From IMG/VR virus record IMGVR_UViG_3300044631_000905, positions 23,629 through 87,628 of that record: a stretch of DNA of 64,000 nucleotides; one strand, given 5' to 3'. This document shows, piece by piece, positions 1 to 64,000 of this stretch. A program made the position numbers and the translations under genes. Under the pieces are notes generated by a model. The model saw only the letters and a list, made by a program, of their open reading frames with translations. It did no database searches and had not been told where the DNA came from. Every line of letters starts with the position of its first letter. Positions within the stretch are counted from its first letter, which is position 1. Source of the stretch: a virus.

Positions 1-1
1 T

Positions 2-64
2 TATATGAAGCAGGAAAGCACTAACATGCGTCACAGAATAGAAGAACTACTCAAGGATAAATAA
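2..64 (+). CDS. 3' end of an upstream gene (partial)
   Basis: An open frame enters from the left edge and stops with TAA at 62-64. The visible 20 residues end in a charged helix-like tail (RIEELLKDK). Too little is present to name it. By position next to a tail-tube-like gene it may be a virion protein, which is inference. Confidence 0.5.
   Translation, partial: YMKQESTNMRHRIEELLKDK
56..63 (+). promoter_or_regulatory. Late promoter box GATAAATA
   Basis: It matches the T4-type late box (TATAAATA) at 7 of 8 positions and lies 23 bases before the start of the tail-tube-like gene, overlapping the stop of the preceding gene. Confidence 0.55.
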
Positions 65-85
65 CTAGTAGCTTGGGAAGTTGAC

Positions 86-604
86 ATGACCGCTGAGTGG
101 TACAAGGATCAACCAAGGAATAGGAATTTTCTAAATCCAGTTGGTTATCTTTTGAAATTAGATAAATTTGAAGGAACGGATTTCTTTTGTCAAAGAGCAA
201 ACGTTCCTGATATCACTATGCCAACAACAGAGTTTGCGACAAGATTTCGCAACCTACCTATTATCCCTGGAGGTGGTGTCACCTTTGGGGATTTTACTGT
301 TCAATTTATTGTTGATGAAGATCTAAAGAATTATTATTCAATTCATAAGTGGATGCGTCAGAATGGCAGAGCAGATGATGATGCCGATACTCCACCAAAA
401 GAAGAATATAGTAATGCTCAACTACACATTGTAACTTCATCATACAATCCCGCATTTATTGTATCGTTTGAGAATATTTTTCCAGTGTCATTGTCTGGTC
501 TAGAATTCAATGCTACAATGACAGATGTAGAATATATTACTGCTGAAGTTACATTTAAGCATCAGCGATTTTTTATCCTTGACAAAAATATGAAACCCCT
601 ATGA
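86..604 (+). CDS. Tail-tube-fold structural protein (gp19/gp54-like)
   Basis: A 172-residue protein of about the length of T4 tail tube gp19 (163). The pattern is that of the myovirus tail-tube fold: an N-terminal strand with a Phe-Phe-Cys patch near residue 30, a loop with Pro-Gly-Gly-Gly (about 60-63) before a strand F-x-D-F-x-V, a W at about 89, and a C-terminal V-x-F-E-N-I-F-P-x-S-L-S-G strand pair. It forms or caps the tail tube. It overlaps uvsY by 4 bases and sits behind a late promoter, which fits a virion protein. Whether it is the main tube subunit or a baseplate-proximal or terminator paralog (gp54 or gp3 role) cannot be told from sequence alone. Confidence 0.7.
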   Translation: MTAEWYKDQPRNRNFLNPVGYLLKLDKFEGTDFFCQRANVPDITMPTTEFATRFRNLPIIPGGGVTFGDFTVQFIVDEDLKNYYSIHKWMRQNGRADDDADTPPKEEYSNAQLHIVTSSYNPAFIVSFENIFPVSLSGLEFNATMTDVEYITAEVTFKHQRFFILDKNMKPL

Positions 605-1074
605 ATTTTGAAACTCTTCGTAATAAATTTGATCAACTACGTGAAGAATGGGCAGAAGATAGCGCGGTAGATTTCCAGTTCAAGAACAAACAGTATACCA
701 CAGATCTTGGACAACTTGCGTTAGACATCCCTTTCCAACACAATAAATACTTAAACCATTACACTGATATCTCACAGATCAAAACTTCTCTGGAGTTTGA
801 AATCAGAAAACTTGTAAAAGAAAAACGCGAATACTACAGCGGTGAAGCTGATGCTCGTGTTTACGCAGAAAAACCTTTTGGCGGAAGAATTCAAACTTCC
901 GAAAAAATGAAGACTTACCTAGAGAGTGATGATGAGATTATCAATCTTGAGGCGAAGATCAAGTATCTAGACCAGATGTTGTACTGGTTGGATCAGGTTA
1001 TGCGACAGATTTCAAATAGAGGGTTTCAGATCAAGAGTGCCATTGAATGGGAGAAATTTATTAATGGACAATAA
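601..1074 (+). CDS. uvsY: UvsY recombination mediator
   Basis: A 157-residue protein; T4 UvsY has 137. Shared landmarks with T4 UvsY are the L-N-x-H segment near residue 50, a basic helix ending in R-x-x-Y-Y-S-G (about 76-81), E-K-M-K-T (about 101-105) and the C-terminal S-R-G-F-x-I-K (about 138-144). UvsY loads the UvsX recombinase onto single-stranded DNA covered by gp32. The gene starts inside the end of the tail-tube gene and overlaps uvsW by one base, so uvsY and uvsW are translationally coupled. Confidence 0.88.
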   Translation: MNFETLRNKFDQLREEWAEDSAVDFQFKNKQYTTDLGQLALDIPFQHNKYLNHYTDISQIKTSLEFEIRKLVKEKREYYSGEADARVYAEKPFGGRIQTSEKMKTYLESDDEIINLEAKIKYLDQMLYWLDQVMRQISNRGFQIKSAIEWEKFINGQ

Positions 1075-2543
1075 TGACACTCCTTTCTGTTAAAAAGAAA
1101 AACGAAGTATACGTCACCATTCAGTCCGCAGAGCCCCATGTTCATATGGAGCTTTCGGACTATTTTACTTTTGAGGTTCCAGAAGCAAAGTTCTTAAAGA
1201 AAAATCCTCGTTACAAATACTGGGATGGAACTATTCGTCTGTATTCTCCTGGTACTGGCGAACTGTATGGTGGTTTAATGAAACACCTTGAGGTGTGGGC
1301 AGCGGAGCGTCAGTACACAATACAATACGAAAAGAATGATTGGTATGGCGATGTTCAAGAAACTAACGACTTTGTTTCTCCTGCTGGTATCAAAACATTT
1401 ATGGACAAAATCACCAGAGAAGGAATTACTCCAAGAGAGTATCAATACCGTGCTGTCTACGAAGCAATAAAGAATAATCGCAAATTACTTCTTTCTCCTA
1501 CGGGGTCGGGGAAATCTCTGATGATCTATTCCCTCGTCAGATACTATACTGCTACCAACAAGCAAACGTTGATCATCGTCCCTACTACGTCCCTGGTAGA
1601 ACAGATGGTTAATGACTTTAAAGATTACGGGTGGAATGCTGATGAGCATGTTCATAAAATTTACTCTGGTAAAGATAAGAATACTGATAAACCGATCATC
1701 ATTTCCACCTGGCAATCAATCTATAAGTTTCCCAAGAGATACTTTGATGATTTTGATTGCGTGATTGGTGATGAAGCACACCTGTTTAAGTCTAAATCAC
1801 TTACTGGTATTATGACAAAGCTTCATAATGCGAAGTATAGATTTGGTTTTACTGGAACCCTTGATGGTAGTAAGACACACAAGTGGGTATTAGAAGGTTT
1901 GTTTGGTGATTGTGAGCGTGTAACAAAAACTGATGATCTTATTCGTGAAGGACATCTATCTAAATTTAGGATCAAAGTTTTACTTTGTAAACATGCTCCA
2001 CAATATTTTGATACATATCATGATGAAATTGATTATCTTGTCAATCATAAAGGAAGAAATAATTTAATCAAAAATCTTGTTAAAGATATTGATGGCAATA
2101 CACTCGTGTTATTCAACTATGTGGAGAAGCATGGAGAACCACTTTTTGATCTAATAAATAACACAATAGATCCCACAAGAAAAATATTCTTTGTTCATGG
2201 TGGGACTGACGTTGAAGACAGAGAAGAAGTACGACAAATTACCGAGAGTGAAAACAATGCTGTGATCATTGCTTCATACGGTACTTTCTCAACTGGCATC
2301 AACATCAAAAGATTACACAATATTATTTTTGCTTCACCCAGTAAGTCACGTATACGTAATTTACAGTCCATCGGAAGGGTCCTACGTAAAGGTGAAGGAA
2401 AGGACATCGCAACCTTATATGATATTGCTGATGATATAGGTGGTCAAAATTATACACTAAAACATCTGAATGAAAGGGTTAATATTTACAACGAAGAAAA
2501 CTTTAAGTATGAGGTTATTAAAGTAAATTTACGCGCAAGTTAA
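1074..2543 (+). CDS. uvsW: UvsW-type DNA/RNA helicase
   Basis: A 489-residue superfamily 2 helicase (T4 UvsW has 503). An N-terminal DNA-binding domain (residues 1-110) precedes the motor. Walker A is P-T-G-S-G-K-S at 142-148, the DEAH-type motif II is D-E-A-H at 233-236, motif III-like F-T-G-T follows near 262, and motif VI Q-S-I-G-R-V-L-R-K is near 433-441. UvsW unwinds R-loops and branches recombination intermediates, and in T4 shuts down origin initiation late in infection. Start ATG overlaps the uvsY stop (TAATGA). Confidence 0.95.
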   Translation: MTLLSVKKKNEVYVTIQSAEPHVHMELSDYFTFEVPEAKFLKKNPRYKYWDGTIRLYSPGTGELYGGLMKHLEVWAAERQYTIQYEKNDWYGDVQETNDFVSPAGIKTFMDKITREGITPREYQYRAVYEAIKNNRKLLLSPTGSGKSLMIYSLVRYYTATNKQTLIIVPTTSLVEQMVNDFKDYGWNADEHVHKIYSGKDKNTDKPIIISTWQSIYKFPKRYFDDFDCVIGDEAHLFKSKSLTGIMTKLHNAKYRFGFTGTLDGSKTHKWVLEGLFGDCERVTKTDDLIREGHLSKFRIKVLLCKHAPQYFDTYHDEIDYLVNHKGRNNLIKNLVKDIDGNTLVLFNYVEKHGEPLFDLINNTIDPTRKIFFVHGGTDVEDREEVRQITESENNAVIIASYGTFSTGINIKRLHNIIFASPSKSRIRNLQSIGRVLRKGEGKDIATLYDIADDIGGQNYTLKHLNERVNIYNEENFKYEVIKVNLRAS

Positions 2544-2544
2544 T

Positions 2545-2943
2545 ATGGAAGAAGAATTTTATGCGACACTAAAATTAGTTTCTGGGGAAGAGATAGTAGC
2601 AAGGGTTTGCTATCTTCCAGATGAAGACAAACTTATGTTGGATAAACCATTAGCAGTTGAAACAGCAAAACAAAAAAAGGGTCACATGGAAGTGACTGGG
2701 TTTACTTTAAAAGAATGGATCTCAGCTACATTTGATGATATGTTTATTATCAAACGAGATCACATTCTTACGATGACAGAATTGGATGAAACAATTGAAG
2801 AGTTCTATATAAAAACAGTTCAAAAAATTGAAAGCGCCAAAACGCTAATCGGTAGAGGAAACAAACTTCCCAGAAGAGCTGGTTATCTCGGGTCTATTAA
2901 GGAAGTGAAAAAATCTTTAGAAGATATCTATAAGAAAAGTTAA
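2545..2943 (+). CDS. Small LSm/Sm-like conserved phage protein
   Basis: A 132-residue protein of unknown function. The first 70 residues read as a small beta barrel: L-K-L-V-S-G-E-E-I-V-A-R-V, then a hydrophobic strand with K-P-L, then F-x-x-K-E-W-I and I-x-R-D-H-I-L. The same order (T/S-G-[DE] strand, P-Y/L strand, W segment, D-x-I strand) recurs in three clustered proteins at 16674-17620, so I group them as one Sm-like family. The tail (95-132) is basic. It begins one base after uvsW. RNA binding would fit the fold but is inference. Confidence 0.6.
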   Translation: MEEEFYATLKLVSGEEIVARVCYLPDEDKLMLDKPLAVETAKQKKGHMEVTGFTLKEWISATFDDMFIIKRDHILTMTELDETIEEFYIKTVQKIESAKTLIGRGNKLPRRAGYLGSIKEVKKSLEDIYKKS

Positions 2944-3011
2944 GAGCTCTATTTCCCTTGAACCCCTGACAGAGTTATTGTACTGGGTTTCTGAGGTCAT
3001 GTCAAGCCCCC

Positions 3012-3040
3012 TTTACAATTGAACGATACGATGCTATACT
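3012..3040 (+). promoter_or_regulatory. Sigma-70 type promoter for gp55
   Basis: -35 TTTACA (3012-3017), spacer of 17, -10 TATACT (3035-3040). It lies in the 120-base gap before gp55, so the late sigma gene can be read by host polymerase before late transcription starts. The rest of the gap holds no gene. Confidence 0.7.
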
Positions 3041-3079
3041 TGATACAAATCATGTGAGACAACCGTGACATTCGCAGTA

Positions 3080-3574
3080 ATGACAAGAAAAAAACAGACA
3101 GAAAATTACGTCAATAACAAAGAGTTTCTTGCTGCGATCAGTGAGTACCGATCTAAGGTTATTGCTGCGAAGGAAGCTGGTAAACCTCGCCCCCGAGTAA
3201 CAAACTACTTGGGGGAATGCTTCCTAAAAATTGCCACACATCTTTCTTACAAACCAAACTTTGTCAACTACATGTTCCGTGAGGACATGATTTGTGACGG
3301 TATTGAAAACTGCTTACAGTATATTGATAACTTTGATCCAGAGAAATCAACTAACCCGTTTGCCTATTTCACTCAAATTATCTACTACGCTTTTCTCCGC
3401 CGTATACAAAAGGAAAAGAAACAGCTTGAAATTAAAGGAAAAATTCTTGAACGATCAGGATATGACGAAGTGATGCACACAGACACATTTGATGGTACAA
3501 TGTCTGGTATGAACGCTTCCTATTCTGACATGGGAACTATCAAAGAAAGTATTGAAACCCGAATGAACCGATGA
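3080..3574 (+). CDS. gp55: Late promoter sigma factor gp55
   Basis: A 164-residue protein (T4 gp55 has 185). It shows the reduced sigma region 2 typical of gp55: basic N-terminus, Y-L-G-E-C-F-L-K-I-A helix, R-E-D-M-I-x-D-G-I-E-N-C, then N-P-F-A-Y-F-T-Q-I-I-Y-Y-A-F-L-R-R-I. It directs host RNA polymerase to TATAAATA-type late promoters, many of which are present here. Start: ATG 3080 is chosen; an in-frame GTG at 3065 would add five residues. Confidence 0.93.
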   Translation: MTRKKQTENYVNNKEFLAAISEYRSKVIAAKEAGKPRPRVTNYLGECFLKIATHLSYKPNFVNYMFREDMICDGIENCLQYIDNFDPEKSTNPFAYFTQIIYYAFLRRIQKEKKQLEIKGKILERSGYDEVMHTDTFDGTMSGMNASYSDMGTIKESIETRMNR

Positions 3575-3783
3575 ATGATTATGAGTGGATTGATGAATGT
3601 TTCCGTGTCGAACAGAAACGCTTTGGAACTTGGTCTAGCTACGATAAAGAAGGTAAGGGCATCCTCACCACACTTAGTAAGGAACACCTTATCGCTTCGA
3701 CCCGTTGGTATCTACGAGCAAAACAAGAAGGGTTCTCTGAACCAACTATTCAATACGATGGAACTGTTGGAGGTAAACTATGA
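3571..3783 (+). CDS. Conserved small cyanophage protein
   Basis: A 70-residue acidic-aromatic protein with no motif I recognise. It overlaps gp55 by 4 bases (ATGA) and gp47 by 4 bases, so it belongs to the same transcript. Charged start M-N-D-Y-E-W and a conserved-looking R-W-Y-L segment in the middle. Function unknown. Confidence 0.6.
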   Translation: MNDYEWIDECFRVEQKRFGTWSSYDKEGKGILTTLSKEHLIASTRWYLRAKQEGFSEPTIQYDGTVGGKL

Positions 3784-4820
3784 AGATCGCTCTAATTACT
3801 GACCAGCATCTTGATGGACGCAAAGGATCTCTGGCATTCTGGAATTACTTTCAGAAGTTTTATGATGAAGTATTTTTTCCTATACTAGAAAAGAAAAAAG
3901 TTACTCACATTATTGACCTTGGAGATACATTTGACAATCGTAAGTCAATGGACTTCAATACATTTCATCGTGTGAAGGAGCATTACTTTGACAAACTACA
4001 AGGTTACAAAGTTCATATGCTTCTTGGTAATCATTGTACTTATTACAAAAATACCAACCGTATCAACTCACCTGAACTCTTACTGGAACAGTATTCAAAC
4101 ATCCGCATTTATTCTTCACCAGAGCATCTTACAATAGGTAGTAAGAAGTTCCTGATGTTGCCTTGGATCAACGCAGAGAACCGTGATGATGTCTTAAAGC
4201 TACTTGAAACTTCTGATGCTGATATTTGTTGCGGTCACCTTGAACTTACTGGATTTGAAGTTACGCCTGGTATGATGATGGATCATGGTATGGATCCAAA
4301 ACTATTCCATCGTTTCAACCGTGTCTGGTCTGGACATTTTCATCATCGTTCAAAGAAAGGGAATATTCAGTATCTTGGCAATCCTTATCAAATGTATTGG
4401 AATGATTACAAGGACACCCGTGGATTTCATATTTACGATACTCAAAGTGATAAACTTGAGTTTATCCCTAACCCGTTCGAGATCTTCGAAAAGATTATCT
4501 ACGACGACACAAAGGCAGACTACAACAAACAAGATGTGTCTGATTATAAAGACAAGTACATCAAGATCGTCGTTGATGAAAAGAAAGACTACCAAATGTT
4601 TGAAACGTTGGTTGATCGTCTTTACAACGTAGGAGTTCATGATGTAAAGATTATTGAAAATCTTGTTGGCGAAGACAGCAAAACCGACATCGAAATGTCC
4701 GCAAAAGATACATTAACACTTCTGAATGAGTATATTGATGAAGTAGAAATGACCGTCAGTAAATCAGATCTTAAGACACTTATGAGATCTCTATATATTG
4801 AGAGCTGTAACGTTGTCTAA
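3780..4820 (+). CDS. gp47: gp47, SbcD/Mre11-like nuclease subunit
   Basis: A 346-residue calcineurin-type phosphoesterase (T4 gp47 has 339). Metal-binding motifs in order: T-D-x-H-L-D (about 7-12), L-G-D-T-F-D-N-R (about 47-54), L-G-N-H (about 82-85), C-G-H-L-E (about 151-155) and S-G-H-F-H-H (about 184-189). With gp46 it forms the nuclease that resects DNA ends for recombination-dependent replication. The partner gene follows after one small gene. Confidence 0.94.
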   Translation: MKIALITDQHLDGRKGSLAFWNYFQKFYDEVFFPILEKKKVTHIIDLGDTFDNRKSMDFNTFHRVKEHYFDKLQGYKVHMLLGNHCTYYKNTNRINSPELLLEQYSNIRIYSSPEHLTIGSKKFLMLPWINAENRDDVLKLLETSDADICCGHLELTGFEVTPGMMMDHGMDPKLFHRFNRVWSGHFHHRSKKGNIQYLGNPYQMYWNDYKDTRGFHIYDTQSDKLEFIPNPFEIFEKIIYDDTKADYNKQDVSDYKDKYIKIVVDEKKDYQMFETLVDRLYNVGVHDVKIIENLVGEDSKTDIEMSAKDTLTLLNEYIDEVEMTVSKSDLKTLMRSLYIESCNVV

Positions 4821-4821
4821 T

Positions 4822-5085
4822 ATGTACATCGTAACTTTGGAAGATCACCCAGATGGCGTATACTCTGTCTTTGATGAACAAGAAGACAGAGTAATTCCTA
4901 TCTTTCAAGAAGAAGATGATGCTGACCGTTACCTTATGATGTTAGAAGAAGACCCAGACTATCCACCAATGCAGATAGTTGAGGTTGACGACCATGTTAT
5001 AATAGGAGCATGTCAAGAGAGAGGACATAGGTTCTCAATCATAACTCCTGATGACTTTTTGATCCCACCCGATGATTTAGAATGA
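4822..5085 (+). CDS. DUF3110-like small protein
   Basis: An 87-residue acidic protein beginning M-Y-I-V-T-L. The order G-V-Y-S-V, then I-P-I-F-x-E-E-D-D-A-D-R-Y with L-x-E-D-P next, resembles DUF3110 proteins of cyanobacteria and their phages. ATG 4822 follows the gp47 stop by one base; a TTG start 24 bases upstream is less likely. It overlaps gp46 by 4 bases. It sits between the two subunits of one complex, so it may be co-expressed with them; function unknown. Confidence 0.6.
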   Translation: MYIVTLEDHPDGVYSVFDEQEDRVIPIFQEEDDADRYLMMLEEDPDYPPMQIVEVDDHVIIGACQERGHRFSIITPDDFLIPPDDLE

Positions 5086-6812
5086 TTATTTTTAAAAAGA
5101 TCCGATGGAAAAACTTTCTCTCTACTGGGAATGTTTTTAGTGAAGTTGATTTACAAGCAGCAAAAACAAATCTGATCATCGGTTCCAACGGAGCTGGTAA
5201 GAGTACCATTTTGGATGCTCTTACTTTTTCTTTGTTTGGCAAACCATTTCGTAAGATCAACAAGCCTCTGCTGGTTAATAGTATCAACGAAAAAGACTGT
5301 CTTACCGAAATTGAATTTAGCATCGGCAAGAATGATTACAAAGTGGTTCGTGGGATCAAACCAAACAAATTTGAGATCTATTGTAACGATCAGTTGTGGA
5401 ACCAAGAAAGCACGGTTGTAGATCAGCAAAAGAACTTCGAACAAAACGTTCTCAAACTGAACTACAAATCATTCACTCAGATTGTAGTGCTTGGTTCTTC
5501 AACTTTCGTTCCATTTATGCGTTTGCCTCTGGCACAACGCAGAGAGATCATCGAAGATATCCTTGATATTCAAGTATTCTCTACGATGAATATTCTTCTC
5601 AAAGATAAAGTCCGAGAGAATAATGAAGAGATCAAGAACCTTGACTATGAACTTCACCTCCTGGGAGAGAAGATTGATATTCAGAAGAAGTATATGCTTG
5701 AACTGGAGAAAAAGACAAAGGAAGAGATTGACCGTAAGCAAAATAAAATTGCTGTATTGTTAGAAGATGAAAACACACAGCATCATGAGATTGCGCGTCT
5801 GACTTCTGAAGTCGAAAAACATTCTAAAGAAATGGAAGCACTCTCAAATTCTTCTTCTAAGTTAAAGAAGTTAAACACCTTTCTCTTTAAAATCCAATCA
5901 AAACTTTCATCATGTCAAAAAGAACACCAGTTCTTTACTGACAATCATGTGTGTCCTACCTGTACTCAAGACCTGAGTGAAGATTTTAGACAGAGTAAGA
6001 TTGCTGAGGGAGAGGGTGAATTAAATAATCTCCAGACTGGTATTGAAGATCTGCTAGATGCCATCGCAAAAGAAGAGGAGCGAGAAAATGAATTCGCAAG
6101 ACTATCAAAAATTATACTTGGCTTCAACTCTTCTATTACTCAAGCGAATTATCAGATTACTTCCATACGAAAAACAATCGGTGATATAGAAACCGAGATT
6201 AAAGAACTGGAAGAAACTAACCCAGACAAGAAAGCAGAGTTTGTCAAACTTGAAGGACTTGTTACGAATAAAAAAGATTTGGGCAAGACCTTTGCCGAAT
6301 ACAAGAAAGATCGTGATACACTATTGGTGGCATCGCAGTTGTTGAAAGACAACGGGATCAAGACCAGGATTATCAAAACCTATCTCCCAGCGATGAACCA
6401 ACTGATCAATCAATATCTTCAGCGTATGGATTTCTATGTGAATTTTACGTTGAATGAGAACTTTGAAGAGATCATCAAATCCAGATATCGTGATGTGTTT
6501 TCTTATGATAGTTTCAGCGAAGGAGAGAAAGCTAGGATTGATATTGCTTTGTTGCTTACTTGGAGAGCTATTGCTAAGCTCAAGAATAGCGTGGATACTA
6601 ACCTCCTTATTCTAGATGAGATCTTTGATAGTTCTTTGGATCAGCAAGGTGGCAGCGATCTCGGTTGGATCCTAAGAAACTTTGATGATAATACAAATGT
6701 ATATGTCATCAGTCATCGAGAACAACTAGAAGGAAAGTTTGATAGAACAATTACAGCGGTGAAGGAAAAGAATTTCTCCGTCATCCAGCAGACAGTTTCT
6801 GAACTGGACTAG
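5082..6812 (+). CDS. gp46: gp46, SbcC/Rad50-like ATPase subunit
   Basis: A 576-residue SMC-type ATPase (T4 gp46 has 560). Walker A G-S-N-G-A-G-K-S is at 34-41, a long coiled coil runs about 170-400 and is interrupted by a zinc-hook C-P-T-C at 291-294, the ABC signature F-S-E-G-E-K-A-R is near 477-484, and Walker B L-L-I-L-D-E-I is near 507-513. It drives end resection with gp47. A strong terminator overlaps its stop codon and ends the 55-47-46 transcription unit. Confidence 0.95.
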   Translation: MIIFKKIRWKNFLSTGNVFSEVDLQAAKTNLIIGSNGAGKSTILDALTFSLFGKPFRKINKPLLVNSINEKDCLTEIEFSIGKNDYKVVRGIKPNKFEIYCNDQLWNQESTVVDQQKNFEQNVLKLNYKSFTQIVVLGSSTFVPFMRLPLAQRREIIEDILDIQVFSTMNILLKDKVRENNEEIKNLDYELHLLGEKIDIQKKYMLELEKKTKEEIDRKQNKIAVLLEDENTQHHEIARLTSEVEKHSKEMEALSNSSSKLKKLNTFLFKIQSKLSSCQKEHQFFTDNHVCPTCTQDLSEDFRQSKIAEGEGELNNLQTGIEDLLDAIAKEEERENEFARLSKIILGFNSSITQANYQITSIRKTIGDIETEIKELEETNPDKKAEFVKLEGLVTNKKDLGKTFAEYKKDRDTLLVASQLLKDNGIKTRIIKTYLPAMNQLINQYLQRMDFYVNFTLNENFEEIIKSRYRDVFSYDSFSEGEKARIDIALLLTWRAIAKLKNSVDTNLLILDEIFDSSLDQQGGSDLGWILRNFDDNTNVYVISHREQLEGKFDRTITAVKEKNFSVIQQTVSELD

Positions 6813-6839
6813 GGGTGCCTCTAAGGGGGTGCCCCTTTT
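6811..6839 (+). terminator. Rho-independent terminator after gp46
   Basis: A 9-pair stem (AGGGGTGCC with GGTGCCCCT, two G-T pairs), an 8-base loop, then TTTT. It begins inside the gp46 stop codon. Confidence 0.85.
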
Positions 6840-6868
6840 GCTATGCTTACCACATCAGCAAAAAACCC

Positions 6869-9028
6869 ATGACCCGCCAAGAAATCAAGGGCAACCTCGC
6901 CCGCCTACTCGCTACTGAGAACCTCGTTGTAGAGCACCGTAACTGCCCTACAGCGTGCTTCAACGTTGAGACCCGTGTACTGACCCTCCCGAACTGGGAC
7001 CGTGCTTCCAGCACCGTATACGATATGCTGGTGGGTCATGAAGTGGGACACGCTCTCTTTACTCCCAACGAAGACTGGACTGCCAAGGTAGATTGCCCCA
7101 AAGACTTCATCAACGTGATTGAGGATGCGCGTATCGAGAAGCTGATGAAGCGTAAGTATCCTGGTCTGCGTAAGTCTTTTGCTGGTGGGTATCAAGAACT
7201 GAATGCCCAAGATTTCTTTGGCATCAAAGGTGATGATCTGAATACTTATAGTTTGATTGACCGTATCAATCTTCACTTCAAGGTTGGTGCTGGTGCCTTC
7301 ATTCCTTTCTCTGTTGATGAGCAAGTGTTTGTTGCTCGTACTGAGGAAGCAGAAAGCTTTGATGAAGTGCTCCAGATTGCTGTTGATGTTTATAACTTCA
7401 GCAAGCAAGAGAAAGAACTTGAGCAAGTTGATGCTAATGTTAATATTGACCAGACTACTCAAGGTGGGGGTGGTTCCACTCAATTTGGGGGTGATAATGA
7501 ACCAGAAGAAGGTGATGCTGATGAAGATCAACCTTCTGGTGGCGCTGATCAGCAAGGTCAGCAAACTGGTGGTGCCACTCAACCGAAAGGTGAAGATGCT
7601 GATGCTGCTGGTGATGAAGGTGATGAAGAGAGTTCTAAAACTCAAGATGCGTTTGATCGTGCTTCTGAGCGCCTGACTAATACTTTCTCTGGTGGTAATA
7701 CTTACTATGTTGAGATCCCAGACAGTGTGGTTCTTGATGAGTATGTTGCTGACTGGACTGAAGTCCATGACTGGATTGATGAGCAGCGTGAAGGTCTTAA
7801 TGATATTCTGCTTGAGACTGCTTACGACGGTGTTGATGCTGACTATCAATCTTTCCGTAAGCAATCTCAGAAAGAAGTAAATTATCTGGTAAAAGAGTTT
7901 GAGTGTCGCAAATCTGCTGATGCTTATGCTCGTGCTGGTCAATCCAAGACTGGTGTGCTTGACACTACCAAGATTCACACGTATCTTTACAACGAAGATA
8001 TCTTCAAGAAAGTTACTGTTCTTCCTGACGGTAAGAACCATGGTCTGCTGTTCCTTCTGGACTGGTCTGGTTCGATGCAGCGTGAGATCTTTGCTACTGT
8101 CAAACAGCTTCTGAACCTTACTGCCTTCTGTAAGAAAGTTCAGATCCCGTTTGAGGTGTATGCTTTCACGAACGATTACTTCCCTGTTCGTCGTGCCAAG
8201 GAAGGTAAATCTCCGTATGTTTCTAATGATGAATACTTTGCCGCTAATGGTTGCCATGATGGCAAAGTGTATCTCCAGAAAGGTATGTTCCATCTGGTGA
8301 ATTTTGTTTCTTCTCGTTCTAACGGCAAAGACTATGAGCGTATGTGCCGTAATCTTTTCCGAGAAGCATACACCTATACCTACCACACTTACTATGGTGC
8401 CACTACTGGTCTTGGTTTGTCTGGCACTCCTCTGAACGAGGGTATCGTGATGCTCAACTACATCATTCCTCAGTTCAAGAAACAGAACGATCTTCAGAAA
8501 GTAAATGTCTGTATTCTTTCTGATGGTGAAGCTTGCCAGACTTCCTATGGTCGTAAGTTGTATGATGAATACCGTGATAGGAACTATGTTCGTCCTCGCC
8601 GTCTAGACAACAGCACTTGTTTGCGTGATCGTCAAACTGGTCGTGTCTACAAACCGTTTGAAGGTTGGGATGGTAACACCAATACGTTCATTCAACAACT
8701 GCGTGACCGTAATCCTGGCGTGAATGTGTTGGGTTTCCGTATTCTTTCTGGTTCCCAACTCTCCAACTTCGTCTGCTCCTATGCTGACATTGATTATTAT
8801 GGAGAAGTTCAGAAGCAGTGGAAGAAAGAGAAGTCTGCTATCATCCCGCATCCCAAAGCATTCACCGCTTTGTATGCCATCAGTAACAGTTCTCTTGACG
8901 AGAGTTCTGTGTTTGATGTAGAGTCTGGTGCCAACAAGGGTGACATTACCAAAGCATTCAAAAAGATGCTGAATTCTAAAACCACCAACAAAAAACTTCT
9001 TAATTCTTTCGTGGAGTATGTCGCATGA
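6869..9028 (+). CDS. CobT-like protein: metallopeptidase motif plus VWA domain
   Basis: A 719-residue protein, usually called cobalamin biosynthesis CobT or peptidase in cyanophages. Residues 57-61 are H-E-V-G-H, a zinc-peptidase signature. Residues about 205-280 are a low-complexity acidic Gly/Gln/Asp linker. A von Willebrand A domain follows, with MIDAS D-W-S-G-S at about 398-402, the Thr in G-T-P-L-N-E and the Asp in L-S-D-G-E. With the CobS-like ATPase downstream it forms an AAA-VWA pair of the cobaltochelatase/MoxR type. Cobalt insertion is the usual guess; protein remodelling fits the domains equally well. ATG 6869 is preferred to an in-frame GTG at 6815, which lies inside the terminator. 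Confidence 0.8.
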   Translation: MTRQEIKGNLARLLATENLVVEHRNCPTACFNVETRVLTLPNWDRASSTVYDMLVGHEVGHALFTPNEDWTAKVDCPKDFINVIEDARIEKLMKRKYPGLRKSFAGGYQELNAQDFFGIKGDDLNTYSLIDRINLHFKVGAGAFIPFSVDEQVFVARTEEAESFDEVLQIAVDVYNFSKQEKELEQVDANVNIDQTTQGGGGSTQFGGDNEPEEGDADEDQPSGGADQQGQQTGGATQPKGEDADAAGDEGDEESSKTQDAFDRASERLTNTFSGGNTYYVEIPDSVVLDEYVADWTEVHDWIDEQREGLNDILLETAYDGVDADYQSFRKQSQKEVNYLVKEFECRKSADAYARAGQSKTGVLDTTKIHTYLYNEDIFKKVTVLPDGKNHGLLFLLDWSGSMQREIFATVKQLLNLTAFCKKVQIPFEVYAFTNDYFPVRRAKEGKSPYVSNDEYFAANGCHDGKVYLQKGMFHLVNFVSSRSNGKDYERMCRNLFREAYTYTYHTYYGATTGLGLSGTPLNEGIVMLNYIIPQFKKQNDLQKVNVCILSDGEACQTSYGRKLYDEYRDRNYVRPRRLDNSTCLRDRQTGRVYKPFEGWDGNTNTFIQQLRDRNPGVNVLGFRILSGSQLSNFVCSYADIDYYGEVQKQWKKEKSAIIPHPKAFTALYAISNSSLDESSVFDVESGANKGDITKAFKKMLNSKTTNKKLLNSFVEYVA

Positions 9029-9534
9029 ACATTTTTGTCACCTCGCCATTTCCTGCCGAGAGTGCCATTTGTTTGCCAGATAAACATATCGTAAAGATGC
9101 CACTTGAGTGTTGCCAGATGTTATCCATCGTGGCATCCAAGTGGTATCATAATTATGGTCCTATTCATAAAGCAGATGGTATCGCATATCGCACAGAAAA
9201 GGGTGCGTTTCGCAATCACCCATGTACTAAGTGGGCATCTGAAACTATTGATAATGCCTATTGGTTGATTAAGTGGGGCATGAACTTGTGTGATGAATAC
9301 TCTGTTCGTTATGGTAAGTTTCATTCTTGCTACAACACTTTGCTGGAAGCATATTATCTTTTCCCCAAAGGTAAGATCACAGAGGTGACACCATTTGCTC
9401 GTGCGATGCCTGATGAATATAAATTAGACACCAGTATTGACACCTTCACGGCATACAAAATGTATATTGCCAGCAAGCCATGGGTGGCATCCAACTACCT
9501 GCGTATGCCACTTCGCAAACCGTCCTGGGTCTGA
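9025..9534 (+). CDS. Conserved phage protein with DKHIVKM motif
   Basis: A 169-residue protein. The N-terminus has D-K-H-I-V-K-M-P-L-E-C-C-Q-M-L, a signature seen in a broad family of uncharacterised phage proteins, and the C-terminus ends R-x-P-L-R-K-P-S-W. The D-[KQ]-H-x-x-K/x-E start and a late P-x-W resemble the layout of T4 pyrimidine-dimer glycosylase DenV only loosely, so a repair role is speculative. It overlaps the CobT-like gene by 4 bases and is followed by the CobS-like gene. Confidence 0.6.
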   Translation: MNIFVTSPFPAESAICLPDKHIVKMPLECCQMLSIVASKWYHNYGPIHKADGIAYRTEKGAFRNHPCTKWASETIDNAYWLIKWGMNLCDEYSVRYGKFHSCYNTLLEAYYLFPKGKITEVTPFARAMPDEYKLDTSIDTFTAYKMYIASKPWVASNYLRMPLRKPSWV

Positions 9535-9577
9535 CGCCAAACCGCCCTGCCTGCCCTATACTAAGTACATCAACGAA

Positions 9578-10717
9578 ATGACCCAAATGCCTGCCAAATC
9601 TGACGTTACTACCGAGCAACTGACTTCTTATCTGTCCAACAACTTTGGCAACGATATCAACGCCGCTCAGGTTCAGGATGCTTGTGGTGTCTTTGGTATC
9701 ACTTATGCTACTGCTACCAAGCGACTGCGTGATTTCTATGTGAAGCGTGGCACTTGGAACCTGACTGTTCAGGAGCGACTTGAGCAAACCTATCAAGCTC
9801 CTGCTGCTGCTCCTGCTGTTGGTGTTACCGTTCGGGAAGAACAGAACCTTATTCCTACCAAAGATCGTAATTATGTCCCGTTCGGGAACTTCTCGGATGT
9901 GAAAAAGATTATCCAATCTGGTCTGTTCTACCCTACTTTCATTACTGGTCTGTCTGGTAACGGTAAGACTTTCTCTGTTGAACAAGCATGTGCTCAACTC
10001 AAGCGTGAATTGATCCGTGTGAACATCACTATTGAGACTGACGAGGATGACCTGATCGGTGGTTTCCGTCTTGTCAACGGTGAGACTGTGTGGCATAACG
10101 GTCCTGTGATCGAAGCTCTTGAGCGTGGCGCTATTCTTCTTCTTGATGAGGTTGACCTCGCTAGCAATAAGATCCTGTGCCTCCAATCTATCCTTGAAGG
10201 CAAAGGTGTCTTCCTGAAGAAGATTGGTAAGTTTGTTCAACCTGCTGCTGGTTTCAACATCTTCGCTACTGCCAATACCAAAGGTAAGGGTTCTGAAGAT
10301 GGACGCTTCATCGGCACCAACGTTCTGAACGAAGCTTTCCTTGAGCGTTTTGCTCTGACCTTTGAGCAAGACTATCCTACGGTGACTGTTGAGACCAATA
10401 TTCTCAAGAAAGCAGCTGCTTCTTTGAATATTGATGACGAAGAGTTTTGTGTAAATCTTGCCAACTGGGCAGATATCATCCGTAAAACTTTCAAGGATGG
10501 TGGTATTGACGAGGTGATTTCCACCCGCCGTCTGGTTCATATCATCCGTGCCTATGCTATCTGGCAGGATCGTATGAAGTCTATTAAGGTCTGTGTCAAT
10601 CGTTTTGATGATGAGACCAAGCAATCTTTCATCGAACTGTATGATAAGATTGATGCTAAGGTAGAAACCAAGGAAGAAACTAAGGAGGAAGGTATCCATG
10701 TCGAATACGAACTTTGA
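9578..10717 (+). CDS. cobS: CobS-like MoxR-type AAA ATPase
   Basis: A 379-residue protein. An N-terminal helical region (1-90) precedes an AAA module with Walker A G-L-S-G-N-G-K-T (about 124-131), Walker B I-L-L-L-D-E-V-D (about 185-192), and A-T-A-N-T plus R-F arginine-finger region after it. In aerobic cobalamin synthesis CobS and CobT work with CobN to insert cobalt; cyanophages carry CobS without CobN. ATG 9578 is chosen because the upstream open frame to 9437 lies inside the previous gene. A TATACT box at 9557-9562 could be a -10 but lacks a good -35. Confidence 0.85.
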   Translation: MTQMPAKSDVTTEQLTSYLSNNFGNDINAAQVQDACGVFGITYATATKRLRDFYVKRGTWNLTVQERLEQTYQAPAAAPAVGVTVREEQNLIPTKDRNYVPFGNFSDVKKIIQSGLFYPTFITGLSGNGKTFSVEQACAQLKRELIRVNITIETDEDDLIGGFRLVNGETVWHNGPVIEALERGAILLLDEVDLASNKILCLQSILEGKGVFLKKIGKFVQPAAGFNIFATANTKGKGSEDGRFIGTNVLNEAFLERFALTFEQDYPTVTVETNILKKAAASLNIDDEEFCVNLANWADIIRKTFKDGGIDEVISTRRLVHIIRAYAIWQDRMKSIKVCVNRFDDETKQSFIELYDKIDAKVETKEETKEEGIHVEYEL

Positions 10718-10874
10718 TAAGTTCCACGGGTATGTAAATCATCTTGCCGTCCTTGATGGCGGCAAGACCGTGAAGATCCTAGGTGGCGAGGGTCTGAAGT
10801 TATTTGTCAAAGACCTTGACGGCAACGTTCAAGAATGCTACCATAGTAATATTCAAATGATCTGGAACAAGTGA
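10698..10874 (+). CDS. Small conserved-looking protein, 58 aa
   Basis: An ORF with a strong ribosome site (AAGGAGG at 10682-10688, 9 bases before ATG). It overlaps the end of cobS by 20 bases in another frame and ends one base before the next ATG. The middle reads V-K-I-L-G-G-E-G-L-K-L-F-V-K-D, a likely two-strand beta unit, and it ends M-I-W-N-K. Function unknown. Confidence 0.6.
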   Translation: MSNTNFDKFHGYVNHLAVLDGGKTVKILGGEGLKLFVKDLDGNVQECYHSNIQMIWNK

Positions 10875-10875
10875 A

Positions 10876-11163
10876 ATGAATTTCAAATATAATGAAGACG
10901 CAATCATTAGTGAGTTGCGTGACTACATCGTGAATACCTACAAACAACATTACTCTGCTGGTGATGACAAAATCCAAACGCTGGATCTGATTGAAGCATG
11001 TGGTGATGGTGAAGCTTTCTGTCGTAGCAACATCCTGAAGTATGCTTCTCGCTACGATAAGAAAGGTAGTGCTCGCATGGACATCATGAAAGTGCTACAC
11101 TATGCCGTGCTTCTAATGCATTTCAACGATAAAAACGCTACCCGTGAAGATTACAACCGATGA
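10876..11163 (+). CDS. DUF3310-family protein
   Basis: A 95-residue protein. The core G-E-A-F-C-R-S-N-I-L-K-Y-A-S-R-Y-D-K-K-G, then D-I-M-K-V-L-H-Y-A matches the DUF3310 pattern (F-x-x-G-N-x-x-K-Y-x-x-R-x-x-x-K ... D-x-x-K-x-x-Y), a phage family sometimes labelled nucleotide-kinase-like without proof. It overlaps the sliding-clamp gene by 4 bases. Confidence 0.75.
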   Translation: MNFKYNEDAIISELRDYIVNTYKQHYSAGDDKIQTLDLIEACGDGEAFCRSNILKYASRYDKKGSARMDIMKVLHYAVLLMHFNDKNATREDYNR

Positions 11164-11825
11164 GTAAAGTAACCCTATCTAAAAAGACTTTTGATGTCCT
11201 CAAAAATTTCTCCAGTATCAATTCCTCCATCGTATTCCGACAGGGAAGCACAGTACGCACTATTAGCAATGCGGAGAACATCCTGGCAGCGTTCTCTAGT
11301 GAAGAAGTATTCCCTATGGACTTCGCAATTTATGATCTCAGTCAGTTTCTTTCTGGGATCTCTCTGTTTAACAATCCTGAACTGGAGTTTTCATCTAGCG
11401 ATTTTGTCAGCATCCGTGGCGGTGGTAAGTCTGCTCGCTACTATTTTTCTGATCCTGAAATCACCCTTAAGTCTGCGCCAGAAAAGAATGTAAAGTTTCC
11501 TGGTGCTGATATTCAGTTCAACATTACTGGTGAAGATCTGCTTTCACTTCAAAAAGCATCTGCTGTTTATAGTCTTCCTGATCTGACTTTCCAGAGCGAA
11601 GACAACCAAATCAAACTCATCCTTCGTGACAAAGAGAATGATACCAGCAATACTTACGAGCAATCCATTTCTGGTGATTGTACTGGCGACTATTCACTGG
11701 ATGTTAAAATTGAAAACATCCGTCTGTTCCCTGGTGATTATGTTGTCAAAGTATCTAAACATCTGATTTCGGAATGGACAAATCAAAATCTTGACCTTAA
11801 ATACTACATCGCTTTGGAGCCGTAA
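11160..11825 (+). CDS. gp45: gp45 sliding clamp
   Basis: A 221-residue protein (T4 gp45 has 228). It starts with T-L-S-K-K-T-F-D-V-L-K-N-F-S-S-I-N-x-S-I, the typical first clamp helix and strand, and has the internal two-domain repetition of PCNA-like clamps. It tethers the gp43 polymerase and in T4 also activates late transcription together with gp55 and gp33. It lies upstream of the clamp-loader large subunit with speD inserted between. Confidence 0.9.
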   Translation: MSKVTLSKKTFDVLKNFSSINSSIVFRQGSTVRTISNAENILAAFSSEEVFPMDFAIYDLSQFLSGISLFNNPELEFSSSDFVSIRGGGKSARYYFSDPEITLKSAPEKNVKFPGADIQFNITGEDLLSLQKASAVYSLPDLTFQSEDNQIKLILRDKENDTSNTYEQSISGDCTGDYSLDVKIENIRLFPGDYVVKVSKHLISEWTNQNLDLKYYIALEP

Positions 11826-11828
11826 CTA

Positions 11829-12164
11829 TTGAAACACATTCTTTTTACCCTGAAGGGGTGTGCCGCTGATGATCTAGATGATGAAGGTTTTATCAGAGAT
11901 ATTCTTTATCAAGCATCTATCTGGTGTAAATCTACTTTACTAAGTTTGAAATCACATAAATTTGAACCTCAAGGTGTTACAGCTGTTGCTCTGCTTGCTG
12001 AAAGTCATATCAGCATTCACACTTGGCCAGAGAATGGCACAGCAGTTTGTGACATCTTTACTTGTGGAGATCACACTAGACCAGAAGACGGTGTAGAATA
12101 CATGCGGGCAGAATTAAATGCCACTGATATTGTGAAACAAACTATTTTGAGAGAGTTGGAATGA
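11829..12164 (+). CDS. speD: S-adenosylmethionine decarboxylase proenzyme
   Basis: A 111-residue SpeD of the short bacterial/archaeal class. The self-cleavage site is in A-E-S-H-I-S-I-H-T-W-P-E (about 57-68); cleavage before the Ser makes the pyruvoyl cofactor. The downstream C-D-I-F-T-C-G supplies the catalytic Cys. The product, decarboxylated SAM, feeds spermidine synthesis. Cyanophages often carry speD; polyamines may help DNA packing or protect the host photosystem. It uses a TTG start three bases after the gp45 stop and overlaps gp44 by 4 bases. Confidence 0.88.
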   Translation: MKHILFTLKGCAADDLDDEGFIRDILYQASIWCKSTLLSLKSHKFEPQGVTAVALLAESHISIHTWPENGTAVCDIFTCGDHTRPEDGVEYMRAELNATDIVKQTILRELE

Positions 12165-13105
12165 GTAAAGAGTTTTTGTGGGTTGAGAAGTATCGTCCTT
12201 CCATCGTGGAGGATTGTATCCTTCCAGAAAATATCAAAGACGTATTCAAAGGATTTGTCGCACAAGAAGAGATCCCTAACCTTTTACTTACTGGCACTGC
12301 TGGTGTCGGAAAGACCACAATTGCCAAAGCATTGTGTAATGAGATCGGGGCATCCTATATTGTCATTAACGGTTCGGACGAGGGGCGCTTCCTCGATACG
12401 GTCCGCAACCGTGTCAGGCAATTCGCCACAACTGTCTCATTGACCTCTGGTGCCTCCCACAAGGTCGTCATAATTGACGAGGCAGACAACACCACCAACG
12501 ACGTTCAACTGTCCCTCAGGACCGCCGTGGAGGAGTTCCATGGCAACTGCCGCTTCATCTTCACTTGTAACTTCATCAACAAGATTATTGAACCTCTCCA
12601 TTCCCGCTGTACGGTCGTGGATTTCAGGATCAAACCAGACCAGGCAGTTCAACTTCAAGGTGAGTTCTTCACTCGCCTGAAAACTATTCTGACCCACGAA
12701 CAGGTACAGTATGAAGATAAAGTCCTCGCAAAACTTGTCAAGCGATACTATCCAGACTGGCGCCGACTTATCAACGAATGTCAGCGTTATGCTGCGACTG
12801 GCGCTATCAGTTCCGCTATTCTTGTTGATGTCGCTGATGTCAATTTGGATGCTCTACTCACTTCGCTGAAGAAGAAAGAATTTACTACTGTGAAGAACTG
12901 GGTTGTTCAGCATCTTGATAATGACCCCAGCATGATGATGCGTAAGGTTTATGACAGTCTGTATGATGTTCTTAAACCAGCTTCTATTCCCGAGGCAGTA
13001 TTAATCATCGCAAAATATATGCGTGACATCACAATTGTCCCAGATCAGGAAGTAAATATGTTAGCGTGTCTAACAGAACTGATGATGAGTTGTGAATTCA
13101 AATGA
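12161..13105 (+). CDS. gp44: gp44 clamp-loader large subunit
   Basis: A 314-residue AAA ATPase (T4 gp44 has 319). Walker A G-T-A-G-V-G-K-T-T is at about 45-53, Walker B V-I-I-D-E-A-D near 104-110, and the S-R-C motif with the arginine finger near 148-150. With gp62 it opens and loads the gp45 clamp. Unlike in T4, gp62 is about 2 kb away, separated by rimK-like and dam genes. Confidence 0.95.
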   Translation: MSKEFLWVEKYRPSIVEDCILPENIKDVFKGFVAQEEIPNLLLTGTAGVGKTTIAKALCNEIGASYIVINGSDEGRFLDTVRNRVRQFATTVSLTSGASHKVVIIDEADNTTNDVQLSLRTAVEEFHGNCRFIFTCNFINKIIEPLHSRCTVVDFRIKPDQAVQLQGEFFTRLKTILTHEQVQYEDKVLAKLVKRYYPDWRRLINECQRYAATGAISSAILVDVADVNLDALLTSLKKKEFTTVKNWVVQHLDNDPSMMMRKVYDSLYDVLKPASIPEAVLIIAKYMRDITIVPDQEVNMLACLTELMMSCEFK

Positions 13106-13992
13106 AAACTTGGATGCTAGCAAATCGTAAAACAAAAGAAGTTTACGAAAGAGATAGATTTTTAGAAGAAGCAGAACAACTTGGAATTGATTTCAAGATT
13201 GTCTATGCTGATGAAATTGACCTTATTGTTTCTCGTGATGACAGAAAATCAATCCGTTACCAAAATGAGATCGTTAGCCTCCCAGATGTTCTACTCGCTA
13301 GGACAGGCTCTGCTACTGGTAACTATAACTTGTCCGTCTTGCGGCAGTTCGAAAGACTGAATGTTCCTACTTTGCCAAACTCTGATGCGATCATCGCAGC
13401 AAAAGATAAGATGTATGCCAATCAGATTTTGGCACAGGCAGGACTTCCTATTCCCAAAACCATGCTTACTCGCTTTCCAAGTGATTGTGATTTAGTTGAA
13501 AAACAAGTAGGTTTTCCTTGTGTAGTCAAAGTGATTACTGGATCACATGGAGCTGGGGTCTATCTCTGTGAGAATAAAAAACAATTTGCTGACTTGTCAG
13601 AATTGATTTCTGCCCTAGACTTTAAGAACAGTATGATCGTCCAAGAATATGTACAATATACAGAGGGACGTGATCTTCGTGTTATCGTTATTGGTGGCAG
13701 GGTCGTTGGTGCTATGCTTCGCCAAAGTACCGATGGATCCTTTAAAGCAAACATATCCCGTGGAGGTAAAGGAGTAGCTTATGATGTTGATGAAAAAATG
13801 GAACTACTTGCCATTCAAACAGCAAAAGTTCTTGATCTTGACATCGCTGGTGTTGATCTTCTTTTCCACGAAGATGGATACAGGATCTGTGAAGCAAATT
13901 CCTCGCCAGGATTTTACGGTTTCGAGAACGCTTTGGGTATAAACATCCCAGGAAAAATATTTGAATATGCTAAAATGCGTTGTGGTGAATAA
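13102..13992 (+). CDS. RimK-like ATP-grasp ligase
   Basis: A 296-residue ATP-grasp protein of the RimK/GshB type. Seen: K-D-K-M-Y-A-N-Q (about 95-102), V-V-K-V-I-T-G-S-H-G-A-G-V ATP-binding loop (about 140-152), Q-E-Y-V (about 180-183) and the metal-binding C-E-A-N-S-S-P-G-F (about 264-272). RimK adds glutamates to ribosomal protein S6; related enzymes ligate amino acids to other acceptors. In a phage it may modify host translation or a phage protein. It overlaps gp44 by 4 bases. Confidence 0.8.
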   Translation: MKTWMLANRKTKEVYERDRFLEEAEQLGIDFKIVYADEIDLIVSRDDRKSIRYQNEIVSLPDVLLARTGSATGNYNLSVLRQFERLNVPTLPNSDAIIAAKDKMYANQILAQAGLPIPKTMLTRFPSDCDLVEKQVGFPCVVKVITGSHGAGVYLCENKKQFADLSELISALDFKNSMIVQEYVQYTEGRDLRVIVIGGRVVGAMLRQSTDGSFKANISRGGKGVAYDVDEKMELLAIQTAKVLDLDIAGVDLLFHEDGYRICEANSSPGFYGFENALGINIPGKIFEYAKMRCGE

Positions 13993-14231
13993 TGTTTCCA
14001 AAAATTAATAAGTGGGACCTATATGATGTCCCAGTAAAGACAACTCCTGATAATGTGAGAGAGGCAAACGAAGCTCTCTTTCGTGCTAGAATGACCCTAC
14101 CTGCTGCTGCCAAACACTGTGGTATGGCGCAGAAGGAAATGAAACTAACGTTCTTTGAGTATCTTAAATATCATGCCCCAGACTATGAAATCCCTGAAAA
14201 CTCCATTACGTTACCCAGGGGGGAAGAGTAG
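13992..14231 (+). CDS. Conserved small protein, 79 aa
   Basis: It starts at the last base of the rimK-like stop codon (TAATG). Sequence M-F-P-K-I-N-K-W-D-L-Y-D-V-P-V-K, then helices containing A-A-K-H-C-G-M-A-Q-K-E-M-K, which looks like a helix-turn-helix segment. No name given. It overlaps the dam gene by 47 bases. Confidence 0.55.
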   Translation: MFPKINKWDLYDVPVKTTPDNVREANEALFRARMTLPAAAKHCGMAQKEMKLTFFEYLKYHAPDYEIPENSITLPRGEE

Positions 14232-15012
14232 AGCACTTCCTAAGATCTTTCAATACATGCCTAACCTGAAGAACTTTCATGAGTTTCGGGAACCTTTTAT
14301 TGGTGGTGGATCTGTAGCACTTGAAGTGACTAAGCGGTATCCTGGCATTCAAATCTGGGTGAATGATCTGTACAATCCTCTATACACTTTCTGGTCTATC
14401 CTTCGTGATGAACCAGAAGAATTACATCGTTGTATCAAAGGTTATAAAGAAGATTACGACACTCCAGAACTTGCTCGACAACTCTTCAATGAGATGAAGA
14501 TTCAACTTAATCATCCTGAAGCAGAAGACTTCTACCGTGCTGTTGCTTTCTACATTATCAATAAGTGTTCTTTCTCTGGTCTGACTGAAAGCTCTTCTTT
14601 CTCAGCACAAGCAAGTGTTAGTAACTTCTCTATGAATGGTATCGAGAAGATCCCTGAGTATGGTAAGTTGATCAAAGACTGGTACATCACTAACTGGTCA
14701 TACGAAGATATGCTGACCGATCAGAAAAATGTATTTGTTTATCTTGATCCTCCTTATGACATTAAGGACAACCTCTATGGGCGTAAGGGATCAATGCACA
14801 AAGGATTTGATCACGATAAGTTTGCTGCTGATTGTGATCGCCATCTTTGTCCTCAACTAGTTTCATACAACAATTCCAACCTCGTCAAGGAGCGGTTCCA
14901 GGGGTGGACAGTTGGAGAATTTGCACATACCTACACCATGCGGTCGGTTGGGTCGTATACAATAGATCAAGCAGAACGCAAGGAACTCGTCCTTTACAAC
15001 TATGAAAATTAA
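14185..15012 (+). CDS. dam: Dam-family adenine DNA methyltransferase
   Basis: A 275-residue class alpha N6-adenine methyltransferase. Motif I region L-R-Y-P-G-G-K-S-R (about 8-16) binds SAM, catalytic D-P-P-Y is near 189-192, and I-N-K-C-S-F-S-G near 128-135 is typical of the T4 Dam/DpnM family. The start at 14185 gives the usual M-K-S-L-K-T-P-L-R-Y-P-G-G-K beginning. It probably methylates GATC in phage DNA, protecting it or marking strands. It overlaps the following small gene by 11 bases. Confidence 0.88.
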   Translation: MKSLKTPLRYPGGKSRALPKIFQYMPNLKNFHEFREPFIGGGSVALEVTKRYPGIQIWVNDLYNPLYTFWSILRDEPEELHRCIKGYKEDYDTPELARQLFNEMKIQLNHPEAEDFYRAVAFYIINKCSFSGLTESSSFSAQASVSNFSMNGIEKIPEYGKLIKDWYITNWSYEDMLTDQKNVFVYLDPPYDIKDNLYGRKGSMHKGFDHDKFAADCDRHLCPQLVSYNNSNLVKERFQGWTVGEFAHTYTMRSVGSYTIDQAERKELVLYNYEN

Positions 15013-15145
15013 AGTTCAACTCTACGTTGCTGGTCGTCTCTTTGATGAGATTGTTGAGGCAGCAAACTACCAGGATGCTCGCCAGACTGCCCTTGCTCGC
15101 AATCCTACTGCTAAAGTCGTAAATGTTACTGCTGTATTCAAATAA
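15002..15145 (+). CDS. Small conserved-looking protein, 47 aa
   Basis: ATG 15002 overlaps the end of dam, and the stop TAA shares a base with the next ATG (TAATG). Short beta-alpha-beta pattern K-I-K-V-Q-L-Y-V-A-G, then A-R-Q-T-A-L-A-R-N-P, then K-V-V-N-V-T-A-V-F-K. Function unknown; tight coupling supports it as a gene. Confidence 0.55.
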   Translation: MKIKVQLYVAGRLFDEIVEAANYQDARQTALARNPTAKVVNVTAVFK

Positions 15146-15354
15146 TGTGGCGTCTATGGTGTAAAGCACTCGGGGAAAAAGCATCCGATGATAAACGAGA
15201 AGCAGACAACATTGCTCATATACGGACTATTATATTCTGTACTTATTTCATTACTAATTTATTCATTATCGCGGGGGTCGTAAGACACTGGAATGACATA
15301 CCAACTGAAAGATTACCTATACAGCATCAATCAGTCCAAGAAAAATATTCTTGA
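15145..15354 (+). CDS. Small membrane protein, 69 aa
   Basis: Basic N-terminal helix M-W-R-L-W-C-K-A-L-G-E-K-A, then one hydrophobic segment (about residues 28-46, I-I-F-C-T-Y-F-I-T-N-L-F-I-I-A-G-V-V). It is coupled to the preceding gene by TAATG and overlaps gp62 by 62 bases in another frame. The N-terminal half looks real; the overlap makes the C-terminal end less certain. Function unknown. Confidence 0.5.
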   Translation: MWRLWCKALGEKASDDKREADNIAHIRTIIFCTYFITNLFIIAGVVRHWNDIPTERLPIQHQSVQEKYS

Positions 15355-15679
15355 AGATGATGTTGATGCTGAGAAAGCATATCCACCTTATATTATTAAT
15401 CGCTGCCTGAGTTCATTCACAGATACAATCTTGTTTGTGAACGAGATGAACAAGAATTGTCATCTTCCAAAAAAGCTTCAATATGATTTTCTTCTAAATA
15501 GTATCAAACCAAGGAAAAGATTTTCTCCTTGGGCGAAAAAAGATTCTATTGATTATCTTGAAGTAGTCAAAGAGTATTATGGTTATAATGACGATAAAGC
15601 ACTCCAGGCACTCAGGGTTCTCACCAAGGATCAGTTAGATCATATTACAAAGGTACTGAATAAAGGTGGAAGAAAATGA
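15293..15679 (+). CDS. gp62: gp62 clamp-loader small subunit
   Basis: A 128-residue protein, shorter than T4 gp62 (187) as is usual in cyanophages. The segment N-S-I-K-P-R-K-R-F-S-P-W-A-K corresponds to the T4 P-R-G-K-R-Y-G-K-W-A-K stretch. It sits directly before regA, as in T4. It completes the 4:1 gp44/gp62 loader. Confidence 0.85.
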   Translation: MTYQLKDYLYSINQSKKNILEDDVDAEKAYPPYIINRCLSSFTDTILFVNEMNKNCHLPKKLQYDFLLNSIKPRKRFSPWAKKDSIDYLEVVKEYYGYNDDKALQALRVLTKDQLDHITKVLNKGGRK

Positions 15680-16098
15680 GTGTTGAAACTGAAATCCAGT
15701 GGAAGCAAGCTGACATGGTAGAAGTCATTCTGAACGAACCAGATGACTTCTTAAAAGTGAGGGAAACCCTGACAAGAATTGGTGTAGCTTCTCGTAAAGA
15801 AAAGAAGATCTATCAATCTTGTCACATTCTGCATAAGCAGGGTAAGTACTATATTGTTCATTTCAAGGAGTTGTTTGCTCTTGATGGAAAGAACACCAAT
15901 CTTTCACTGAATGATGTACAACGCCGCAATCGTATTATTCAACTGTTGAGTGACTGGGGATTAATTACGATCGTAACTCCAGAAAAGATTGCTGATCTTG
16001 CTCCACTAAATCAAATCAAGGTGCTTGCTTTCAAAGAAAAAGATGAATGGACTTTGGAAAGCAAATATAATATTGGAAGAAAAAAATCGGTTGAGTAA
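15676..16098 (+). CDS. regA: RegA translational repressor
   Basis: A 140-residue protein (T4 RegA has 122). It begins with E-I-Q-W-K-Q-A-D-M-V-E-V and contains R-E-T-L-T-R-I-G-V-A-S-R-K-E-K-K-I-Y-Q-S-C-H-I, the RNA-binding region of the family. RegA binds initiation sites of early phage mRNAs and blocks ribosome access. It overlaps gp62 by 4 bases and is followed by a strong terminator. Confidence 0.9.
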   Translation: MSVETEIQWKQADMVEVILNEPDDFLKVRETLTRIGVASRKEKKIYQSCHILHKQGKYYIVHFKELFALDGKNTNLSLNDVQRRNRIIQLLSDWGLITIVTPEKIADLAPLNQIKVLAFKEKDEWTLESKYNIGRKKSVE

Positions 16099-16110
16099 AC
16101 CGTAGTATTC

Positions 16111-16139
16111 ATGGGGGTTTTCATCACCCCCATTTTTTA
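16111..16139 (+). terminator. Rho-independent terminator after regA
   Basis: Stem ATGGGGGT (16111-16118) with ACCCCCAT (16126-16133), 7-base loop, then a run of six T. It closes the 45-44-62-regA unit. Confidence 0.9.
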
Positions 16140-16146
16140 TGCGAAG

Positions 16147-16154
16147 TGTATAAT
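16147..16154 (+). promoter_or_regulatory. Possible -10 box for hsp20
   Basis: TATAAT at 16149-16154, preceded by TG, lies 51 bases before the hsp20 ATG and just past the regA terminator. No convincing -35 is seen. Confidence 0.4.
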
Positions 16155-16204
16155 TATTATTGTGATGCCTTACGGGTCACATGTAAACGTCGCTTTTTAG
16201 GACA

Positions 16205-16609
16205 ATGGTAACATTTAATTTAGAAACATATACCCCCTATTCAATTGGTTTTGATGAAACATTCAGAAGACTGGAAGCTATTGCAGGAAATGGATCTAGT
16301 TATCCTCCGTACAATGTGGTTAACGGAGACGATGGCAGAACCATACTTGAGGTCGCTCTGGCTGGATTTACAAGTGAAGATATTGAAGTCACGACTGAAC
16401 GACATCTTCTGACGGTATCAGCAAATAAATCAAAAGAAGATAAAGAACGCAAATATCAGCACAAGGGAATTTCTCAAAGATCATTTACTCGCAACTGGGA
16501 AATGTCAGAAGACGTTGAAGTAGAGAGTGTTGAATTTAAAGATGGTTTATTGAGTATTGTGTTGAGGAAAGAACTTCCAGAGAAACAGAAAAGGAAGAAG
16601 TGGTTCTAA
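16205..16609 (+). CDS. hsp20: Hsp20-type small heat shock protein
   Basis: A 134-residue alpha-crystallin-domain protein. Core strands E-V-A-L-A-G-F-T-S-E-D-I-E-V and the late D-G-L-L-S-I-V-L signature are clear, and the C-terminal tail is basic (K-R-K-K-W-F). It holds unfolding proteins; T4-like cyanophages carry it almost universally, perhaps for virion assembly or to protect the host photosystem. It is a single-gene unit between two terminators. Confidence 0.92.
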   Translation: MVTFNLETYTPYSIGFDETFRRLEAIAGNGSSYPPYNVVNGDDGRTILEVALAGFTSEDIEVTTERHLLTVSANKSKEDKERKYQHKGISQRSFTRNWEMSEDVEVESVEFKDGLLSIVLRKELPEKQKRKKWF

Positions 16610-16615
16610 ATATTC

Positions 16616-16640
16616 GGGGCACTTGACGGTGCCCCTTTTT
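16616..16640 (+). terminator. Terminator after hsp20 with a -35-like loop
   Basis: Stem GGGGCAC (16616-16622) with GTGCCCC (16629-16635), loop TTGACG, then five T. The loop TTGACG followed by 17 bases and TAAACT (16646-16651) could also be a sigma-70 promoter for the next genes. Confidence 0.8.
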
Positions 16641-16673
16641 GATGCTAAACTAATATCAAACATATAATATCCT

Positions 16674-17021
16674 ATGGCAGTATCAATCGTTACACTAAAG
16701 ACGGGTGATCGTGTCATCACTGAACTTAAAGAAGTCTTCGATGGTGAAGATGATAATAAAAAAGGTATTTGTCTTTTGATGGAAGAACCTTATGTTTTAA
16801 GTCTTGATGGCGCCACCCCACAATTTCTAACAGAAGCACATGGTATGGAATATCAGGTTCGCTTTAGTAAGTGGAATCCATATTCTCCAGATACAATGTT
16901 TAAAATTCCGTATGATTGTATTATGACAATCAGTAGTCCAGAACCTGGATTACAAAAAGCCTATGAAAATAAAATTACTCAAAAGAGGGAACTAGGAAAT
17001 GGATCTGAAAACCAATCATAA
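16674..17021 (+). CDS. LSm-like protein, family member 2
   Basis: A 115-residue protein starting V-S-I-V-T-L-K-T-G-D-R-V-I-T-E-L, then E-E-P-Y-V-L-S-L, F-S-K-W-N-P-Y-S-P and I-P-Y-D-C-I-M-T-I. It aligns by eye with the next gene over its whole length and more loosely with 2545-2943 and 17348-17620. Small beta-barrel, Sm-like fold is inferred from the T-G-D strand plus P-Y strand order. It overlaps the next gene by 23 bases. Confidence 0.6.
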   Translation: MAVSIVTLKTGDRVITELKEVFDGEDDNKKGICLLMEEPYVLSLDGATPQFLTEAHGMEYQVRFSKWNPYSPDTMFKIPYDCIMTISSPEPGLQKAYENKITQKRELGNGSENQS

Positions 17022-17385
17022 TATTCGTATTGTTACACTAGTAACATCTGAACGCATTCTATGTTTGTTTGGAGAAGTTCGCAGTGAAGAAGATAAAGTG
17101 ATTGGATACAAATTGGTATATCCTTTTGTTCTAACTCTTTCTGATCCAAATGAAGATGGAACCATTCCAATTTCTTACAAACGTTGGTGTCCATATAGTC
17201 CCATCGAAGAACATCGTATTAGCGGAGATCATATTATTAGCGTTGTTTATCCAGATAATAATATCCTTGATAACTATATCAACAAATTATCAGAAGCTGG
17301 AATTACAGAAGATCAATTATTTTATGAAGTAAAGGAAGAACAACCAAATGGAGATAGCAGCGAACCTACTGAAGCTGGCGAATGA
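16999..17385 (+). CDS. LSm-like protein, family member 3
   Basis: A 128-residue paralog of the preceding gene: I-R-I-V-T-L-V-T-S-E-R-I, Y-P-F-V-L-T-L, Y-K-R-W-C-P-Y-S-P and I-S-G-D-H-I-I-S-V. The shared W-x-P-Y-S-P block marks the subfamily. The C-terminal 30 residues are acidic and low complexity. Function unknown. Confidence 0.6.
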   Translation: MDLKTNHNIRIVTLVTSERILCLFGEVRSEEDKVIGYKLVYPFVLTLSDPNEDGTIPISYKRWCPYSPIEEHRISGDHIISVVYPDNNILDNYINKLSEAGITEDQLFYEVKEEQPNGDSSEPTEAGE

Positions 17386-17620
17386 GTGGATCATCGCGCA
17401 GGTCGAAGAGATTGAGGGTGCCACTTCGATAGGTGACCCCGATTGTGTCCTACGCGATCCATACGTGGTAGAATGTGATGGGGAGATCAACCAATGGCCT
17501 CCCCATTCAAATGATCGTGAGGTGATCGTTAGGTCTTCTGACATCACCACACTTGTCAATCCAAGCACCAAACTTCTTGCTGCTTATCTACTTAAAGTTG
17601 ATCCGCCAAAATCTGAATGA
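17348..17620 (+). CDS. LSm-like protein, family member 4
   Basis: A 90-residue protein with L-L-K-L-A-N-E-W-I-I-A-Q-V, R-D-P-Y-V-V-E, Q-W-P-P-H-S and R-S-S-D-I-T-T-L-V-N-P in the same order as the two genes before it. It overlaps the preceding gene by 38 bases and gp43 by 4 bases, so the trio is read together with the DNA polymerase. Confidence 0.55.
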   Translation: MEIAANLLKLANEWIIAQVEEIEGATSIGDPDCVLRDPYVVECDGEINQWPPHSNDREVIVRSSDITTLVNPSTKLLAAYLLKVDPPKSE

Positions 17621-20106
17621 AGTTTTATACTAATGTTGAACAAGCTGGCAACCGTTTGCTAGTCCGTGGTTATGAAAATGGCAATCGCTACAGCGTGAAG
17701 GTTCCCTTCAACCCCACGCTGTACTTGCCTACAAAGAACTATTCTGAATGGCGCACTCTTGAGGGAGATTGTGTGGAACCACATAAGTTTGGTTCTATTA
17801 CTGAGGCACGAGATTTTGTAAAGCAATACAAAGAAGTAGAAGACTTTGAGATCTATGGCAATACTAGATTTCTTTATCAATACATTGCTGAAGAACACCC
17901 AGAGGAAGAAGTCAAGTTTGACAGCAGTAAGATCCGTGTATTTACGATTGACATTGAAACCGCTGCCGAAAACGGTTTCCCTGACATTGAAACTGCCGAT
18001 CAGGAGATCCTTGCCATCTCTATCAAAGACAGCTTCACTGGTCGAATTACTGTGTTCGGGGCACGACCATTCAATAACAAAGATCCCATGGTGGACTACA
18101 TGCATTTCCGCCATGAAGAAAGCATGTTGGGAGCATTCCTCGAATTCTGGCAAGCAAACTTTCCAGATGTGATTACTGGTTGGAACGTACAGTTGTTTGA
18201 CATGCCGTACATCCACAATCGCATTGATCGTATCCTCGGGGAAAAATTTACAAAGGTTCTTTCTCCATGGAAACTTGTATCAAAGCGTGAGATCTTCATC
18301 AAAGGTCGCAAGCAGTTTGCGATTGATACTCTTGGCATCTCCACGCTAGACTATCTTGAGTTGTATAAGAAATTTACTTATACAAATCAGGAGAGTTACC
18401 GTTTGGATCATATCTGTAACGTAGAACTTGGTGCCAAGAAACTGGATCACAGTGAGTTTGATACCTTCAAAGAGTTCTATGAGAATGACTGGCAGAAGTT
18501 TATTGAATATAACATTCATGACGTTCGCCTGGTGGATCAACTAGACGACAAGATGAAGTTGCTCGAACTTGCGTTCACTATGGCATATGACGCCAAGGTG
18601 AATTATGAAGATGTGTTTAGTCAAGTTCGGATGTGGGATAACTACATATATGTGGAGCTATTGAAACGTAAAGTCGCTATTCCTCCCAAGAAAGAAGCAA
18701 CTAAAACGGAGAAGTATGCGGGGGCATATGTTAAGGAACCGATACCTGGGTTTTACAATTGGGTGGTCAGTTTTGATCTCAATAGTCTGTATCCTCATCT
18801 TATTATGCAGTACAACATCTCGCCAGAGACACTCACCGAACGGCGCCATCCCAGCGCAAATGTTGAAGGGTTCCTGAATAAAGAGATTGAACTGGATACT
18901 GAGTATTGTGTTGCCGCTAACGGCGCACAGTATCGTAAAGACATTCATGGTTTCCTGCCTCAGATGATGCAGAAAATGTATGATGGTCGTGTCATCTACA
19001 AGAAGAAAATGCTTGCTGCCAAACAGCAGTATGAGAAGACACCTACCGTGGAACTCATGAAGGATATTGCCAGATACAATAACATTCAGATGGCAAAGAA
19101 GATTTCTCTGAACTCTGCTTATGGTGCTATTGGTAACGAGCACTTCCGTTATTACAAGTTGGCAAATGCTGAAGCGATCACTTTGTCTGGTCAGCTCTCT
19201 ATCCGTTGGATTGAGAACAAAATGAACCAGTATCTAAATAAGGTGTTGAAGACTGGTGACGTTGATTATGTGATTGCTTCTGATACTGATAGCATCTATC
19301 TGTGTCTTGATGCTCTTGTTCAAAATGTCTTTGGTGATAAATTGCCAGAGAAAGCAAAGATTGTTTCTTTTCTGGATAAAGCATGTCAGTCACAGATTGA
19401 ACCTTTTATTGAAAAGTCCTATCAAGAACTGGCAGATTATGTGAATGCTTATGATCAGAAGATGCAGATGAAACGGGAGAATATTGCCGACCGTGGCATC
19501 TGGACAGCAAAGAAGCGTTACATTTTGAATGTATGGGATAGCGAAGGTGTGCGATATGCCGATCCCAAGATGAAAATTATGGGACTTGAAACTGCTAGGT
19601 CTTCTACACCAGCATATTTCCGAGACAAATTATATGAAGCCTTCAAAATCATTATCGGCAAAACAAATGATGAACTCATCAGTTTCATCAATGATGTCCG
19701 CAATGAAACCAGAAAGCGACCCTACAACGAAGTTGCTTTCCCCAGAGGCGTCAACAATTTGGCAAAGTATAGACACCCCCACGAAATCTACCAGAAGGCA
19801 ACCCCCATTCATGTAAGGGGAGCACTACTCTATAATCATTACATCAAGAAGTACAATATTGAGAACAAACATCCTCTTATTCAAGAGGGTGAGAAAATCA
19901 AGTTCATGTATTTGAAAACTCCTAATCCAATTCATGAGAACTGTATTAGTTTCTTTGGTGACCTTCCCCAGGAGTTTGGACTGGAGAAGTACGTGGATTA
20001 TCAGACACAATTTGAAAAGTCGTTCCTCGAACCTCTCAAAAATGTGCTACAATGTATTGGATGGACACACGAGAAAAAAATTTCTATCGGGAGTTTCTTT
20101 GAATGA
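17617..20106 (+). CDS. gp43: gp43 DNA polymerase (family B)
   Basis: An 829-residue polymerase (T4 gp43 has 898). Exonuclease motif F-T-I-D-I-E-T (about 109-115) carries the catalytic Asp and Glu. Polymerase motif A V-S-F-D-L-N-S-L-Y-P is near 385-394, motif B K-K-I-S-L-N-S-A-Y-G near 491-500, and motif C A-S-D-T-D-S-I near 550-556. All catalytic residues appear intact. It replicates the genome with gp45 and gp44/62. Confidence 0.97.
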   Translation: MKFYTNVEQAGNRLLVRGYENGNRYSVKVPFNPTLYLPTKNYSEWRTLEGDCVEPHKFGSITEARDFVKQYKEVEDFEIYGNTRFLYQYIAEEHPEEEVKFDSSKIRVFTIDIETAAENGFPDIETADQEILAISIKDSFTGRITVFGARPFNNKDPMVDYMHFRHEESMLGAFLEFWQANFPDVITGWNVQLFDMPYIHNRIDRILGEKFTKVLSPWKLVSKREIFIKGRKQFAIDTLGISTLDYLELYKKFTYTNQESYRLDHICNVELGAKKLDHSEFDTFKEFYENDWQKFIEYNIHDVRLVDQLDDKMKLLELAFTMAYDAKVNYEDVFSQVRMWDNYIYVELLKRKVAIPPKKEATKTEKYAGAYVKEPIPGFYNWVVSFDLNSLYPHLIMQYNISPETLTERRHPSANVEGFLNKEIELDTEYCVAANGAQYRKDIHGFLPQMMQKMYDGRVIYKKKMLAAKQQYEKTPTVELMKDIARYNNIQMAKKISLNSAYGAIGNEHFRYYKLANAEAITLSGQLSIRWIENKMNQYLNKVLKTGDVDYVIASDTDSIYLCLDALVQNVFGDKLPEKAKIVSFLDKACQSQIEPFIEKSYQELADYVNAYDQKMQMKRENIADRGIWTAKKRYILNVWDSEGVRYADPKMKIMGLETARSSTPAYFRDKLYEAFKIIIGKTNDELISFINDVRNETRKRPYNEVAFPRGVNNLAKYRHPHEIYQKATPIHVRGALLYNHYIKKYNIENKHPLIQEGEKIKFMYLKTPNPIHENCISFFGDLPQEFGLEKYVDYQTQFEKSFLEPLKNVLQCIGWTHEKKISIGSFFE

Positions 20107-20273
20107 ATGTCTGGGTTGTGAGTTGGACCAATCATGTTGTAGGGCAGATTGGTCCAGATAACATCAAATGTTTTGACGAGTATGAGACCGCCAGGGCATT
20201 TGCTAAACTGATGAGTAACAATTACTCGTATGTAAACATGTATGAAGATGAGGTAAAACAATGGGATTCCTAG
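20103..20273 (+). CDS. Small protein between gp43 and uvsX, 56 aa
   Basis: ATG 20103 overlaps the gp43 stop (ATGA) and the reading frame runs into the first 13 bases of uvsX. N-W-V-V-S-W-like start, then [14 protein letters not shown], then Y-S-Y-V-N-M-Y-E-D, a beta-alpha-beta pattern like small DUF3110 proteins. Function unknown. Confidence 0.6.
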
Positions 20274-21274
20274 ATACTATAGTCAAAGAAAGCGGTAATG
20301 AGTTTGCTGGTTTTGTTAGCGACGGGGTTGCTGCTGGCGACATTACATCTTACGTTGATACTGGCTCTTATATTTTTAACGCCCTCGTTAGTGGTTCGTT
20401 GTTTGGAGGTCTTCCTTCCAACAAGGTTACTGCCCTGGCAGGAGAATCAAGCACGGGAAAGACTTTCTTTGCTCTTTCTGTCGTTCGTAATTTCCTTGCT
20501 GCTAATCCTACTGGTGGCGTCATTTACTTTGAAAGTGAATCAGCAATTTCTCGTGACATGATTGAAAGTCGTGGGATTGATTCTAGACGCATGATCATCA
20601 TGCCTGTGGGAACGATTGAAGAATTCAGGACACAAGCTTGTCGTATCCTCGACAAGTATATGAAAGAACCAAAGGATGAGCGTGTGCCCATGCTATTTGT
20701 TCTGGATAGTCTTGGTATGCTTTCCACCAGCAAAGAGATGGAAGATGTTGCCAACGACAAGCAAGTTCGTGACATGACTAAATCGCAACTGATCAAAGGT
20801 GCCTTCCGAGTGCTTACCCTGAAACTGGGTCAGGCAAATGTTCCTATGATCGTAACCAACCACACTTATGATGTGATTGGATCCTATGTTCCAACTAAAG
20901 AAATGGGTGGTGGAACTGGACTGAAGTATGCCGCTTCCACGATCATCTATCTTGGTAAAAAGAAAGAGAAGGATGGAACGGAAGTTGTTGGTAATATCAT
21001 CAAGTGTGAAGCTAAAAAATCCCGTCTAACGAAGGAAGGTAGTAAAGTTGAAACCAGACTCTATTTTGATGAACGTGGATTGGATCGCTATTACGGACTA
21101 CTGGAACTGGGTGAGGAGCACGGAGTATTCACTCGCAAGGGCAATCGTATCGTTGTTGGTGAATCCTCTGTTTATCCTTCCGTTATTCTTGCTGATCCCG
21201 AGAAGTACTTTACCGAAGAAGTAATGGCACAACTTGAAGAAGCAGCACGTAAAGAATTCTCCTATGGCAATTGA
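20261..21274 (+). CDS. uvsX: UvsX RecA-like recombinase
   Basis: A 337-residue RecA-family ATPase (T4 UvsX has 391). Walker A G-E-S-S-T-G-K-T is at about 66-73, the catalytic Glu lies in Y-F-E-S-E-S, and Walker B in F-V-L-D-S-L-G near 147-153. It promotes strand invasion for recombination-dependent replication with UvsY. It overlaps gp41 by 11 bases. Confidence 0.94.
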
Positions 21275-22652
21275 ACGTATCGAAGAAACTATCTTGCGTA
21301 ATCTTCTCTTCAACGAGGAGTATTACCGCAAGGTAGTTCCCTTTCTAAAAGCAGATTATTTCAACGAATATCATGAACGCATCTTATTTGAAGAGGTTGC
21401 TGACTTCGCCAGTAAGTATGACAAAGTACCTACTCAAGAAGTTCTCTCAATCAACCTCCAATCTAGAAACGATCTTACAGAAGACACATTCCAGAGTTCG
21501 TTATCTACCCTCAAGTCCCTTGGAGACGAGTGGGTTGATTTCAACTGGCTCCTCGATGCCACAGAAAAGTGGTGTCAAGACAGAGCAATCTATCTCGCTC
21601 TCATGCGGTCCATCAAGATCGCAGATGGAGGTGATAAAAAACTATCAAAGGATGCGATCCCCAGTATCTTACAAGAGGCCCTGGCAGTATCGTTTGACGA
21701 ACACATAGGACACGACTATATTGAACAAGCAGAAGACCGCTATGATTTCTACCACCGCAAAGAAGAAAAGATCCCGTTTGACCTTGATAAATTTAACTTC
21801 ATTACGAAAGGTGGTCTCCCTAACAAAACTCTCAACATCGCTCTTGCTGGTACGGGCGTCGGGAAGTCTCTATTCATGTGCCATGTGGCTGCTGCCGCCC
21901 TCACTCAGAACTACAACGTTCTCTACATTACATGTGAAATGGCAGAGGAGAAAATTGCTGAGCGAATTGACGCAAACCTATTGAATGTAAATGTCAAAGA
22001 TATTGCTGAACTGCCTGAAGTTCTCTTTACTTCTAAGGTACAAGAGATCGCTAGAAAAACTAGAGGCAAACTTATCATCAAAGAGTACCCAACAGCGTCT
22101 GCTCACGTCGGACACTTCAAGGCATTACTCTCAGATCTTTCCTTGAAAAAAGATTTCAAACCTGATATAATCTTTGTGGATTATCTAAACATTTGTGCGA
22201 GCGCGAGGTATAAGGGTGCGATTGTTAATTCTTACACGTATGTCAAAGCGATTGCTGAAGAGCTGCGCGGTCTTGCTGTGGAACATAATGTACCAATTGT
22301 CTCTGCTACTCAAACTACTCGTAGTGGTTACGGTAATAGTGACCCTGACCTTACCGATACTTCTGAGTCTTTTGGTCTTCCTGCCACTGCTGACTTTATG
22401 TTTGCCCTTATCTCTACTGAGGAGCTTGAACAACAAGGTCGCCTCATGGTCAAACAACTTAAAAACCGATACAACGACCCAACTGCCTCTAGAAAATTCA
22501 TGGTGGGAATTGACAGAGCGAAGATGAAGCTGTATGATGTAGCAGACGATGCTTCCGCTATCAGCATTGATAGTGAAGACCCTGGCGAAGAGTTCGCCCA
22601 ATTTGCCCAAACCCAAAACCGTTTATCTAAATTTGCTGAGTGGAATGTATGA
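21264..22652 (+). CDS. gp41: gp41 replicative DNA helicase
   Basis: A 462-residue DnaB-type helicase (T4 gp41 has 475). N-terminal helical domain, then RecA-like domain with Walker A G-T-G-V-G-K-S near 196-202 and Walker B I-I-F-V-D-Y-L near 298-304. ATG 21264 is chosen; the frame extends 30 bases into uvsX. It unwinds the fork and works with the gp61 primase, encoded 9 kb downstream. Confidence 0.95.
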
Positions 22653-23053
22653 CTATTGATTTTGCCCGTTATGAAAAGTTTGTGGATGCTGTTACTTCAG
22701 ACGCTTCTACAGACTTTGTTGCCCTTTCTGATCGTCTCGTTGAGCTGGATCGTAAGGGTGCCAATATTGAACGACTGCTTACTGCTGGCGTCGGTATTAA
22801 TGCTGAAGGTGGTGAGTTTCTTGAGATCATTAAGAAAATGATTTTCCAGGGCAAACCTTTCAACGAAGATAACCGAGAGCATATGATTATTGAACTTGGT
22901 GATCTCCTGTGGTATGTTGCTCAAGCAACTCAAGCACTTGGAGTTTCTTTTGAAGAGGTGCTCGAACGAAATGTTAAGAAGCTTGAAAAGCGATATCCTG
23001 GTGGTCAGTTTGATATCTACTATAGTGAAAACCGAGAAGAGGGTGACCTCTGA
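22649..23053 (+). CDS. mazG: MazG-like nucleotide pyrophosphohydrolase
   Basis: A 134-residue all-alpha NTP pyrophosphatase. The metal-binding pattern is E-G-G-E-F-L-E-I-I-K-K (about 52-62) followed by E-L-G-D-L-L-W-Y (about 82-89) and N-x-x-K-L-x-x-R-Y-P. Phage MazG has been linked to (p)ppGpp or dGTP/dCTP turnover; the in vivo substrate is unsettled. It overlaps gp41 by 4 bases and is followed by a terminator that holds a late promoter. Confidence 0.85.
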   Translation: MTIDFARYEKFVDAVTSDASTDFVALSDRLVELDRKGANIERLLTAGVGINAEGGEFLEIIKKMIFQGKPFNEDNREHMIIELGDLLWYVAQATQALGVSFEEVLERNVKKLEKRYPGGQFDIYYSENREEGDL

Positions 23054-23058
23054 TTATC

Positions 23059-23092
23059 AACCTCCCTCTAAATACTAGCAGGGAGGTTTTTT
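23059..23092 (+). terminator. Terminator hairpin with late promoter in its loop
   Basis: Stem AACCTCCCT (23059-23067) with AGGGAGGTT (23080-23088), 12-base loop, then T run to 23092. The loop contains the late box CTAAATA (23068-23074). The 3' arm carries the Shine-Dalgarno GGAGG (23082-23086) of the next gene, 9 bases before its ATG. A late transcript starting about 6 bases after the box would lack the 5' arm, so neither termination nor SD masking would occur. Confidence 0.8.
23068..23074 (+). promoter_or_regulatory. Late promoter box CTAAATA
   Basis: Late box in the terminator loop, 22 bases before the ATG of the nuclease-like gene. Confidence 0.65.
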
Positions 23093-23095
23093 CTT

Positions 23096-24595
23096 ATGAC
23101 TAAACAATTAGATTTATCTGGATTTGGTGCTGAATATAAAAAAGCAATTCGTGATATTATGGATACTTTGGGAGATGAAAATTTCTCTTTCTATAATTTT
23201 GACGTAACAAAAATTGCCGACCCTACAGGCAGATCAAAAATTTTCTTTGCTCTTAAAGTAATTGTTCCGAGAGCAAAGAGAACAAAAGCAGCATCTATGA
23301 TCGCGCAAAATGTTGCTAGTAAGGGTTATAGTGCTGTTGATACCAAAGGAACTGGCAACCAATTAGATATTGCTGTTGGCAGTAAAACTTTAAGAATTGA
23401 TATTAAACCAGAAGGTGGTGGATCAGGAGGAGGAGCTGCTGAAACAGCAAGAAATGAAGCGGCACAATGTCTTTATGCTGCCCTTGCTTTCAATGTATAC
23501 AGAGGAGAAATAGATGAAGATCATCCCATTTCTTTGAGTGATTTTGAGAAAGCATCAAGAACAATTGATGTTGATGTGCCTTTTGAGCAATTGCTCCCAG
23601 ATGAATTATCAAGAGAATGGCAAATATCTTCCATCAGAGGAGCAAACAAATTGTGGCAAACCTTTCATAATTCTGGTAAGAATTATATTTTTTGTAGAGG
23701 TGGTGGACCAGACGATAAAGAAATTAAAAAAGCATATCAACGGGCTAGAAGAAGCATGATGAAAGATCCCAATGTTAGGGTAATCTTTTCTTCCGAAGAT
23801 AAATGGAATCCAGCAGATATCTGGATGGTATCATCTACATTCAATCCCAGTGATTTGGATAAGCATAAAACTGTTGACACAATAAACGAATTTATAAAAG
23901 AAAAATATGAACAAAGAGAACTAATTGGTGTTTCTCTGAAAAAAATAAAAGGGCCAGCAAAACTAAAAGTTTTGAACTATGATCCAAATGATAAGATGAA
24001 AGAACTGGAGGATGTTAAGTGGGGACAATATTGGGTAAAGTTCAAAGATACTAGATTAGTTGGTGGTGAAGATGCTTTCCCGATGGATGTCTATCTTTAT
24101 TGGAAAAAAGGTGGCGGAGACGCAGATAGATTTCAATCAAGAAATTTTGGTGGGGCATCATCTCCTTCTTGGCAGATAGAAAAGAAAGGAGCATCTGCGG
24201 CGCAGGGTCGTTGTGGTGGTGGAAGTATTGTTGAAATTTTAAAATCTCTCGATGTATCTTATACTGGTATTACAACTGGTTGGAACAATAGAACATTTTG
24301 GGCTGATTGTAAACCAACAAATAAATCCAAGAAGGATCGTATTAATGATGAACTAGTTGAATTACTTGGTAAATATTGTGGCACAAATACAAAAACAGGA
24401 TATCCTGGAGATGTACAAGCAAGAGCTGAAGTTGCTAATCAAACTCAATCTTACAGATATAGTAAATTGATGGGTCTTCGGTTATTGGATTGTATTTTAA
24501 CTTCTGGAAAAGCAGATGAAATTATGAAAGCACTATATTGCTATGCTGGATCTCAAACTGACAAATCATCAGTTCATGTAAAACTTATGGACTGA
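23096..24595 (+). CDS. Large nuclease-like phage protein, 499 aa
   Basis: I cannot name this protein. Two stretches look like PD-(D/E)xK nuclease cores: L-D-I-A-V-G ... I-D-I-K-P-E (about 100-117), followed by a Gly-rich loop, and D-K-W-N-P-A-D-I-W (about 240-248) followed by L-I-G-V-S-L-K-K (about 279-286). The second pattern recurs in uncharacterised phage proteins. A role in DNA cleavage or as a virion-packaged enzyme is inference. It is controlled by a late promoter inside a terminator and ends in a short hairpin at 24597. Confidence 0.55.
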   Translation: MTKQLDLSGFGAEYKKAIRDIMDTLGDENFSFYNFDVTKIADPTGRSKIFFALKVIVPRAKRTKAASMIAQNVASKGYSAVDTKGTGNQLDIAVGSKTLRIDIKPEGGGSGGGAAETARNEAAQCLYAALAFNVYRGEIDEDHPISLSDFEKASRTIDVDVPFEQLLPDELSREWQISSIRGANKLWQTFHNSGKNYIFCRGGGPDDKEIKKAYQRARRSMMKDPNVRVIFSSEDKWNPADIWMVSSTFNPSDLDKHKTVDTINEFIKEKYEQRELIGVSLKKIKGPAKLKVLNYDPNDKMKELEDVKWGQYWVKFKDTRLVGGEDAFPMDVYLYWKKGGGDADRFQSRNFGGASSPSWQIEKKGASAAQGRCGGGSIVEILKSLDVSYTGITTGWNNRTFWADCKPTNKSKKDRINDELVELLGKYCGTNTKTGYPGDVQARAEVANQTQSYRYSKLMGLRLLDCILTSGKADEIMKALYCYAGSQTDKSSVHVKLMD

Positions 24596-24596
24596 T

Positions 24597-24616
24597 GGAC
24601 AGTTTTGGAACTGTCC
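24597..24616 (+). terminator. Perfect hairpin after the nuclease-like gene
   Basis: GGACAGTT and AACTGTCC pair perfectly around TTGG. There is no T run, so it may be an mRNA 3' end or a weak terminator. A TATTAT box (24647-24652) follows, just before the next gene, without a clear -35. Confidence 0.5.
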
Positions 24617-24658
24617 TGTGCTTCCTCCTAACCAACCAAAATTGTGTATTATAGATAG

Positions 24659-25864
24659 ATGGCAAACATCAAGCAACTCAAGCACTTAGAACACCTTGAA
24701 GACGAGATGCTCAACTATGGGGTTGAGGGTTGTGAGGCAGCTGTATCTTTCCTTAAGGAATTGAGAAAGATGTTAGGACAGCAAGAGAGCACTGGGTTTA
24801 TGCAGACCAAATGGGATGGAGCTCCTTCTGTTGTGTGTGGTGTGGATCCTTTATCTGGAGTATTTTTTGTTGGTACTAAATCAGTATTTAATAAAACTGA
24901 ACCAAAACTGTGCGCTACAGAAAAAGCAGTTGATTCTTATTATGAAGGTGATCTCGCAGAGAAACTGAAATACTCTTTACGTTATTTCAGTAAGTTGGGC
25001 ATTAAAGGTGTCATCCAAGGTGACTTACTTTTTACGGATTCTACTAGGCACACGGAGACGGTAGATGGAGAACAACTCTATACATTTAGACCAAACACTA
25101 TTACTTATGGCATCCCTACTGACCACGATATTGGTAAAGAAGTTGGTAGAGCAAAAATTGGTGTAGTATTTCATACTCACTACACTGGAGATTCGCTCGC
25201 AGAAATGCAAGCACGAGCTGGTGCTCCTATCAATACGTTCAACAAAGTTCCTGAAGTAGCGGTGATTGCCAATGATACTCCAATGAATAGAGTGGGGTTT
25301 TCTAGGTCAGAAATGGCGCGGTTTGATAGGTATGTTGCTAAGATTGAACGTATGTCTCAGTTATGTGGAGACTTCTTGGACGATCTTGTTAGTAACTTTG
25401 GAACTACAGGAGATGCTAAGTTTCACATCTCTTCTTATCTAAAACAGTTCTTCAACAGTGAGATCAAGAATGCTCGTAGTATCAGTAACATTGATGAGAC
25501 TATCAACGAGTTAGTAAATTTCTATCATGATAAGATGAGTAAAGAACTTGCCAAGATCAAGACAGTTGATAACTTGACAAAGAAACGTAATCTTGTTTAC
25601 AAGAGTGAGAACTATCTTCTTGATAATGTTTATAAATTCAAGACCATGATTGCTCTATACAAAGAACTACAAGCAGTCAAACAAATGGTTATAGATAAGT
25701 TAGACCATCTTGAAGAGTTTAGAACTTTTGTTCAGACCGAGAAAGGATATAAGGTCACAACTCCTGAAGGATATGTTCTTCATAAAGACGGTAGTATGAT
25801 TAAGTTTGTCAATCGTCTGGAGTTTGCTTACAACAACTTCACTCTACAAAAGCAATGGCGATAG
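24659..25864 (+). CDS. Ligase-fold nucleotidyltransferase-like protein
   Basis: A 401-residue protein. K51-W-D-G54 (T-K-W-D-G-A-P) matches ligase motif I, where the Lys would be adenylylated. G-D-L-L-F at 121-125 resembles motif III, P-E-G-Y-V-L at 369-374 motif IV, and I-K-F at 381-383 motif V. A helical stretch of about 150 residues separates the N-terminal motifs from IV and V, much longer than usual. It may be an RNA or DNA ligase-like enzyme; activity is inference. It overlaps the next gene, a nucleotidyl (adenylyl) transferase, by 10 bases. Confidence 0.6.
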   Translation: MANIKQLKHLEHLEDEMLNYGVEGCEAAVSFLKELRKMLGQQESTGFMQTKWDGAPSVVCGVDPLSGVFFVGTKSVFNKTEPKLCATEKAVDSYYEGDLAEKLKYSLRYFSKLGIKGVIQGDLLFTDSTRHTETVDGEQLYTFRPNTITYGIPTDHDIGKEVGRAKIGVVFHTHYTGDSLAEMQARAGAPINTFNKVPEVAVIANDTPMNRVGFSRSEMARFDRYVAKIERMSQLCGDFLDDLVSNFGTTGDAKFHISSYLKQFFNSEIKNARSISNIDETINELVNFYHDKMSKELAKIKTVDNLTKKRNLVYKSENYLLDNVYKFKTMIALYKELQAVKQMVIDKLDHLEEFRTFVQTEKGYKVTTPEGYVLHKDGSMIKFVNRLEFAYNNFTLQKQWR

Positions 25865-26415
25865 GAAAGACTTGCTACTTTACGTTTGGTAGGTTCCAAC
25901 CACCAACGACTGGACACAAAGAAAACTTTGATGGTGTAAAGCAAGCAGCTGGCCAGCATGACTATCGCATCTACATCTCACAAACTGTAGATACGAAAGG
26001 CACTAATCCTTTGCCACCAGATGTGAAGCTTAGTTACATGAACAAGATGTTTCCAGAACATAAAGGTAAAATACATTCTGGTCCTAAACAACCAGTCGAA
26101 ATTTTACAAGACCTAATGCTAGCAGGATATGATGAAGTGGTATTTCTTGTGGGGTCTGATCGGGTCAGCGCCATGCAATTCCTCCATAAATACAACGGAA
26201 AAGACTTTTCTTTCAGAAACATTGAGATCCAATCTTCTGGAAGTAGAGATGCTGACGGTGATACATTCGCCATCTCAGGGACAAAAATGAGGAGAGCAGC
26301 ATTTGCTGGCGACTTCAAAACATTTCGTTCTGGTATTCCTAGAGCTTTGAACGATAAAGAATGTATGAATTTGATGAACGAAATCAAGAGTAGGTTACCA
26401 AAAACATTTAAATGA
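25855..26415 (+). CDS. NMNAT/cytidylyltransferase-fold nucleotidyltransferase
   Basis: A 186-residue protein of the HxGH superfamily. F-G-R-F-Q-P-P-T-T-G-H (about 10-20) carries the nucleotide-binding T-x-G-H, F-L-V-G-S-D-R-V is in the middle, and I-S-G-T-K-M-R (about 141-147) matches the I-S-x-T-x-x-R phosphate-binding motif. Nicotinamide mononucleotide adenylyltransferase is the nearest named function. It overlaps the ligase-like gene, hinting at a joint pathway such as NAD supply or nucleotide transfer. Confidence 0.7.
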   Translation: MAIGKTCYFTFGRFQPPTTGHKENFDGVKQAAGQHDYRIYISQTVDTKGTNPLPPDVKLSYMNKMFPEHKGKIHSGPKQPVEILQDLMLAGYDEVVFLVGSDRVSAMQFLHKYNGKDFSFRNIEIQSSGSRDADGDTFAISGTKMRRAAFAGDFKTFRSGIPRALNDKECMNLMNEIKSRLPKTFK

Positions 26416-26639
26416 AAGACTTTAAGAAACTACGTGAAGAAGCCCTGCGTCAACAGCAAAGACAGCAGGAAGTTTTCAAAGAAGGTGATACTGTAATGTC
26501 TTCACGCAACGGTGAGAAAGGAACCATTCATCGTGTTGGTGGAAACTATGCCATCATCATTACAGAAGATGGTGAGATGTTCCGAGAGTGGATCAAGAAT
26601 ATCAGGACTATAAATAATACGAGAAGAACTTTACCATAA
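26412..26639 (+). CDS. Small KOW/SH3-like protein, 75 aa
   Basis: A charged N-terminal helix rich in Gln and Arg (residues 5-22), then F-K-E-G-D-T-V-M-S-S-R-N-G-E-K-G-T-I and G-G-N-Y-A-I-I-I, a short SH3-like barrel resembling KOW domains. It overlaps the preceding gene by 4 bases. Function unknown. Confidence 0.55.
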   Translation: MKDFKKLREEALRQQQRQQEVFKEGDTVMSSRNGEKGTIHRVGGNYAIIITEDGEMFREWIKNIRTINNTRRTLP

Positions 26640-26641
26640 AG

Positions 26642-27385
26642 ATGAAGTACCAGAAACCAATTAATTCAATTCAAAACAGCGACGAGTTTTCATCTAATTT
26701 GATGGAAGCATACGGCAGGTGGATGGGAGGTGATTGCTTCCAGAATACTCAACCAGTAGATCTTCACCTTGTTGAAGCATTTGATGGTATGGATCCTCAA
26801 TCACACGGCGCAGAGATTGAGCACACTACCACCAAGAAAAAGACTGCCAAGAAAGAAAGTCCAAAGGCACAGTTGGCAACCAAGGAAGAGTATGAGGTTC
26901 TAGAAACTGAAGAGTACGAAATTGATGGTGTCATCTATGTTCTTGAGAAAGTCAAGATGGATGGCAAAGATGACAACGGTTTCAAAACTTGCTGGAAAGG
27001 ATATAAGAAGCAAGGTACTAAGGTAAAGGGTGATAAGGAAGTCAATAACTGCGTCAAGGCTGGTCTTGAGTATGAAGGTGAGGAAGACCTTGCTGAGGTT
27101 GCCCCTCCTGGTGCTAAGTCGGAGCGTATGGTCAAGCACATCAAGAAATCATATTCTAAAGATGGTGAGCTAACCGATAAAGAAAAGTCAATTGCTTATG
27201 CTACTGCTTGGAAGCATAAGAACAAGATGAAGAAGGAAGAAGTTGAACTTTCTGAGAAGATGGATCCTGTCGGCAAGGAAGATGGAGATATTGATAACGA
27301 CGGTGATAAGGATAAGTCAGATAAGTACCTACATGCTCGTCGTAAGAAGATCAGCAAAATCATGGCGATGAAGAAAAAGTCATGA
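26642..27385 (+). CDS. Putative virion protein with Ca-loop-like motif
   Basis: A 247-residue protein rich in Lys and Glu. A central block G-F-K-T-C-W-K-G-Y ... N-N-C-V-K (about 118-145) holds two cysteines, and near the C-terminus D-G-D-I-D-N-D-G-D-K-D-K-S-D resembles a dockerin or EF-hand calcium loop, followed by a basic tail. Not identified. The late-gene neighbourhood suggests a structural or scaffold role. Confidence 0.5.
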   Translation: MKYQKPINSIQNSDEFSSNLMEAYGRWMGGDCFQNTQPVDLHLVEAFDGMDPQSHGAEIEHTTTKKKTAKKESPKAQLATKEEYEVLETEEYEIDGVIYVLEKVKMDGKDDNGFKTCWKGYKKQGTKVKGDKEVNNCVKAGLEYEGEEDLAEVAPPGAKSERMVKHIKKSYSKDGELTDKEKSIAYATAWKHKNKMKKEEVELSEKMDPVGKEDGDIDNDGDKDKSDKYLHARRKKISKIMAMKKKS

Positions 27386-27774
27386 AATCCTTTAGACAGT
27401 TCTGCGAAGAGTGCGGTTGCGAAAAGAAAGAACGTAAAGGTAAGAAGAAAGCAACTGTTGAAGTGATGCCAACTGTTAAGGATGGTGTCAAGGGTATGAC
27501 CACAAAAGTTACCAACGAAAACTTTGCTGGTAACTATCCTGGACCACTCTATGCTCCTCACCCAGATATCAAAAGAGAAAACTATGATAAGGGTGAGTAT
27601 GATTATGAAGGAGATATGGCAAAGACCCAACTAAAAGGTATTGCTAGAAATGCTCAAGAACTTCATGATATGCTACAACCTGCTGACAATCTACCAGAGT
27701 GGGTACAATCCAAGATAACCCTTGCGGCGGATTACATCCAGACGGCAAACGATTACATGAAGAGTAAGGGTTGA
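27382..27774 (+). CDS. Conserved cyanophage protein, possible virion component
   Basis: A 130-residue protein. The C-terminal half M-A-K-T-Q-L-K-G-I-A-R-N-A-Q-E-L ... W-V-Q-S-K-I-T-L-A-A-D-Y-I is a helical motif I recognise as recurring in T4-like cyanophage structural proteins, usually at their C-terminus. The N-terminus has C-E-E-C-G-C-E and a basic run. Function unknown. It overlaps the preceding gene by 4 bases. Confidence 0.5.
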   Translation: MKSFRQFCEECGCEKKERKGKKKATVEVMPTVKDGVKGMTTKVTNENFAGNYPGPLYAPHPDIKRENYDKGEYDYEGDMAKTQLKGIARNAQELHDMLQPADNLPEWVQSKITLAADYIQTANDYMKSKG

Positions 27775-27798
27775 TAAATAGCTCTGTTCCATTCAGAG
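27773..27798 (+). promoter_or_regulatory. Late promoter running into a hairpin
   Basis: Late box GATAAATA (27773-27780) is followed directly by a CTCTG/CAGAG hairpin (27782-27798) with a 7-base loop. The expected start site lies near the loop, so the late transcript would not form the full hairpin. Confidence 0.55.
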
Positions 27799-27805
27799 TA
27801 GAACC

Positions 27806-27979
27806 ATGGGCGCAGTAGTAGCGGTTGTAAAACCAATTCTTCTTCAGATTGCTACACATCCAGCAGTAAAGAACCTTGTTCTTGAACTTCTTGGTAAGTA
27901 TGTAAAATCAACGGACAACAGTATTGATGATGTAGTTTATGAATTAGTTAAAGATAAACTTTTTAAACCACAGGCATGA
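27806..27979 (+). CDS. Small hydrophobic protein, 57 aa
   Basis: It starts M-G-A-V-V-A-V-V-K-P-I-L-L-Q-I-A and continues as an amphipathic helix ending K-L-F-K-P-Q-A. It has its own late promoter 26 bases upstream and overlaps the next small gene by 4 bases (ATGA). It may be membrane associated; function unknown. Confidence 0.6.
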   Translation: MGAVVAVVKPILLQIATHPAVKNLVLELLGKYVKSTDNSIDDVVYELVKDKLFKPQA

Positions 27980-28140
27980 TTACCTGCTTAGTAACTAACT
28001 GGGGTGTAACCATAGTCCTAGGTCTTCTGCTAACTGCTTCTGAGTGGTTGGCAAAAACAAAAAGATTTGAGGAAAATGGATTGCTAGATTTAATTACAAA
28101 TTTCTTAAAAATTCTATTGCGTAAGGGAGACCATAAATAG
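27976..28140 (+). CDS. Small single-span membrane protein, 54 aa
   Basis: Residues about 2-22 are hydrophobic (C-L-V-T-N-W-G-V-T-I-V-L-G-L-L-L), followed by a charged cytoplasmic-type tail. It is coupled to the preceding gene. A holin-related role is possible for this pair, given late expression, but nothing proves it. Its stop codon lies inside the next terminator loop. Confidence 0.6.
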   Translation: MITCLVTNWGVTIVLGLLLTASEWLAKTKRFEENGLLDLITNFLKILLRKGDHK

Positions 28141-28154
28141 GGTCTCCCTTTTTT
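28125..28154 (+). terminator. Terminator with late box in its loop
   Basis: Stem GGGAGACC (28125-28132) with GGTCTCCC (28141-28148), then six T. The 8-base loop is the late-type box ATAAATA plus G. A second, perfect late box TATAAATA follows at 28154-28161. Confidence 0.85.
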
Positions 28155-28161
28155 ATAAATA
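28154..28161 (+). promoter_or_regulatory. Late promoter TATAAATA
   Basis: Exact T4 late consensus, 36 bases before the ATG of the Ig-like virion protein. It overlaps the last T of the terminator. Confidence 0.85.
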
Positions 28162-28196
28162 AATTTTAGAAATCGGTAAATATTTGGAGTGTATCC

Positions 28197-29111
28197 ATGA
28201 CCCTGTATAGTCGCGCTGAAACAAACGCACAAAGCTTGACAGTCCTAAACACCACAGAGAAGAACTCTGTTGATAAGTATGACTGGGATAATACCCTGAT
28301 TGTTGATGGTGACAGCACAGTTGCTGGTGCTCAGGGTTATGCTACTGCTGCTCGCAGAACTGTTTATATTGATGACGTAGAAGCAACCCTTGCTGAAAAC
28401 AGAGAGCGTGGTTTAACTGCTCCTGGTTGGTGGGAGTATATGACTTATGTTGATTCTGATGGTAAGACCCGCCACAAAGCACAGCACCTAGTAGCATTCA
28501 AAGATGCTCCTGTTAATACTGCTGACCTTGATGACGTTGTTGCTGCTGACGTAGCATCTGCTATCACTATCTCGGTACAACCTGCTAACCAGTCAACACA
28601 AACACCTGCTGGTGGAATTCTTACTGTTACTCGCGCAGGAACAGCAGCATCTGGTACAGCTTCATACACGGGAGTAACTGGTACGGCTTCTGGTTCTGGA
28701 ACTAACGCTACATTTACTGTAGCAAGAGCTGGTGGAGTTTACACTGTAACAGTAACCGCCGCTGGTTCTGGTTATGCTGCTTCTGAAACTATCACTATTC
28801 TTGGTAGTGCTCTGGGTGGTGTTGATACAACCAACGATCTTACAATTACAGTTGCTACTGTTGCTACTGCTGCTGCTACATTCTCGGTTACTGCTGCTGC
28901 TTCAACTGGTTCTCTTACTTACCAATGGCAGCGTAAGACAAGCAGCACCGCTCGCTGGACAAATGTTTCTGGTGCTACGAGTTCTTCACTCGCTCTCACT
29001 GGACTTACCACAGCAGCTAATGGTTATGAGTATCGTGTCAAACTTACATCATCTGCTGGTGCCGAAGAAGTTATCTCTGACGCAGCAACACTAACAGTAA
29101 CTGCGGCATGA
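28197..29111 (+). CDS. Ig-like virion decoration protein
   Basis: A 304-residue protein. Residues 1-110 form a cyanophage-type N-terminal domain (W-W-E-Y-M-T-Y-V-D-S-D-G-K-T-R-H-K-A). Two Ala/Thr/Gly-rich beta domains follow; the last (about 220-304) has the bacterial Ig pattern Y-Q-W-Q-R ... W-T-N-V-S-G-A-T-S-S-S-L ... Y-R-V-K-L. Probably an outer capsid or tail decoration that contacts the cell surface, like Hoc. Strong late promoter upstream supports a virion role. Confidence 0.7.
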   Translation: MTLYSRAETNAQSLTVLNTTEKNSVDKYDWDNTLIVDGDSTVAGAQGYATAARRTVYIDDVEATLAENRERGLTAPGWWEYMTYVDSDGKTRHKAQHLVAFKDAPVNTADLDDVVAADVASAITISVQPANQSTQTPAGGILTVTRAGTAASGTASYTGVTGTASGSGTNATFTVARAGGVYTVTVTAAGSGYAASETITILGSALGGVDTTNDLTITVATVATAAATFSVTAAASTGSLTYQWQRKTSSTARWTNVSGATSSSLALTGLTTAANGYEYRVKLTSSAGAEEVISDAATLTVTAA

Positions 29112-29116
29112 TCTAA

Positions 29117-29473
29117 ATGAACATTAGTGAATTGAACCATGAGAATTGGTTATTCTTTGCCATTCAAAACTACAACAACCCGTCGTCAGTAACTTATAGT
29201 GATTTTGAAGAAGACTTAAAACGCTTCAAATATATTAAAAGATTACTCAAGAGATACGAAACGACGGGTGAATTGAAAACCCATCTCATTCTAAATCATG
29301 TGATTGTACTTTATAATGTGTTTGATGACGCAGCAACACCGCTGCTTTTTTATAAAACTGAAGCAACTTACTGGCCTCAAATCAAGGCATTCATGTTGTT
29401 TCTAAATAGATTACCATCTTCTCTTACTAAGGATTTTGACCAGGAATGTCTGAAAAGTCTGAACCTAATATGA
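29117..29473 (+). CDS. Conserved cyanophage protein, 118 aa
   Basis: An all-helical protein beginning M-N-I-S-E-L-N-H-E-N-W-L-F-F-A-I-Q-N-Y, which I have seen as a conserved hypothetical in many cyanomyoviruses. Middle L-I-L-N-H-V-I-V-L-Y-N-V-F-D. Function unknown. It overlaps the next gene by 28 bases. Confidence 0.6.
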   Translation: MNISELNHENWLFFAIQNYNNPSSVTYSDFEEDLKRFKYIKRLLKRYETTGELKTHLILNHVIVLYNVFDDAATPLLFYKTEATYWPQIKAFMLFLNRLPSSLTKDFDQECLKSLNLI

Positions 29474-30153
29474 ATGAAATGATGAATGTTGCTGGATCTG
29501 GTGAAGGTCTAGCACTACCACCCGCTTTTGTTATGGTAAATCCAAGACAAAATCGTAAGTATAAAAAATCTGAGAAAGTAGATGGTCGCACCAAAGGTGC
29601 TCGTGCTCTTTTCAATCGTATCCAACGCAGAAAAATGAAAGAAGAATTAGAAACACAAATTGATGAGGCGCTTGTGTCCGATACTGAAAGGGCGCAGAAG
29701 CAAATCCAGCAACAGAAAAAACTCAATCGCTCAAAAGATCTTCAGAAGAAGCGCAAGGAAGCGAAAGAGAAGATGATGAACAAGACAAGAGAGATGGACA
29801 CTCTCATGAAAGCTCGTCTCTCTGACTTCAAAAAGAAGGCATCAGAGCAGCAGAAAAAAGTTCAAAAAAACTCAGTTGAATTTGAAGGTAATGTTATGAT
29901 GGAAGGACAAGATGTAATCCAAGTTGCTCTCGATGTAGCAACTTCTGAACTCAACCCAAGCGGCGAAGCATCATTCGCAAAGATCCAATTTGCTGACGGC
30001 GGTGTTCAGAACCTAGACAATTTCTCAGCAAAGCGCATCGCTGCTTGTTATGCTCAACTTGATGATGAGCACAAGCAACAGTTCCAGTATCTGCTAAACA
30101 AAGATGCGTCATCTTATCAGGCAGCACTGAACTTCGCAGTTCGTAACGTCTGA
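29446..30153 (+). CDS. Coiled-coil putative structural protein, 235 aa
   Basis: The N-terminal 40 residues are disordered; residues about 55-145 are a highly charged coiled coil with many Lys, Glu and Gln. The C-terminal domain (150-235) is globular, with I-Q-V-A-L-D-V-A-T and a helical end. Length and position suggest a prohead-core or virion protein, which is inference. ATG 29446 is the longest start; ATG 29470 is an alternative. Confidence 0.5.
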   Translation: MSEKSEPNMNEMMNVAGSGEGLALPPAFVMVNPRQNRKYKKSEKVDGRTKGARALFNRIQRRKMKEELETQIDEALVSDTERAQKQIQQQKKLNRSKDLQKKRKEAKEKMMNKTREMDTLMKARLSDFKKKASEQQKKVQKNSVEFEGNVMMEGQDVIQVALDVATSELNPSGEASFAKIQFADGGVQNLDNFSAKRIAACYAQLDDEHKQQFQYLLNKDASSYQAALNFAVRNV

Positions 30154-30164
30154 TAGAGGAAGTC

Positions 30165-30560
30165 ATGTTCGGATTTGGCAGAGATCTAGAAATATTAGAA
30201 GCAAAATTTCAAATATATGAAGATCTCTCCAAAGAGATGCTTGACAAACTTGAAAGAGCAGTAGATAAAATTAGTGAGAGCAACCAGAACGTTGCTCTTA
30301 TCCTAGAGCGTCATGAGAATAGACTAGAACAGAATGACCGAAATGATAATGCGATCATGGAACTAATCAGAGATATCAAAGATCGTATTGAGAAAGTAGA
30401 AAACAGAGTAAATGATCTTGCCACGTTTAGGTGGATCTCTGTTGGTATTGGCACCGCAGCAGTCTTTATTATTGGTTCTGCCACGTTCTTCGGAAACATC
30501 TTGACAGTCGGGAACAACGGTGCTACCATAGGTGGAGGTACGCCAGCACAAACTAAGTGA
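30165..30560 (+). CDS. Coiled-coil membrane protein (XhlA-like layout)
   Basis: A 131-residue protein. Residues 15-85 form a heptad coiled coil; residues about 92-112 are a single transmembrane segment (I-S-V-G-I-G-T-A-A-V-F-I-I-G-S-A). This layout matches phage haemolysin XhlA-type membrane anchors linked to lysis, or bacterial coiled-coil membrane proteins in general. It overlaps gp61 by 4 bases (GTGA). Confidence 0.6.
   Translation: MFGFGRDLEILEAKFQIYEDLSKEMLDKLERAVDKISESNQNVALILERHENRLEQNDRNDNAIMELIRDIKDRIEKVENRVNDLATFRWISVGIGTAAVFIIGSATFFGNILTVGNNGATIGGGTPAQTK
30501..30529 (+). promoter_or_regulatory. Possible sigma-70 promoter for gp61
   Basis: TTGACA (30501-30506), 17 bases, TACCAT (30524-30529), inside the coding end of the preceding gene and 28 bases before gp61. 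Confidence 0.35.
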
Positions 30561-31558
30561 GTTCTTTTATTGATGTAAAATATATCCAACTAGTGTCTTC
30601 GCGCCTAGTTCTCTTTGCCCGCAAGAAGGCAGACCTGTATAACTTCAGGTGCCCATATTGTGGAGATAGTCAGAAGCGTAGGAACAAAGCACGAGGATAT
30701 CTCTTCAAGGTAAAGAATGACTTTGTGTTTAAGTGTCACAACTGTGGCATGGGTAGAACCCTGGCGAACTTCATCAAGGACCAAGATACTTTCCTTCATG
30801 ATCAATATGTCATGGAGAAATTTAAAGATGGTAAAACTGGCAAAGGGACTACAGTTCCAAACCCAGTCTTCAATTTTCAGGAACCAAAGTTTTTCAGCAA
30901 ACCTGAAAATTCCATTGGTCTTAAAAAAGTATCAGACCTAAATATTTCTCACCCAGCGAGAGAATATCTTGAGCAACGAGGCATCAAAGATCTAGATTAC
31001 TTTTATTACTGTCCAAAGTTCAAAGAATGGACAAACAACCAAAAGAAAATCTTTGATAATCTTAAACAAGATAGTCCCAGGATTATCATTCCATTCAAAG
31101 ACAAAGAAGGCAACCTTTTCGGATACCAAGGCAGATCGCTAGCCCCAAAGGCAAAGATTAGATACATTACGATCATGCTGGACGAGGAACAACCCAAGAT
31201 CTTTGGATTAGACAGAATTAATACAACCGAACCAGTTTATATTGTAGAGGGACCATTTGATGCGACGTTCATTAAAAACTCTGTTGCTATGGCTGGGTCC
31301 GATGCTGATATTAGGACGTTTGGTTGGAGCAATTATATTTGGATTTTTGATAATGAACCACGTAACAGAGAGATCGTCGCCAGGATCTCCAAAGTCATTG
31401 ACCGAGGAGACAAGGTAGTATTGTGGCCAAGTAAAATCAAAGAGAAAGATATTAACGACATGTTCCTTGCTGGACATGATGTTCAAAGTCTGGTAGAATG
31501 TAATGTCTACAGTGGTTTAGAAGCAAAACTTAAATTTAACGATTGGAAGAAAGTATGA
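30557..31558 (+). CDS. gp61: gp61 DNA primase
   Basis: A 333-residue primase (T4 gp61 has 342). Zinc-binding domain C-P-Y-C-G-D-S ... K-C-H-N-C-G (about 32-62) and a TOPRIM domain with Y-I-V-E-G-P-F-D-A-T (about 227-236) plus I-W-I-F-D-N-E near 261. It makes RNA primers with gp41. Translation starts at GTG overlapping the stop of the membrane protein. The final four bases overlap nrdA. Confidence 0.93.
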   Translation: MSSFIDVKYIQLVSSRLVLFARKKADLYNFRCPYCGDSQKRRNKARGYLFKVKNDFVFKCHNCGMGRTLANFIKDQDTFLHDQYVMEKFKDGKTGKGTTVPNPVFNFQEPKFFSKPENSIGLKKVSDLNISHPAREYLEQRGIKDLDYFYYCPKFKEWTNNQKKIFDNLKQDSPRIIIPFKDKEGNLFGYQGRSLAPKAKIRYITIMLDEEQPKIFGLDRINTTEPVYIVEGPFDATFIKNSVAMAGSDADIRTFGWSNYIWIFDNEPRNREIVARISKVIDRGDKVVLWPSKIKEKDINDMFLAGHDVQSLVECNVYSGLEAKLKFNDWKKV

Positions 31559-33867
31559 CAAACGGACATGGTATCAAAGTTCGCAAGCGCAGCGGGTCTG
31601 TGGAACCCCTCAACCTCGATAAGATCCACAAGATGGTGGAGGAGGCTTGCGAGGGTCTAGGGAGCGGTGTGAGCGCCTCTCAGGTGGAGATGAACTCGGG
31701 TCTCCAGTTCTTTGACGGGATCGAGACGAAGGACATCCAGGAGATCCTGGTGCGCTCTGCGAGCGACCTTATCAGCCTGGAGAACCCCAACTATCAATTC
31801 GTTGCTGCTCGCCTGCTGCTGTTCGGACTTCGCAAGCAGGTGTTTGGATCTGATTGGGTGAATGGGCATCCTACTGTTCTGGACCATGCTTTTAAGTGTG
31901 CCACGAACGGTGTCTATGACAAAGAAGTTCTTGGTAAATATACTAAGGAAGAGTGGGACAAGATTGACAGCTTTATTGATCATGACCGTGATTTTCTATT
32001 CACTTATGCTGGTCTTCGTCAGATCGTTGATAAGTACCTAGTACAAGATAGGAGCACAGGTGCGGTTTATGAAACCCCACAATACATGTACATGATGATT
32101 GCTGCGACCTTGTTCCAAAACTATACAAAGGATCGTCTAGAATATGTCAGGAGATACTACAACGCAATCTCAAAGCACAAAATCAACATCCCAACGCCAA
32201 TCATGGCAGGAGTGCGAACACCACTTAGACAATTTGCTAGTTGTGTTCTTGTTGATGTTGATGACACCCTCGATAGTATCTTTAGCTCTGATATGGCTAT
32301 TGGCAGATATGTCTCACAGAGGGCGGGTATCGGCATCAACGCAGGTCGCATCCGTGGCATCAACAGTAAAATCAGAGGGGGAGAAGTTACGCATACTGGC
32401 GTTATACCGTTTCTCAAAAAGTTTGAAGCGACTGTCAGATGTTGTACGCAAAATGGCATACGAGGTGGATCCGCGACAGTACATTTCCCAATCTGGCACA
32501 GAGAAATAGAAGATATCCTAGTACTAAAGAATAATAAAGGAACTGAAGATAACCGTGTTCGTAAGTTAGACTACTCTATTCAAATTAGCAAACTGTTCTA
32601 TGAACGTTTCATCCAAGACGCAGAAATCTCACTCTTCTCACCACACGACGTTCCTGGTCTGTATGATGCTTTTGGGACTGATAGATTTGACGATTTGTAT
32701 GTGGATTACGAACGAGATACAACTGTTCCACGAAAAACTATTGGAGCTCAAGAACTCATTCTGGACCTCCTGAAGGAGCGAGCAGAGACTGGTCGTGTTT
32801 ATATCATGAATATTGATCATTGTAACTCTCACTCTTCCTTCCTTGACAAAGTAAATATGTCAAACCTCTGTCAGGAGATCACACTTCCTACAGACCCTAT
32901 CCAACATATTGATGGTGAAGGTGAGATTGCCCTGTGTATTCTTTCTGCTATCAACGTGGGTAAGATACATAAACTGGATGACCTTGAAGAACTTTGTGAT
33001 CTTGCTGTTCGTGGATTGGAAGAACTGATTGATTATCAGCAATATCCAGTAAAGGCAGCAAGACTTTCAACTCTCAATCGTCGTTCTTTGGGTATCGGTT
33101 ATATCGGTCTAGCACATTATCTCGCAAAGCAAGGAGAACACTATGATGATCCACGAGCCTGGCAACTCGTCCATGACCTTACTGAAGCTTTCCAGTACTA
33201 TCTCCTCAAGTCTTCCAACGCAATCGCTAAGGAGAAGGGCGCCTGTGGATACTTCAATCGAACCAAGTATTCTCAAGGCATCTTGCCAATTGATACCTAC
33301 AAGCGAGATGTTGATGAACTCTGCGACCCCACGTTGAAATATGATTGGGAAACTCTACGTTCCGAGATACAAACATTTGGACTACGACATTCAACGTTGT
33401 CCGCACAAATGCCATCGGAAAGCAGTTCCGTTGTGTCAAACGCAACCAACGGAATTGAACCCCCTAGAGATTACTTGTCCGTTAAGAAGTCGAAGAAGGG
33501 TCCTCTCAAGCAAGTTGTTCCCCAGTATCAAACTCTTAAGAACAACTATACGCTTCTTTGGGATATGCCTGACAATACTGGTTATATCAATATTGTTGCT
33601 GTTATGCAAAAGTTCTTTGATCAAGCGATATCTGGAAACTGGTCGTATAATCCAGAAAATTATGCCGATAATGAAGTTCCTGTGTCGGTGATGGCTCAAG
33701 ACTTCCTCAATACTTACAAGTACGGATGGAAGACATCTTACTATCAGAATACATACGATATCAAACAAGACGAACCAATTACTCAAGAACAAAAGAAAAG
33801 CATAGAAGATTTACTCAACGATATTTTCAGCACGGAGGAAGAAGACTGTGACAGTTGTAAGATTTAG
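31555..33867 (+). CDS. nrdA: Ribonucleotide reductase class Ia, large subunit
   Basis: A 770-residue NrdA. It has the active-site cysteine regions F-A-S-C-V-L-V-D-V (about 225), N-L-C-Q-E-I (about 438) and A-L-C-I-L-S (about 461), G-Y-I-G-L-A-H-Y-L, and the redox C-terminal C-D-S-C-K-I that accepts electrons from glutaredoxin. An N-terminal ATP-cone-like region (1-90) starts K-V-R-K-R-S-G. The reductase makes dNTPs from host NDPs. A glutaredoxin gene lies 7 kb downstream. The real start is taken as ATG 31555. Confidence 0.96.
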   Translation: MTNGHGIKVRKRSGSVEPLNLDKIHKMVEEACEGLGSGVSASQVEMNSGLQFFDGIETKDIQEILVRSASDLISLENPNYQFVAARLLLFGLRKQVFGSDWVNGHPTVLDHAFKCATNGVYDKEVLGKYTKEEWDKIDSFIDHDRDFLFTYAGLRQIVDKYLVQDRSTGAVYETPQYMYMMIAATLFQNYTKDRLEYVRRYYNAISKHKINIPTPIMAGVRTPLRQFASCVLVDVDDTLDSIFSSDMAIGRYVSQRAGIGINAGRIRGINSKIRGGEVTHTGVIPFLKKFEATVRCCTQNGIRGGSATVHFPIWHREIEDILVLKNNKGTEDNRVRKLDYSIQISKLFYERFIQDAEISLFSPHDVPGLYDAFGTDRFDDLYVDYERDTTVPRKTIGAQELILDLLKERAETGRVYIMNIDHCNSHSSFLDKVNMSNLCQEITLPTDPIQHIDGEGEIALCILSAINVGKIHKLDDLEELCDLAVRGLEELIDYQQYPVKAARLSTLNRRSLGIGYIGLAHYLAKQGEHYDDPRAWQLVHDLTEAFQYYLLKSSNAIAKEKGACGYFNRTKYSQGILPIDTYKRDVDELCDPTLKYDWETLRSEIQTFGLRHSTLSAQMPSESSSVVSNATNGIEPPRDYLSVKKSKKGPLKQVVPQYQTLKNNYTLLWDMPDNTGYINIVAVMQKFFDQAISGNWSYNPENYADNEVPVSVMAQDFLNTYKYGWKTSYYQNTYDIKQDEPITQEQKKSIEDLLNDIFSTEEEDCDSCKI

Positions 33868-33898
33868 AACTAACGATAATCACATGAACGTAGAAGGA

Positions 33899-35029
33899 AT
33901 GACAGTATTCAATACTAACAAAGTAGATAATACTAAACAAAAAATGTTCTTTGGACCCCCTCTTGGGGTCCAACGTTACGATAAGTTTAAGTATCCTGTG
34001 TTTGATAAACTGACACAGCAACAACTTGGATACTTTTGGAGACCTGAAGAGGTCTCCCTTCAGAAAGATCGTGCTGATTATCAAACTCTAAACGCAGCAC
34101 AAAAGCACATCTTTACTTCTAATCTGAAGTATCAAATCCTTCTCGATAGTGTTCAGGGTCGTGGTCCTGGTATGGCTTTCATGCCATACTGTTCCCTTCC
34201 TGAACTAGAAGGTGCTATGAATATCTGGCAGACTATGGAGATGGTCCATAGTCGTTCTTATACACATATTATAAAAAATGTGTATGCTGATCCGTCTGAG
34301 GTGTTTGATACAATCCTTGAGGATGACAAGATCCTTCAACGTGCTCGTTCTGTAACTCGTTCATATGATGAATTCCTCCAAGCAGCAACAGAATGGGGAG
34401 CAGGAAACCAGTGGCGGCATGAATTGGAAGGAACACCAGCAGCAAAAGAAACATTGTATGACCTCAAAAGAAAACTATATCGAGCGGTTGCTAACGTATA
34501 TATCCTCGAAGGAATTCGGTTCTACGTATCGTTTGCCTGCTCTTTCGCTTTTGGTGAACTTAAACTCTTGGAAGGAAGTGCCAAAATCATCGGACTTATC
34601 GCAAGAGACGAAAGCCAACACATGACAATCACTCAGAACATTCTAAACAAATGGAAGGAGGGTGATGATCCTGACATGGTGGAAATTGCCAAGGAAGAAG
34701 AAGAGAACGTCTATCAGATGTTCCGTGATTGTGTTGATGAAGAGAAACTCTGGGCAGAATATCTGTTCAAGGATGGATCTATCATCGGTCTAAATGATAA
34801 ACTACTTGCTAAGTATGTTGAATGGACTGCTAATCGTCGTCTCAAGTCTATTGGTCTCAAGGCAATCTTTGATACTCCTATTACAAACAATCCTCTGCCA
34901 TGGACAGAACATTGGTTGTCTTCTAAGGGAATGCAAGTTGCTCCTCAAGAGACGGAGGTTGAGAGTTATTTAATTGGGAGCATTAAACAAGATGTTAAGA
35001 AAGATACTTTCGCTGGTTTTAAACTGTGA
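33899..35029 (+). CDS. nrdB: Ribonucleotide reductase class Ia, small subunit
   Basis: A 376-residue NrdB. The start M-T-V-F-N-T-N-K-V-D mirrors T4 NrdB (M-S-T-V-F-N-T-N-P-V-D), so ATG 33899 is preferred over GTG 33848 or ATG 33884. Diiron ligands and the radical Tyr sit in E-M-V-H-S-R-S-Y-T-H-I and in R-D-E-S-Q-H. It supplies the tyrosyl radical to NrdA. Confidence 0.95.
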   Translation: MTVFNTNKVDNTKQKMFFGPPLGVQRYDKFKYPVFDKLTQQQLGYFWRPEEVSLQKDRADYQTLNAAQKHIFTSNLKYQILLDSVQGRGPGMAFMPYCSLPELEGAMNIWQTMEMVHSRSYTHIIKNVYADPSEVFDTILEDDKILQRARSVTRSYDEFLQAATEWGAGNQWRHELEGTPAAKETLYDLKRKLYRAVANVYILEGIRFYVSFACSFAFGELKLLEGSAKIIGLIARDESQHMTITQNILNKWKEGDDPDMVEIAKEEEENVYQMFRDCVDEEKLWAEYLFKDGSIIGLNDKLLAKYVEWTANRRLKSIGLKAIFDTPITNNPLPWTEHWLSSKGMQVAPQETEVESYLIGSIKQDVKKDTFAGFKL

Positions 35030-35148
35030 GAAAAAGAGAGATAGAAAAACTGGAGAAACTTCTAAAGGAGGGTCCGAAGAGTCTATCTCAAGCGTGGATA
35101 CTCGCCGCCCTCAAGCGAAAATTCCAGACCCCTGGTACAACTGAATAG
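35026..35148 (+). CDS. Possible 40-aa protein after nrdB
   Basis: GTG 35026 overlaps the nrdB stop (GTGA), as also seen at gp61. The peptide is highly basic: R-K-R-E-I-E-K-L-E-K-L-L-K-E-G ... A-L-K-R-K-F-Q. It ends inside the late promoter. Short, so uncertain. Confidence 0.4.
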   Translation: MRKREIEKLEKLLKEGPKSLSQAWILAALKRKFQTPGTTE

Positions 35149-35176
35149 ATAAATACCTCCGTGATGGAGGTTTTTT
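35148..35176 (+). promoter_or_regulatory. Late promoter fused to an SD-masking terminator
   Basis: Late box GATAAATA (35148-35155) is followed at once by CCTCC (35156-35160), GTGAT and GGAGG (35166-35170), then six T. Upstream transcripts would fold and stop here. A late transcript should begin near the loop and keep GGAGG free as the Shine-Dalgarno, 9 bases before ATG 35180. Confidence 0.8.
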
Positions 35177-35179
35177 ATT

Positions 35180-35518
35180 ATGAAGGTACAGTCAGCAAAA
35201 GCAAAAGGTCGTCGTCTCCAACAGTGGGTCAGAGAAAAACTGATTGAGATGCTTGAAGTTCATCCAGAAGATATTGAAAGTAGATCTATGGGTGCTGGTG
35301 GTGAGGATCTCATCATGGCTCGTGCTGCCAGATCAAAATTTCCACATAGTATTGAGTGTAAAAATGTGGAGAAGCTAAATATCTGGGATGCCTATGAGCA
35401 GGCATCGGCCAACTGCGGTGACTATGAACCTCTCGTTGTTATTAAAAAGAATGGTAAAAAACCATTGGCAGTTATAGACGCAGAGTATTTCATTAGTTTA
35501 TTCGGAGACAGAAAATGA
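35180..35518 (+). CDS. PD-(D/E)xK nuclease
   Basis: A 112-residue protein with A-K-G-R-R-L-Q-Q-W-V (about 8-17), G-A-G-G-E-D-L-I-M (about 37-45) and I-E-C-K-N-V (about 57-62), the D-(x)n-E-x-K order of Holliday-junction-resolvase and VRR-type nucleases. It could debranch DNA before packaging, the role of T4 endonuclease VII, which is not seen in this window. Late expression fits that. It overlaps the next gene by 4 bases. Confidence 0.7.
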   Translation: MKVQSAKAKGRRLQQWVREKLIEMLEVHPEDIESRSMGAGGEDLIMARAARSKFPHSIECKNVEKLNIWDAYEQASANCGDYEPLVVIKKNGKKPLAVIDAEYFISLFGDRK

Positions 35519-36186
35519 CGTTAGATCTTCATAACTTTTTCAAGTATTATGATGATGGTAATTCAAACCATGTGGCAGCAGTTCAGTGGTTAGAAGATAA
35601 CCTACCAGAACAGTTCATGGATGACGCAGAGACTGATTGGATTGGTATTTTTAGAACAAAACCACCCACTCCAGCAGTACTCGATGTTCCATACTTTAAC
35701 CAAGTAGATAACTACAGAGATGCACATAGAACTTGTAACAGTTCATCGTGCGCTATGTGTCTTGCTTTCCTCAAGCCAGGCAGTATCAAGGGCGATGATG
35801 AATATGTCAAGAAAGTGTTTGCTATTGGTGACACAACTGACCATGCCGTACAGACGAAAGTTCTCGCAGGTTATGGTATTAAGTCACACTTTAGCTATAA
35901 TCTTTCTTTTGCTGACATTGATAAGAGCCTTGATAGAGGCAAACCCGTTGTTATTGGTATTCTCCACAGGGGTTCTTTATCTGCTCCTACTGGTGGGCAC
36001 ATGTGTGTAGTGATTGGTAAGACACCAGATGGCAAGGGATATTATGTTAATGATCCATATGGTTCTCTCAACGATAACTATACTGGTCCAGTAACAAATG
36101 GTAAGAAGACCATTTACACCAAAGCAGTTCTCAAGCATCGCTGGTGCCCAGGTGGCAACGATGGTTGGGGTCGTATTTTTGACTGA
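35515..36186 (+). CDS. C39-like cysteine peptidase with lysin targeting domain
   Basis: A 223-residue protein. Residues 3-40 (D-L-H-N-F-F-K-Y-Y ... A-V-Q-W-L-E-D-N-L-P) are shared almost word for word with the lysozyme gene next door. Residues 58-223 look like a papain-fold C39_2 peptidase: P-Y-F-N-Q-V-D-N, N-S-S-S-C-A-M with the likely catalytic Cys, G-G-H-M-C-V-V-I with the His, and V-N-D-P-Y-G. Probably a wall peptidase or amidase acting at lysis. Confidence 0.65.
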   Translation: MTLDLHNFFKYYDDGNSNHVAAVQWLEDNLPEQFMDDAETDWIGIFRTKPPTPAVLDVPYFNQVDNYRDAHRTCNSSSCAMCLAFLKPGSIKGDDEYVKKVFAIGDTTDHAVQTKVLAGYGIKSHFSYNLSFADIDKSLDRGKPVVIGILHRGSLSAPTGGHMCVVIGKTPDGKGYYVNDPYGSLNDNYTGPVTNGKKTIYTKAVLKHRWCPGGNDGWGRIFD

Positions 36187-36204
36187 TAATAAAGGAGAAC
36201 AACA

Positions 36205-36879
36205 ATGGCAAGAGTAGATTTACACAATTTCTTCAAATTCTATGATGAGAAGAACCCCAACCATGTGAAAGCAGTTCAGTGGTTGGAAGATAACCTCCCA
36301 GTCAAGTTCCTTGAGGACAATGTAGATTGGGCGGAAATTTACAGAGGAAAAAAGACTAGTGCTGGATCAGCCCCTGCTGCTCCAGCTGCTTCTGCTCCAG
36401 TAGCGGGCGGCGATGACATGCCTATGATGGGCATTAAGTTAATCAAAGAGTTTGAAGGATGCCATCTCAAGGCATATCCAGATCCTCTAACTGGTGGTCT
36501 GCCAATCACTATTGGTTGGGGATCTACCCGTAAGAAGGATGGTTCAGCATTCAAACTTGGTGATCAAATCACTCAACAAGAAGCAGATGATCTGCTAATC
36601 AGTCAGTGTAAGAACCAGTTTCTTCCTGCCCTTCGTAAGATCCCACATTGGAATGAAATGTCAGATGGAAAAAGAGGCGCTCTGCTCAGCTTTGCTTATA
36701 ATCTCGGCGCTGGTTTCTACGGTGGCGATAACTTTAATACTATTACTAAACGCCTGAAGAATAAAGAGTGGGACCTAGTGCCCGATGCTCTCTATCTCTA
36801 CAGAAATCCTGGATCTAATGTAGAAGCAGGACTTGCTCGTAGAAGAAAAGCAGAAGGTGATGCTTGGAAGAAGGGTTGA
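36205..36879 (+). CDS. T4-type lysozyme (GH24 endolysin)
   Basis: A 224-residue protein. After the shared N-terminal targeting domain (4-40) and an Ala/Ser/Pro linker (53-70) comes a GH24 domain: K-E-F-E-G-C-H-L-K-A-Y with the catalytic Glu, D-P-L-T-G-G-L-P-I-T-I-G-W-G with the catalytic Asp/Thr region, and L-L-S-F-A-Y-N-L-G-A. It cuts peptidoglycan glycan strands. A good SD (AAAGGAG) precedes ATG 36205. Confidence 0.85.
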   Translation: MARVDLHNFFKFYDEKNPNHVKAVQWLEDNLPVKFLEDNVDWAEIYRGKKTSAGSAPAAPAASAPVAGGDDMPMMGIKLIKEFEGCHLKAYPDPLTGGLPITIGWGSTRKKDGSAFKLGDQITQQEADDLLISQCKNQFLPALRKIPHWNEMSDGKRGALLSFAYNLGAGFYGGDNFNTITKRLKNKEWDLVPDALYLYRNPGSNVEAGLARRRKAEGDAWKKG

Positions 36880-36904
36880 CACCCAGCTAAATAAGTGATA
36901 TCAT
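36876..36904 (+). promoter_or_regulatory. Sigma-70 promoter overlapping a late box
   Basis: TTGACA (36876-36881), 17 bases, TATCAT (36899-36904). The spacer holds the late box GCTAAATA (36886-36893). The same double design precedes the paralogous gene at 51415-51443. Confidence 0.65.
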
Positions 36905-36907
36905 GAA

Positions 36908-36931
36908 GACCCACCCCTAAAAAGGTGGGTC
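36908..36931 (+). terminator. Hairpin after the double promoter
   Basis: GACCCACC (36908-36915) pairs with GGTGGGTC (36924-36931) around an A-rich loop. No T run follows, so it may be a 5' mRNA stabiliser rather than a terminator. Confidence 0.5.
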
Positions 36932-36964
36932 TCACATTATGAGAAGGTGATGTGACAATTTGTG

Positions 36965-37027
36965 CCCAGGAGATTGCCCCTTGAGAAAGGGGAAGTGCGC
37001 TTTCTCTATTGGGATGTAGAGTTCAAT
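36965..37027 (+). ncRNA. Conserved structured leader of the tail-lysozyme gene, copy 1
   Basis: Outer stem CCCA (36965-36968) with TGGG (37010-37013) encloses exactly 41 bases, followed by GATGTAGAGTTCAAT. The copy at 51504-51566 has CCGT with ACGG, also 41 bases inside, and the same following motif. Inside, GAGAAAG can pair with CTTTCTC, or CCCCTT with AAGGGG, so two folds compete. Confidence 0.55.
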
Positions 37028-37035
37028 AACTATTA

Positions 37036-37677
37036 ATGCCAAACACTTTTACACTTGTAGCCCTGCCCCTTTTGGCAACGGTTACAACCACCTCGGCAAC
37101 ACTGCCCGTGTTTCCACCTCCTCCTGTTCAGGGTCCTCCCCCATTTGCTATTATCAAGGAGTTTGAAACAAAGACAGCGACCAAAGCGGTTGCTCCCGAA
37201 AAACCAAAAGAGAAAAGGCTAATTTGTAAGGGGTGTTCTGACAACGAGAACATTGCTCTCAATTATTTCCAGGACGCTGGAATTAAAGACAGAAACGCCC
37301 TTGCTACTATTCTAGGTAATATTAGACAAGAATCTACATTCGTGCCTAATATTTGCGAAGGTGGTAGCAGGACCAGTTATCATGGCTGCCGTTTAGGTGG
37401 TTATGGTCTGATCCAATGGACATCTGCCGATCGTTATCATGGATTGGGTGATTTTGCTAAGAGGTATGGTGGTTCTCCATCAACACTTCCTACGCAACTT
37501 CGTTATCTAACGACTGAGGTTCAATGGAAACGAATTGAAAACAGGATGAAAACTCCTGGTAAATCTATCAATCGTTACATGGACTATGCGTATAGTTGGA
37601 TTGGCTGGGGCATTCATGGTGCTCGTACATCATATGCCCATGATTATGCTTCCAGACTGATCACGGTAGAAGTTTGA
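37036..37677 (+). CDS. Phage tail lysozyme-like protein, copy 1
   Basis: A 213-residue protein. N-terminal hydrophobic stretch (1-22) could be a signal or anchor, a Pro-rich linker follows, and the enzyme domain (70-213) has A-L-A-T-I-L-G-N-I-R-Q-E-S with the likely catalytic Glu, G-L-I-Q-W-T-S-A-D-R-Y, and W-I-G-W-G-I-H-G. It matches the Phage_lysozyme2 type. A paralog with about 70% identity by eye in the enzyme domain lies at 51575-52237. ATG 37036 is used. Confidence 0.7.
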   Translation: MPNTFTLVALPLLATVTTTSATLPVFPPPPVQGPPPFAIIKEFETKTATKAVAPEKPKEKRLICKGCSDNENIALNYFQDAGIKDRNALATILGNIRQESTFVPNICEGGSRTSYHGCRLGGYGLIQWTSADRYHGLGDFAKRYGGSPSTLPTQLRYLTTEVQWKRIENRMKTPGKSINRYMDYAYSWIGWGIHGARTSYAHDYASRLITVEV

Positions 37678-37683
37678 CAAACT

Positions 37684-37722
37684 GAATAAATAGGGGGGTG
37701 CTGTCACACCCCCCCCCCCCCC
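37684..37722 (+). promoter_or_regulatory. Late box, GC hairpin and a 14-C tract
   Basis: GAATAAATA (37684-37692) is followed by GGGGGGTG (37693-37700) pairing with CACCCCCC (37707-37714). Fourteen C in a row (37709-37722) run right up to ATG 37723, leaving no Shine-Dalgarno. Confidence 0.6.
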
Positions 37723-38133
37723 ATGCCTCAGTTTAATTTCCAAATCGGAAAGAAAAAAACTAGCATGAAAGATATGATGATAATATCTGGAGTGCTTCTT
37801 TTTGTTGTATCTGGAATAGCAGCATTCACAAATCTGCCAAAAGAAAAAGCGTGGTGTGCTGTAGATCAATTGACAAGACCACTAAATATTGATATACTTG
37901 AAGATGTAAAACTTGAAATTGAAGAGATCCGTGCTTGCCGTGCCGAAAAAGCAGTTGGTGATGCTATAGAAAAATTTAAGAAAGAGACAGGATGGAAACC
38001 TGTGGAGATCTTACCTCCAAGATATTCCGAGAAACCAATAGACACTACGGTGTGCTATACTGATGATTGTAAATCATTAGGTGGTGAAATGAGACTTTGT
38101 GCTCCATGGCTTGACGACTGCCTAAAGCAGTAG
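37723..38133 (+). CDS. Membrane-anchored protein with Cys-rich tail
   Basis: A 136-residue protein. Residues about 17-36 are a transmembrane segment (M-M-I-I-S-G-V-L-L-F-V-V-S-G-I-A-A-F). The outer part has six Cys, with C-Y-T-D-D-C near 110 and C-A-P-W-L-D-D-C at the end, suggesting disulfides. A lysis or envelope role is possible (spanin-like layout) but unproven. Its last codons carry the -35 of the tRNA promoter. Confidence 0.55.
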   Translation: MPQFNFQIGKKKTSMKDMMIISGVLLFVVSGIAAFTNLPKEKAWCAVDQLTRPLNIDILEDVKLEIEEIRACRAEKAVGDAIEKFKKETGWKPVEILPPRYSEKPIDTTVCYTDDCKSLGGEMRLCAPWLDDCLKQ

Positions 38134-38139
38134 TATAAT
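38111..38139 (+). promoter_or_regulatory. Consensus promoter for the first tRNA cluster
   Basis: TTGACG (38111-38116), 17 bases, TATAAT (38134-38139). The expected start is about 6 bases before tRNA-Arg. The -35 lies in the coding end of the preceding gene. Confidence 0.85.
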
Positions 38140-38151
38140 ATCCACATACAT

Positions 38152-38225
38152 GCTTCAGTAACTCAGTGGACAAGAGTATCCGCCTTCTAAGCGGTTAGCC
38201 GTTGGTTCGAATCCAACCTGAAGCG
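38152..38225 (+). tRNA. tRNA-Arg (TCT), copy 1
   Basis: Acceptor GCTTCAG with CTGAAGC, anticodon loop CTTCTAA, T loop GGTTCGAATCC. Reads AGA. A second tRNA-Arg(TCT) lies at 52488. Confidence 0.95.
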
Positions 38226-38229
38226 CCTC

Positions 38230-38310
38230 GTCGGTGTGGCGGAATTGGTAGACGCGCTGGGTTTAGGTTCCAGTGACTAGTTCGTGGAGGTTCAAGTCCT
38301 CTCACCGACA
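38230..38310 (+). tRNA. tRNA-Leu (TAG)
   Basis: Acceptor GTCGGTG with CACCGAC, anticodon loop TTTAGGT, short variable arm, T loop GGTTCAAGTCC. Reads CUN leucine codons. Confidence 0.93.
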
Positions 38311-38312
38311 TC

Positions 38313-38384
38313 GGGAGATTAACTCAGCGGTAGAGTGGCTGCCTTACAAGCAGTAAGTCGTTGGTTCGAATCCGACATTTCCCA
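38313..38384 (+). tRNA. tRNA-Val (TAC), copy 1
   Basis: Acceptor GGGAGAT with ATTTCCC (one G-T), anticodon stem GCTGC/GCAGT with loop CTTACAA, T loop GGTTCGAATCC. Second copy at 55584. Confidence 0.93.
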
Positions 38385-38412
38385 TTAACTTCTAGAGGTT
38401 AAATGAAAAACA

Positions 38413-38664
38413 ATGTTATCTGTAAGATGCCGCCTTTGTGGCAAGGAGCTAGAGGCTCACCCAGTCAAGACTAGATCATGTGGATGTCCAAATATGACAT
38501 CCATAACTGGTGATAAAATTTCGGCATTAGACTTGTCTGAAGTTGTGTTGCTGAATTCTGAAAAGAATGTTAAGAAACAACCAATGTTGTCAAATGCTGA
38601 CCTAAAATATCAAGAGGAGCGCCGCCAACGCAAAGTCCGAAAACTTGATTACGAGGTCCGTTAA
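38413..38664 (+). CDS. Zinc-ribbon protein, copy 1
   Basis: An 83-residue protein. C-R-L-C-G-K-E-L-E and S-C-G-C-P-N-M give four or five Cys for one zinc site. The rest includes G-D-K-I-S-A-L-D-L-S-E-V-V-L-L-N and a basic tail R-R-Q-R-K-V-R-K-L-D-Y-E-V-R. A close paralog is at 56143. Nucleic-acid or protein binding is likely; partner unknown. It shares a base with the next gene (TAATG). Confidence 0.65.
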   Translation: MLSVRCRLCGKELEAHPVKTRSCGCPNMTSITGDKISALDLSEVVLLNSEKNVKKQPMLSNADLKYQEERRQRKVRKLDYEVR

Positions 38665-38864
38665 TGATCAATCTTCACCAACGCTACAATCACTATCTAC
38701 ATACGAACAAAAAACATGATCGTGTGAACGAAAAAGTTATAGGGTATGGGTGGACAGATAATGGTTCAGAATTGACTGGTTACTATGTCTTGACAGAACA
38801 CCATAAGTTGTTCTATAATCTTCAAGAACAATTTGAATATATGGAAGGGTGGTCGAGTGGTTGA
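38664..38864 (+). CDS. Small protein ending inside tRNA-Ser
   Basis: A 66-residue protein, M-I-N-L-H-Q-R-Y-N-H-Y-L ... G-Y-G-W-T-D-N-G ... Y-Y-V-L-T-E-H-H-K. Coupled by TAATG to the zinc-ribbon gene. Its last seven codons and stop are the first 22 bases of tRNA-Ser. Function unknown. Confidence 0.5.
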   Translation: MINLHQRYNHYLHTNKKHDRVNEKVIGYGWTDNGSELTGYYVLTEHHKLFYNLQEQFEYMEGWSSG

Positions 38865-38927
38865 TGGCTCTAGTCTTGAAAACTAGCGATGTGAGAGCAT
38901 CCGTGGGTTCGAATCCCACCCCTTCCG
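38843..38927 (+). tRNA. tRNA-Ser (TGA), copy 1
   Basis: Acceptor GGAAGGG with CCCTTCC, anticodon stem CTAGT/ACTAG with loop CTTGAAA, long class II variable arm, T loop GGTTCGAATCC. Second copy at 56412. Confidence 0.95.
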
Positions 38928-38942
38928 TTAACCTTCTCTTAG

Positions 38943-38971
38943 TTGACATAATCTAAAGAGAGTGTTAAAAT
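38943..38971 (+). promoter_or_regulatory. Sigma-70 promoter of porin 1
   Basis: TTGACA (38943-38948), 17 bases, TAAAAT (38966-38971). The leader then forms a perfect 7-pair hairpin ACCGTAC (38984-38990) with GTACGGT (39002-39008). Confidence 0.8.
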
Positions 38972-39040
38972 CTGCCAGACGTGACCGTACCTCAATTAAT
39001 TGTACGGTAACTCGTTATGTACTATAGAACAAAAACATTT

Positions 39041-40540
39041 ATGAAACTCAAACAACTGATGCTCGCACCTGTTGCTCTGGGAATGGTTGCTCCTGTTGCT
39101 GCGAATGCCGCAGATCTCAATATGGCAGCAGTCAATCAATACACTTCCTCAGAACAAGTCTCAAGCATCAAACAACTTTCTGATGTCCAACCTACGGATT
39201 GGGCTTATCAGGCACTTAGCAATCTTGTTGAGCGTTATGGTTGCGTTGCTGGTTATGAAAACGGAACTTACCTTGGTGGTAAGGCAATGACCCGTTTTGA
39301 GGCAGCAGCACTTCTGAATGCTTGTCTGGATCGTGTGACTGAAGTGACCGATGAACTCTCTCGTCTGATGAATGAGTTCCAGAATGAACTGACTGTTCTT
39401 CGTGGTCGTGTTGCTAAACTGGAGAAGCAAACCGCTGCTCTTCAGGCACAGCAGTTTTCCACTACTACCAAACTGCGTGGTGAAGCAACTTTCGTTCTCG
39501 GTGGTGTAGAAGGTGCCCGTCTTGCCAACAATACTAACGTTGGTAACACCGCTTTCAACTATGATGTTCGCCTGAACTTTGACACCTCCTTCACTGGTAA
39601 GGATCTGTTGAAGACTCGTCTGCGTTCTGGCAACTTCTCTTCACAACCTTTCGGTTCTTCTTCTTCGCTGTTCAAACTTGATAAAGCAGAGAGTACTTCC
39701 AATCAAGTACAACTTGATCGTCTCTACTACAGCTTCCCTGCACTTTCTAAGGGCGTGACTCTGACTGCTGGTGCTCTGGTTCGTAACACAGAGATGGCAT
39801 GGACTCCTTCTGCTTACAAGTCCGACATTCTGGACTTCTTCCAAGTTGCTGGCGCTCCTGGAGTTTATAACAAGGCAACTGGTTCTGGTTTTGGTATTCA
39901 GTATGCTCAACCTGGCAAGAAAGGTGGTATTGTTGCTGGTCTGAACTATGTTGCCCAGAACGGTTCGGATAGTTCCAAGGGTCAATTTGATGAGACTGGT
40001 GCTCTGAATACTCTGGCACAAATCGGTTATCGTGCTCCCCAGTACGGTATTGCTTTCGGTTATCGTTATGGTACAGAAGGAACCCGTGTTCGTACCTTCA
40101 ACGCTATCAACGGTGGTTCTGGTAACCTTGCTGCTGGTCAATCTTCTAACAGTTATGCCATCAACGCTTACTGGCAACCTAAGACTTCTGGTATCGTACC
40201 TTCGATCTCTGGTGCTTATGGTTGGAACGATGTTAGCCTGAATGCTGCTGGTCGTACCACTCCTACTGGTGCTACCAACTCCCAGACTTGGTTTGCTGGT
40301 CTTCAGTGGAGCGATGTATTCGCCAAGGGTAACGCTGCTGGTTTCGCCATCGGTGCTCCTGGCAACGCTGCTTCTCTTGCTGATAGTCAGAAAGCTATTA
40401 TGTGGGAAACCTTCTATCGTTACAAGGTTAGCGACAACATCAGCATCACTCCTTCTGTGTTCTATGTGTCTAACAACCAAGGTCTGAAGAATGCTTCGGA
40501 CAACTATGGTGGTGTGATCCAGACGACCTTTAGGTTCTGA
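39041..40540 (+). CDS. Cyanobacterial-type SLH-OprB porin, copy 1
   Basis: A 499-residue outer-membrane porin. Signal peptide M-K-L-K-Q-L-M-L-A-P-V-A ... A-A-N-A, cut near residue 23. Residues 45-95 are an S-layer-homology domain (D-V-Q-P-T-D-W-A-Y-Q-A-L ... M-T-R-F-E-A-A-A-L-L-N-A), a coiled coil follows (100-135), and the rest is a beta barrel ending in the outer-membrane signal R-F. This is the layout of cyanobacterial Som/iron-uptake porins. ATG 39041 matches the start of copy 2; a longer frame starts at 39017. In infection it may change uptake of ions or nutrients or block other phages. Confidence 0.88.
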   Translation: MKLKQLMLAPVALGMVAPVAANAADLNMAAVNQYTSSEQVSSIKQLSDVQPTDWAYQALSNLVERYGCVAGYENGTYLGGKAMTRFEAAALLNACLDRVTEVTDELSRLMNEFQNELTVLRGRVAKLEKQTAALQAQQFSTTTKLRGEATFVLGGVEGARLANNTNVGNTAFNYDVRLNFDTSFTGKDLLKTRLRSGNFSSQPFGSSSSLFKLDKAESTSNQVQLDRLYYSFPALSKGVTLTAGALVRNTEMAWTPSAYKSDILDFFQVAGAPGVYNKATGSGFGIQYAQPGKKGGIVAGLNYVAQNGSDSSKGQFDETGALNTLAQIGYRAPQYGIAFGYRYGTEGTRVRTFNAINGGSGNLAAGQSSNSYAINAYWQPKTSGIVPSISGAYGWNDVSLNAAGRTTPTGATNSQTWFAGLQWSDVFAKGNAAGFAIGAPGNAASLADSQKAIMWETFYRYKVSDNISITPSVFYVSNNQGLKNASDNYGGVIQTTFRF

Positions 40541-40548
40541 TATATACT

Positions 40549-40568
40549 GGGAGGGAAACCTCCCTTTT
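40549..40568 (+). terminator. Terminator after porin 1
   Basis: GGGAGG (40549-40554), GAAA tetraloop, CCTCCC (40559-40564), TTTT. tRNA-Pro begins three bases later. Confidence 0.88.
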
Positions 40569-40570
40569 AT

Positions 40571-40644
40571 CGGGGTGTAGCTCAGTTTGGTAGAGCACTC
40601 GCTTTGGGAGCGAGATGCCGTAGGTTCAAATCCTATCACCCCGA
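40571..40644 (+). tRNA. tRNA-Pro (TGG), copy 1
   Basis: Acceptor CGGGGTG with CACCCCG, anticodon stem CTCGC/GCGAG with loop TTTGGGA, T loop GGTTCAAATCC. Second copy at 57196. Confidence 0.95.
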
Positions 40645-40672
40645 CTTTACTATATAATTTTTTACGTGTCAT

Positions 40673-40918
40673 ATGTCGTTCACCATCTATTCAAAACAAG
40701 GTTGTCCATTCTGTCAAAAATGCATAGCAGTAATGGAACATGAAGGTTTTACCCACGTTGTTTATGAACTAGATAAAGATTTCACAAGAGAAGAATTCTA
40801 TGCTGAATTTGGTGAAGGATCTACATTTCCACAAATTATGTTAGATGACATCCGACTTGGTGGATGTCGAGAAACTATAAATTACTTACAAGAAAACAAT
40901 GTCTGCTGTAATGTCTGA
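40673..40918 (+). CDS. grx: Glutaredoxin
   Basis: An 81-residue thioredoxin-fold protein with active site G-C-P-F-C (about 9-13), the cis-Pro T-F-P-Q-I (about 51-55) and G-G-C-R-E glutathione-binding region. It likely reduces the ribonucleotide reductase C-terminal C-x-x-C. It overlaps the next gene by 8 bases. Confidence 0.9.
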   Translation: MSFTIYSKQGCPFCQKCIAVMEHEGFTHVVYELDKDFTREEFYAEFGEGSTFPQIMLDDIRLGGCRETINYLQENNVCCNV

Positions 40919-41159
40919 AGAAATAATCGAAATCACAGAACTAGAACTGGAAAAAAACTTTGACGAAATTATGGAGCGTGTGGAAAATGGTGAAACATAC
41001 ATCATTCGTAGAGAAGATGGGTCTGCTGTTGCCATGATTCCAGCATCCTTAGTTGAAGAAGCTGGAATTAATCTGAAGACGGTTTCTAAAGTGGCACAAC
41101 CCCTTGACAACGACGACGATATGTGGGATAATTACTTTGATCACGACGATGCTTCATGA
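40911..41159 (+). CDS. Phd/YefM antitoxin-like protein
   Basis: An 82-residue protein. I-I-E-I-T-E-L-E-L-E-K-N-F-D-E-I-M-E-R-V-E-N-G-E-T-Y-type start followed by I-R-R-E-D-G-S-A-V-A-M-I-P matches the Phd/YefM fold, with an acidic tail. No typical toxin follows. It could neutralise a host toxin or act as an autoregulator; both are inference. ATG 40911 is preferred, ATG 40899 is also possible. Confidence 0.6.
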   Translation: MSEEIIEITELELEKNFDEIMERVENGETYIIRREDGSAVAMIPASLVEEAGINLKTVSKVAQPLDNDDDMWDNYFDHDDAS

Positions 41160-41395
41160 CCAAACCCACTGTAATTCTTGAACGTTCTCCTTATCGCTAT
41201 GTTCAGTGTGGTCTTTTAGAGATCAACGGTAAACCAGATTACCGTATTCAAAAGTTTAATGAATGGACCAAGCGTTATACTGACATGTATTTCCTTGACA
41301 ACCAGATGCAACTTGATGTATGCTTGGAAGATCCTGAGTATACCAAGTGGTTAGATCCAGACCCTGAAGTGGGTGCCTATCGTAAATTTGATTGA
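41156..41395 (+). CDS. Small acidic-aromatic protein, copy 1
   Basis: A 79-residue protein: V-I-L-E-R-S-P-Y-R-Y-V-Q-C-G-L-L-E-I-N-G-K-P-D-Y-R-I-Q, then W-T-K-R-Y-T-D-M-Y-F-L-D-N and E-D-P-E-Y-T-K-W-L. A clear paralog with the same block order is at 57558-57803. Both copies start with an ATGA overlap to the gene before and precede element A. Function unknown. Confidence 0.6.
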   Translation: MTKPTVILERSPYRYVQCGLLEINGKPDYRIQKFNEWTKRYTDMYFLDNQMQLDVCLEDPEYTKWLDPDPEVGAYRKFD

Positions 41396-41400
41396 TTACC

Positions 41401-41718
41401 ATGACTGTTCGTTCCCATATTGAAACTGCTGAAGAAGCACTTCGCCAAGCACTGATTAATGCTCTTGCCGAAAAGCAAGATGCTCAACTGTCAGAATTGT
41501 TTGATGCTCTTGGTAAAGTAAAGAGCATTTTAAATGCTTATCCTATTCGTTCTACTGATAATACTAGCGATTATAAATTCAAACTGACCTCTGAATATCT
41601 TCATAACGGATATGTAAACTACACGATGAGTGGTCTTGATGAACAACCATATGATAATGTAATCAGTTTCACTAATATTGGTGGTGGCAATTCTCCTGAC
41701 ACTATCAAGTTCAGTTAG
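41401..41718 (+). CDS. Hypothetical protein, 105 aa
   Basis: Helical start (E-T-A-E-E-A-L-R-Q-A-L-I-N-A-L-A-E-K) then a beta-rich half with S-D-Y-K-F-K-L-T-S-E-Y-L and Y-V-N-Y-T-M-S-G-L. No counterpart in the second cassette copy. Start ATG 41401 follows the previous stop by five bases. Confidence 0.5.
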   Translation: MTVRSHIETAEEALRQALINALAEKQDAQLSELFDALGKVKSILNAYPIRSTDNTSDYKFKLTSEYLHNGYVNYTMSGLDEQPYDNVISFTNIGGGNSPDTIKFS

Positions 41719-41768
41719 TCCTGGAATGACTTAAAACTTATCCTGGTGGAGTCATCCCCGTAAATGCC

Positions 41769-41809
41769 CGTGATGGAGACACGTAAACAACCCTGGTCGG
41801 GACCCCCCT
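41769..41809 (+). ncRNA. Conserved non-coding element A, copy 1
   Basis: Hairpin CGTG (41769-41772), 7-base loop, CACG (41780-41783), then CTGGTCGGGA (41793-41802) and a C6-T run. Copy 2 at 57805-57850 keeps the layout but swaps the last base pair (CGTC with GACG). It sits in the leader of the next gene. Confidence 0.5.
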
Positions 41810-41844
41810 CGATACCACACACACATACACACAGGAGATTAATT

Positions 41845-42054
41845 ATGTCCAAAACACCTTACGAGCTTCGCTTTGAAATTTTCAAGCAAGCATATAATAT
41901 GCTGAACGATGAGTTCTGCGTTAAATATGATACTGCTAGAGAGTGGAATGAAAAGACTGGAAAACTGGATCTCGAATTTCCAGAATTTCCTACTTTGAAT
42001 GAAGTTCTCAAACAAGCAGATATCATTAACAACTTCGTTTCCGAACCGAAGTAG
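41845..42054 (+). CDS. Conserved small cyanophage protein, 69 aa
   Basis: ATG 41845 has a good SD (AGGAG, 41833-41837). Helical protein M-S-K-T-P-Y-E-L-R-F-E-I-F-K-Q-A-Y-N-M-L, then R-E-W-N-E-K-T-G-K and F-P-T-L-N-E-V-L-K-Q-A. Seen in other cyanomyoviruses as a hypothetical. A CA-repeat tract (41815-41832) lies just upstream. Confidence 0.6.
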   Translation: MSKTPYELRFEIFKQAYNMLNDEFCVKYDTAREWNEKTGKLDLEFPEFPTLNEVLKQADIINNFVSEPK

Positions 42055-42057
42055 GTT

Positions 42058-42141
42058 TCCAATTTCCTAAAAAAATTGGTGGTGCGGATGGGACTCTCTC
42101 CCGCCTGTTTCCTAGTTCAGTAAAAACTAGGTGGCGAGCCT
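42058..42141 (+). ncRNA. Conserved non-coding element B, copy 1
   Basis: Hairpin CCAATTT with AAATTGG (42058-42078), then a 27-base block identical to copy 2 (42081-42107, GGTGCGGATG to CCCGCCTG), then hairpin CCTAGTT (42111-42117) with AACTAGG (42125-42131), then TGGCGAGCC. In copy 2 (58141-58204) the last hairpin is CCAATTT/GAATTGG, so the pairing is kept while the sequence changes. Confidence 0.6.
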
Positions 42142-42169
42142 AGCACGGGGGGTTGACATCCCCCACCTC

Positions 42170-42241
42170 GCGGACATAGTTCAGTGGTAGAACGCTATCC
42201 TTCCAAGTTAGATGTCGTCGGTTCGAATCCGATTGTCCGCT
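42170..42241 (+). tRNA. tRNA-Gly (TCC), copy 1
   Basis: Acceptor GCGGACA with TGTCCGC, anticodon loop CTTCCAA, T loop GGTTCGAATCC. A run of six T (42241-42246) follows and may end the transcript. Second copy at 53630. Confidence 0.93.
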
Positions 42242-42252
42242 TTTTTCACAGG

Positions 42253-42260
42253 CATAAATA
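42253..42260 (+). promoter_or_regulatory. Late promoter CATAAATA for the tail fibre
   Basis: Seven of eight matches to the late box, 33 bases before ATG 42294. Confidence 0.75.
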
Positions 42261-42293
42261 AACCAGAGAACTAGTATCCTTTGGTAAGTATAA

Positions 42294-45200
42294 ATGGCTG
42301 ACCGCTTTCCATTAATTGTTAATGCTGTTTCTAGAAAGATTGAAGAAATAGCATCTGGAGACAGAATAGATTTCACTGGCAATGGGATTGTCGTCAGTGG
42401 TGATGGAGGTAGTGGTAAATATCTAACCAGTAACGGAAACACCGTTTTTTGGGGAACACCAGGAGATGTTTATCTTACTCAATCGCAAACAATTACAAAT
42501 AAAATTTTTGAAAGTTGTTCGATATCTGGAATTACTAGTGTCATCACAAATATTTCTAATTCATCTTTAGTAAATTCTAGTATAACAATTAATGGAGTTC
42601 CTATTCAATTGGGATCTTCTGTAGTCACTCCAGATAATAACACAACATATTCTGTTTCTGCGGTTGATGGTGGCACATCAGCACAAAAAATTATTAGATT
42701 AACTTCTGGTGGAAGTGGAACTGTAGTAACAGATGATATTACTTTAACTGCTGGATCTAATGTTACTCTTTCTAGAGTAAATGATGAGATTACAATTAAT
42801 TCATCTTATGTTGATACAAATACTATAACTGAAATTAGAGGAACTGCTAGCGGTAACTTTGTAACTGGACAGGTAACAATTGCTCAGGGAGGATCCACAA
42901 CAGTATCTCAATCTGGAAATACAATTACAATTAGTTCTACTGATAATGATACGATAACTAGATTGAAGGGAGGAATTTCTGGATCTTTTGTTTCTGGTGA
43001 TGTATCAATTCTTCAATCTGGTGCTACAACTGTTACTCAGTCTGGAAATAACATTACAGTATCTTCTGAAAATACCATCACTACTTTACAGTCATCTGAT
43101 GTAACTGGGACTGCAGTTTCTGGAGCAGTTACTATAGCAGCATCTGGAGCTTCTAGTGTTTCTCAATCTGGAAACACTATAACTATCGCTTCCACAGATA
43201 CAAATACAGTTACTAGATTGAGAGGAAGTGCAACTGGAACATATCAGAGTGGTGATGTTACTATAATTGGCGCTGGATCTTCTATTGTAACGCAAGTTGG
43301 CAATGATATTACAATTACTTCTACTGATACTGATACCACATATCAGGCTGGAAATGGATTAGTTCTTAGTGGAACTTCTTTTTCTATTAGAAATACTGCT
43401 AATTTAACAAACAATAAAATATTAAAATGGGATAGTTCTAATGTCCAGATGGTGGACAGTTTGATTAGTGATGATGGAACTACTGTGTCTATTTCTGGAA
43501 ATTTAACTGTAACTGGAACTACCACAACAATTAATACAACAAATTTATCTGTCGCAGATTCTGAAATAGAACTGAGGAGAGGAAATAATATTGTTGGGGC
43601 AAACGGTGGTATTAAAATTAACAGAACAACAGATGGTGCTGGCGCTGTTTTATCTTATAATGTATTTCAGTGGTTTGAATCTGGAGCATATTGGAGAGTA
43701 TTTGATGGAACTACTGCGAATCGTATCGTAACAGAAAATGAAGTTCAAACTTTAACCAATAAAACATTAACATCTCCAACATTAACAACTCCATCTTTGG
43801 GTGCCGCAACCGCATCTACAATCAATAAGGTAACTATTACTACACCAACCAATAGTGCCACACTAACGATTGCCGATGGTAAAACTCTTACTTGTAACAG
43901 AACTTTAACATTTAGTGGAACTGATGGATCTACAGTGGGTTTCGGCACTGGAGGGACGGTAGCATATAGAGCAGATAAATTATCTGTATTTGCTTCTACA
44001 ACATCAACAGAATTTCGTGGTGTTATTTCTGATGAAACTGGTGTTGGAGCAATGGTATTTGCTCAGAGTCCAACTTTTGTTAATGGAGTATTAACTTCTT
44101 CTACAACTTTTGATGTATTTAATACGACGGCTACAACCGTCAATGCTTTTGGGAGTGGCACAGCAATAACAATTGGTGCTAGTACTGGAACAACTACTAT
44201 TAAAAATAGTTTATCTATAGAAAAAAATACTACTATTGGACTGTTAACTTCTGATACTTTAACAATCAACGCAACTGCTAGTGTAGTTAATTCTGATCTT
44301 TCAGTTCGCGGAATTAAAATTGGTTTGGGATTATCTGGAAACACAACCAATATGATTATTGGTGTTAACTCTGGATCCAATTTTTCTTCGGGAACACAAA
44401 ATACTGGAGTCGGATATGATACATTATTCTTTACCGATCAGGGAGAAAATAATACTGCTCTTGGATATGCGGCATTAAGATCCGCAAGTACTGGGTCTAA
44501 TAATACAGCGATTGGAAGAAGAGCAGCAAGACAATCAACTCTTGGATCAAGAAACGTTGCGTTGGGAACAAACGCATTAGAATCATCAATTACTGGAAAT
44601 GATAATATTTGTATTGGATACTATGCTGGAGCTGGATTAACTGGATCTGGAAACGTTATTATTGGATCTTCTCCAAATGCTTCTTCTGTAGATCCAGCAT
44701 ATCAACCACTAAGTCAGAGTGGAAATAATCAATTAGTCATTGCTTCTGGATCAAACTACTGGATTAGGGGAGATTCAAGCTACAACGTTACAGTTTCGAA
44801 TGATCTTACCGTAACAAACAATTTAAATATTGGTGGTAATTTAATTGTTGAAGGATCAACTACAACTTTAAATATTAATACATTAACCGTAGACGATAAA
44901 AATATAGAACTAGCATCAGTTACTGCGGTGTTGGGAAGATCTGGTAATATTTCTGTTACTGGTATTGTTACTGGAACAAATACTAATAATCTTTATGCTG
45001 GTCAATCTTTAAGTAAAATTTCTGGTACTGGAGCCTTTGGAACTAATCCTACAATTTTAAGTATTGATAGTGATACTCAATTTACAGTAGCAATTACTGC
45101 TGGTGCTTTTGTTGCTGGTTCTATTACATTTGATGCTGGCGCGGCAAATGATGATACAGCTGATGGAGCTGGATTTACAATTTTGGGAACGACAAATAAG

Positions 45201-46064
45201 ACATTCAATTGGATCAAAGGAAATCTCGCCTTCACAAGTTCCGAAAATATTGACCTCGCTTCTGGTAAAGTTTACAGAATTGGTAATGCTCAAGTTCTTA
45301 GCGCCACAACTCTCGGTTCTGGTGTTACGTCATCTTCACTAACATCATTAGGAACTCTTACATCACTCACAGTAACTGGTGCTATTACTGCTAATGGCGG
45401 CATTAATCTTGGCGATAATGATTTTGCTTTCTTTGGTGCTGACAATGATTTGTATATTGGTCACAATGGATCTATTAACGTTATTGCTGACGTAGGAACT
45501 GGGGACCTTTATATTGCTAATGATAACGCATTACTAATCACAAACGCTGCTTTCAATGAAAACAAAGCAGTATTTAATTCAAATGGTTCAGTAGAACTTT
45601 ACTTTGATAACTCCAAGAAGTTTGAAACAACTTCAACTGGTGTAAGTATTACTGGAGATCTAACTGTATCCACTACAACAAATCTCAAACAAATTACAGA
45701 AACTTCTGTAAATAATTTCAGCACCACACTTTCTCCTTCTAGCGGAACACTTACTGTAGATACATCAGCAGCAACTGTAGTTCTTGGAGATTTAAATGCT
45801 TCTGTAACCACATGGGCATTCACTAATGTTCCAGCATCAAACAGCAAAGCAACAACAGTTACTTTAATTATTGATGGCGACACAGCGCAAACATATGGCG
45901 ATGCTTGTAGCGTAAATGGTTCTGCTGTTTCTGGTGGAGTTAAGTGGTCTGGTGGATCTGCCCCAACAGCAACAAATAACTTCGATGTAATTACATTTAC
46001 TATCGTAAAAGATAGTGCTGGAACCATCAACGTATTTGGTTCAGGTAATACAAACTTTAGCTGA
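42294..46064 (+). CDS. Long tail fibre-like structural protein
   Basis: A 1256-residue beta-rich protein, mostly Ser, Thr, Gly and Asn. Residues about 177-344 hold four tandem repeats. Residues about 700-795 resemble trimeric autotransporter head repeats (N-T-A-L-G-Y-A-A-L ... N-T-A-I-G-R-R-A-A ... N-V-A-L-G-T-N-A-L). The block T-N-L-S-V-A-D-S-E-I-E-L-R-R-G-N near 420 recurs as T-L-T-V-D-D-K-N-I-E-L-A near 868, a fibre shaft module. A trimeric tail fibre or whisker is the likely role. The host-contact tip may be the adhesin gene that follows. Confidence 0.8.
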   Translation: MADRFPLIVNAVSRKIEEIASGDRIDFTGNGIVVSGDGGSGKYLTSNGNTVFWGTPGDVYLTQSQTITNKIFESCSISGITSVITNISNSSLVNSSITINGVPIQLGSSVVTPDNNTTYSVSAVDGGTSAQKIIRLTSGGSGTVVTDDITLTAGSNVTLSRVNDEITINSSYVDTNTITEIRGTASGNFVTGQVTIAQGGSTTVSQSGNTITISSTDNDTITRLKGGISGSFVSGDVSILQSGATTVTQSGNNITVSSENTITTLQSSDVTGTAVSGAVTIAASGASSVSQSGNTITIASTDTNTVTRLRGSATGTYQSGDVTIIGAGSSIVTQVGNDITITSTDTDTTYQAGNGLVLSGTSFSIRNTANLTNNKILKWDSSNVQMVDSLISDDGTTVSISGNLTVTGTTTTINTTNLSVADSEIELRRGNNIVGANGGIKINRTTDGAGAVLSYNVFQWFESGAYWRVFDGTTANRIVTENEVQTLTNKTLTSPTLTTPSLGAATASTINKVTITTPTNSATLTIADGKTLTCNRTLTFSGTDGSTVGFGTGGTVAYRADKLSVFASTTSTEFRGVISDETGVGAMVFAQSPTFVNGVLTSSTTFDVFNTTATTVNAFGSGTAITIGASTGTTTIKNSLSIEKNTTIGLLTSDTLTINATASVVNSDLSVRGIKIGLGLSGNTTNMIIGVNSGSNFSSGTQNTGVGYDTLFFTDQGENNTALGYAALRSASTGSNNTAIGRRAARQSTLGSRNVALGTNALESSITGNDNICIGYYAGAGLTGSGNVIIGSSPNASSVDPAYQPLSQSGNNQLVIASGSNYWIRGDSSYNVTVSNDLTVTNNLNIGGNLIVEGSTTTLNINTLTVDDKNIELASVTAVLGRSGNISVTGIVTGTNTNNLYAGQSLSKISGTGAFGTNPTILSIDSDTQFTVAITAGAFVAGSITFDAGAANDDTADGAGFTILGTTNKTFNWIKGNLAFTSSENIDLASGKVYRIGNAQVLSATTLGSGVTSSSLTSLGTLTSLTVTGAITANGGINLGDNDFAFFGADNDLYIGHNGSINVIADVGTGDLYIANDNALLITNAAFNENKAVFNSNGSVELYFDNSKKFETTSTGVSITGDLTVSTTTNLKQITETSVNNFSTTLSPSSGTLTVDTSAATVVLGDLNASVTTWAFTNVPASNSKATTVTLIIDGDTAQTYGDACSVNGSAVSGGVKWSGGSAPTATNNFDVITFTIVKDSAGTINVFGSGNTNFS
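42822..43326 (+). repeat. Four in-frame tandem repeats in the tail fibre
   Basis: Units begin at 42822, 42951, 43074 and 43206 (41-44 codons each). Each reads as T-x-T-x-[IL]-[RQ/K]-G, S-G, a V-T-I strand, T-T-V-S-Q-S-G-N-T-I-T-I and S-T-D. Confidence 0.85.
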
Positions 46065-46072
46065 GGTTTAAT

Positions 46073-46996
46073 ATGAGTCCAATAGCATTTGGTTTAGGAA
46101 GTAGTAGAGCATTTGGTATTGCTAAAGCAACGATAATACCAGCAGTTCCTTTGAATTGGGAAATGCTATTAGTTGGTGGAGGTGGCGGAACTTTTGCTCC
46201 AAGTACTTCTATTTTCGGCGGCGGCGGGGCCGATGATGATTTTATTGCCCGAAATTACTCTGGCGGTGGTGGTGGTGGTGGTGTAAGAACCACAAGTGGA
46301 ACCACAGCAAATGGAAGTTCTTTATATCTTACAGTTGGTGGTGGTGGTGCTGCTGCTGATAACTCAACTGGTAAAGGAAGTTCTACATACTATGCTTTAA
46401 CTTCTGGTGGTGCTGCTGTATTCACATCATTAGGTGGTGGATCTGGTGGTAGTTCTGGAACAGATAAAAATGGCAGTTCTGGAGGCGGTGGTTCTAATGC
46501 CGCCTCATTCAATTTTCCAGCAGCAAGAAGGACTGGAGGAACAGGAACTGCTGGGCAAGGTAATAATGCTGGTAGTACTGGCAGTACTAGTTCTGCTGGT
46601 GGTGGTGGAGGTTATGGATCTGCTGGCGGTGCTGCTAGCGGCGGTAATGGTGGTGCTGGCGGTAGTGGATATAATCTAACATCATTTTCTACTACTTCCA
46701 ATAGTTATGTTGGATGGGGTGGCGGTGGCAATGGTTCAACAACAATAGGCAATAATGGAGATCCAAACAACACAACAGTATCAAATGCTCCAGCAAATAG
46801 CGGAGGCGGTGCTCGTGGGCAATTGGAGTATTTTAGTGGCGGAGTAGGAGCTACTGGTGGTTCGGGTGTAATTGTTATTCGTTATCCAGGAACTGTCGCT
46901 AAGGCAACTGGAGGAACAATCACATATCAAACTATAGGCGGAACTGCTTACGTTATACATACCTTCACAGGTTCTAATACATTTACTGTTTTATAA
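46073..46996 (+). CDS. Glycine-rich tail-tip adhesin
   Basis: A 307-residue protein. After M-S-P-I-A-F-G-L-G-S and W-E-M-L-L-V-G-G-G-G-G, residues 50-270 are packed with poly-Gly runs separated by Ser/Asn loops, as in polyglycine-II sandwich adhesins like gp38 of T-even phages. It ends V-I-V-I-R-Y-P-G and H-T-F-T-G-S-N-T-F-T-V. It probably binds the receptor at the tip of the preceding fibre, and the loops would set host range. Confidence 0.75.
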   Translation: MSPIAFGLGSSRAFGIAKATIIPAVPLNWEMLLVGGGGGTFAPSTSIFGGGGADDDFIARNYSGGGGGGGVRTTSGTTANGSSLYLTVGGGGAAADNSTGKGSSTYYALTSGGAAVFTSLGGGSGGSSGTDKNGSSGGGGSNAASFNFPAARRTGGTGTAGQGNNAGSTGSTSSAGGGGGYGSAGGAASGGNGGAGGSGYNLTSFSTTSNSYVGWGGGGNGSTTIGNNGDPNNTTVSNAPANSGGGARGQLEYFSGGVGATGGSGVIVIRYPGTVAKATGGTITYQTIGGTAYVIHTFTGSNTFTVL

Positions 46997-46998
46997 TC

Positions 46999-47253
46999 AT
47001 GGCGCATTTTGCTAAATTAGACGAGAATAATAAAGTAATTGAAGTTATTGTAGTATGTAATGATGATATCGTTGATGAAAATGGAGAAGAATCCGAAGAG
47101 ATTGGTGTTCAATTCTGTAAAATGATTCAAGGAGAAAATACCAATTGGAAGCAAACCTCATATAATGGAAACATTAGAGGAAGGTATGCTGGTATTGGAA
47201 TGTATTATGACGAAACAATTGATGAGTTTGTTATTGTTACTGGAGATGAATGA
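46999..47253 (+). CDS. Conserved fibre-associated protein, 84 aa
   Basis: M-A-H-F-A-K-L-D-E-N-N-K-V-I-E-V-I-V-V start, then W-K-Q-T-S-Y-N-G-N-I-R-G-R-Y-A-G-I-G. The same family often follows tail-fibre genes in cyanophages and may be a fibre cap or assembly factor, by context only. It overlaps the next gene by 4 bases. Confidence 0.6.
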   Translation: MAHFAKLDENNKVIEVIVVCNDDIVDENGEESEEIGVQFCKMIQGENTNWKQTSYNGNIRGRYAGIGMYYDETIDEFVIVTGDE

Positions 47254-47867
47254 ATATAAAATTACTCGATGATCCATTTCCCCATGTATTAATTGAAAAC
47301 TTTTATAGTGAAAAAGAATTAACATTAATACAAGAAGAAATTAAATTCTTATCATACCCAAACAAACTATACAAACCAGGAGTTCATCACTCTAATAGTT
47401 CAGAACTTACTGAAAGTAGAGCACTACATTTAGAAAGAGCATATAATATACCAGAGTTATCTAATATTCTACAAGTTACAAAGAAAACCTTAGACGCTCC
47501 ATTCATATCAACTATCGTAAATAAATGGCCCCATTTGTTACGTCTTAGATATGTGAATATGGTTATCACAAAATTAAGATACTATCATGATGGTGAAGGA
47601 TATAATCCTCACACAGATATTGGGCATGAGTTTTTAACTTTCTCTTATTTTCATACCACACCTAAAAAGTTTAGTGGTGGTGAGTTGTATTTTCCTCAAT
47701 ACAACTATGAAGTAGAATGCTCACACAATACTCTCATTTTATTCCCTGGATATGTAGAGCATGGGGTAAAGAAAGTATCAATATCTGATAGTGCTTATTG
47801 GAATGGTGATGGGAGATATTGTATATCTCAGTTTATGAGTGTAAAAAATAGCGATAATTATGTCTGA
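47250..47867 (+). CDS. 2-oxoglutarate/Fe(II) oxygenase
   Basis: A 205-residue prolyl-hydroxylase-like enzyme. Iron ligands H-T-D (about 120-122) and H (in Y-V-E-H-G-V, about 172) are present, with G-G-E-L-Y-F-P between. It may hydroxylate a fibre protein, a lipid or a glycan. Base use is AT-rich, like the neighbouring sulfotransferase. Confidence 0.75.
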   Translation: MNIKLLDDPFPHVLIENFYSEKELTLIQEEIKFLSYPNKLYKPGVHHSNSSELTESRALHLERAYNIPELSNILQVTKKTLDAPFISTIVNKWPHLLRLRYVNMVITKLRYYHDGEGYNPHTDIGHEFLTFSYFHTTPKKFSGGELYFPQYNYEVECSHNTLILFPGYVEHGVKKVSISDSAYWNGDGRYCISQFMSVKNSDNYV

Positions 47868-48591
47868 ACAAATACATCAAATCTACCATGTGGCTAGGTG
47901 TGGATCTACATTAATGACATCACTGTTGTCTACAGTATGTAAAGCATATGCTGAGCCATCGTGGGCAAAGTCTTTATTGCTTGGAACAGATCCATATAAG
48001 AACATGGAATCTTTTTATGGGTCTGTTGTTAAATTTCCAAGTATGACTACTTGCTTTGAAACAAAATTTCCTGGAAATAAAGTATTTTTATATAGACCTT
48101 TAGCGCAGCATTTGTGTAAAATTAAATCTGTTGATCCTTTATGGGTAAAACAAAGATTTTCAAAGACGGATTATATTTTAAAGAATCACAATCACCCAAA
48201 AATCAATTGGAAACCAGAAGATGAACTTGACAAAGTAACATACGTTTGGTTGTGTAGCGTATTTCGTATGTTAGATAGTTCAAATGTTTTGTGGATAACT
48301 ACGAATGATTTTCTACAAGATAAGAAAGAAACTTTGAAGCAAGTGTGTAATCATTTTAATTTGCCAGAAGTAACTGACTTTTCTTTCTGTGATATTGATG
48401 TAAAGAAAACGAGATTGAATGCGAAAGATGATACTGTTATTGATACGTTTAATCAAACAGAACATATAGAATATACCTTTCCTTCATATGGATTGATTGA
48501 AACTAAAATGGCTTTGTATGACCTCGACATACAACATAGAGTAAATGACATGGGAAATAAATTCTCAGAAATAGAACAATTTTTATATTAA
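47860..48591 (+). CDS. Sulfotransferase-like protein
   Basis: A 243-residue P-loop protein. A-R-C-G-S-T-L-M-T-S-L-L (about 12-23) is the PAPS 5'-phosphosulfate loop of sulfotransferases, and I-T-T-N-D-F with C-N-H-F-N-L-P-E resembles the 3' part. It may transfer sulfate to a surface glycan or fibre. It overlaps the oxygenase by 8 bases, so both act in one unit with the fibre genes. Confidence 0.7.
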   Translation: MSEQIHQIYHVARCGSTLMTSLLSTVCKAYAEPSWAKSLLLGTDPYKNMESFYGSVVKFPSMTTCFETKFPGNKVFLYRPLAQHLCKIKSVDPLWVKQRFSKTDYILKNHNHPKINWKPEDELDKVTYVWLCSVFRMLDSSNVLWITTNDFLQDKKETLKQVCNHFNLPEVTDFSFCDIDVKKTRLNAKDDTVIDTFNQTEHIEYTFPSYGLIETKMALYDLDIQHRVNDMGNKFSEIEQFLY

Positions 48592-48601
48592 AATTGAACA
48601 C

Positions 48602-48617
48602 GTAATAAATATTACGG
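48602..48617 (+). promoter_or_regulatory. Late box inside a perfect palindrome
   Basis: Late-type TAATAAATA lies in a palindrome with arms CGTAATA and TATTACG around AA. It precedes the next gene by about 45 bases. Confidence 0.5.
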
Positions 48618-48659
48618 ACCCAACCCACCACGAAGATGGATAAGAAAAAGGAAACTACT

Positions 48660-48971
48660 ATGGGACAACTAATTCGTATTGCCATTTTGAGTTGGTCTGC
48701 TGCTCTTTTAACTGCTAGCTATGCTGGTCTTCTTGCTAAGATGGACCCAACCTTTATCGCTACAGTCTTCACAGCATCTGCTGCTACGTTCGGTATCAAC
48801 ACCATGAAGAAAGGTGGTGATGATGACGACGAAAAGAAAGAAGAACCTAAGAGAGAAGAAGTTGTAGAAGCACCACCTGTTGAACCAGTAGCAGAAGAAG
48901 TCGCAGCATCTCTAGAAGAAAGAGTTGAAGCACTTGAGGAAGGTTTCGTACAACCTCGCACAGGAGCATGA
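48660..48971 (+). CDS. Membrane protein with acidic tail, 103 aa
   Basis: Residues about 3-45 are hydrophobic with two likely spans (I-L-S-W-S-A-A-L-L-T-A-S-Y-A-G-L-L-A and F-I-A-T-V-F-T-A-S-A-A-T-F). The tail is rich in Asp, Glu, Lys and Pro. Two spans and a charged tail match small phage holins, but this is only a guess. ATG 48660 has an AAGGA ribosome site; ATG 48636 is an alternative. Confidence 0.55.
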   Translation: MGQLIRIAILSWSAALLTASYAGLLAKMDPTFIATVFTASAATFGINTMKKGGDDDDEKKEEPKREEVVEAPPVEPVAEEVAASLEERVEALEEGFVQPRTGA

Positions 48972-49171
48972 TGCAGAAAGTATTTAATGCGTTAGCAGTT
49001 GCCTCATTTGTATTGAGCGCAACTGCTGTAGGCGCTGGAGTTTATGCTTACATGAATAGAGAAACACTAATCGAGCAAGCAAAGCGTGAGATCATCGAGG
49101 CAGTTATGCCTAAAGGCGTCAAAGAACTACAAGAGAAACTACCTATCAAACTACCTATAAAATTATTCTGA
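48968..49171 (+). CDS. Small membrane protein, 67 aa
   Basis: One N-terminal span (A-L-A-V-A-S-F-V-L-S-A-T-A-V-G-A-G-V-Y-A-Y) then a helical tail ending with L-P-I-K-L-P-I-K-L-F. It overlaps the previous gene by 4 bases and the next by one base. Confidence 0.6.
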   Translation: MMQKVFNALAVASFVLSATAVGAGVYAYMNRETLIEQAKREIIEAVMPKGVKELQEKLPIKLPIKLF

Positions 49172-49350
49172 TGTATATTGCTAAGAGAGAAGGGTTTGCT
49201 GGAACCTGGGATTACTTCCAAGATAATGTGAACGATAGTCCCAAATGGACTAGAGATAAAGAGAAGGCACGTAGATTTCAGACAAAAGAATTAGCAGAAG
49301 CACACGCAAATGTGAGTGGATTATATACTCTTCTGTTTGAAGAAGTATAA
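49171..49350 (+). CDS. Small protein, 59 aa
   Basis: ATG 49171 overlaps the previous stop (TGATG). M-Y-I-A-K-R-E-G-F-A-G-T-W-D-Y-F, then K-A-R-R-F-Q-T-K-E-L-A-E-A-H-A, a beta-alpha unit. It ends base to base against the convergent minus-strand operon. Function unknown. Confidence 0.6.
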   Translation: MYIAKREGFAGTWDYFQDNVNDSPKWTRDKEKARRFQTKELAEAHANVSGLYTLLFEEV

Positions 49351-50022
49351 TTACTTGTGTGCTTTCTTATATTGCTCTAGCTTCTGCTTTTTCTGCTCTT
49401 TCTTGAGTAACTTAGCAACCTTCTTCATCTGTTGCTGCTTTTCAAAGGCAAAGAATAGTTGGATTTCGTAGTCAGTTAGATCTCGGTTCAGTAACTTCTT
49501 CGCTCTGGTAAAGAGTTGTTGAACAATAGGTTTCATTTTACCTACCATCCATTCCACCAAAGATTTGCCAATAAGAGCCGCAGCAACAGAAGCAGTAGCA
49601 GTGGTGCCAGCAAGTATAACCTGTTCTTTTGGAGGAACTGGAACTTCCCCGACGATTGGTACTTCAATGACCGGTACTCCTAAATTTGTATTTGATGTTT
49701 CAACTTGTGTGGGAACTTGTACTGCTTGTACATCCTGCTGTACAAGTTGTTGTGGTATAACTGGTGCAGTATCAGGAAGTCCTCTACTTTTTTCTTCTTT
49801 TTCTTCTTCTTTCTTTTTTTGTTCCGCTCTGACTGCAGCATCAAATTCTTCTTGAGTTGGAACATCAATTACTGGATACTTGATAGTTGTATCTGGCATA
49901 TTGATGATGGGAATATCAATTTGAGGTACGATAGAACGTTCTGTGCTGCGAGTTACAGGGGGTTCTATCGTTGGAATGATAGGTGGAGGTTCACTTCTTA
50001 TCTGTATTTGTTTGATTTCCAT
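49351..50022 (-). CDS. Pro-rich putative anchor protein of the minus-strand operon
   Basis: A 223-residue protein. The N-terminal half is Pro-rich (P-P-P-I-I-P-T-I-E-P-P-V), a Lys/Glu-rich helix follows (about 65-80), residues about 135-155 are a hydrophobic span (I-L-A-G-T-T-A-T-A-S-V-A-A-A-L-I-G), and the C-terminus is strongly basic. Last gene of a four-gene operon with exported partners; function unknown. Confidence 0.6.
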   Translation of the reverse strand: MEIKQIQIRSEPPPIIPTIEPPVTRSTERSIVPQIDIPIINMPDTTIKYPVIDVPTQEEFDAAVRAEQKKKEEEKEEKSRGLPDTAPVIPQQLVQQDVQAVQVPTQVETSNTNLGVPVIEVPIVGEVPVPPKEQVILAGTTATASVAAALIGKSLVEWMVGKMKPIVQQLFTRAKKLLNRDLTDYEIQLFFAFEKQQQMKKVAKLLKKEQKKQKLEQYKKAHK

Positions 50023-50593
50023 TTGCTATATCCTGTACTTGTGGATACTTCACAACAATATCAGCACAAATTTTTGCATAAGGACTTTCTGGGTGAAATG
50101 AAATTCCATTTTTCAGTGCTTCACCACACTTCAAAAGTCTCACAAGCTCAAAGTCAAGTCTTCCTTTATCTGCTTCTGCTTGTTGCCTTGAAATTTCTAC
50201 ACGAACTCTTGCTTTACAAAGTTCTTGTAATGAACCATCTAGAGGAAAATTAAATCCAAAAGAGATACCAGCATTTCCACTATAAGATTGGAATGATTGT
50301 GGGTCCTCATTATAGTTTGTATTTCCCAATATAAACGGTGCGACACTCATTGTGGGACCCTGGCAAGAAACTCCGCCACCATAAGTATTTAAAGCAAAAG
50401 GACCCTGAAGCACCTGAACTGCCTGGTTAGTTACGTTACCAGTCGCAGATGCTGAGGGTCCTGCAATATTTGTATTGCTTGGTGCTTGTTGTCCTTTACT
50501 CGATCCAGTCAATGTCAACAATAAAATTATTACTGCGTAAAGACTGATATTGTGTTTGTTAAAGAATCTTCTGTAGTTTTTCTGTCTATCCAT
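49991..50593 (-). CDS. Exported protein of the minus-strand operon, 200 aa
   Basis: Residues about 15-34 form a signal peptide or anchor (I-S-L-Y-A-V-I-I-L-L-L-T-L-T-G-S-S-K-G). The mature part has G-P-S-A-S-A-T-G-N-V-T-N-Q-A-V-Q-V-L, a beta-rich region, and a helix with Cys pairs near the end. It overlaps the next gene downstream by 32 bases and the one upstream by 64. Function unknown. Confidence 0.65.
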   Translation of the reverse strand: MDRQKNYRRFFNKHNISLYAVIILLLTLTGSSKGQQAPSNTNIAGPSASATGNVTNQAVQVLQGPFALNTYGGGVSCQGPTMSVAPFILGNTNYNEDPQSFQSYSGNAGISFGFNFPLDGSLQELCKARVRVEISRQQAEADKGRLDFELVRLLKCGEALKNGISFHPESPYAKICADIVVKYPQVQDIANGNQTNTDKK

Positions 50594-50892
50594 GTTTCCT
50601 TTGCCACTCCAGGAGTCAGATAAGTCTCACTAAATTGGAATGGAGCACCTTGAGTTTGAATTGTGTAATTCATACCAGGAGCAGGAGTTCCTGGTATATT
50701 GATGTTGGTTCCAGTGACTGTATAAGATGTTCCAGTAGTGTATTCTATTTGTCTGATAGTTTCAATAACTTCAGTTCGCGTTTTCGTTTCGGAGGTAATT
50801 GTCCCACTGGTGAAGTTGGGAGTTACTGGTCCAGCATATGAAGGACTTATAACTCCCAGAACTGTAAGCAGTCCGAGAGTTATGCGTCTCAC
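50530..50892 (-). CDS. Exported beta-rich protein, 120 aa
   Basis: Signal peptide M-R-R-I-T-L-G-L-L-T-V-L-G-V-I-S-P-S-Y-A cut near residue 20. The block S-Y-T-V-T-G-T-N-I-N ... Y-T-I-Q-T-Q-G-A-P-F-Q-F-S-E-T is repeated in the gene upstream (50889-51350), so the two are paralogs. Function unknown. Confidence 0.65.
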   Translation of the reverse strand: MRRITLGLLTVLGVISPSYAGPVTPNFTSGTITSETKTRTEVIETIRQIEYTTGTSYTVTGTNINIPGTPAPGMNYTIQTQGAPFQFSETYLTPGVAKETWIDRKTTEDSLTNTISVFTQ

Positions 50893-51350
50893 TTGAATAC
50901 GCTCAGTTCTACGCTACGTTGTGCTGTTGCCGTGGTTCCCGACCCACCAGCAGTTACGCTAGGAACGGTAGTTCCACTCAAAGTACCTGCGAGAGAACCT
51001 TTATCACCACCTAACTGAGTAGTAGAGTTGCCGTAAAGGTTGGGAGAAGCAATTGTTCCAGAAGCTGCCGACTGAGAGGTAACATCAACATCTGCAGTAA
51101 TTGATGTCTCAGAGAAACTAAATGCTTGCCCGTTTGTGTTGATGTCATAAGAACCTGCTCCACCAACTCCTCCAAGAGTTGTTACATTAATGTTTGTGCC
51201 CGAGACAGCGTAGGATGCTCCTACTCTTTCTGATTGTACCGCTGCACCCTGAACGCCTAATTGAATTGAGTCAGTGATTTTTGATGTGATTTCGCCAGCA
51301 AAAGCAGGAGTAGTGAAGAATAACGAAAAGATAAGTGCTAATCTTTTCAT
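50889..51350 (-). CDS. Exported beta-rich protein, 153 aa
   Basis: Signal peptide M-K-R-L-A-L-I-F-S-L-F-F-T-T-P-A-F-A cut near residue 18. Mature block S-Y-A-V-S-G-T-N-I-N ... Y-D-I-N-T-N-G-Q-A-F-S-F-S-E-T, shared with the next gene, then a Ser/Gly/Thr-rich half. First gene of the operon, with a minus-strand late box 24 bases before its start. It overlaps the next gene by 4 bases. Confidence 0.65.
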   Translation of the reverse strand: MKRLALIFSLFFTTPAFAGEITSKITDSIQLGVQGAAVQSERVGASYAVSGTNINVTTLGGVGGAGSYDINTNGQAFSFSETSITADVDVTSQSAASGTIASPNLYGNSTTQLGGDKGSLAGTLSGTTVPSVTAGGSGTTATAQRSVELSVFK

Positions 51351-51373
51351 CGTTCTGAAATATGGTGTGTAAG

Positions 51374-51381
51374 TATTTATG
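51374..51381 (-). promoter_or_regulatory. Late promoter CATAAATA (minus strand)
   Basis: Only minus-strand late box noticed in the window; it faces the exported-protein operon and is 24 bases from the first ATG. Confidence 0.65.
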
Positions 51382-51396
51382 GAGACAGTTTTTCAA

Positions 51397-51414
51397 TTGG
51401 TCCACTTGGTCCAC
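51397..51414. repeat. Direct repeat between divergent promoters
   Basis: Two exact head-to-tail copies of TTGGTCCAC lie between the minus-strand and plus-strand promoters, a possible operator. Confidence 0.5.
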
Positions 51415-51443
51415 TTGACAGATCATAAATATTAACTTATTAT
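51415..51443 (+). promoter_or_regulatory. Sigma-70 promoter overlapping a late box
   Basis: TTGACA (51415-51420), 17 bases, TATTAT (51438-51443). The late box CATAAATA (51424-51431) is in the spacer, as at 36876. Confidence 0.7.
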
Positions 51444-51446
51444 GTA

Positions 51447-51474
51447 CAAGCCCGCTACAAAATGGCGGGTTTCT
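51447..51474 (+). terminator. Hairpin in the second lysozyme leader
   Basis: AAGCCCGC pairs with GCGGGTTT (one G-T) around an A-rich loop, with a weak T run. It corresponds to the hairpin at 36908 in the first copy. Confidence 0.5.
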
Positions 51475-51503
51475 TATTATGAGTCATTGAAGTGACATTA
51501 GAG

Positions 51504-51566
51504 CCGTGGAAGGTGCCCTTCGAGAGAGGTGGTGTACCCCCCTTCTATACGGATGTAGAGTTCAAT
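51504..51566 (+). ncRNA. Conserved structured leader of the tail-lysozyme gene, copy 2
   Basis: Outer stem CCGT (51504-51507) with ACGG (51549-51552) around 41 bases, then GATGTAGAGTTCAAT. Inner hairpin GAAGG/CCTTC is possible. See copy 1 at 36965. Confidence 0.55.
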
Positions 51567-51574
51567 TAAAATTA

Positions 51575-52237
51575 ATGCAACAATTCTTTACTGTAACCCT
51601 GCCCCTTTTGGCATCGGTTACAACCAGTACGGCAACACTGCCATTCGTCAACTACAAGATGCAGGGTCCACCACCTCCAGTGGATTCGAAACCATTTTCT
51701 GTTATTAGGGAGTTTGATCTTGTAGATGAAAAGAAGACAGCAATCCGAGAGGTTGCTCCCGAAAAGCCAAAAGAGAAAAGGTTAATTTGTAAAGGGTGTA
51801 ATGAACATGAACAACTTGCTCTGGATTATTTCCAAGAGCAAGGAATTAAAGACAGAAACGCCCTTGCTACTATCCTGGGCAATATTAAGCAGGAATCTAT
51901 GTTCGTGCCTAATATTTGTGAAGGTGGTAGTAGGACTCAGTACCATCACTGCGGACGTGGTTATGGTCTGATCCAATGGACATCTGCCGATCGTTATTAT
52001 GGATTGGGTGATTTTGCTAGAAGGTTTGGTGGAAATCCATCATCTCTTCAAACGCAACTTGGTTATCTAACGACTGAGGTTCAATGGAAACGAATTGCAG
52101 ATAGGATGAAAACTCCTGGTAAGTCTATCAATCGTTACATGGACTATGCGTATAGTTGGATTGGTTGGGGCATTCATGGTGCCCGCACTTCGTATGCTCA
52201 TGAGTATGCTAACCGACTGATCACGGTAGAAGTTTGA
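51575..52237 (+). CDS. Phage tail lysozyme-like protein, copy 2
   Basis: A 220-residue paralog of 37036-37677. ATG 51575 matches the start of copy 1; the longer frame to 51506 runs through the structured leader. Hydrophobic start, Pro linker, identical P-E-K-P-K-E-K-R-L-I-C-K-G-C block, then A-L-A-T-I-L-G-N-I-K-Q-E-S and W-I-G-W-G-I-H-G. Confidence 0.7.
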   Translation: MQQFFTVTLPLLASVTTSTATLPFVNYKMQGPPPPVDSKPFSVIREFDLVDEKKTAIREVAPEKPKEKRLICKGCNEHEQLALDYFQEQGIKDRNALATILGNIKQESMFVPNICEGGSRTQYHHCGRGYGLIQWTSADRYYGLGDFARRFGGNPSSLQTQLGYLTTEVQWKRIADRMKTPGKSINRYMDYAYSWIGWGIHGARTSYAHEYANRLITVEV

Positions 52238-52253
52238 TACAATAGAATAGGTT

Positions 52254-52290
52254 GGGAGGAGTTGACAATACTCCTCCCCCATTCTATACT
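52254..52290 (+). promoter_or_regulatory. Terminator-promoter composite for tRNA-Tyr
   Basis: Hairpin GGGAGGAG (52254-52261) with CTCCTCCC (52271-52278). The loop holds the -35 TTGACA (52262-52267); after 17 bases comes -10 TATACT (52285-52290). Start is expected just before tRNA-Tyr (52300). Confidence 0.85.
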
Positions 52291-52299
52291 TTAAATCTT

Positions 52300-52381
52300 G
52301 GACAGGTGTCCGAGTGGTTAATGGAGGCGGACTGTAAATCCGCTGGCTCTGCCTACGGGGGTTCAAATCCCTCCCTGCCCA
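52300..52381 (+). tRNA. tRNA-Tyr (GTA)
   Basis: Anticodon stem GCGGA/TCCGC with loop CTGTAAA, long class II variable arm, T loop GGTTCAAATCC. The acceptor GGACAGG/CCTGCCC has one A-C mismatch at pair 3-70. Confidence 0.9.
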
Positions 52382-52383
52382 CC

Positions 52384-52412
52384 TTGACGACTCTCTCAAG
52401 GACTGCTATAAT
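52384..52412 (+). promoter_or_regulatory. Consensus promoter for pseudoknot RNA and tRNA-Arg
   Basis: TTGACG (52384-52389), 17 bases, TATAAT (52407-52412). Confidence 0.88.
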
Positions 52413-52418
52413 ATGAGA

Positions 52419-52487
52419 GTTGAGAGATCAACTGCGGCACTCCCCTTCGGTAGGTTCAGGAGTGGCGGCGATAGGAACCTACTTATG
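52419..52487 (+). ncRNA. Structured leader RNA with H-type pseudoknot
   Basis: After the promoter a hairpin GTTGA/TCAAC with a GAGA tetraloop is followed by two crossing helices: CACTCC (52438-52443) with GGAGTG (52459-52464), and GTAGGTTC (52450-52457) with GAACCTAC (52475-52482). Linkers of 6, 1 and 10 bases fit a classic H-type pseudoknot. It ends 5 bases before tRNA-Arg, so RNase P processing would release it. No protein is encoded. Confidence 0.65.
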
Positions 52488-52558
52488 GGCGTATGGTGAA
52501 GTGGATTATCACACGGCTCTTCTAAAGCCTTATCTCAGGTTCGAATCCTGATACGCCT
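52488..52558 (+). tRNA. tRNA-Arg (TCT), copy 2
   Basis: Acceptor GGCGTAT with ATACGCC, anticodon loop CTTCTAA, T stem TCAGG/CCTGA with TTCGAAT. It differs greatly from copy 1 at 38152 apart from the anticodon loop. Confidence 0.92.
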
Positions 52559-52565
52559 GCTATAA

Positions 52566-52606
52566 TAGTTCAGTTGTATAAATAACAATATATATCTACT
52601 GAACTA
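52566..52606 (+). promoter_or_regulatory. Late promoter inside a long inverted repeat
   Basis: TATAAATA (52577-52584), exact late consensus, lies between TAGTTCAGT (52566-52574) and ACTGAACTA (52598-52606). The HNH gene starts at the next base. Confidence 0.75.
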
Positions 52607-53170
52607 ATGGAATATTCTATTCTTAAATCCTTTGTGGAACAAAAAATGTCTATAAGGGATATTGGTAAAAAAACAAATAAAAGTGCTACAAGTATTAGAT
52701 ATTGGTTGAATAAGTATAAATTGAAAACGGCAAATAAATCATTTAGTGACGGTTATATTGGTGAAAATCATATTCTTAGAGTTGATGGTAAACCAATACA
52801 AAATTGCTCCAAATGTGGAATTTTTTTAAATGAAGAAACTGGATATTGGCGTGAAAGTAAAAAGGTATGGCAAGCAAATTGTAAAAAATGCCATAACAAT
52901 TATAATGCTGATAGGTGGAAAAATAGTAAGAAAAAAGCAGTAGAGTATAAGGGTGGAAAATGTGAAAAATGTGGATATAATAAATGTATTGATGCCTTAG
53001 AATTTCATCATATTGACCCAGATCAAAAAGATAAAAATTTTGGAAATTTAAAATTAAGAAAATGGGAAGACCAGAAAAAAGAACTTGATAAGTGTGTATG
53101 TGTATGTGCTAATTGTCATAGAGAAATACACGCAGAACTTAGACTTGACATTATTTCAGAATTAGTGTAA
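52607..53170 (+). CDS. HNH homing-type endonuclease
   Basis: A 187-residue protein. Helix-turn-helix N-terminus (S-I-R-D-I-G-K-K-T-N-K-S-A-T-S-I-R-Y-W-L), zinc fingers C-S-K-C, C-K-K-C, C-E-K-C and C-A-N-C, and the catalytic H-H-I-D-P near 132 with N-C-H-R-E-I-H at the end. Strongly AT-rich, unlike its neighbours, so probably a mobile freestanding endonuclease that entered the tRNA cluster. Confidence 0.85.
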   Translation: MEYSILKSFVEQKMSIRDIGKKTNKSATSIRYWLNKYKLKTANKSFSDGYIGENHILRVDGKPIQNCSKCGIFLNEETGYWRESKKVWQANCKKCHNNYNADRWKNSKKKAVEYKGGKCEKCGYNKCIDALEFHHIDPDQKDKNFGNLKLRKWEDQKKELDKCVCVCANCHREIHAELRLDIISELV

Positions 53171-53173
53171 TAT
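53145..53173 (+). promoter_or_regulatory. Consensus promoter in the end of the HNH gene
   Basis: TTGACA (53145-53150), 17 bases, TAATAT (53168-53173). It points at the structured RNA and tRNA-Asn. Confidence 0.75.
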
Positions 53174-53179
53174 ATAAAA

Positions 53180-53327
53180 GTGATAGAGGTTAAGTCCCTG
53201 TTACATCCTTATGAGGTGTATCACACTTAATCCATCAAATGTAGGAAGTGCAACACCTCTCGCTGGTTTAGTCTGGATGATGTGAAAGGTGATTCTGTCT
53301 GCACATAGAAATCCCTCCTACCACCAA
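53180..53327 (+). ncRNA. Two-domain structured RNA before tRNA-Asn
   Basis: Domain 1: TTAAGT (53190-53195) with ACTTAA (53225-53230), enclosing ACATCCT/AGGTGT. Domain 2: nested helices GTAGGA (53241) with TCCTAC (53316), GTGCA (53248) with TGCAC (53300), CACCT (53254) with AGGTG (53287). No convincing ORF. It has its own promoter and ends at tRNA-Asn. No known family recognised. Confidence 0.6.
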
Positions 53328-53400
53328 TCCCCTATAGCACAATTGGCAGTGCGCGGAGCTGTTAACTCTGAGGTTGTTTGTTCGAGTCAAACTGGGGGAG
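53328..53400 (+). tRNA. tRNA-Asn (GTT)
   Basis: Acceptor TCCCCTA with TGGGGGA, anticodon loop CTGTTAA, T loop TTTGTTCGAGTCAAA. Confidence 0.92.
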
Positions 53401-53479
53401 TTGGAAGGTCTGGAAATGTCTGGGTCTTCCTTTCTAAATCCTAACTTTGTTAGGTCGGGGAATTGATCACCCCCGCGTT
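53401..53479 (+). other. Structured spacer between tRNA-Asn and tRNA-Thr
   Basis: Contains GGAAG/CTTCC, CCTAAC-TTT-GTTAGG and CGGGG/CCCCG inverted repeats. No gene seen; possibly processing signals or a small RNA. Confidence 0.4.
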
Positions 53480-53551
53480 GCCCTTGTAGCTCAGTGGTAG
53501 AGCAACGGTTTTGTAAACCGTTGGTCGTCTGTTCGAATCAGATCGGGGGCT
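53480..53551 (+). tRNA. tRNA-Thr (TGT)
   Basis: Acceptor GCCCTTG with CGGGGGC, anticodon stem ACGGT/ACCGT with loop TTTGTAA, T loop TGTTCGAATCA. Confidence 0.93.
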
Positions 53552-53579
53552 TGACATAATACTCATTATGTCTTATACT
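53551..53579 (+). promoter_or_regulatory. Consensus promoter for tRNA-Gly
   Basis: TTGACA (53551-53556), 17 bases, TATACT (53574-53579). A perfect GACATAAT/ATTATGTC hairpin overlaps the -35. A GGGAGA/TCTCCC hairpin (53607-53624) lies in the leader before the tRNA. Confidence 0.85.
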
Positions 53580-53629
53580 TTATACTTCCGTGTGAAGTGA
53601 AGTGCTGGGAGAGTCAAATCTCCCACATT

Positions 53630-53700
53630 GCGAATGTGGTGTAGCGGTAACATCCCATCCTTCCAAGTTGGTGTCACGGGTTCGATCCCCGTCATTCGCT
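53630..53700 (+). tRNA. tRNA-Gly (TCC), copy 2
   Basis: Acceptor GCGAATG with CATTCGC, anticodon stem CCATC/GTTGG with loop CTTCCAA, T loop GGTTCGATCCC. Confidence 0.94.
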
Positions 53701-53717
53701 TCTTAACCAAATCTTAA

Positions 53718-53746
53718 TTGACATAAGACCAAAAGTGCTGTAAGAT
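53718..53746 (+). promoter_or_regulatory. Sigma-70 promoter of porin 2
   Basis: TTGACA (53718-53723), 17 bases, TAAGAT (53741-53746). A late-type box CCTAAATA (53776-53783) and a perfect 9-pair hairpin AAGATTTAC/GTAAATCTT (53787-53810) follow in the leader. Confidence 0.75.
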
Positions 53747-53775
53747 ACTCTCATCTTAAGGTTTGCTTAAGACCC

Positions 53776-53783
53776 CCTAAATA
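53776..53783 (+). promoter_or_regulatory. Late box CCTAAATA before porin 2
   Basis: Variant late box 60 bases upstream of porin 2; copy 1 lacks an obvious one. Confidence 0.45.
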
Positions 53784-53843
53784 ACGAAGATTTACTTTGT
53801 TGTAAATCTTTACATTGTCGTTTAGTACACAAAAAACATTTTT

Positions 53844-55328
53844 ATGAAAATCAAACAACTGATGCTTGCACCTGTTGCTCTTGGTATGATTGCTCCTGCT
53901 GTTGCGAATGCCGCAGACCTTAATATTGCAGCAGTCAATCAATACTCTTCTGAGCAGGCAACAAGCGTCACTCAATTCTCTGATGTTCAACCTTCTGATT
54001 GGGCATATCAGGCACTTAGCAACCTTGTGGAGCGTTATGGTTGCGTAGCAGGATATCCTAACGGCACTTATGGTGGTGGTAAGGCAATGACCCGTTATGA
54101 GGCAGCAGCACTCCTGAATGCCTGTCTGGATCGTGTAACTGAAGTAACTGATGAACTTCAGCGTCTTTCGAAAGAATTTGCTGAAGAACTTCTAGTTATT
54201 CGTGGTCGTGTTGATAAACTGGAAGCACAAGTTGGTCAACTTCAAGCAACTCAGTTCTCCACTACATCTAAACTGCGTGGTGAAGCAACCTTCGTTCTTG
54301 GTGGTGTAGAAGGTGCTCGTCTTGCTAACAACACTAACGTTGGCAACACAGCATTCAACTATGATGTTCGTCTGAACTTCGATACTTCTTTCACTGGCAA
54401 GGATTTGCTGAAGACTCGTCTGCGTTCTGGTAATTTCTCCAGTCAACCCTTTGGTTCTTCTTCGTCTCTGTTCAAACTGGATAAGGCAGAAAGCACTTCT
54501 AACCAAGTACAACTTGATCGTCTGTACTATCAGTTTCCTGCTCTCACCAAAGGTCTCAATTTGACTGCTGGTGCTCTGGTTCGTAACACTGAGATGTCTT
54601 GGATTCCTACTGCTTATAAGTCTGACATTCTGGACTTCTTTGCTGTTGCAGGCGCTCCTGGTGTTTACAACAAAGCAACTGGTTCTGGTTTCGGTGCTCA
54701 GTGGGCACAACCTACTAAGAAAGGTAAGGGTGGATTCGTTGCTGGTGTGAACTATGTTGCCCAGAACGGTTCCGATTCTAGCAAAGGGGAATTTGATGAA
54801 TCTGGTGCTTTGAATACTCTGGCACAGTTTGGTTATCGTGCTCCTCAGTATGGCATCGCATTTGGTTATCGTTATGGTACTGAAGGCACTCGTGTTCGCA
54901 CCTTCAATGGTGTTTCTGGTAATGCTGGTACTCTTGCCGCTAATCAAACCTCTAATGGTTATGCCGTGAATGCTTACTGGCAACCTAAGAAGTCTGGCAT
55001 CATTCCTTCTGTGAGTGGTGCTTATGGGTGGAACACTGTAGAAGGTCCTGCTACTCCCCGTGCTGCTACTAAGTCTGAGACTTGGTTTGCTGGTGTCCAG
55101 TGGGCAGATGTGTTTGCTAAGGGTAATGCTGCTGGTTTTGCCATCGGTGCTCCTGGCAATGCTGCTTCCCTCACTAAGGATGCTCTGATGTGGGAAACCT
55201 TCTATCGCTATCGTGTGAGTGATAATATTAGCATCACTCCTGCAATCTTCTATGTTTCCAATAATCAAGGATTCAAGAATGCTTCTTCTAACTATGGTGG
55301 TGTGATTCAGACCCAGTTTAGGTTCTGA
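53844..55328 (+). CDS. Cyanobacterial-type SLH-OprB porin, copy 2
   Basis: A 494-residue paralog of 39041-40540 with the same signal peptide, SLH domain and barrel ending R-F. The first barrel strands (L-R-G-E-A-T-F-V-L-G-G-V onward) are nearly identical, while the coiled coil (100-135) and some outer loops differ. Two diverged copies imply different pore or surface properties. Confidence 0.88.
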   Translation: MKIKQLMLAPVALGMIAPAVANAADLNIAAVNQYSSEQATSVTQFSDVQPSDWAYQALSNLVERYGCVAGYPNGTYGGGKAMTRYEAAALLNACLDRVTEVTDELQRLSKEFAEELLVIRGRVDKLEAQVGQLQATQFSTTSKLRGEATFVLGGVEGARLANNTNVGNTAFNYDVRLNFDTSFTGKDLLKTRLRSGNFSSQPFGSSSSLFKLDKAESTSNQVQLDRLYYQFPALTKGLNLTAGALVRNTEMSWIPTAYKSDILDFFAVAGAPGVYNKATGSGFGAQWAQPTKKGKGGFVAGVNYVAQNGSDSSKGEFDESGALNTLAQFGYRAPQYGIAFGYRYGTEGTRVRTFNGVSGNAGTLAANQTSNGYAVNAYWQPKKSGIIPSVSGAYGWNTVEGPATPRAATKSETWFAGVQWADVFAKGNAAGFAIGAPGNAASLTKDALMWETFYRYRVSDNISITPAIFYVSNNQGFKNASSNYGGVIQTQFRF

Positions 55329-55352
55329 TATTCTAACTACATAGTGTAAACT

Positions 55353-55371
55353 GGGGGGTGAAACCCCCCTT
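55353..55371 (+). terminator. Terminator-like hairpin after porin 2
   Basis: GGGGGG, TGAAA loop, CCCCCC, TT. Short T run, so moderate strength. Confidence 0.6.
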
Positions 55372-55403
55372 CCCAAATCTGATTAAACTAGAGCATTTAA
55401 AAA

Positions 55404-55577
55404 ATGAAAATAACACTCTGGTACTGTGAATCTATGCAACAATGGCGATGGACCTTATGTGATTCCTCTCGCCCTGTTCGTAGGCAAGAATCTGGTCAAC
55501 AACCATTTCTTCGTGATGCTATGAATGATATTGCAAATACAGTAGAATTTATGCTAGAATCTAGTTATCCTGATTGA
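55404..55577 (+). CDS. Small protein, 57 aa
   Basis: M-K-I-T-L-W-Y-C-E-S-M-Q-Q-W-R-W-T-L-C, then a helix D-A-M-N-D-I-A-N-T-V-E-F-M-L-E-S. Lies between porin 2 and tRNA-Val. Function unknown. Confidence 0.5.
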   Translation: MKITLWYCESMQQWRWTLCDSSRPVRRQESGQQPFLRDAMNDIANTVEFMLESSYPD

Positions 55578-55583
55578 TTTATT

Positions 55584-55655
55584 GGGCGATTGGCACAGCG
55601 GTAGCGCGGATCCCTTACAAGGATTAGGTCACTGGTTCGAATCCAGTATCGCCCA
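55584..55655 (+). tRNA. tRNA-Val (TAC), copy 2
   Basis: Acceptor GGGCGAT with ATCGCCC, anticodon loop CTTACAA, T loop GGTTCGAATCC. Confidence 0.94.
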
Positions 55656-55658
55656 CTT

Positions 55659-55666
55659 TATAAATA
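55659..55666 (+). promoter_or_regulatory. Late promoter TATAAATA of the Dps-like gene
   Basis: Exact late consensus, starting 4 bases after tRNA-Val and 23 bases before ATG 55689. Confidence 0.8.
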
Positions 55667-55688
55667 CTTGAAAAAAAGTATTGGTGTA

Positions 55689-56126
55689 ATGGAAAAATTA
55701 TATAAGTTACTTTCTGATACTCAGGCAAGTTTGTTTGTCCTCTTTCAGAAGACTTGGGTTTATCATTGGCACGTTGTTGGACCTGATTTTAAGCAGATTC
55801 ATGACTTATTTGGTGAACAGTATGTTGCTCTTCAAGAAGAAGTTGATCGTATTGCCGAGCATATGAGATTTCTTGAAATCAAACCAGTTAGTTCTTTGTC
55901 TAGAGTTGTAGAAGTTTCTGGTATTGGTGAAGCAAAATCTAATATTTCCGAAATGGAAATGATTCGTGATTTGATGGATGGACATCAAAAAATAATTACC
56001 ATGCTTTCTGATGCTGCTATGGAAGCAGACGAACAAAAGTCAAGAGGAACAGTTAATCTTCTTGATGATTTAAATGAAGCACACGGCAAATTCGTTTGGA
56101 TGCTTCGATCATTTACTGAAAAATAA
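55689..56126 (+). CDS. dps: Dps-like ferritin-family protein
   Basis: A 145-residue protein. F-Q-K-T-W-V-Y-H-W-H-V-V-G-P-D-F (about 19-34), H-D-L-F near 38 and E-E-V-D-R-I-A-E-H (about 50-58) give the Dps ferroxidase pattern, though the second H/E set should be checked. Dps binds DNA and stores iron, protecting against peroxide. Expressed late, so it may protect packaged or newly made DNA. ATG 55689 preferred over TTG 55668. Confidence 0.82.
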   Translation: MEKLYKLLSDTQASLFVLFQKTWVYHWHVVGPDFKQIHDLFGEQYVALQEEVDRIAEHMRFLEIKPVSSLSRVVEVSGIGEAKSNISEMEMIRDLMDGHQKIITMLSDAAMEADEQKSRGTVNLLDDLNEAHGKFVWMLRSFTEK

Positions 56127-56142
56127 TTAACTTATTGTAGAG

Positions 56143-56400
56143 ATGGAAAATTTAAGAATCAGATGCCGCTCTTGTAATAGAGAGTTGGAAGGGCATCAAA
56201 CGAAAACAGTATCTTGTGGTTGCTCAAATATGGCAACTATTCGTGGGGATAAAATTTCAGCAGTTGACTTATCCTCTGTTGTTATGCTAAACTCTATACA
56301 TACCAAATCAAAATCTGGTGTTCTTACAAACGAAGACCTTGCTTTTCAAGAAGCACGGCGTCAGCGTAAAGTGAGACGTTTAGATTTTGAAGTCCGCTGA
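56143..56400 (+). CDS. Zinc-ribbon protein, copy 2
   Basis: An 85-residue paralog of 38413-38664: C-R-S-C-N-R-E-L-E, S-C-G-C-S-N-M, G-D-K-I-S-A-V-D-L-S and the same basic tail. Both copies sit just before tRNA-Ser. Confidence 0.65.
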   Translation: MENLRIRCRSCNRELEGHQTKTVSCGCSNMATIRGDKISAVDLSSVVMLNSIHTKSKSGVLTNEDLAFQEARRQRKVRRLDFEVR

Positions 56401-56411
56401 GGACTTATTTT

Positions 56412-56497
56412 GGAAGATTGGCCGAGTGGTTGATGGCGATAGTCTTGAAAACTATTAACGTTAGTAGCGTTCCAGGGTTCGAATCCCTGATCTTCCT
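56412..56497 (+). tRNA. tRNA-Ser (TGA), copy 2
   Basis: Acceptor GGAAGAT with ATCTTCC, anticodon stem ATAGT/ACTAT with loop CTTGAAA, long variable arm, T loop GGTTCGAATCC. Confidence 0.95.
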
Positions 56498-56557
56498 TGT
56501 TACAAATATTACAAAATTTTAGATTTTTTTAATCTATATTTTCGTATCAACACAAAC

Positions 56558-56585
56558 TTGACATAGTAGAAATACTTACTAGAAT
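56558..56585 (+). promoter_or_regulatory. Sigma-70 promoter of the small-gene cluster
   Basis: TTGACA (56558-56563), 16 bases, TAGAAT (56580-56585), 27 bases before ATG 56612. Confidence 0.65.
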
Positions 56586-56611
56586 AACTAGTAGTATTCA
56601 ACCTAAACCCT

Positions 56612-56761
56612 ATGGATCAGCACACCTATGATAACTGGGTGAAGATCAAGGAGACATTCGAATCTTCTGGGAACACTGATAATATGTTCTATAAAAGAGC
56701 AGTTGAGATTGTTAAAACCAAGAGAGATCCTCTTGCAAAGTTTCTTGGTGATGAAAAATGA
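56612..56761 (+). CDS. Small soluble protein, 49 aa
   Basis: M-D-Q-H-T-Y-D-N-W-V-K-I-K-E-T-F-E-S-S-G then a helix with F-Y-K-R-A-V-E-I-V-K-T-K-R. Overlaps the next gene by 4 bases (ATGA). Function unknown. Confidence 0.55.
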   Translation: MDQHTYDNWVKIKETFESSGNTDNMFYKRAVEIVKTKRDPLAKFLGDEK

Positions 56762-56961
56762 TGTATGAGCATGAAGAATTTATTACGCGCTCAGAAGTTC
56801 AGGAGATGATCGATGCAGCAATACGACGACACAACCGCAATGCTTCTATCATTAGTATGTGCGTCGGTTGGGTGGTTCTTGCTCTATTTGCTGAGGGACT
56901 TTTAAGGTTAATCGGTGTTATTCCACCATTACTCCCATTTCTTAAAATTACTCTTAACTAA
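56758..56961 (+). CDS. Small membrane protein, 67 aa
   Basis: Charged N-terminal helix (E-V-Q-E-M-I-D-A-A-I-R-R-H), then one span (about 31-50, I-S-M-C-V-G-W-V-V-L-A-L-F-A-E-G-L-L) and a second hydrophobic patch with P-P-L-L-P. Function unknown. Confidence 0.55.
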   Translation: MMYEHEEFITRSEVQEMIDAAIRRHNRNASIISMCVGWVVLALFAEGLLRLIGVIPPLLPFLKITLN

Positions 56962-56969
56962 TCTTTTAT

Positions 56970-57074
56970 ATGGAAAAAGAAAATATGAGTAGCACAATAT
57001 TTTCAGCAATGACTATTTTTGGTATAATAGGTTTATTGATTATTTGGTCACTTGATCACGCATATGTAAAATGA
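56970..57074 (+). CDS. Tiny membrane protein, 34 aa
   Basis: One span S-A-M-T-I-F-G-I-I-G-L-L-I-I-W-S-L. Overlaps the next ORF by 4 bases (ATGA), which supports translation. Size is like photosystem small subunits, but no match is recognised. Confidence 0.45.
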   Translation: MEKENMSSTIFSAMTIFGIIGLLIIWSLDHAYVK

Positions 57075-57187
57075 TCTTTCATATTGTAGAATATCTGGCA
57101 CATAGTCCAGTTTGGTTGTTTATATGTGGTATGGGGTTGACAACCGTTCCAATAATGGGTATAATGTTTATACACCGAACTAAATAA
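57071..57187 (+). CDS. Tiny membrane protein, 38 aa
   Basis: Two-part hydrophobic sequence (V-W-L-F-I-C-G-M-G-L-T-T-V-P-I-M-G-I-M-F-I). Its codons contain a full consensus promoter, so the sequence serves two roles or the ORF is accidental. Confidence 0.4.
   Translation: MIFHIVEYLAHSPVWLFICGMGLTTVPIMGIMFIHRTK
57137..57165 (+). promoter_or_regulatory. Perfect consensus promoter for tRNA-Pro
   Basis: TTGACA (57137-57142), 17 bases, TATAAT (57160-57165), exact at all 12 positions. Late-type CTAAATA (57180-57186) also precedes the tRNA. Confidence 0.9.
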
Positions 57188-57195
57188 CGGTGTAA

Positions 57196-57269
57196 CGGGG
57201 TGTAGCGCAGTTTGGTAGCGCATCCGCTTTGGGAGCGGGAGGTCGTAGGTTCGAATCCTATTACCCCGA
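57196..57269 (+). tRNA. tRNA-Pro (TGG), copy 2
   Basis: Acceptor CGGGGTG with TACCCCG, anticodon stem with CCGC/GCGG and loop TTTGGGA, T loop GGTTCGAATCC. The 5' 20 bases are nearly the same as copy 1. Confidence 0.95.
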
Positions 57270-57293
57270 TCGCCAGTTCCTTAACTGGCACAC

Positions 57294-57322
57294 TTGACAC
57301 ACAAGTCTCAAACCCTTATAAT
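57294..57322 (+). promoter_or_regulatory. Perfect consensus sigma-70 promoter
   Basis: TTGACA (57294-57299), 17 bases, TATAAT (57317-57322). It drives the genes from 57346. Confidence 0.9.
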
Positions 57323-57345
57323 ACTAGAGCAAACAAAACAAAACA

Positions 57346-57561
57346 ATGTCTCTGATCCAAAAATTCAAGAAAGATGTTAGCACTCTTCGTCTTGCTGCTA
57401 ACGGAGAAATCTACCTTGATGTAAAGAGTCCGAAACTTTATAAAAAAGTCCGTCGTTTTTATGAGAACGAAGGTGTAGTATTTTCTGGAGACCCTCTGGA
57501 TGACTACGAAATGCTAATGGAATACGTTCTTGCCGATCTTGAGTCCATTGAGGTTGCATGA
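57346..57561 (+). CDS. Hypothetical protein, 71 aa
   Basis: M-S-L-I-Q-K-F-K-K-D-V-S-T-L-R-L-A, then F-Y-E-N-E-G-V-V-F-S-G-D-P-L-D-D-Y-E. Overlaps the next gene by 4 bases. Expressed from a perfect host-type promoter, so probably early. Function unknown. Confidence 0.6.
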   Translation: MSLIQKFKKDVSTLRLAANGEIYLDVKSPKLYKKVRRFYENEGVVFSGDPLDDYEMLMEYVLADLESIEVA

Positions 57562-57803
57562 GTACCAAAGTTATTCTTGAACGAGAAGGATTTAGATTCG
57601 TTGAAAGGGGGATTATTGAACTAAACGGAAAACCAGATTTTCGTCTTCAAACGCAAGATTATTATTCTAAAAGGTGGAATGACGTTTATTTGTTTGATAA
57701 TTCTATGCAATGTTCTGTTGCAATGGAAGATATTGAATATGCGAAATGGTTGACTAATCAACCCTGTTACATTGATCCCGATGATATTGAATATTGGGAT
57801 TAA
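57558..57803 (+). CDS. Small acidic-aromatic protein, copy 2
   Basis: An 81-residue paralog of 41156-41395: V-I-L-E-R-E-G-F-R-F-V-E-R-G-I-I-E-L-N-G-K-P-D-F-R-L-Q, W-N-D-V-Y-L-F-D-N, E-D-I-E-Y-A-K-W-L. Function unknown. Confidence 0.6.
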   Translation: MSTKVILEREGFRFVERGIIELNGKPDFRLQTQDYYSKRWNDVYLFDNSMQCSVAMEDIEYAKWLTNQPCYIDPDDIEYWD

Positions 57804-57804
57804 T

Positions 57805-57850
57805 CGTCACGGATGGACGTTAACAGCACTGGTCGGGAGCAAACCCCCCT
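57805..57850 (+). ncRNA. Conserved non-coding element A, copy 2
   Basis: Hairpin CGTC (57805-57808), 7-base loop, GACG (57816-57819), then CTGGTCGGGA (57829-57838) and C6-T. See copy 1 at 41769. Confidence 0.5.
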
Positions 57851-57851
57851 T

Positions 57852-58079
57852 ATGTCTAAAACAAGTGTCCTAAGGTATCTTGGGAACCTTCTTCTTATAA
57901 TTGGTTATCAAACTATGTTATGGGGAGATTTTAAATATGGTTTGCTGGTCAAAGTTATTGGAGGATTTCTAACAGTACCTTTTGCCATTAAACTTAAACT
58001 TTGGGATGTATTATTCTTATGTGCATTCTTTGGTATTACCGAGATATCAAAGTTAACCCAACTTTTCTTAGTTTCATAA
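57852..58079 (+). CDS. Small multi-span membrane protein, 75 aa
   Basis: Two or three hydrophobic segments: Y-L-G-N-L-L-L-I-I-G-Y, V-K-V-I-G-G-F-L-T-V-P-F and V-L-F-L-C-A-F-F-G-I. The start M-S-K-T equals that of the unrelated gene at 41845, and element A precedes both. Function unknown. Confidence 0.6.
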   Translation: MSKTSVLRYLGNLLLIIGYQTMLWGDFKYGLLVKVIGGFLTVPFAIKLKLWDVLFLCAFFGITEISKLTQLFLVS

Positions 58080-58140
58080 AACTGAGTGGTGGAGTCAAAT
58101 ATGACCCTATATGAGTTTACGGCATCTCTCAAATGACGTT

Positions 58141-58204
58141 GGTGCGGATGGGACTCTCTCCCGCCTGGTTTCCAATTTCCAGTCAAAGAATTGGTGGCGA
58201 GCCT
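58141..58204 (+). ncRNA. Conserved non-coding element B, copy 2
   Basis: 27-base block identical to copy 1 (58141-58167), hairpin CCAATTT (58172-58178) with GAATTGG (58188-58194), then TGGCGAGCC. See 42058. Confidence 0.6.
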
Positions 58205-58216
58205 GAAAGACCTAGG

Positions 58217-58251
58217 GGAGAGTTGCATAAACTCTCCTTTTTTGGTATAAT
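58217..58251 (+). promoter_or_regulatory. Terminator-promoter composite before the glycan cluster
   Basis: Hairpin GGAGAGTT (58217-58224) with AACTCTCC (58230-58237), then six T: a strong terminator. -35-like TTGCAT (58223-58228) spans the loop, and 17 bases later is an extended -10, TGGTATAAT (58243-58251). Confidence 0.8.
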
Positions 58252-58273
58252 GATTTGATATTAAAATAATTGT

Positions 58274-59095
58274 ATGAACTTACATTTAACTTACTTTGGA
58301 GATAATAATTTCTCTATTGGTAAGAATAGAATACGAAAGCAAGCAGAAGAATTTGAAGTATTCAAATCTATTCAAGAGTTCGGTGAAGATGATTTAGTTG
58401 GCGATTTCTGGGAAAATAATGCCAGCAAAATGATGGAGCAGCGATCTGGTATGCCAAGTAGATTTTATGGATACTATGCTTGCAAATCTTATTTTGTTGG
58501 AGAAGCACTTAAAAATATACCAAAAGATGAAGTCCTTTTATATATTGATTCTGGTTGTGAGTTGAATAAGAATGGTGTAGAGAAACTTCAGCAATATTAT
58601 CAAGAGTGTCTGGAAACATCTGGAGTTTTTTTCGCGCTAGATCTTCCAGAGATTCAATGGACTAAGATGGATACTTATCGTAGAATTATGGGTGAAAATG
58701 ATGAGTACCTGATGACCAGACAAATTATTTCTGGTATCTTCTTGATAAAGAATAATGATTTGATGAGAGGTATTGTTGATAAATGGAAGTCTATTTCCAT
58801 CGAAGATAATGGTCATTATCTTGATGATACACTATCAAAACTTTTAAATGATTCAATTTTTAGAGAAAATAGGCATGATCAATCTATCCTGTCTTTATTA
58901 TTGAAGCTGGAGGCAGAATCTCATGACTTTACATTCCACGAGGATGATACTTATGAAACAATTTGGAATGCTGCTGGAATATCTGGAGTTCCTGTTGGTC
59001 AACAGCAGGCAAAGATATGGAATACCTATGGTAGAGAATATCCAATCTGGGCAACTAGAAATGGTCAAATAGATTTTACAAATTGCGAAGTATGA
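58274..59095 (+). CDS. Glycosyltransferase-like protein
   Basis: A 273-residue protein. L-T-Y-F-G-D-N-N-F start, [10 protein letters not shown], and [10 protein letters not shown] (a D-x-G variant of the GT-A D-x-D) near 88-97, then D-D-T. Likely a sugar transferase of the surface polysaccharide cluster. It overlaps gmd by 4 bases. Confidence 0.65.
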
Positions 59096-60093
59096 AAAAA
59101 GCACTAATTACTGGAATCACGGGACAAGATGGATCTTATCTTGCAGAACTTCTTTTAGAAAAGGGTTATGAAGTACACGGCATTATTCGCCGTGCTTCTC
59201 AAATCAATACTCAAAGAATTGACCATTTGTATCAAAATATTAAGTTACATTACGGAGACTTAACAGATTCTACTAATATAGCAAGAGTTATTCAGTTAGT
59301 CCAACCAGATGAAATTTATAATCTTGGTGCTCAGAGTCACGTTAAAGTATCCTTTGAGATGCCTGAATACACTGCTGATGTCGATGGTATGGGCACTCTT
59401 CGTGTTCTTGAAGCAGTGCGTCTCTTGGGTATGGAAGATCGTGTTCGTATTTATCAAGCGTCTACCAGTGAACTTTACGGTCTTGTTCAAGAAATTCCTC
59501 AACGTGAAACTACTCCTTTTTATCCCCGCTCTCCTTATGGTGTAGCGAAGATTTACGGTTATTGGATTACGAAGAATTATCGTGAGTCCTATGGAATGTA
59601 CGCTTGCACTGGTATTCTTTTTAATCACGAATCACCTCGCCGTGGTGAAACCTTTGTAACTCGTAAGATTACTCGCGGTCTTTCTAGAATTTCTGTTGGT
59701 GAGCAAGATGTTCTTGAACTTGGCAATCTAAACGCAAAGCGTGATTGGGGTCACGCTAAAGACTTTGTTGAAGCAATGTGGTTGATGCTTCAACAAGATG
59801 AACCAGATGATTTTGTAATTGCAACAGGCGTTCAATATTCTGTACGTGACTTTGTAGAAGAAGCAGCACCTTATTTTGGTATGAATATTGTGTGGAAAGG
59901 TGAAGGACTTGATGAAGTTGGTATTGATAAAAATACTGGTAGAACTATCATTAAAGTCAACCCTAAATATTTTCGACCTGCTGAAGTAGAGACTTTATTA
60001 GGTGATGCCACTAAGGCAAAGGAAAATCTAGGTTGGGAACCTAAGATTTCTTTTAAACAACTTGTTGAGGATATGTGCATTTATGGACAGTGA
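59092..60093 (+). CDS. gmd: GDP-mannose 4,6-dehydratase
   Basis: A 333-residue short-chain dehydrogenase. NAD(P) loop G-I-T-G-Q-D-G (about 7-13), catalytic S-T-S-E-L-Y-G (about 123-129), and Y-x-x-x-K in S-P-Y-G-V-A-K (about 146-152). It makes GDP-4-keto-6-deoxymannose, the shared precursor of GDP-fucose and GDP-perosamine, both of which can be made by the next genes. Confidence 0.93.
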
Positions 60094-61039
60094 AAGTCGC
60101 GTTTATGTTGCTGGAAACAATGGTTTAGTTGGTTCTGCAATTGTTCGTATGCTTCATATGAAAGGGTATACGAACATTCTTTCAACACCTTCTTCTCATT
60201 GGGATTTAAGAAGGCAGGAAGATGTGGAACGATTTTTTAGAATAAATGAACCAGAATACGTTTATCTTGCAGCAGCAAAGGTTGGTGGGATCGGTGCAAA
60301 TAATGATTACCCAGCACATTTCATTTATGATAACTTGATGATTCAATCAAACATTATCGATGCTGCTAGAAAGTTTGGAGTTAAAAAACTTTTGTTTCTT
60401 GGATCATCGTGCATCTATCCTAAGTTTGCAACTCAACCGATTACTGAAGACCAATTGATGACTGGTCCGTTAGAACCAACTAATGATGCATATGCAGTTG
60501 CTAAAATTGCTGGTATCAAAATGTGTCAGGCATATCGTAAACAATATGGGTTTAATGCTATTTCATTGATGCCTACAAATCTTTATGGTCCTAATGACAA
60601 CTTTGATTTAGAGACATCTCATGTTCTTCCTGGAATGATTGCAAAGTTTCATAATGCAAGTAGAGATGGATATATTATAGATCCAGGTGGTCCTTGGCAC
60701 AGTCCCTCAGTAAAACTCTGGGGAGATGGTTCTTCAATGAGGGAGTTCTTACACGTTGATGATCTTGCAGAGGCTTGTTTTACTTGTATGAAAGATTATA
60801 ATAGTCCAGAACCAATTAATGTTGGAACTGGTGAGGATGTGACAATTAAGGAACTTGCTAAAACCATTGCTGATGTTATTGGTTTTTTTGGGGATATTGA
60901 GTGGGATACTACAAAACCAAATGGAACTCCGCGTAAAGTTTTGAATGTAAATAAAATTAAAGCACTTGGATGGGGACCAAAGATTGATCTCCGTGAAGGT
61001 ATTAAAAAAACTTATCAATGGTATTTGGGGAATATCTAG
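60083..61039 (+). CDS. fcl: GDP-L-fucose synthase
   Basis: A 318-residue epimerase/reductase. V-A-G-N-N-G-L-V-G loop, A-A-K-V-G-G-I, S-S-C-I-Y-P, and Y-A-V-A-K-I-A-G are the WcaG/Fcl signature. It converts GDP-4-keto-6-deoxymannose to GDP-L-fucose. Start ATG 60083 overlaps gmd by 11 bases. Confidence 0.92.
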
Positions 61040-61040
61040 T

Positions 61041-62129
61041 ATGATTCCAGTATATCAACCATCAATAACTAATCTTGAAAAAAAGTATGTAAATGAATGT
61101 TTAGATTCTTCTTGGATTTCTTCTAAAGGAAAATATATAGATCTTTTTGAAAAATCTTTTGCACAAAAAACAAATATAGATTATGCTGTTTCTGTATGTA
61201 ATGGGACAGTCGCTTTGCATTTGGCACTTCTTGCACTAGGTATTGGTCCTGGTGATGAGGTAATTGTTCCAACTCTCACTTATATTGCCTCTGTAAATGC
61301 TATTGTTTATTGTGGAGCAACTCCCATATTTGTGGATTCTTTGGAGGAAACCTGGCAAATAAATCCAAAAGAAATAACCAAAAAAATAACCTCAAAGACA
61401 AAGGCAATCATGGTGGTCCATTTGTATGGTCAATCTTGTGATATGAATTCTATTTGCAAAATTGCCCAAGAAAATGGGTTATTTTTGGTTGAAGATTGTG
61501 CCGAAGCATTTGGAACGTATTATCAAGGAAAACATGTGGGTTCTTTTGGAGATATTTCTACCTATAGTTTTTTTGGTAATAAGACTATAACTGCTGGTGA
61601 AGGTGGTATGGTTGTTACTAATAATGAAACTCTATACTTAAGATCACTCCACTTGAAAGGTCAAGGTCTTGCAGAACATCGTCAATATTGGCATGATGTT
61701 ATAGGATATAATTATAGGATGACTAATATTGCTTGTGCTATTGGACAGGCTCAATTAGAGAGGTCTGATGAATTGATTAGTAAAAAAAGAAAAATTGCAG
61801 ATTACTATCACAACGCTTTTGATGGGACTCATGTTCGAACACATAAAGAACAACCTGACACTATACATAGTTATTGGATGAATAGTGTGATATTTGAATG
61901 TAATCAAGAGCAGAGAGATAAATTTAGAGAATATTTAAAGAAAAATAATATAGATACAAGACCTCTATTTTATCCAGTTCATACGATGCCCATGTACTCT
62001 CATAGGTATCAATCTCATAAAGTATCAGAAAATATAAGTAGGAGAGGATTTAATATCCCAAGTTATCCAGATCTAACTGAAAATCAACTTGAATATATTT
62101 GCAATACTATTTTAAACTATAAAATATAA
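61041..62129 (+). CDS. DegT-type sugar aminotransferase (perosamine synthase-like)
   Basis: A 362-residue PLP enzyme: G-T-V-A-L-H-L-A-L (about 58-66), V-E-D-C-A-E-A-F-G (about 155-163), and S-F-F-G-N-K-T-I-T-A-G-E-G-G with the PLP lysine near 184. P-V-Y-Q-P start and this active site fit GDP-perosamine synthase, which uses the gmd product. Start ATG 61041 follows the fcl stop by one base; a longer frame to 60966 is inside fcl. Confidence 0.85.
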   Translation: MIPVYQPSITNLEKKYVNECLDSSWISSKGKYIDLFEKSFAQKTNIDYAVSVCNGTVALHLALLALGIGPGDEVIVPTLTYIASVNAIVYCGATPIFVDSLEETWQINPKEITKKITSKTKAIMVVHLYGQSCDMNSICKIAQENGLFLVEDCAEAFGTYYQGKHVGSFGDISTYSFFGNKTITAGEGGMVVTNNETLYLRSLHLKGQGLAEHRQYWHDVIGYNYRMTNIACAIGQAQLERSDELISKKRKIADYYHNAFDGTHVRTHKEQPDTIHSYWMNSVIFECNQEQRDKFREYLKKNNIDTRPLFYPVHTMPMYSHRYQSHKVSENISRRGFNIPSYPDLTENQLEYICNTILNYKI

Positions 62130-62282
62130 GTGGATATTTCGGAAGAAGAACTTAAAATTTTATGCAAAATAGTTTCTTTTTATATCAAGAAATTTCCAAT
62201 AAATGATGATAAAGTAATTAAAAAATTAATAAAAAAAATTCTTCTATATAGAGTGGAAATTTTACTTGGAGATTTCTCATAA
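62130..62282 (+). CDS. Small protein, 50 aa
   Basis: GTG 62130 directly follows the aminotransferase stop, and the stop TAA overlaps the next ATG (TAATG). Lys/Ile-rich helices (V-I-K-K-L-I-K-K-I-L-L-Y-R). Could be an acyl-carrier-like or adaptor protein; no motif seen. Confidence 0.5.
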   Translation: MDISEEELKILCKIVSFYIKKFPINDDKVIKKLIKKILLYRVEILLGDFS

Positions 62283-62905
62283 TGTTTAATTCTAGGTTCA
62301 TAACAGAACATGAAATGAAATGTCTTGGATTTAAAAGTCTAGGTACAAATATTTTAATTGACGAATCATGTATAATCAATGGAATTGAAAATATTTCAAT
62401 AGGGTCAAATGTTAGAATAGATGCATTTACAATTATAAATTCCTCAAATGGGAATTTAAAAATAGGTTCAAATGTACATATATCAAACAGTTGTTCTTTA
62501 TCTTGTAGTGGTAATGTTGAATTGAAAGATTTTAGTGGATTGTCTAGTGGAGTTAAAATTTATAGCGCATCTGATGATTATTTGGGGAGAAGCATGACAA
62601 ATCCAACTGTCCCGGAAAAATATAAAAAAGTAAAAATCGGAAAAGTTATTTTAGAAAAGCATGTTATAATTGGTTCATCTAGTGTCATACTCCCAAATGT
62701 TACCATTGGTGAGGGTGCTTCTGTTGGAGCACTATCTTTAGTAAAGGATAATCTAGAAGAATGGAGCGTTTATGCAGGATCTCCTGTTAAAAAATTAGGA
62801 AAAAGACTTAAAAAACCTCTTGAATTGGAAAAACTTTTTTTGGAAGAAAATGAACTAGAAGAATATGAAACCGACTTAATTAATTGGAGAAAAAATTATG
62901 GCTGA
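62282..62905 (+). CDS. Hexapeptide-repeat acyltransferase
   Basis: A 207-residue left-handed beta-helix protein with [IVL]-G-x-x-x-x-[IV] repeats (I-S-I-G-S-N-V-R-I, L-K-I-G-S-N-V-H-I) and the catalytic-type H in L-E-K-H-V-I-I-G-S-S-S-V-I-L near 128. Likely N- or O-acetylates a sugar, possibly perosamine. Confidence 0.8.
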   Translation: MFNSRFITEHEMKCLGFKSLGTNILIDESCIINGIENISIGSNVRIDAFTIINSSNGNLKIGSNVHISNSCSLSCSGNVELKDFSGLSSGVKIYSASDDYLGRSMTNPTVPEKYKKVKIGKVILEKHVIIGSSSVILPNVTIGEGASVGALSLVKDNLEEWSVYAGSPVKKLGKRLKKPLELEKLFLEENELEEYETDLINWRKNYG

Positions 62906-63206
62906 CACACTAGGATCTTTAGTAGATAAATTGACCACTGTTGATTTAAAAATGTGGAATAATCAAGAATTGCTCTATGAAATTCGTAGAATGACCTTTG
63001 AAGAATATAAAGCAAAGTATTTTGATGATGAAGAAGGGGCTCAAAGATTATGGGAGTCTTTGAAGAAAGCATGTGACCTTAATGTACAAAGAAATCAATT
63101 GATAGATGAAGTTGATGAAAAGGTTGTAGAAATCATTAAAAATGCTATCTCTGGAGGAGATTTAGACAACGGAAAATACATTCAAAGAAAACATAAAACT
63201 TATTGA
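62898..63206 (+). CDS. DUF4254-like protein of polysaccharide cluster
   Basis: A 102-residue helical protein. T-L-G-S-L-V-D-K-L-T-T-V-D-L-K-M-W-N start and L-N-V-Q-R-N-Q-L-I-D-E-V-D match DUF4254-type proteins common next to glycosyltransferases. Overlaps the acyltransferase by 8 bases. Confidence 0.65.
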   Translation: MADTLGSLVDKLTTVDLKMWNNQELLYEIRRMTFEEYKAKYFDDEEGAQRLWESLKKACDLNVQRNQLIDEVDEKVVEIIKNAISGGDLDNGKYIQRKHKTY

Positions 63207-63212
63207 ATTATA

Positions 63213-63980
63213 ATGAAAAATGCGATTGTCTTAACTCATATGGGCATGGGTGATATTACTTGCATAAGTCCTGCAATTAGATATTATGCAAAAAAATATG
63301 AGAATATCTATATTGCTTGTAAGGAAAGATATTTTAAAAATTGTTTGAGGTTGTATGAAGATGTTGGCAACATCAATATCTTAAAACTAAGTCCTCTAGC
63401 AAATGATAGTGAGTATCAAGAACGTTTAGAAATTAATAAATTTGTGAATGATTTTGGTGATGAATATCATTTATTAACTTGTGGCATATACAAAGAATCT
63501 CATAATTCATTTGATCATTTGCCAGACAATTTTTATATGGATTTGGGATTGGAATTGGAAATATATGAAAGGTATTTTTCTTTACCAAAAAGATTATATG
63601 AGAATGAATACTTTAATAATATTATTGAAAAGTATGATTATATTTTTGTTCATGGAAAAACATCTCTAGTGGATTATACTGACAGAATTATTTCTAACAT
63701 AAGCACAGATAATGTATTATTATGTCCTTCTAAAAATTTGTATCACAAAAATCATGAGTACTATGACATTGCTGAAAGTGTAATTGATCTTCCTTTTTTT
63801 GATTATGTACCTTTAATTCAAAATGCTCAAGAAATTCATTTAGTTGGTAGTTCTTTTTCATGCCTTTCAAAATTTATATCTCAAACAGGAATTAAAAAGT
63901 ATTTGTATAATTACAGTAATTGTGGAATATCGACAAATTTTTTAAAAGATTGGACTATTATTAATAGTGGAGAAAACTAA
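63213..63980 (+). CDS. GT9-like glycosyltransferase
   Basis: A 255-residue protein. H-M-G-M-G-D-I-T-C-I-S-P-A-I-R-Y-Y (about 8-24) resembles the N-terminus of heptosyltransferase-type (family 9) enzymes, and V-G-S-S-F-S-C-L-S-K-F near 208 fits the nucleotide-sugar site. AT-rich. Probably extends the surface glycan. Confidence 0.6.
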   Translation: MKNAIVLTHMGMGDITCISPAIRYYAKKYENIYIACKERYFKNCLRLYEDVGNINILKLSPLANDSEYQERLEINKFVNDFGDEYHLLTCGIYKESHNSFDHLPDNFYMDLGLELEIYERYFSLPKRLYENEYFNNIIEKYDYIFVHGKTSLVDYTDRIISNISTDNVLLCPSKNLYHKNHEYYDIAESVIDLPFFDYVPLIQNAQEIHLVGSSFSCLSKFISQTGIKKYLYNYSNCGISTNFLKDWTIINSGEN

Positions 63981-64000
63981 TGAATTATGTTATTCTCGGA
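63980..64000 (+). CDS. Start of a further gene (partial)
   Basis: ATG 63980 overlaps the preceding stop (TAATG). Only M-N-Y-V-I-L-G is visible, which could begin a Rossmann-fold enzyme. The cluster continues beyond the window. Confidence 0.5.

Follow-up and report, generated by a model that had tools for sequence, protein, structure and literature searches.

The window analysed here is the whole stretch of 64,000 nucleotides, taken from an 87.6-kb virus record, and all positions are counted from its first base. Gene order and sequence similarity place this virus of marine cyanobacteria with the T4-like cyanophages (Kyanoviridae), and its closest database relatives are the Synechococcus phages ACG-2014i and ACG-2014e, with 84% identity over the region. 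Downstream of the gp41 helicase gene and mazG there is a gene position, here called the slot, which is preceded by a compact hairpin leader and bordered on its right by a gene for a DUF6267 protein. A second copy of the leader lies further downstream in front of a resolvase gene. The features are as follows.

22649-23053, + strand: mazG, after the gp41 helicase gene, upstream neighbour of the first hairpin on the same strand
23059-23067, + strand: 5' arm AACCTCCCT of the first hairpin, outside the predicted late RNA
23068-23074, + strand: late promoter box CTAAATA, within the loop; TAAATA is invariant in the aligned leaders
23080-23088, + strand: 3' arm AGGGAGGTT, with the Shine-Dalgarno sequence (SD) GGGAGG at 23081-23086 and the predicted late 5' end at 23080
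23087-23092, + strand: run of six T's, intrinsic-terminator-like; the ATG of the next gene is at 23096
23096-24595, + strand: slot gene behind the first leader, 499 aa, phrog_1462, with an invariant E121..D241..S280xK282, a PD-(D/E)XK-like motif
24659-25864, + strand: DUF6267 gene downstream of the slot gene, the slot's right border
35150-35182, + strand: second copy in another geometry, with TAAATA at 35150-35155, CCTCC at 35156-35160, GGAGG at 35166-35170 and ATG at 35180
35180-35518, + strand: RusA-like Holliday junction resolvase family protein, 112 aa (PHROG_244, E 4e-21)

The order between the end of mazG and the ATG of the slot gene is AACCTCCCT, CTAAATA, CTAGC, AGGGAGGTT and the T-run, and the hairpin spans 29 bases. 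Folding of the 40-nt hairpin segment gave -16.5 kcal/mol (z -5.4), a stability equalled in none of 200 shuffles, and the stable G+C-rich stem followed by T's has the sequence form of an intrinsic terminator. While CTAAATA alone occurs in the window at the chance level (12 seen vs 11.6 expected), the arrangement CTCCC..CTAAATA..GGGAG occurs once in the window and never in 100 shuffles of it. CTAAATA fits the TATAAATA-like box of T4-type late promoters (gp55/gp33/gp45), which reads NATAAATA in cyanophages (PMC2984593, PMC1524935). The first-pass annotation had described a hairpin with a late promoter in its loop, a ribosome site in its 3' arm and a T run, and sequence and folding both bear this out. 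A search of Rfam with window positions 22000-36000 gave no match.

Late promoters occupy positions -13 to -6 in T4, and CTAAATA starts at -12 in phage Aeh1 (PMC1524935). This spacing puts the predicted late +1 at 23080, where the 3' arm begins, and within the 5' end of about 23080-23082 proposed earlier. The promoter is thus placed, judging from sequence and spacing, so that a late RNA would lack the 5' strand, as in the masked leaders of T4, while longer transcripts have the SD paired in silico. For leaders identical to that of the window, the calculated probability that GGAGG is unpaired was about 0.26 in the late RNA vs about 0.00 in the read-through RNA, and over 50 distinct leaders the median for the SD was 0.51 vs about 0. 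The annotation had GGAGG paired in transcripts from upstream, which agrees with the calculation, and free in the late RNA, which holds only in part: the 5' arm is absent by spacing, and the predicted opening is partial because GGAGG may pair weakly with its own U-run.

The second copy reads TAAATA, CCTCC (-5 to -1), GTGAT, GGAGG, six T's, ATT and ATG. The 5' arm lies here behind the promoter box, and a late RNA with +1 at 35161 would again lose it. We refer to this order as the second geometry and to that of the first hairpin as the loop type.

Conservation of the leader and its arms

The annotation had treated the element as a single case. We found instead that it occurs twice in the window and is conserved at a variable locus. 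A scan of IMG/VR for the pattern CTCC-N-TAAATA-N-GGAGGTTTT returned at least 120 stretches, and those among the matches listed lie mostly between gp41-mazG and the DUF6267 gene. Across eleven whole phage genomes and our own record, exactly one CTCC-type copy was counted in six records, while the other six had none, the form being absent genome-wide from Syn9, S-PM2, P-SSM2, P-SSM4, S-SSM7 and T4. As there is one copy or none per record, a cassette repeated through each genome is ruled out, and the variety of genes found behind the leader reflects swapping at one locus. The hairpin leader is not universal, since S-PM2 and S-SSM7 have no such hairpin at the mazG-DUF6267 locus and Syn9, P-SSM2 and P-SSM4 lack the CTCC form.

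A sample unbiased by the hairpin was obtained by anchoring loci on the downstream DUF6267 protein, which yielded 108 distinct leaders; two of the three anchors came from pattern-found loci, and the returned loci were not picked by hairpin. In 90 of the 108, a late promoter lies no more than 50 nt from the start codon. For the remaining 18, no TAAATA was seen near the chosen ATG, the ORF being cut by the contig, the start misassigned or the box truly absent. Hairpins are present in 83 of the 90 promoter-bearing leaders: 76 are of the loop type with a T-run, four have the second geometry with a T-run, three have the second geometry without one, and the other seven are hairpin-free. These assignments come from one thermodynamic fold with fixed rules, and individual cases may be misfiled.

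The T-run accompanies the hairpin. In this unbiased set alone it follows 76/76 loop-type hairpins, 4/7 of the second geometry and 0/7 hairpin-free leaders. When all 149 distinct leaders were pooled (130 with a late promoter), a set partly selected by a pattern containing TTTT, at least four T's were found after 115/115 loop-type hairpins, in 4/7 of the second geometry and in 0/8 hairpin-free leaders. Among 50 GGAGG-ATG genes of five cyanophage genomes a TTTT spacer is seen in only three, each of them with a hairpin leader that contains TAAATA. The genome-wide excess of TAAATA in terminator-like loops of cyanophages is modest (0-2 per genome vs 0-6 for the sum of 14 permuted hexamers), and it is therefore conservation at the locus that carries the case. 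Leaders L142, L145 and L352 carry a second-geometry masking hairpin with no T-run, and directly upstream of it a sequence resembling a tRNA 3' end.

The arms vary together. For 46 of 50 distinct leaders, shuffles of the sequence 5' of the promoter matched the observed stability in at most two of 200 trials, and in silico pairing of the SD is found in almost all leaders, including the three that have no T-run and those of the second geometry. The commonest arms, CCTCCC/GGGAGG, say little by their pairing because the SD itself is constrained. Variant arms that change together are CCTCTCCA/TGGAGAGG (leader L140), CCTTCCTC/GAGGAAGG (L409), CCCCCTC/GAGGGGG (L394, L399, L401 and L408) and CCTCTCC/GGAGAGG (L386 and L416). 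In such leaders, pairing between the two native arms is 4-10 kcal/mol more favourable than pairing of that 5' arm with the consensus 3' arm. Because most 3' arms are identical, cross-pairing tested over the whole set of arms is weak and informative for variant arms only.

Genes behind the leaders

Clustering of the 156 slot genes at the DUF6267 loci gave seven groups with no detectable BLAST similarity between them. In 23 pairs of loci the 150 upstream bases are at least 93% identical, yet the slot genes are unrelated; the identity stops 3-8 nt into the ORF, that is, at the start codon, and past the stop codon of the slot gene the pairs are again 64-80% identical. Profile comparison among the three main slot families showed no homology. 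An invariant E..D..SxK pattern is common to three families, and two of these look like restriction endonucleases. The gene swapped in behind the hairpin most often looks like a DNA-cutting enzyme.

In the product of 23096-24595, the residues E121, D241, S280 and K282 are invariant in 27 aligned relatives, with S in place of the canonical D/E. Its structure model has a pLDDT of 85.7, and the top fold matches, which are RsfS/nucleotidyltransferase-like, span residues 6-107 only. The annotation's label of nuclease-like gene is plausible from the invariant residues, and the fold search did not add confirmation; with the motif present and only the N-terminal domain recognised by fold, a nuclease is likely and not proven. 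For the phrog_8438 slot family, the predicted fold matched HinP1I (Z 8.8 over 200 residues) and I-Ssp6803I (Z 6.2), followed by Hjc resolvases and HincII. These scores come from a second look among weak Foldseek matches, Foldseek alone giving none at E<=0.001, and the predicted structure contains a nuclease core fold. The third slot family hit PADLOC REase_II models (E 1.4e-10 and 2.7e-10) and is a predicted type II restriction enzyme. Sequence searches of the PDB gave nothing useful. The neighbouring DUF6267 protein (24659-25864) contains TKWDGAP, by eye like the KxDG lysine motif of nucleotidyltransferases and ligases, which is retained in divergent relatives.

Behind the second copy, the RusA-like protein scored E 0.034 against Pfam PDDEXK_15, below the cut-off. 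A homology-based sample gave 60 distinct resolvase leaders. The promoter is present in 47, of which 44 combine the hairpin with a T-run, their arms occurring in many variants, and the three promoter-bearing leaders without a hairpin also lack a T-run; no TAAATA was seen near the chosen ATG in the remaining 13 (cut ORF, misassigned start or truly absent). A pattern scan for the second geometry returned mainly the RusA-like resolvase (51 loci), then a SegE-like GIY-YIG endonuclease (8 loci; Pfam SegE_GIY-YIG, E 1.6e-51), the gene in the mazG slot (7 loci) and a few others.

TAAATA also lies in the loops of other hairpins. One of them, gggagaccaTAAATAgggtctcccTTTTTT at 28120-28150 of the window, is strong and resembles a terminator; it has TAAATA in its loop and masks no SD. 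The 71-nt stretch there folds with -18.3 kcal/mol (z -3.0), and two further TAAATA boxes come after it within 50 nt. A second conserved terminator with a TAAATA loop, aatcccttcttccTAAATAggtaagaagggatttttt, is found at L207-L216 (ACG-2014i) and L226-L235 (S-RSM4), with the variant aatccctatctgaTAAATAcaggtagggattttt in S-PM2 (L245-L254), and terminators of this type stand shortly upstream of an ORF beginning ATGGC. In other phages, a loop-type leader CTCCTAAG-TAAATA-TGCTTAGGAGG-TTTTTT-ATG stands in front of a gene for heme oxygenase (L052, L064, L072 and L096; Pfam E 7e-21). The sequence CTCCAAC-TAAATA-TATTGGAGG-TTTT-ATG (L017, L020 and L083) precedes a protein that is HNH-endonuclease-like by eye (HIDH..N..N) and has no match in Pfam. 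Long TAAATA-loop hairpins with a T-run, for example CTCCCACCTA-TAAATA-AGTAGGTGGGAGG-TTTT, occur in L062, L067, L080, L090, L092 and L112; in L090, L092 and L112 the ORF that follows codes for a D12 adenine methyltransferase (E 9e-36 with Pfam in the case of L112), and its start codon is too distant for simple masking. At 37687-37730 of the window, TAAATA precedes a G-run that a short spacer separates from a run of 14 C's, an inverted repeat beside a late promoter box.

A candidate stage switch and its alternatives

The element is probably a stage switch that keeps a late gene locked. Transcripts made early and extending through gp41-mazG would form the entire hairpin, and most of them would stop at the T-run. 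RNA that reads through would have its SD paired, leaving the next gene untranslated. After replication, the late RNA polymerase of the phage would initiate from CTAAATA in the loop, and the late mRNA, starting at about 23080 with the 3' arm, would expose the SD in its first seven bases; as this mRNA begins at the 3' arm, it should neither form the hairpin nor terminate there. We infer as the reason for such a lock that a nuclease made early could harm replicating phage DNA, or host DNA that the phage still needs. Comparison between leaders supports, at the level of sequence, the placing of the late promoter in the loop and of the SD in the 3' arm, the T-run, and a predicted late start behind the 5' arm.

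The same architecture could serve masking of translation alone, as in T4, with the T's as a spacer and no working terminator. Masking can indeed stand by itself, as the T-run-less hairpins of L142, L145 and L352 suggest, and the T4 genes e, soc, 49 and I-TevI are masked with no run of four T's. This account is nevertheless unlikely, because at least four T's follow all 115 loop-type and all 44 resolvase hairpins and no hairpin-free leader, and elsewhere in the five cyanophage genomes GGAGG is never followed by a TTTT spacer. Less probable still is simple compaction, in which the terminator of an early operon overlaps a late promoter and the masking of the SD is a by-product. Terminators that have TAAATA in the loop and mask no SD, such as those at 28123-28150 and at the aatcccttcttccTAAATAggtaagaagggatttttt site, fit compaction, whereas the pairing of the SD in nearly every leader, also in those of the second geometry and the three without a T-run, speaks against it. 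We give very little credence to conservation of the leader as DNA, for instance as a border for recombination or a target for a nuclease in the swapping of slot genes, rather than as an RNA control. The upstream identity that ends at the start codon in the 23 locus pairs would suit such a role, and the binding site of T4 I-TevI overlaps its own late promoter (PMC2988022); the compensatory arm changes, however, retain pairing, and the resolvase, one family at all sampled loci, carries the same device.

Beyond the single locus, the stage switch may be part of a more general lock. It is possible, though we hold it only tentatively, that in T4-like cyanophages the composite device (terminator, masked SD and late promoter within about 35 bases) is a general late-lock for nucleases, namely the PD-(D/E)XK resolvase, SegE-like GIY-YIG and restriction-like enzymes, with one copy guarding a swappable slot whose nucleases are directed at co-infecting phages or are spread by homing.

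Comparison with T4 and other known systems

The masking logic is already known from T4, where the leaders of e, soc, 49 and I-TevI are masked early and open late (PMC3014915, PMC2988022), and the stage switch is one of a known kind; the precedent of e and 49 had been cited correctly by the annotation (PMC3014915). Reading these four leaders in the T4 sequence, we found the second geometry in 49, e and I-TevI, the loop geometry in soc, and in no case four consecutive T's behind the stem. The cyanophage form would thus work like the T4 leaders and add an intrinsic terminator.

The closest likeness is T4 gene 49 (endonuclease VII), where TAAATA is directly followed by a CCCTT arm, an AAGGG arm and ATG, and where the gene encodes a Holliday junction resolvase, the kind of product also predicted behind the second copy in the window. 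It differs in having only three T's after the stem, and the cyanophage resolvase is RusA-like, not endonuclease VII. T4 soc shares the TAAATA late promoter within the loop, but its stem hides the start codon, the SD lies in the loop, there is no T-run and the product is a capsid protein. For T4 e, I-TevI and Aeh1 mobE, early RNA masks the ribosome-binding site and late RNA without the 5' strand is translated (PMC3014915, PMC2988022), and the late promoters of Aeh1 are CTAAATA (PMC1524935); unlike the cyanophage slot, these have no fixed leader common to different genes. With intrinsic (rho-independent) terminators the element shares a G+C-rich stem followed by 4-8 T's, and it differs by the promoter in the loop and the SD in the 3' arm.

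The endonucleases segB, I-TevI-III and mobE are named in a T4 review as users of such control, and together with the gene 49 resolvase they make the link between switch and nuclease older than the present finding. Nor is the switch exclusive to nucleases, as T4 e and soc and the heme oxygenase and D12 methyltransferase leaders of other phages indicate. In the literature searched we found no description of the composite element; what is new is that a predicted intrinsic terminator is fused in, and that one kind of leader serves the different genes of a swappable nuclease slot as well as a resolvase gene. If the proposed stage switch is true, the early-mask, late-open control of a few T4 genes would be widespread in abundant marine phages, would also stop transcription and would tend to guard nucleases. 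T4 gene 49 and the cyanophage RusA-like resolvase would then have the same leader design for proteins of different assigned families. The finding also exposes a slot in which sequence-unrelated, mostly restriction-like nucleases would interchange behind one promoter, and makes phage-phage competition through late nucleases directly testable.

Follow-up and report, generated by a model that had tools for sequence, protein, structure and literature searches.

At 52384-52560 of the window, the 64,000-nucleotide stretch of viral DNA analysed here, a promoter, a small structured RNA and a tRNA-Arg(UCU) gene follow one another, and the RNA belongs, as far as sequence comparison can tell, to a new family of small, folded RNAs that T4-like cyanophages encode. 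Comparison across the family shows that its three helices, P0, P1 and P2, are under selection and that P1 crosses P2 to form an H-type pseudoknot. The virus record holding the window is 87.6 kb long, and its gene content and nearest matches lead us to judge that its source is also a T4-like cyanophage.

Layout and distribution of the element

The features of the element are given below. Pairing is counted over a covariation set of 70 distinct cores from the loci listed, in which the 14 pairs of P1 and P2 make up 980 cells.

52384..52412, + strand: sigma70-type promoter TTGACG-17-TATAAT (TTGACG 52384-52389, TATAAT 52407-52412), read from the sequence
52419..52432, + strand: P0 hairpin GTTGA-GAGA-TCAAC, 5 bp (strands 52419-52423 and 52428-52432), its first G being the predicted +1
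52433..52437, + strand: junction UGCGG between P0 and P1, identical in 70 of 70 cores and also part of the search pattern
52438..52443, + strand: P1 5' strand CACTCC (6 bp), all cells paired, two-sided changes in 4 of 6 pairs
52444..52447, + strand: loop L1 CCUU (CCTT in DNA), invariant in the alignment, proposed third strand of a major-groove triplex
52450..52457, + strand: P2 5' strand GTAGGTTC (8 bp), 99.8% of cells paired, two-sided changes in 4 of 8 pairs
52458..52458, + strand: single-nucleotide junction A, invariant
52459..52464, + strand: P1 3' strand GGAGTG, from the covariation analysis
52465..52474, + strand: loop L3 GCGGCGAUAG, nearly invariant
52475..52482, + strand: P2 3' strand GAACCTAC, from the covariation analysis
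52487..52560, + strand: tRNA-Arg(UCU), from ARAGORN and Rfam RF00005

Six bases separate TATAAT from the P0 hairpin, CG stands between CCTT of L1 and the P2 5' strand GTAGGTTC, and the P1 3' strand GGAGTG is followed by GCGGCGATAG, the P2 3' strand GAACCTAC, TTAT and the tRNA at 52487. An earlier note on this DNA had described the promoter, a GNRA hairpin, crossing helices of 6 and 8 pairs and tRNA-Arg(TCT), and reading the sequence bears out all of these to within one base. Between +1 and the RNase P cut, the RNA is predicted to cover 52419-52486 and to be 68 nt long, one base off the roughly 69 bases given in that note. The GAGA loop of P0 is present in the window as described, but a GNRA loop is not a conserved trait of the family, in which P0 loops range from 3 to 28 nt.

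Searching related cyanophage genomes for the segment, as the earlier note had suggested, was productive. Blastn with the segment recovered S-SKS1, SynMITS9220M01, AG-345-E02, ACG-2014f and S-SCSM2R; with additional searches the set grew to include P-SSM2, P-SSM5, S-SM2, Bellamy, S-B43, S-B05, S-H68 and RB11-B. At least 12 GenBank T4-like cyanophages carry the RNA, at least 120 IMG/VR stretches match the pattern from the first alignment, and RNA-bearing viral-contig loci number at least 213. Among records with the RNA, copies were counted in 9 GenBank phages and 4 virus contigs, and each has exactly one significant copy; eight other cyanophages had no copy, and S-BM3 gave only a weak match (E 0.37). 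The RNA is single in 212 of the 213 loci listed. Among these, L062 is the only locus with two copies, one of which is followed by tRNA-Pro(UGG).

Outside viruses, an exact-pattern scan of GTDB contigs gave six matches, none of them cyanobacterial and none with the full motif; they were taken as chance matches, and a host origin was rejected. Rfam 15, whose models do not encode pseudoknots, has no family that reaches its gathering cut-off on the element (the window, 12 member loci and, with E allowed up to 10, 52380-52600 were scanned). Identity with a known Rfam family was rejected accordingly, and no paper describing the element was found in the open-access PMC literature. The nearest relatives in kind are the wcaG and manA RNAs (RF01761, RF01745), structured RNAs of T4-like cyanophages (Weinberg 2010, PMC2864571). 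They too lie beside metabolic genes or tRNAs, their ligand is unproven, and both occur near the element; they differ from it in sequence and structure, and the element, for its part, has its promoter's predicted +1 as its first base. As to homology with wcaG, UGCGG and GGCGA are present in both RNAs, but the folds differ by eye. Two wcaG RNAs (Rfam) lie in the window, at 42051-42145 and 58111-58208, the first of them 25 nt before a tRNA-Gly.

With regard to the 5' end, a promoter was called where at least 9 of the 12 consensus bases matched at the position before P0, which was the case in 137 of 162 members compared with 11 of 748 control positions. Of the 137 promoter-bearing members, 127 have a 6-nt gap between the -10 box and the first G of P0. 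The gap is kept at any length of the P0 loop and also in members whose promoter and P0 fall within the last part of a coding sequence. Given this spacing, the RNA should begin with P0 at its extreme 5' end, and the first G of P0 should be the first base of the transcript. A few members, for example L037, L049 and L125, have no recognisable promoter. Upstream of L078, L024 and L051, the -35 TTGACG sits in the loop of a terminator-like hairpin (GGGATC TTGAC GATCCC TTTTTTT), forming a fused terminator-promoter.

Comparative support for the pseudoknot

A perfect H-type layout of 6+8 bp is rare by chance: in 20,000 dinucleotide shuffles of the segment (68 nt) it never appeared. On the + strand the window has no such layout besides the element, and uniqueness alone is weak evidence because three more sit on the - strand. 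Folded with nested pairs only, the 68 nt do not stand out (z -0.92), and a nested MFE calculation cannot inform on a pseudoknot. The decisive support for the predicted structure is covariation. Across the 70 cores, standard pairs fill 99.9% of the 980 cells of P1 and P2, with 157 two-sided changes against 47 +/- 5 in shuffles (0 of 500 shuffles reach 157) and a covariation score of 0.516 against 0.203. Sliding the partner strands by 1-3 columns lowers pairing to 50% or less. Changes in the length of P2 are also matched, since the common GGTA-GTTC and GTAGGTTC forms each come with a fitting 3' strand. P0, which was examined apart from the core owing to its variable loop length, has standard pairs at positions 1-4 in all 137 promoter-bearing members, with two-sided changes in pairs 2-4.

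Two crossing helices with compensatory change and fitting loop lengths, as expected of an H-type pseudoknot, are thus present. The earlier note had proposed an H-type pseudoknot RNA with its own promoter, and this is supported, the RNA being conserved as well; the attempt to refute it through helix loss in homologous phages failed, as the helices are kept and covary. Taken alone, the covariation is also compatible with P1 and P2 being mutually exclusive hairpins, but this is less likely because the loops hardly change in length or in bases.

The loops of the crossing-helix core are almost fixed (L1 CCUU, the 1-nt junction A and L3 GCGGC[GU]AUAG of 9-10 nt), part of this invariance being imposed by the search pattern itself. 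Targeted scans of IMG/VR for departures from it gave no matches with U-A changed in P2, with the junction A changed or with GCGGC altered to GCGHC in L3, and a single match, L162, with the last U of L1 changed. Moreover, no variation is seen in the three P2 pairs closest to the junction, though base pairing alone would permit it. A telomerase-like pyrimidine triplex, with 5'-CCUU-3' of L1 running parallel to 5'-GGAA-3' of P2, would explain exactly the invariant positions of L1 and P2; the contacts would be, in alignment columns, C12.G43, C13+.G44-C26, U14.A45-U25 and U15.A46-U24. Scans for triple-compensated variants returned none, which says nothing for or against the triplex. In the pseudoknots of telomerase RNA, SAM-II and preQ1-II, as may be the case here, a pyrimidine L1 could occupy the major groove of P2 as a triple helix; those RNAs differ from the element in host range, context and conserved letters.

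Genes behind the RNA

The next feature was recorded for 166 members with flanks. It is tRNA-Arg(UCU) in 59 and tRNA-Pro(UGG) in 23, an ORF within 45 nt in 60, a second strong promoter in 11 and another context in 13. The tRNA starts 2-5 nt past P2 in all 82 tRNA-linked members, and some members head tRNA clusters. In an earlier count, 69 of 69 directly downstream tRNAs were Arg(UCU) or Pro(UGG), compared with 104 of the 379 tRNAs in the loci, an enrichment whose p-value is nominal since the loci are related. The RNA is always on the strand of the next gene, and mRNA-linked copies mostly lie 14-36 nt from the start codon, with no terminator in between and no visible 3' end. The proteins encoded downstream are unrelated and include DUF6561, purM, phrog_3704, def, gp32, psbA, PstS-like and small membrane proteins, among others, the names def, psbA and PstS-like resting on reading of the translated starts and not on a family search. 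In S-SKS1-type phages, a TTGACT-17-TATAAT promoter stands a few nucleotides after the RNA and drives the next gene, which therefore needs no RNA. Shine-Dalgarno-like motifs are rarer in RNA-linked ORFs than in other ORFs of the same contigs (5 of 50 against 148 of 472; p about 0.001), in a comparison where members are not independent and a few of the linked ORFs are tRNA-class artefacts.

The window itself contains a second tRNA-Arg(UCU) unit, which lacks the RNA:

38111..38227, + strand: site without the RNA, with TTGACG-17-TATAAT, a 9-nt gap after TATAATATC and tRNA-Arg(UCU) 38152-38227, from comparison with L055

This site and the related contig L055 are identical at 54 of 59 positions upstream and in the promoter and at 71 of 74 in the tRNA, and L055 has 72 nt with the RNA where the window has 9 nt. 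The RNA is thus unnecessary for such tRNA units. The link to tRNA genes therefore stands for about half of the members, the others being followed by a second promoter or by protein genes unrelated to one another, and the riboswitch-like leader controlling the tRNA that the earlier note had offered is not supported as a general rule. A tRNA-specific leader was likewise rejected as the general rule on the same two grounds, the non-tRNA contexts and the RNA-less tRNA-Arg in the window genome.

Other features of the window were recorded alongside. Its two tRNA groups, at 38152-42241 and 52300-57269, share genes for Arg(UCU), Val(UAC), Ser(UGA), Pro(UGG) and Gly(UCC). Directly 3' of the tRNA-Arg behind the element lies a weakly HNH-like endonuclease ORF (52607-53170, below the Pfam cut-off); L057 and L242 have similar ORFs beside the RNA, and in L038 the tRNA-Arg appears to be interrupted by one. 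The gene at 53844-55328 encodes a porin with SLH and OprB domains that resembles the outer-membrane porins of cyanobacteria, and a gene for a ferritin-like (Dps-type) protein lies at 55668-56126.

Possible modes of action

The leading reading, a tentative one, is that the element works in trans as a separate phage RNA that resists nucleases and that RNase P would release where a tRNA comes next. Transcription would start at P0, the pseudoknot would fold while emerging, and both ends of the RNA, sealed in helices, would resist RNase E and RNase J. RNase P cuts precursors at the 5' end of the tRNA, as would be expected beside the element, and would release the RNA from tRNA-linked copies; in mRNA-linked copies a nuclease may cleave the AU-rich linker. 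The product would be a compact sealed RNA of about 65-85 nt whose invariant core may engage a host or phage factor in trans, as a decoy or inhibitor, the downstream gene being incidental to its action. Phage T4 offers a likeness in its stable RNAs C and D, which lie in its tRNA cluster and are likewise non-tRNA RNAs made together with tRNAs, with no sequence relation claimed. Action in trans is favoured by the single copy, the lack of a common downstream function, the second promoter and the RNA-less tRNA-Arg in the same genome. Against it, the RNA needs a 3' end in the mRNA-linked copies, where none is visible, and the single copy per genome could equally reflect one specialised use in cis. 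A bolder version, in which a triple-helix pseudoknot RNA cut from tRNA and mRNA precursors binds and blocks a conserved host factor, such as a ribonuclease or a defence protein, as an agent of host takeover or anti-defence widespread among ocean cyanophages, is unlikely. By analogy only, the element resembles ToxI-type RNAs, also small H-type pseudoknot RNAs: a phage copy of such an antitoxin RNA, described in PMC3475682, can block a host defence nuclease. ToxI consists of tandem repeats beside a toxin gene, however, whereas the element has one copy per locus and no ToxN-like gene among the downstream proteins examined, so it does not qualify as a type III antitoxin RNA.

A cis-acting 5' leader, whose cap-like paired 5' end and pseudoknot would guard transcripts against RNase E and RNase J, or else govern how they are translated or processed, in front of any gene that the phage needs, is possible, though less probable than action in trans. 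The next gene, which always shares the strand of the RNA, lies at a short and constant distance, and this favours a leader, as do the pairing of the first base at the predicted +1 and the poverty of RNA-linked ORFs in Shine-Dalgarno-like motifs; both nucleases are present in cyanobacteria (PMC10989914). One copy per genome is at odds with a general stabiliser, which would serve many times, and the second promoter in S-SKS1-type phages and the RNA-less tRNA-Arg in the window genome also speak against a leader, which RNase P would moreover remove, so that it cannot protect the mature tRNA. An antitermination or polymerase-modifying element of the nascent RNA, working like the put RNAs of phage HK022, would suit a position that is always promoter-proximal, a start at the predicted +1 and the unrelated units that the RNA heads, but the single copy per genome speaks against it, and it is improbable. 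More doubtful still is a riboswitch, in which the invariant core would bind a metabolite and control the gene behind it. Near-invariant loops are in keeping with one, and SAM-II, preQ1-II and guanidine-III are H-type pseudoknot aptamers with L1-P2 triplexes; on the other hand, the downstream genes have no functional theme, half of the members precede tRNAs, P2 overlaps neither a ribosome-binding site nor a terminator, and inspection of the flanks revealed no expression platform.

Cyanomyoviruses rank among the most abundant marine viruses, and only a few non-coding RNAs are known from them. The element is strongly conserved, easily detected and present in culturable phages such as P-SSM2, S-SM2, S-SKS1 and Bellamy. 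Action in trans would make it a phage RNA effector, and action in cis a 5'-terminal RNA cap that protects phage transcripts during the degradation of host RNA.
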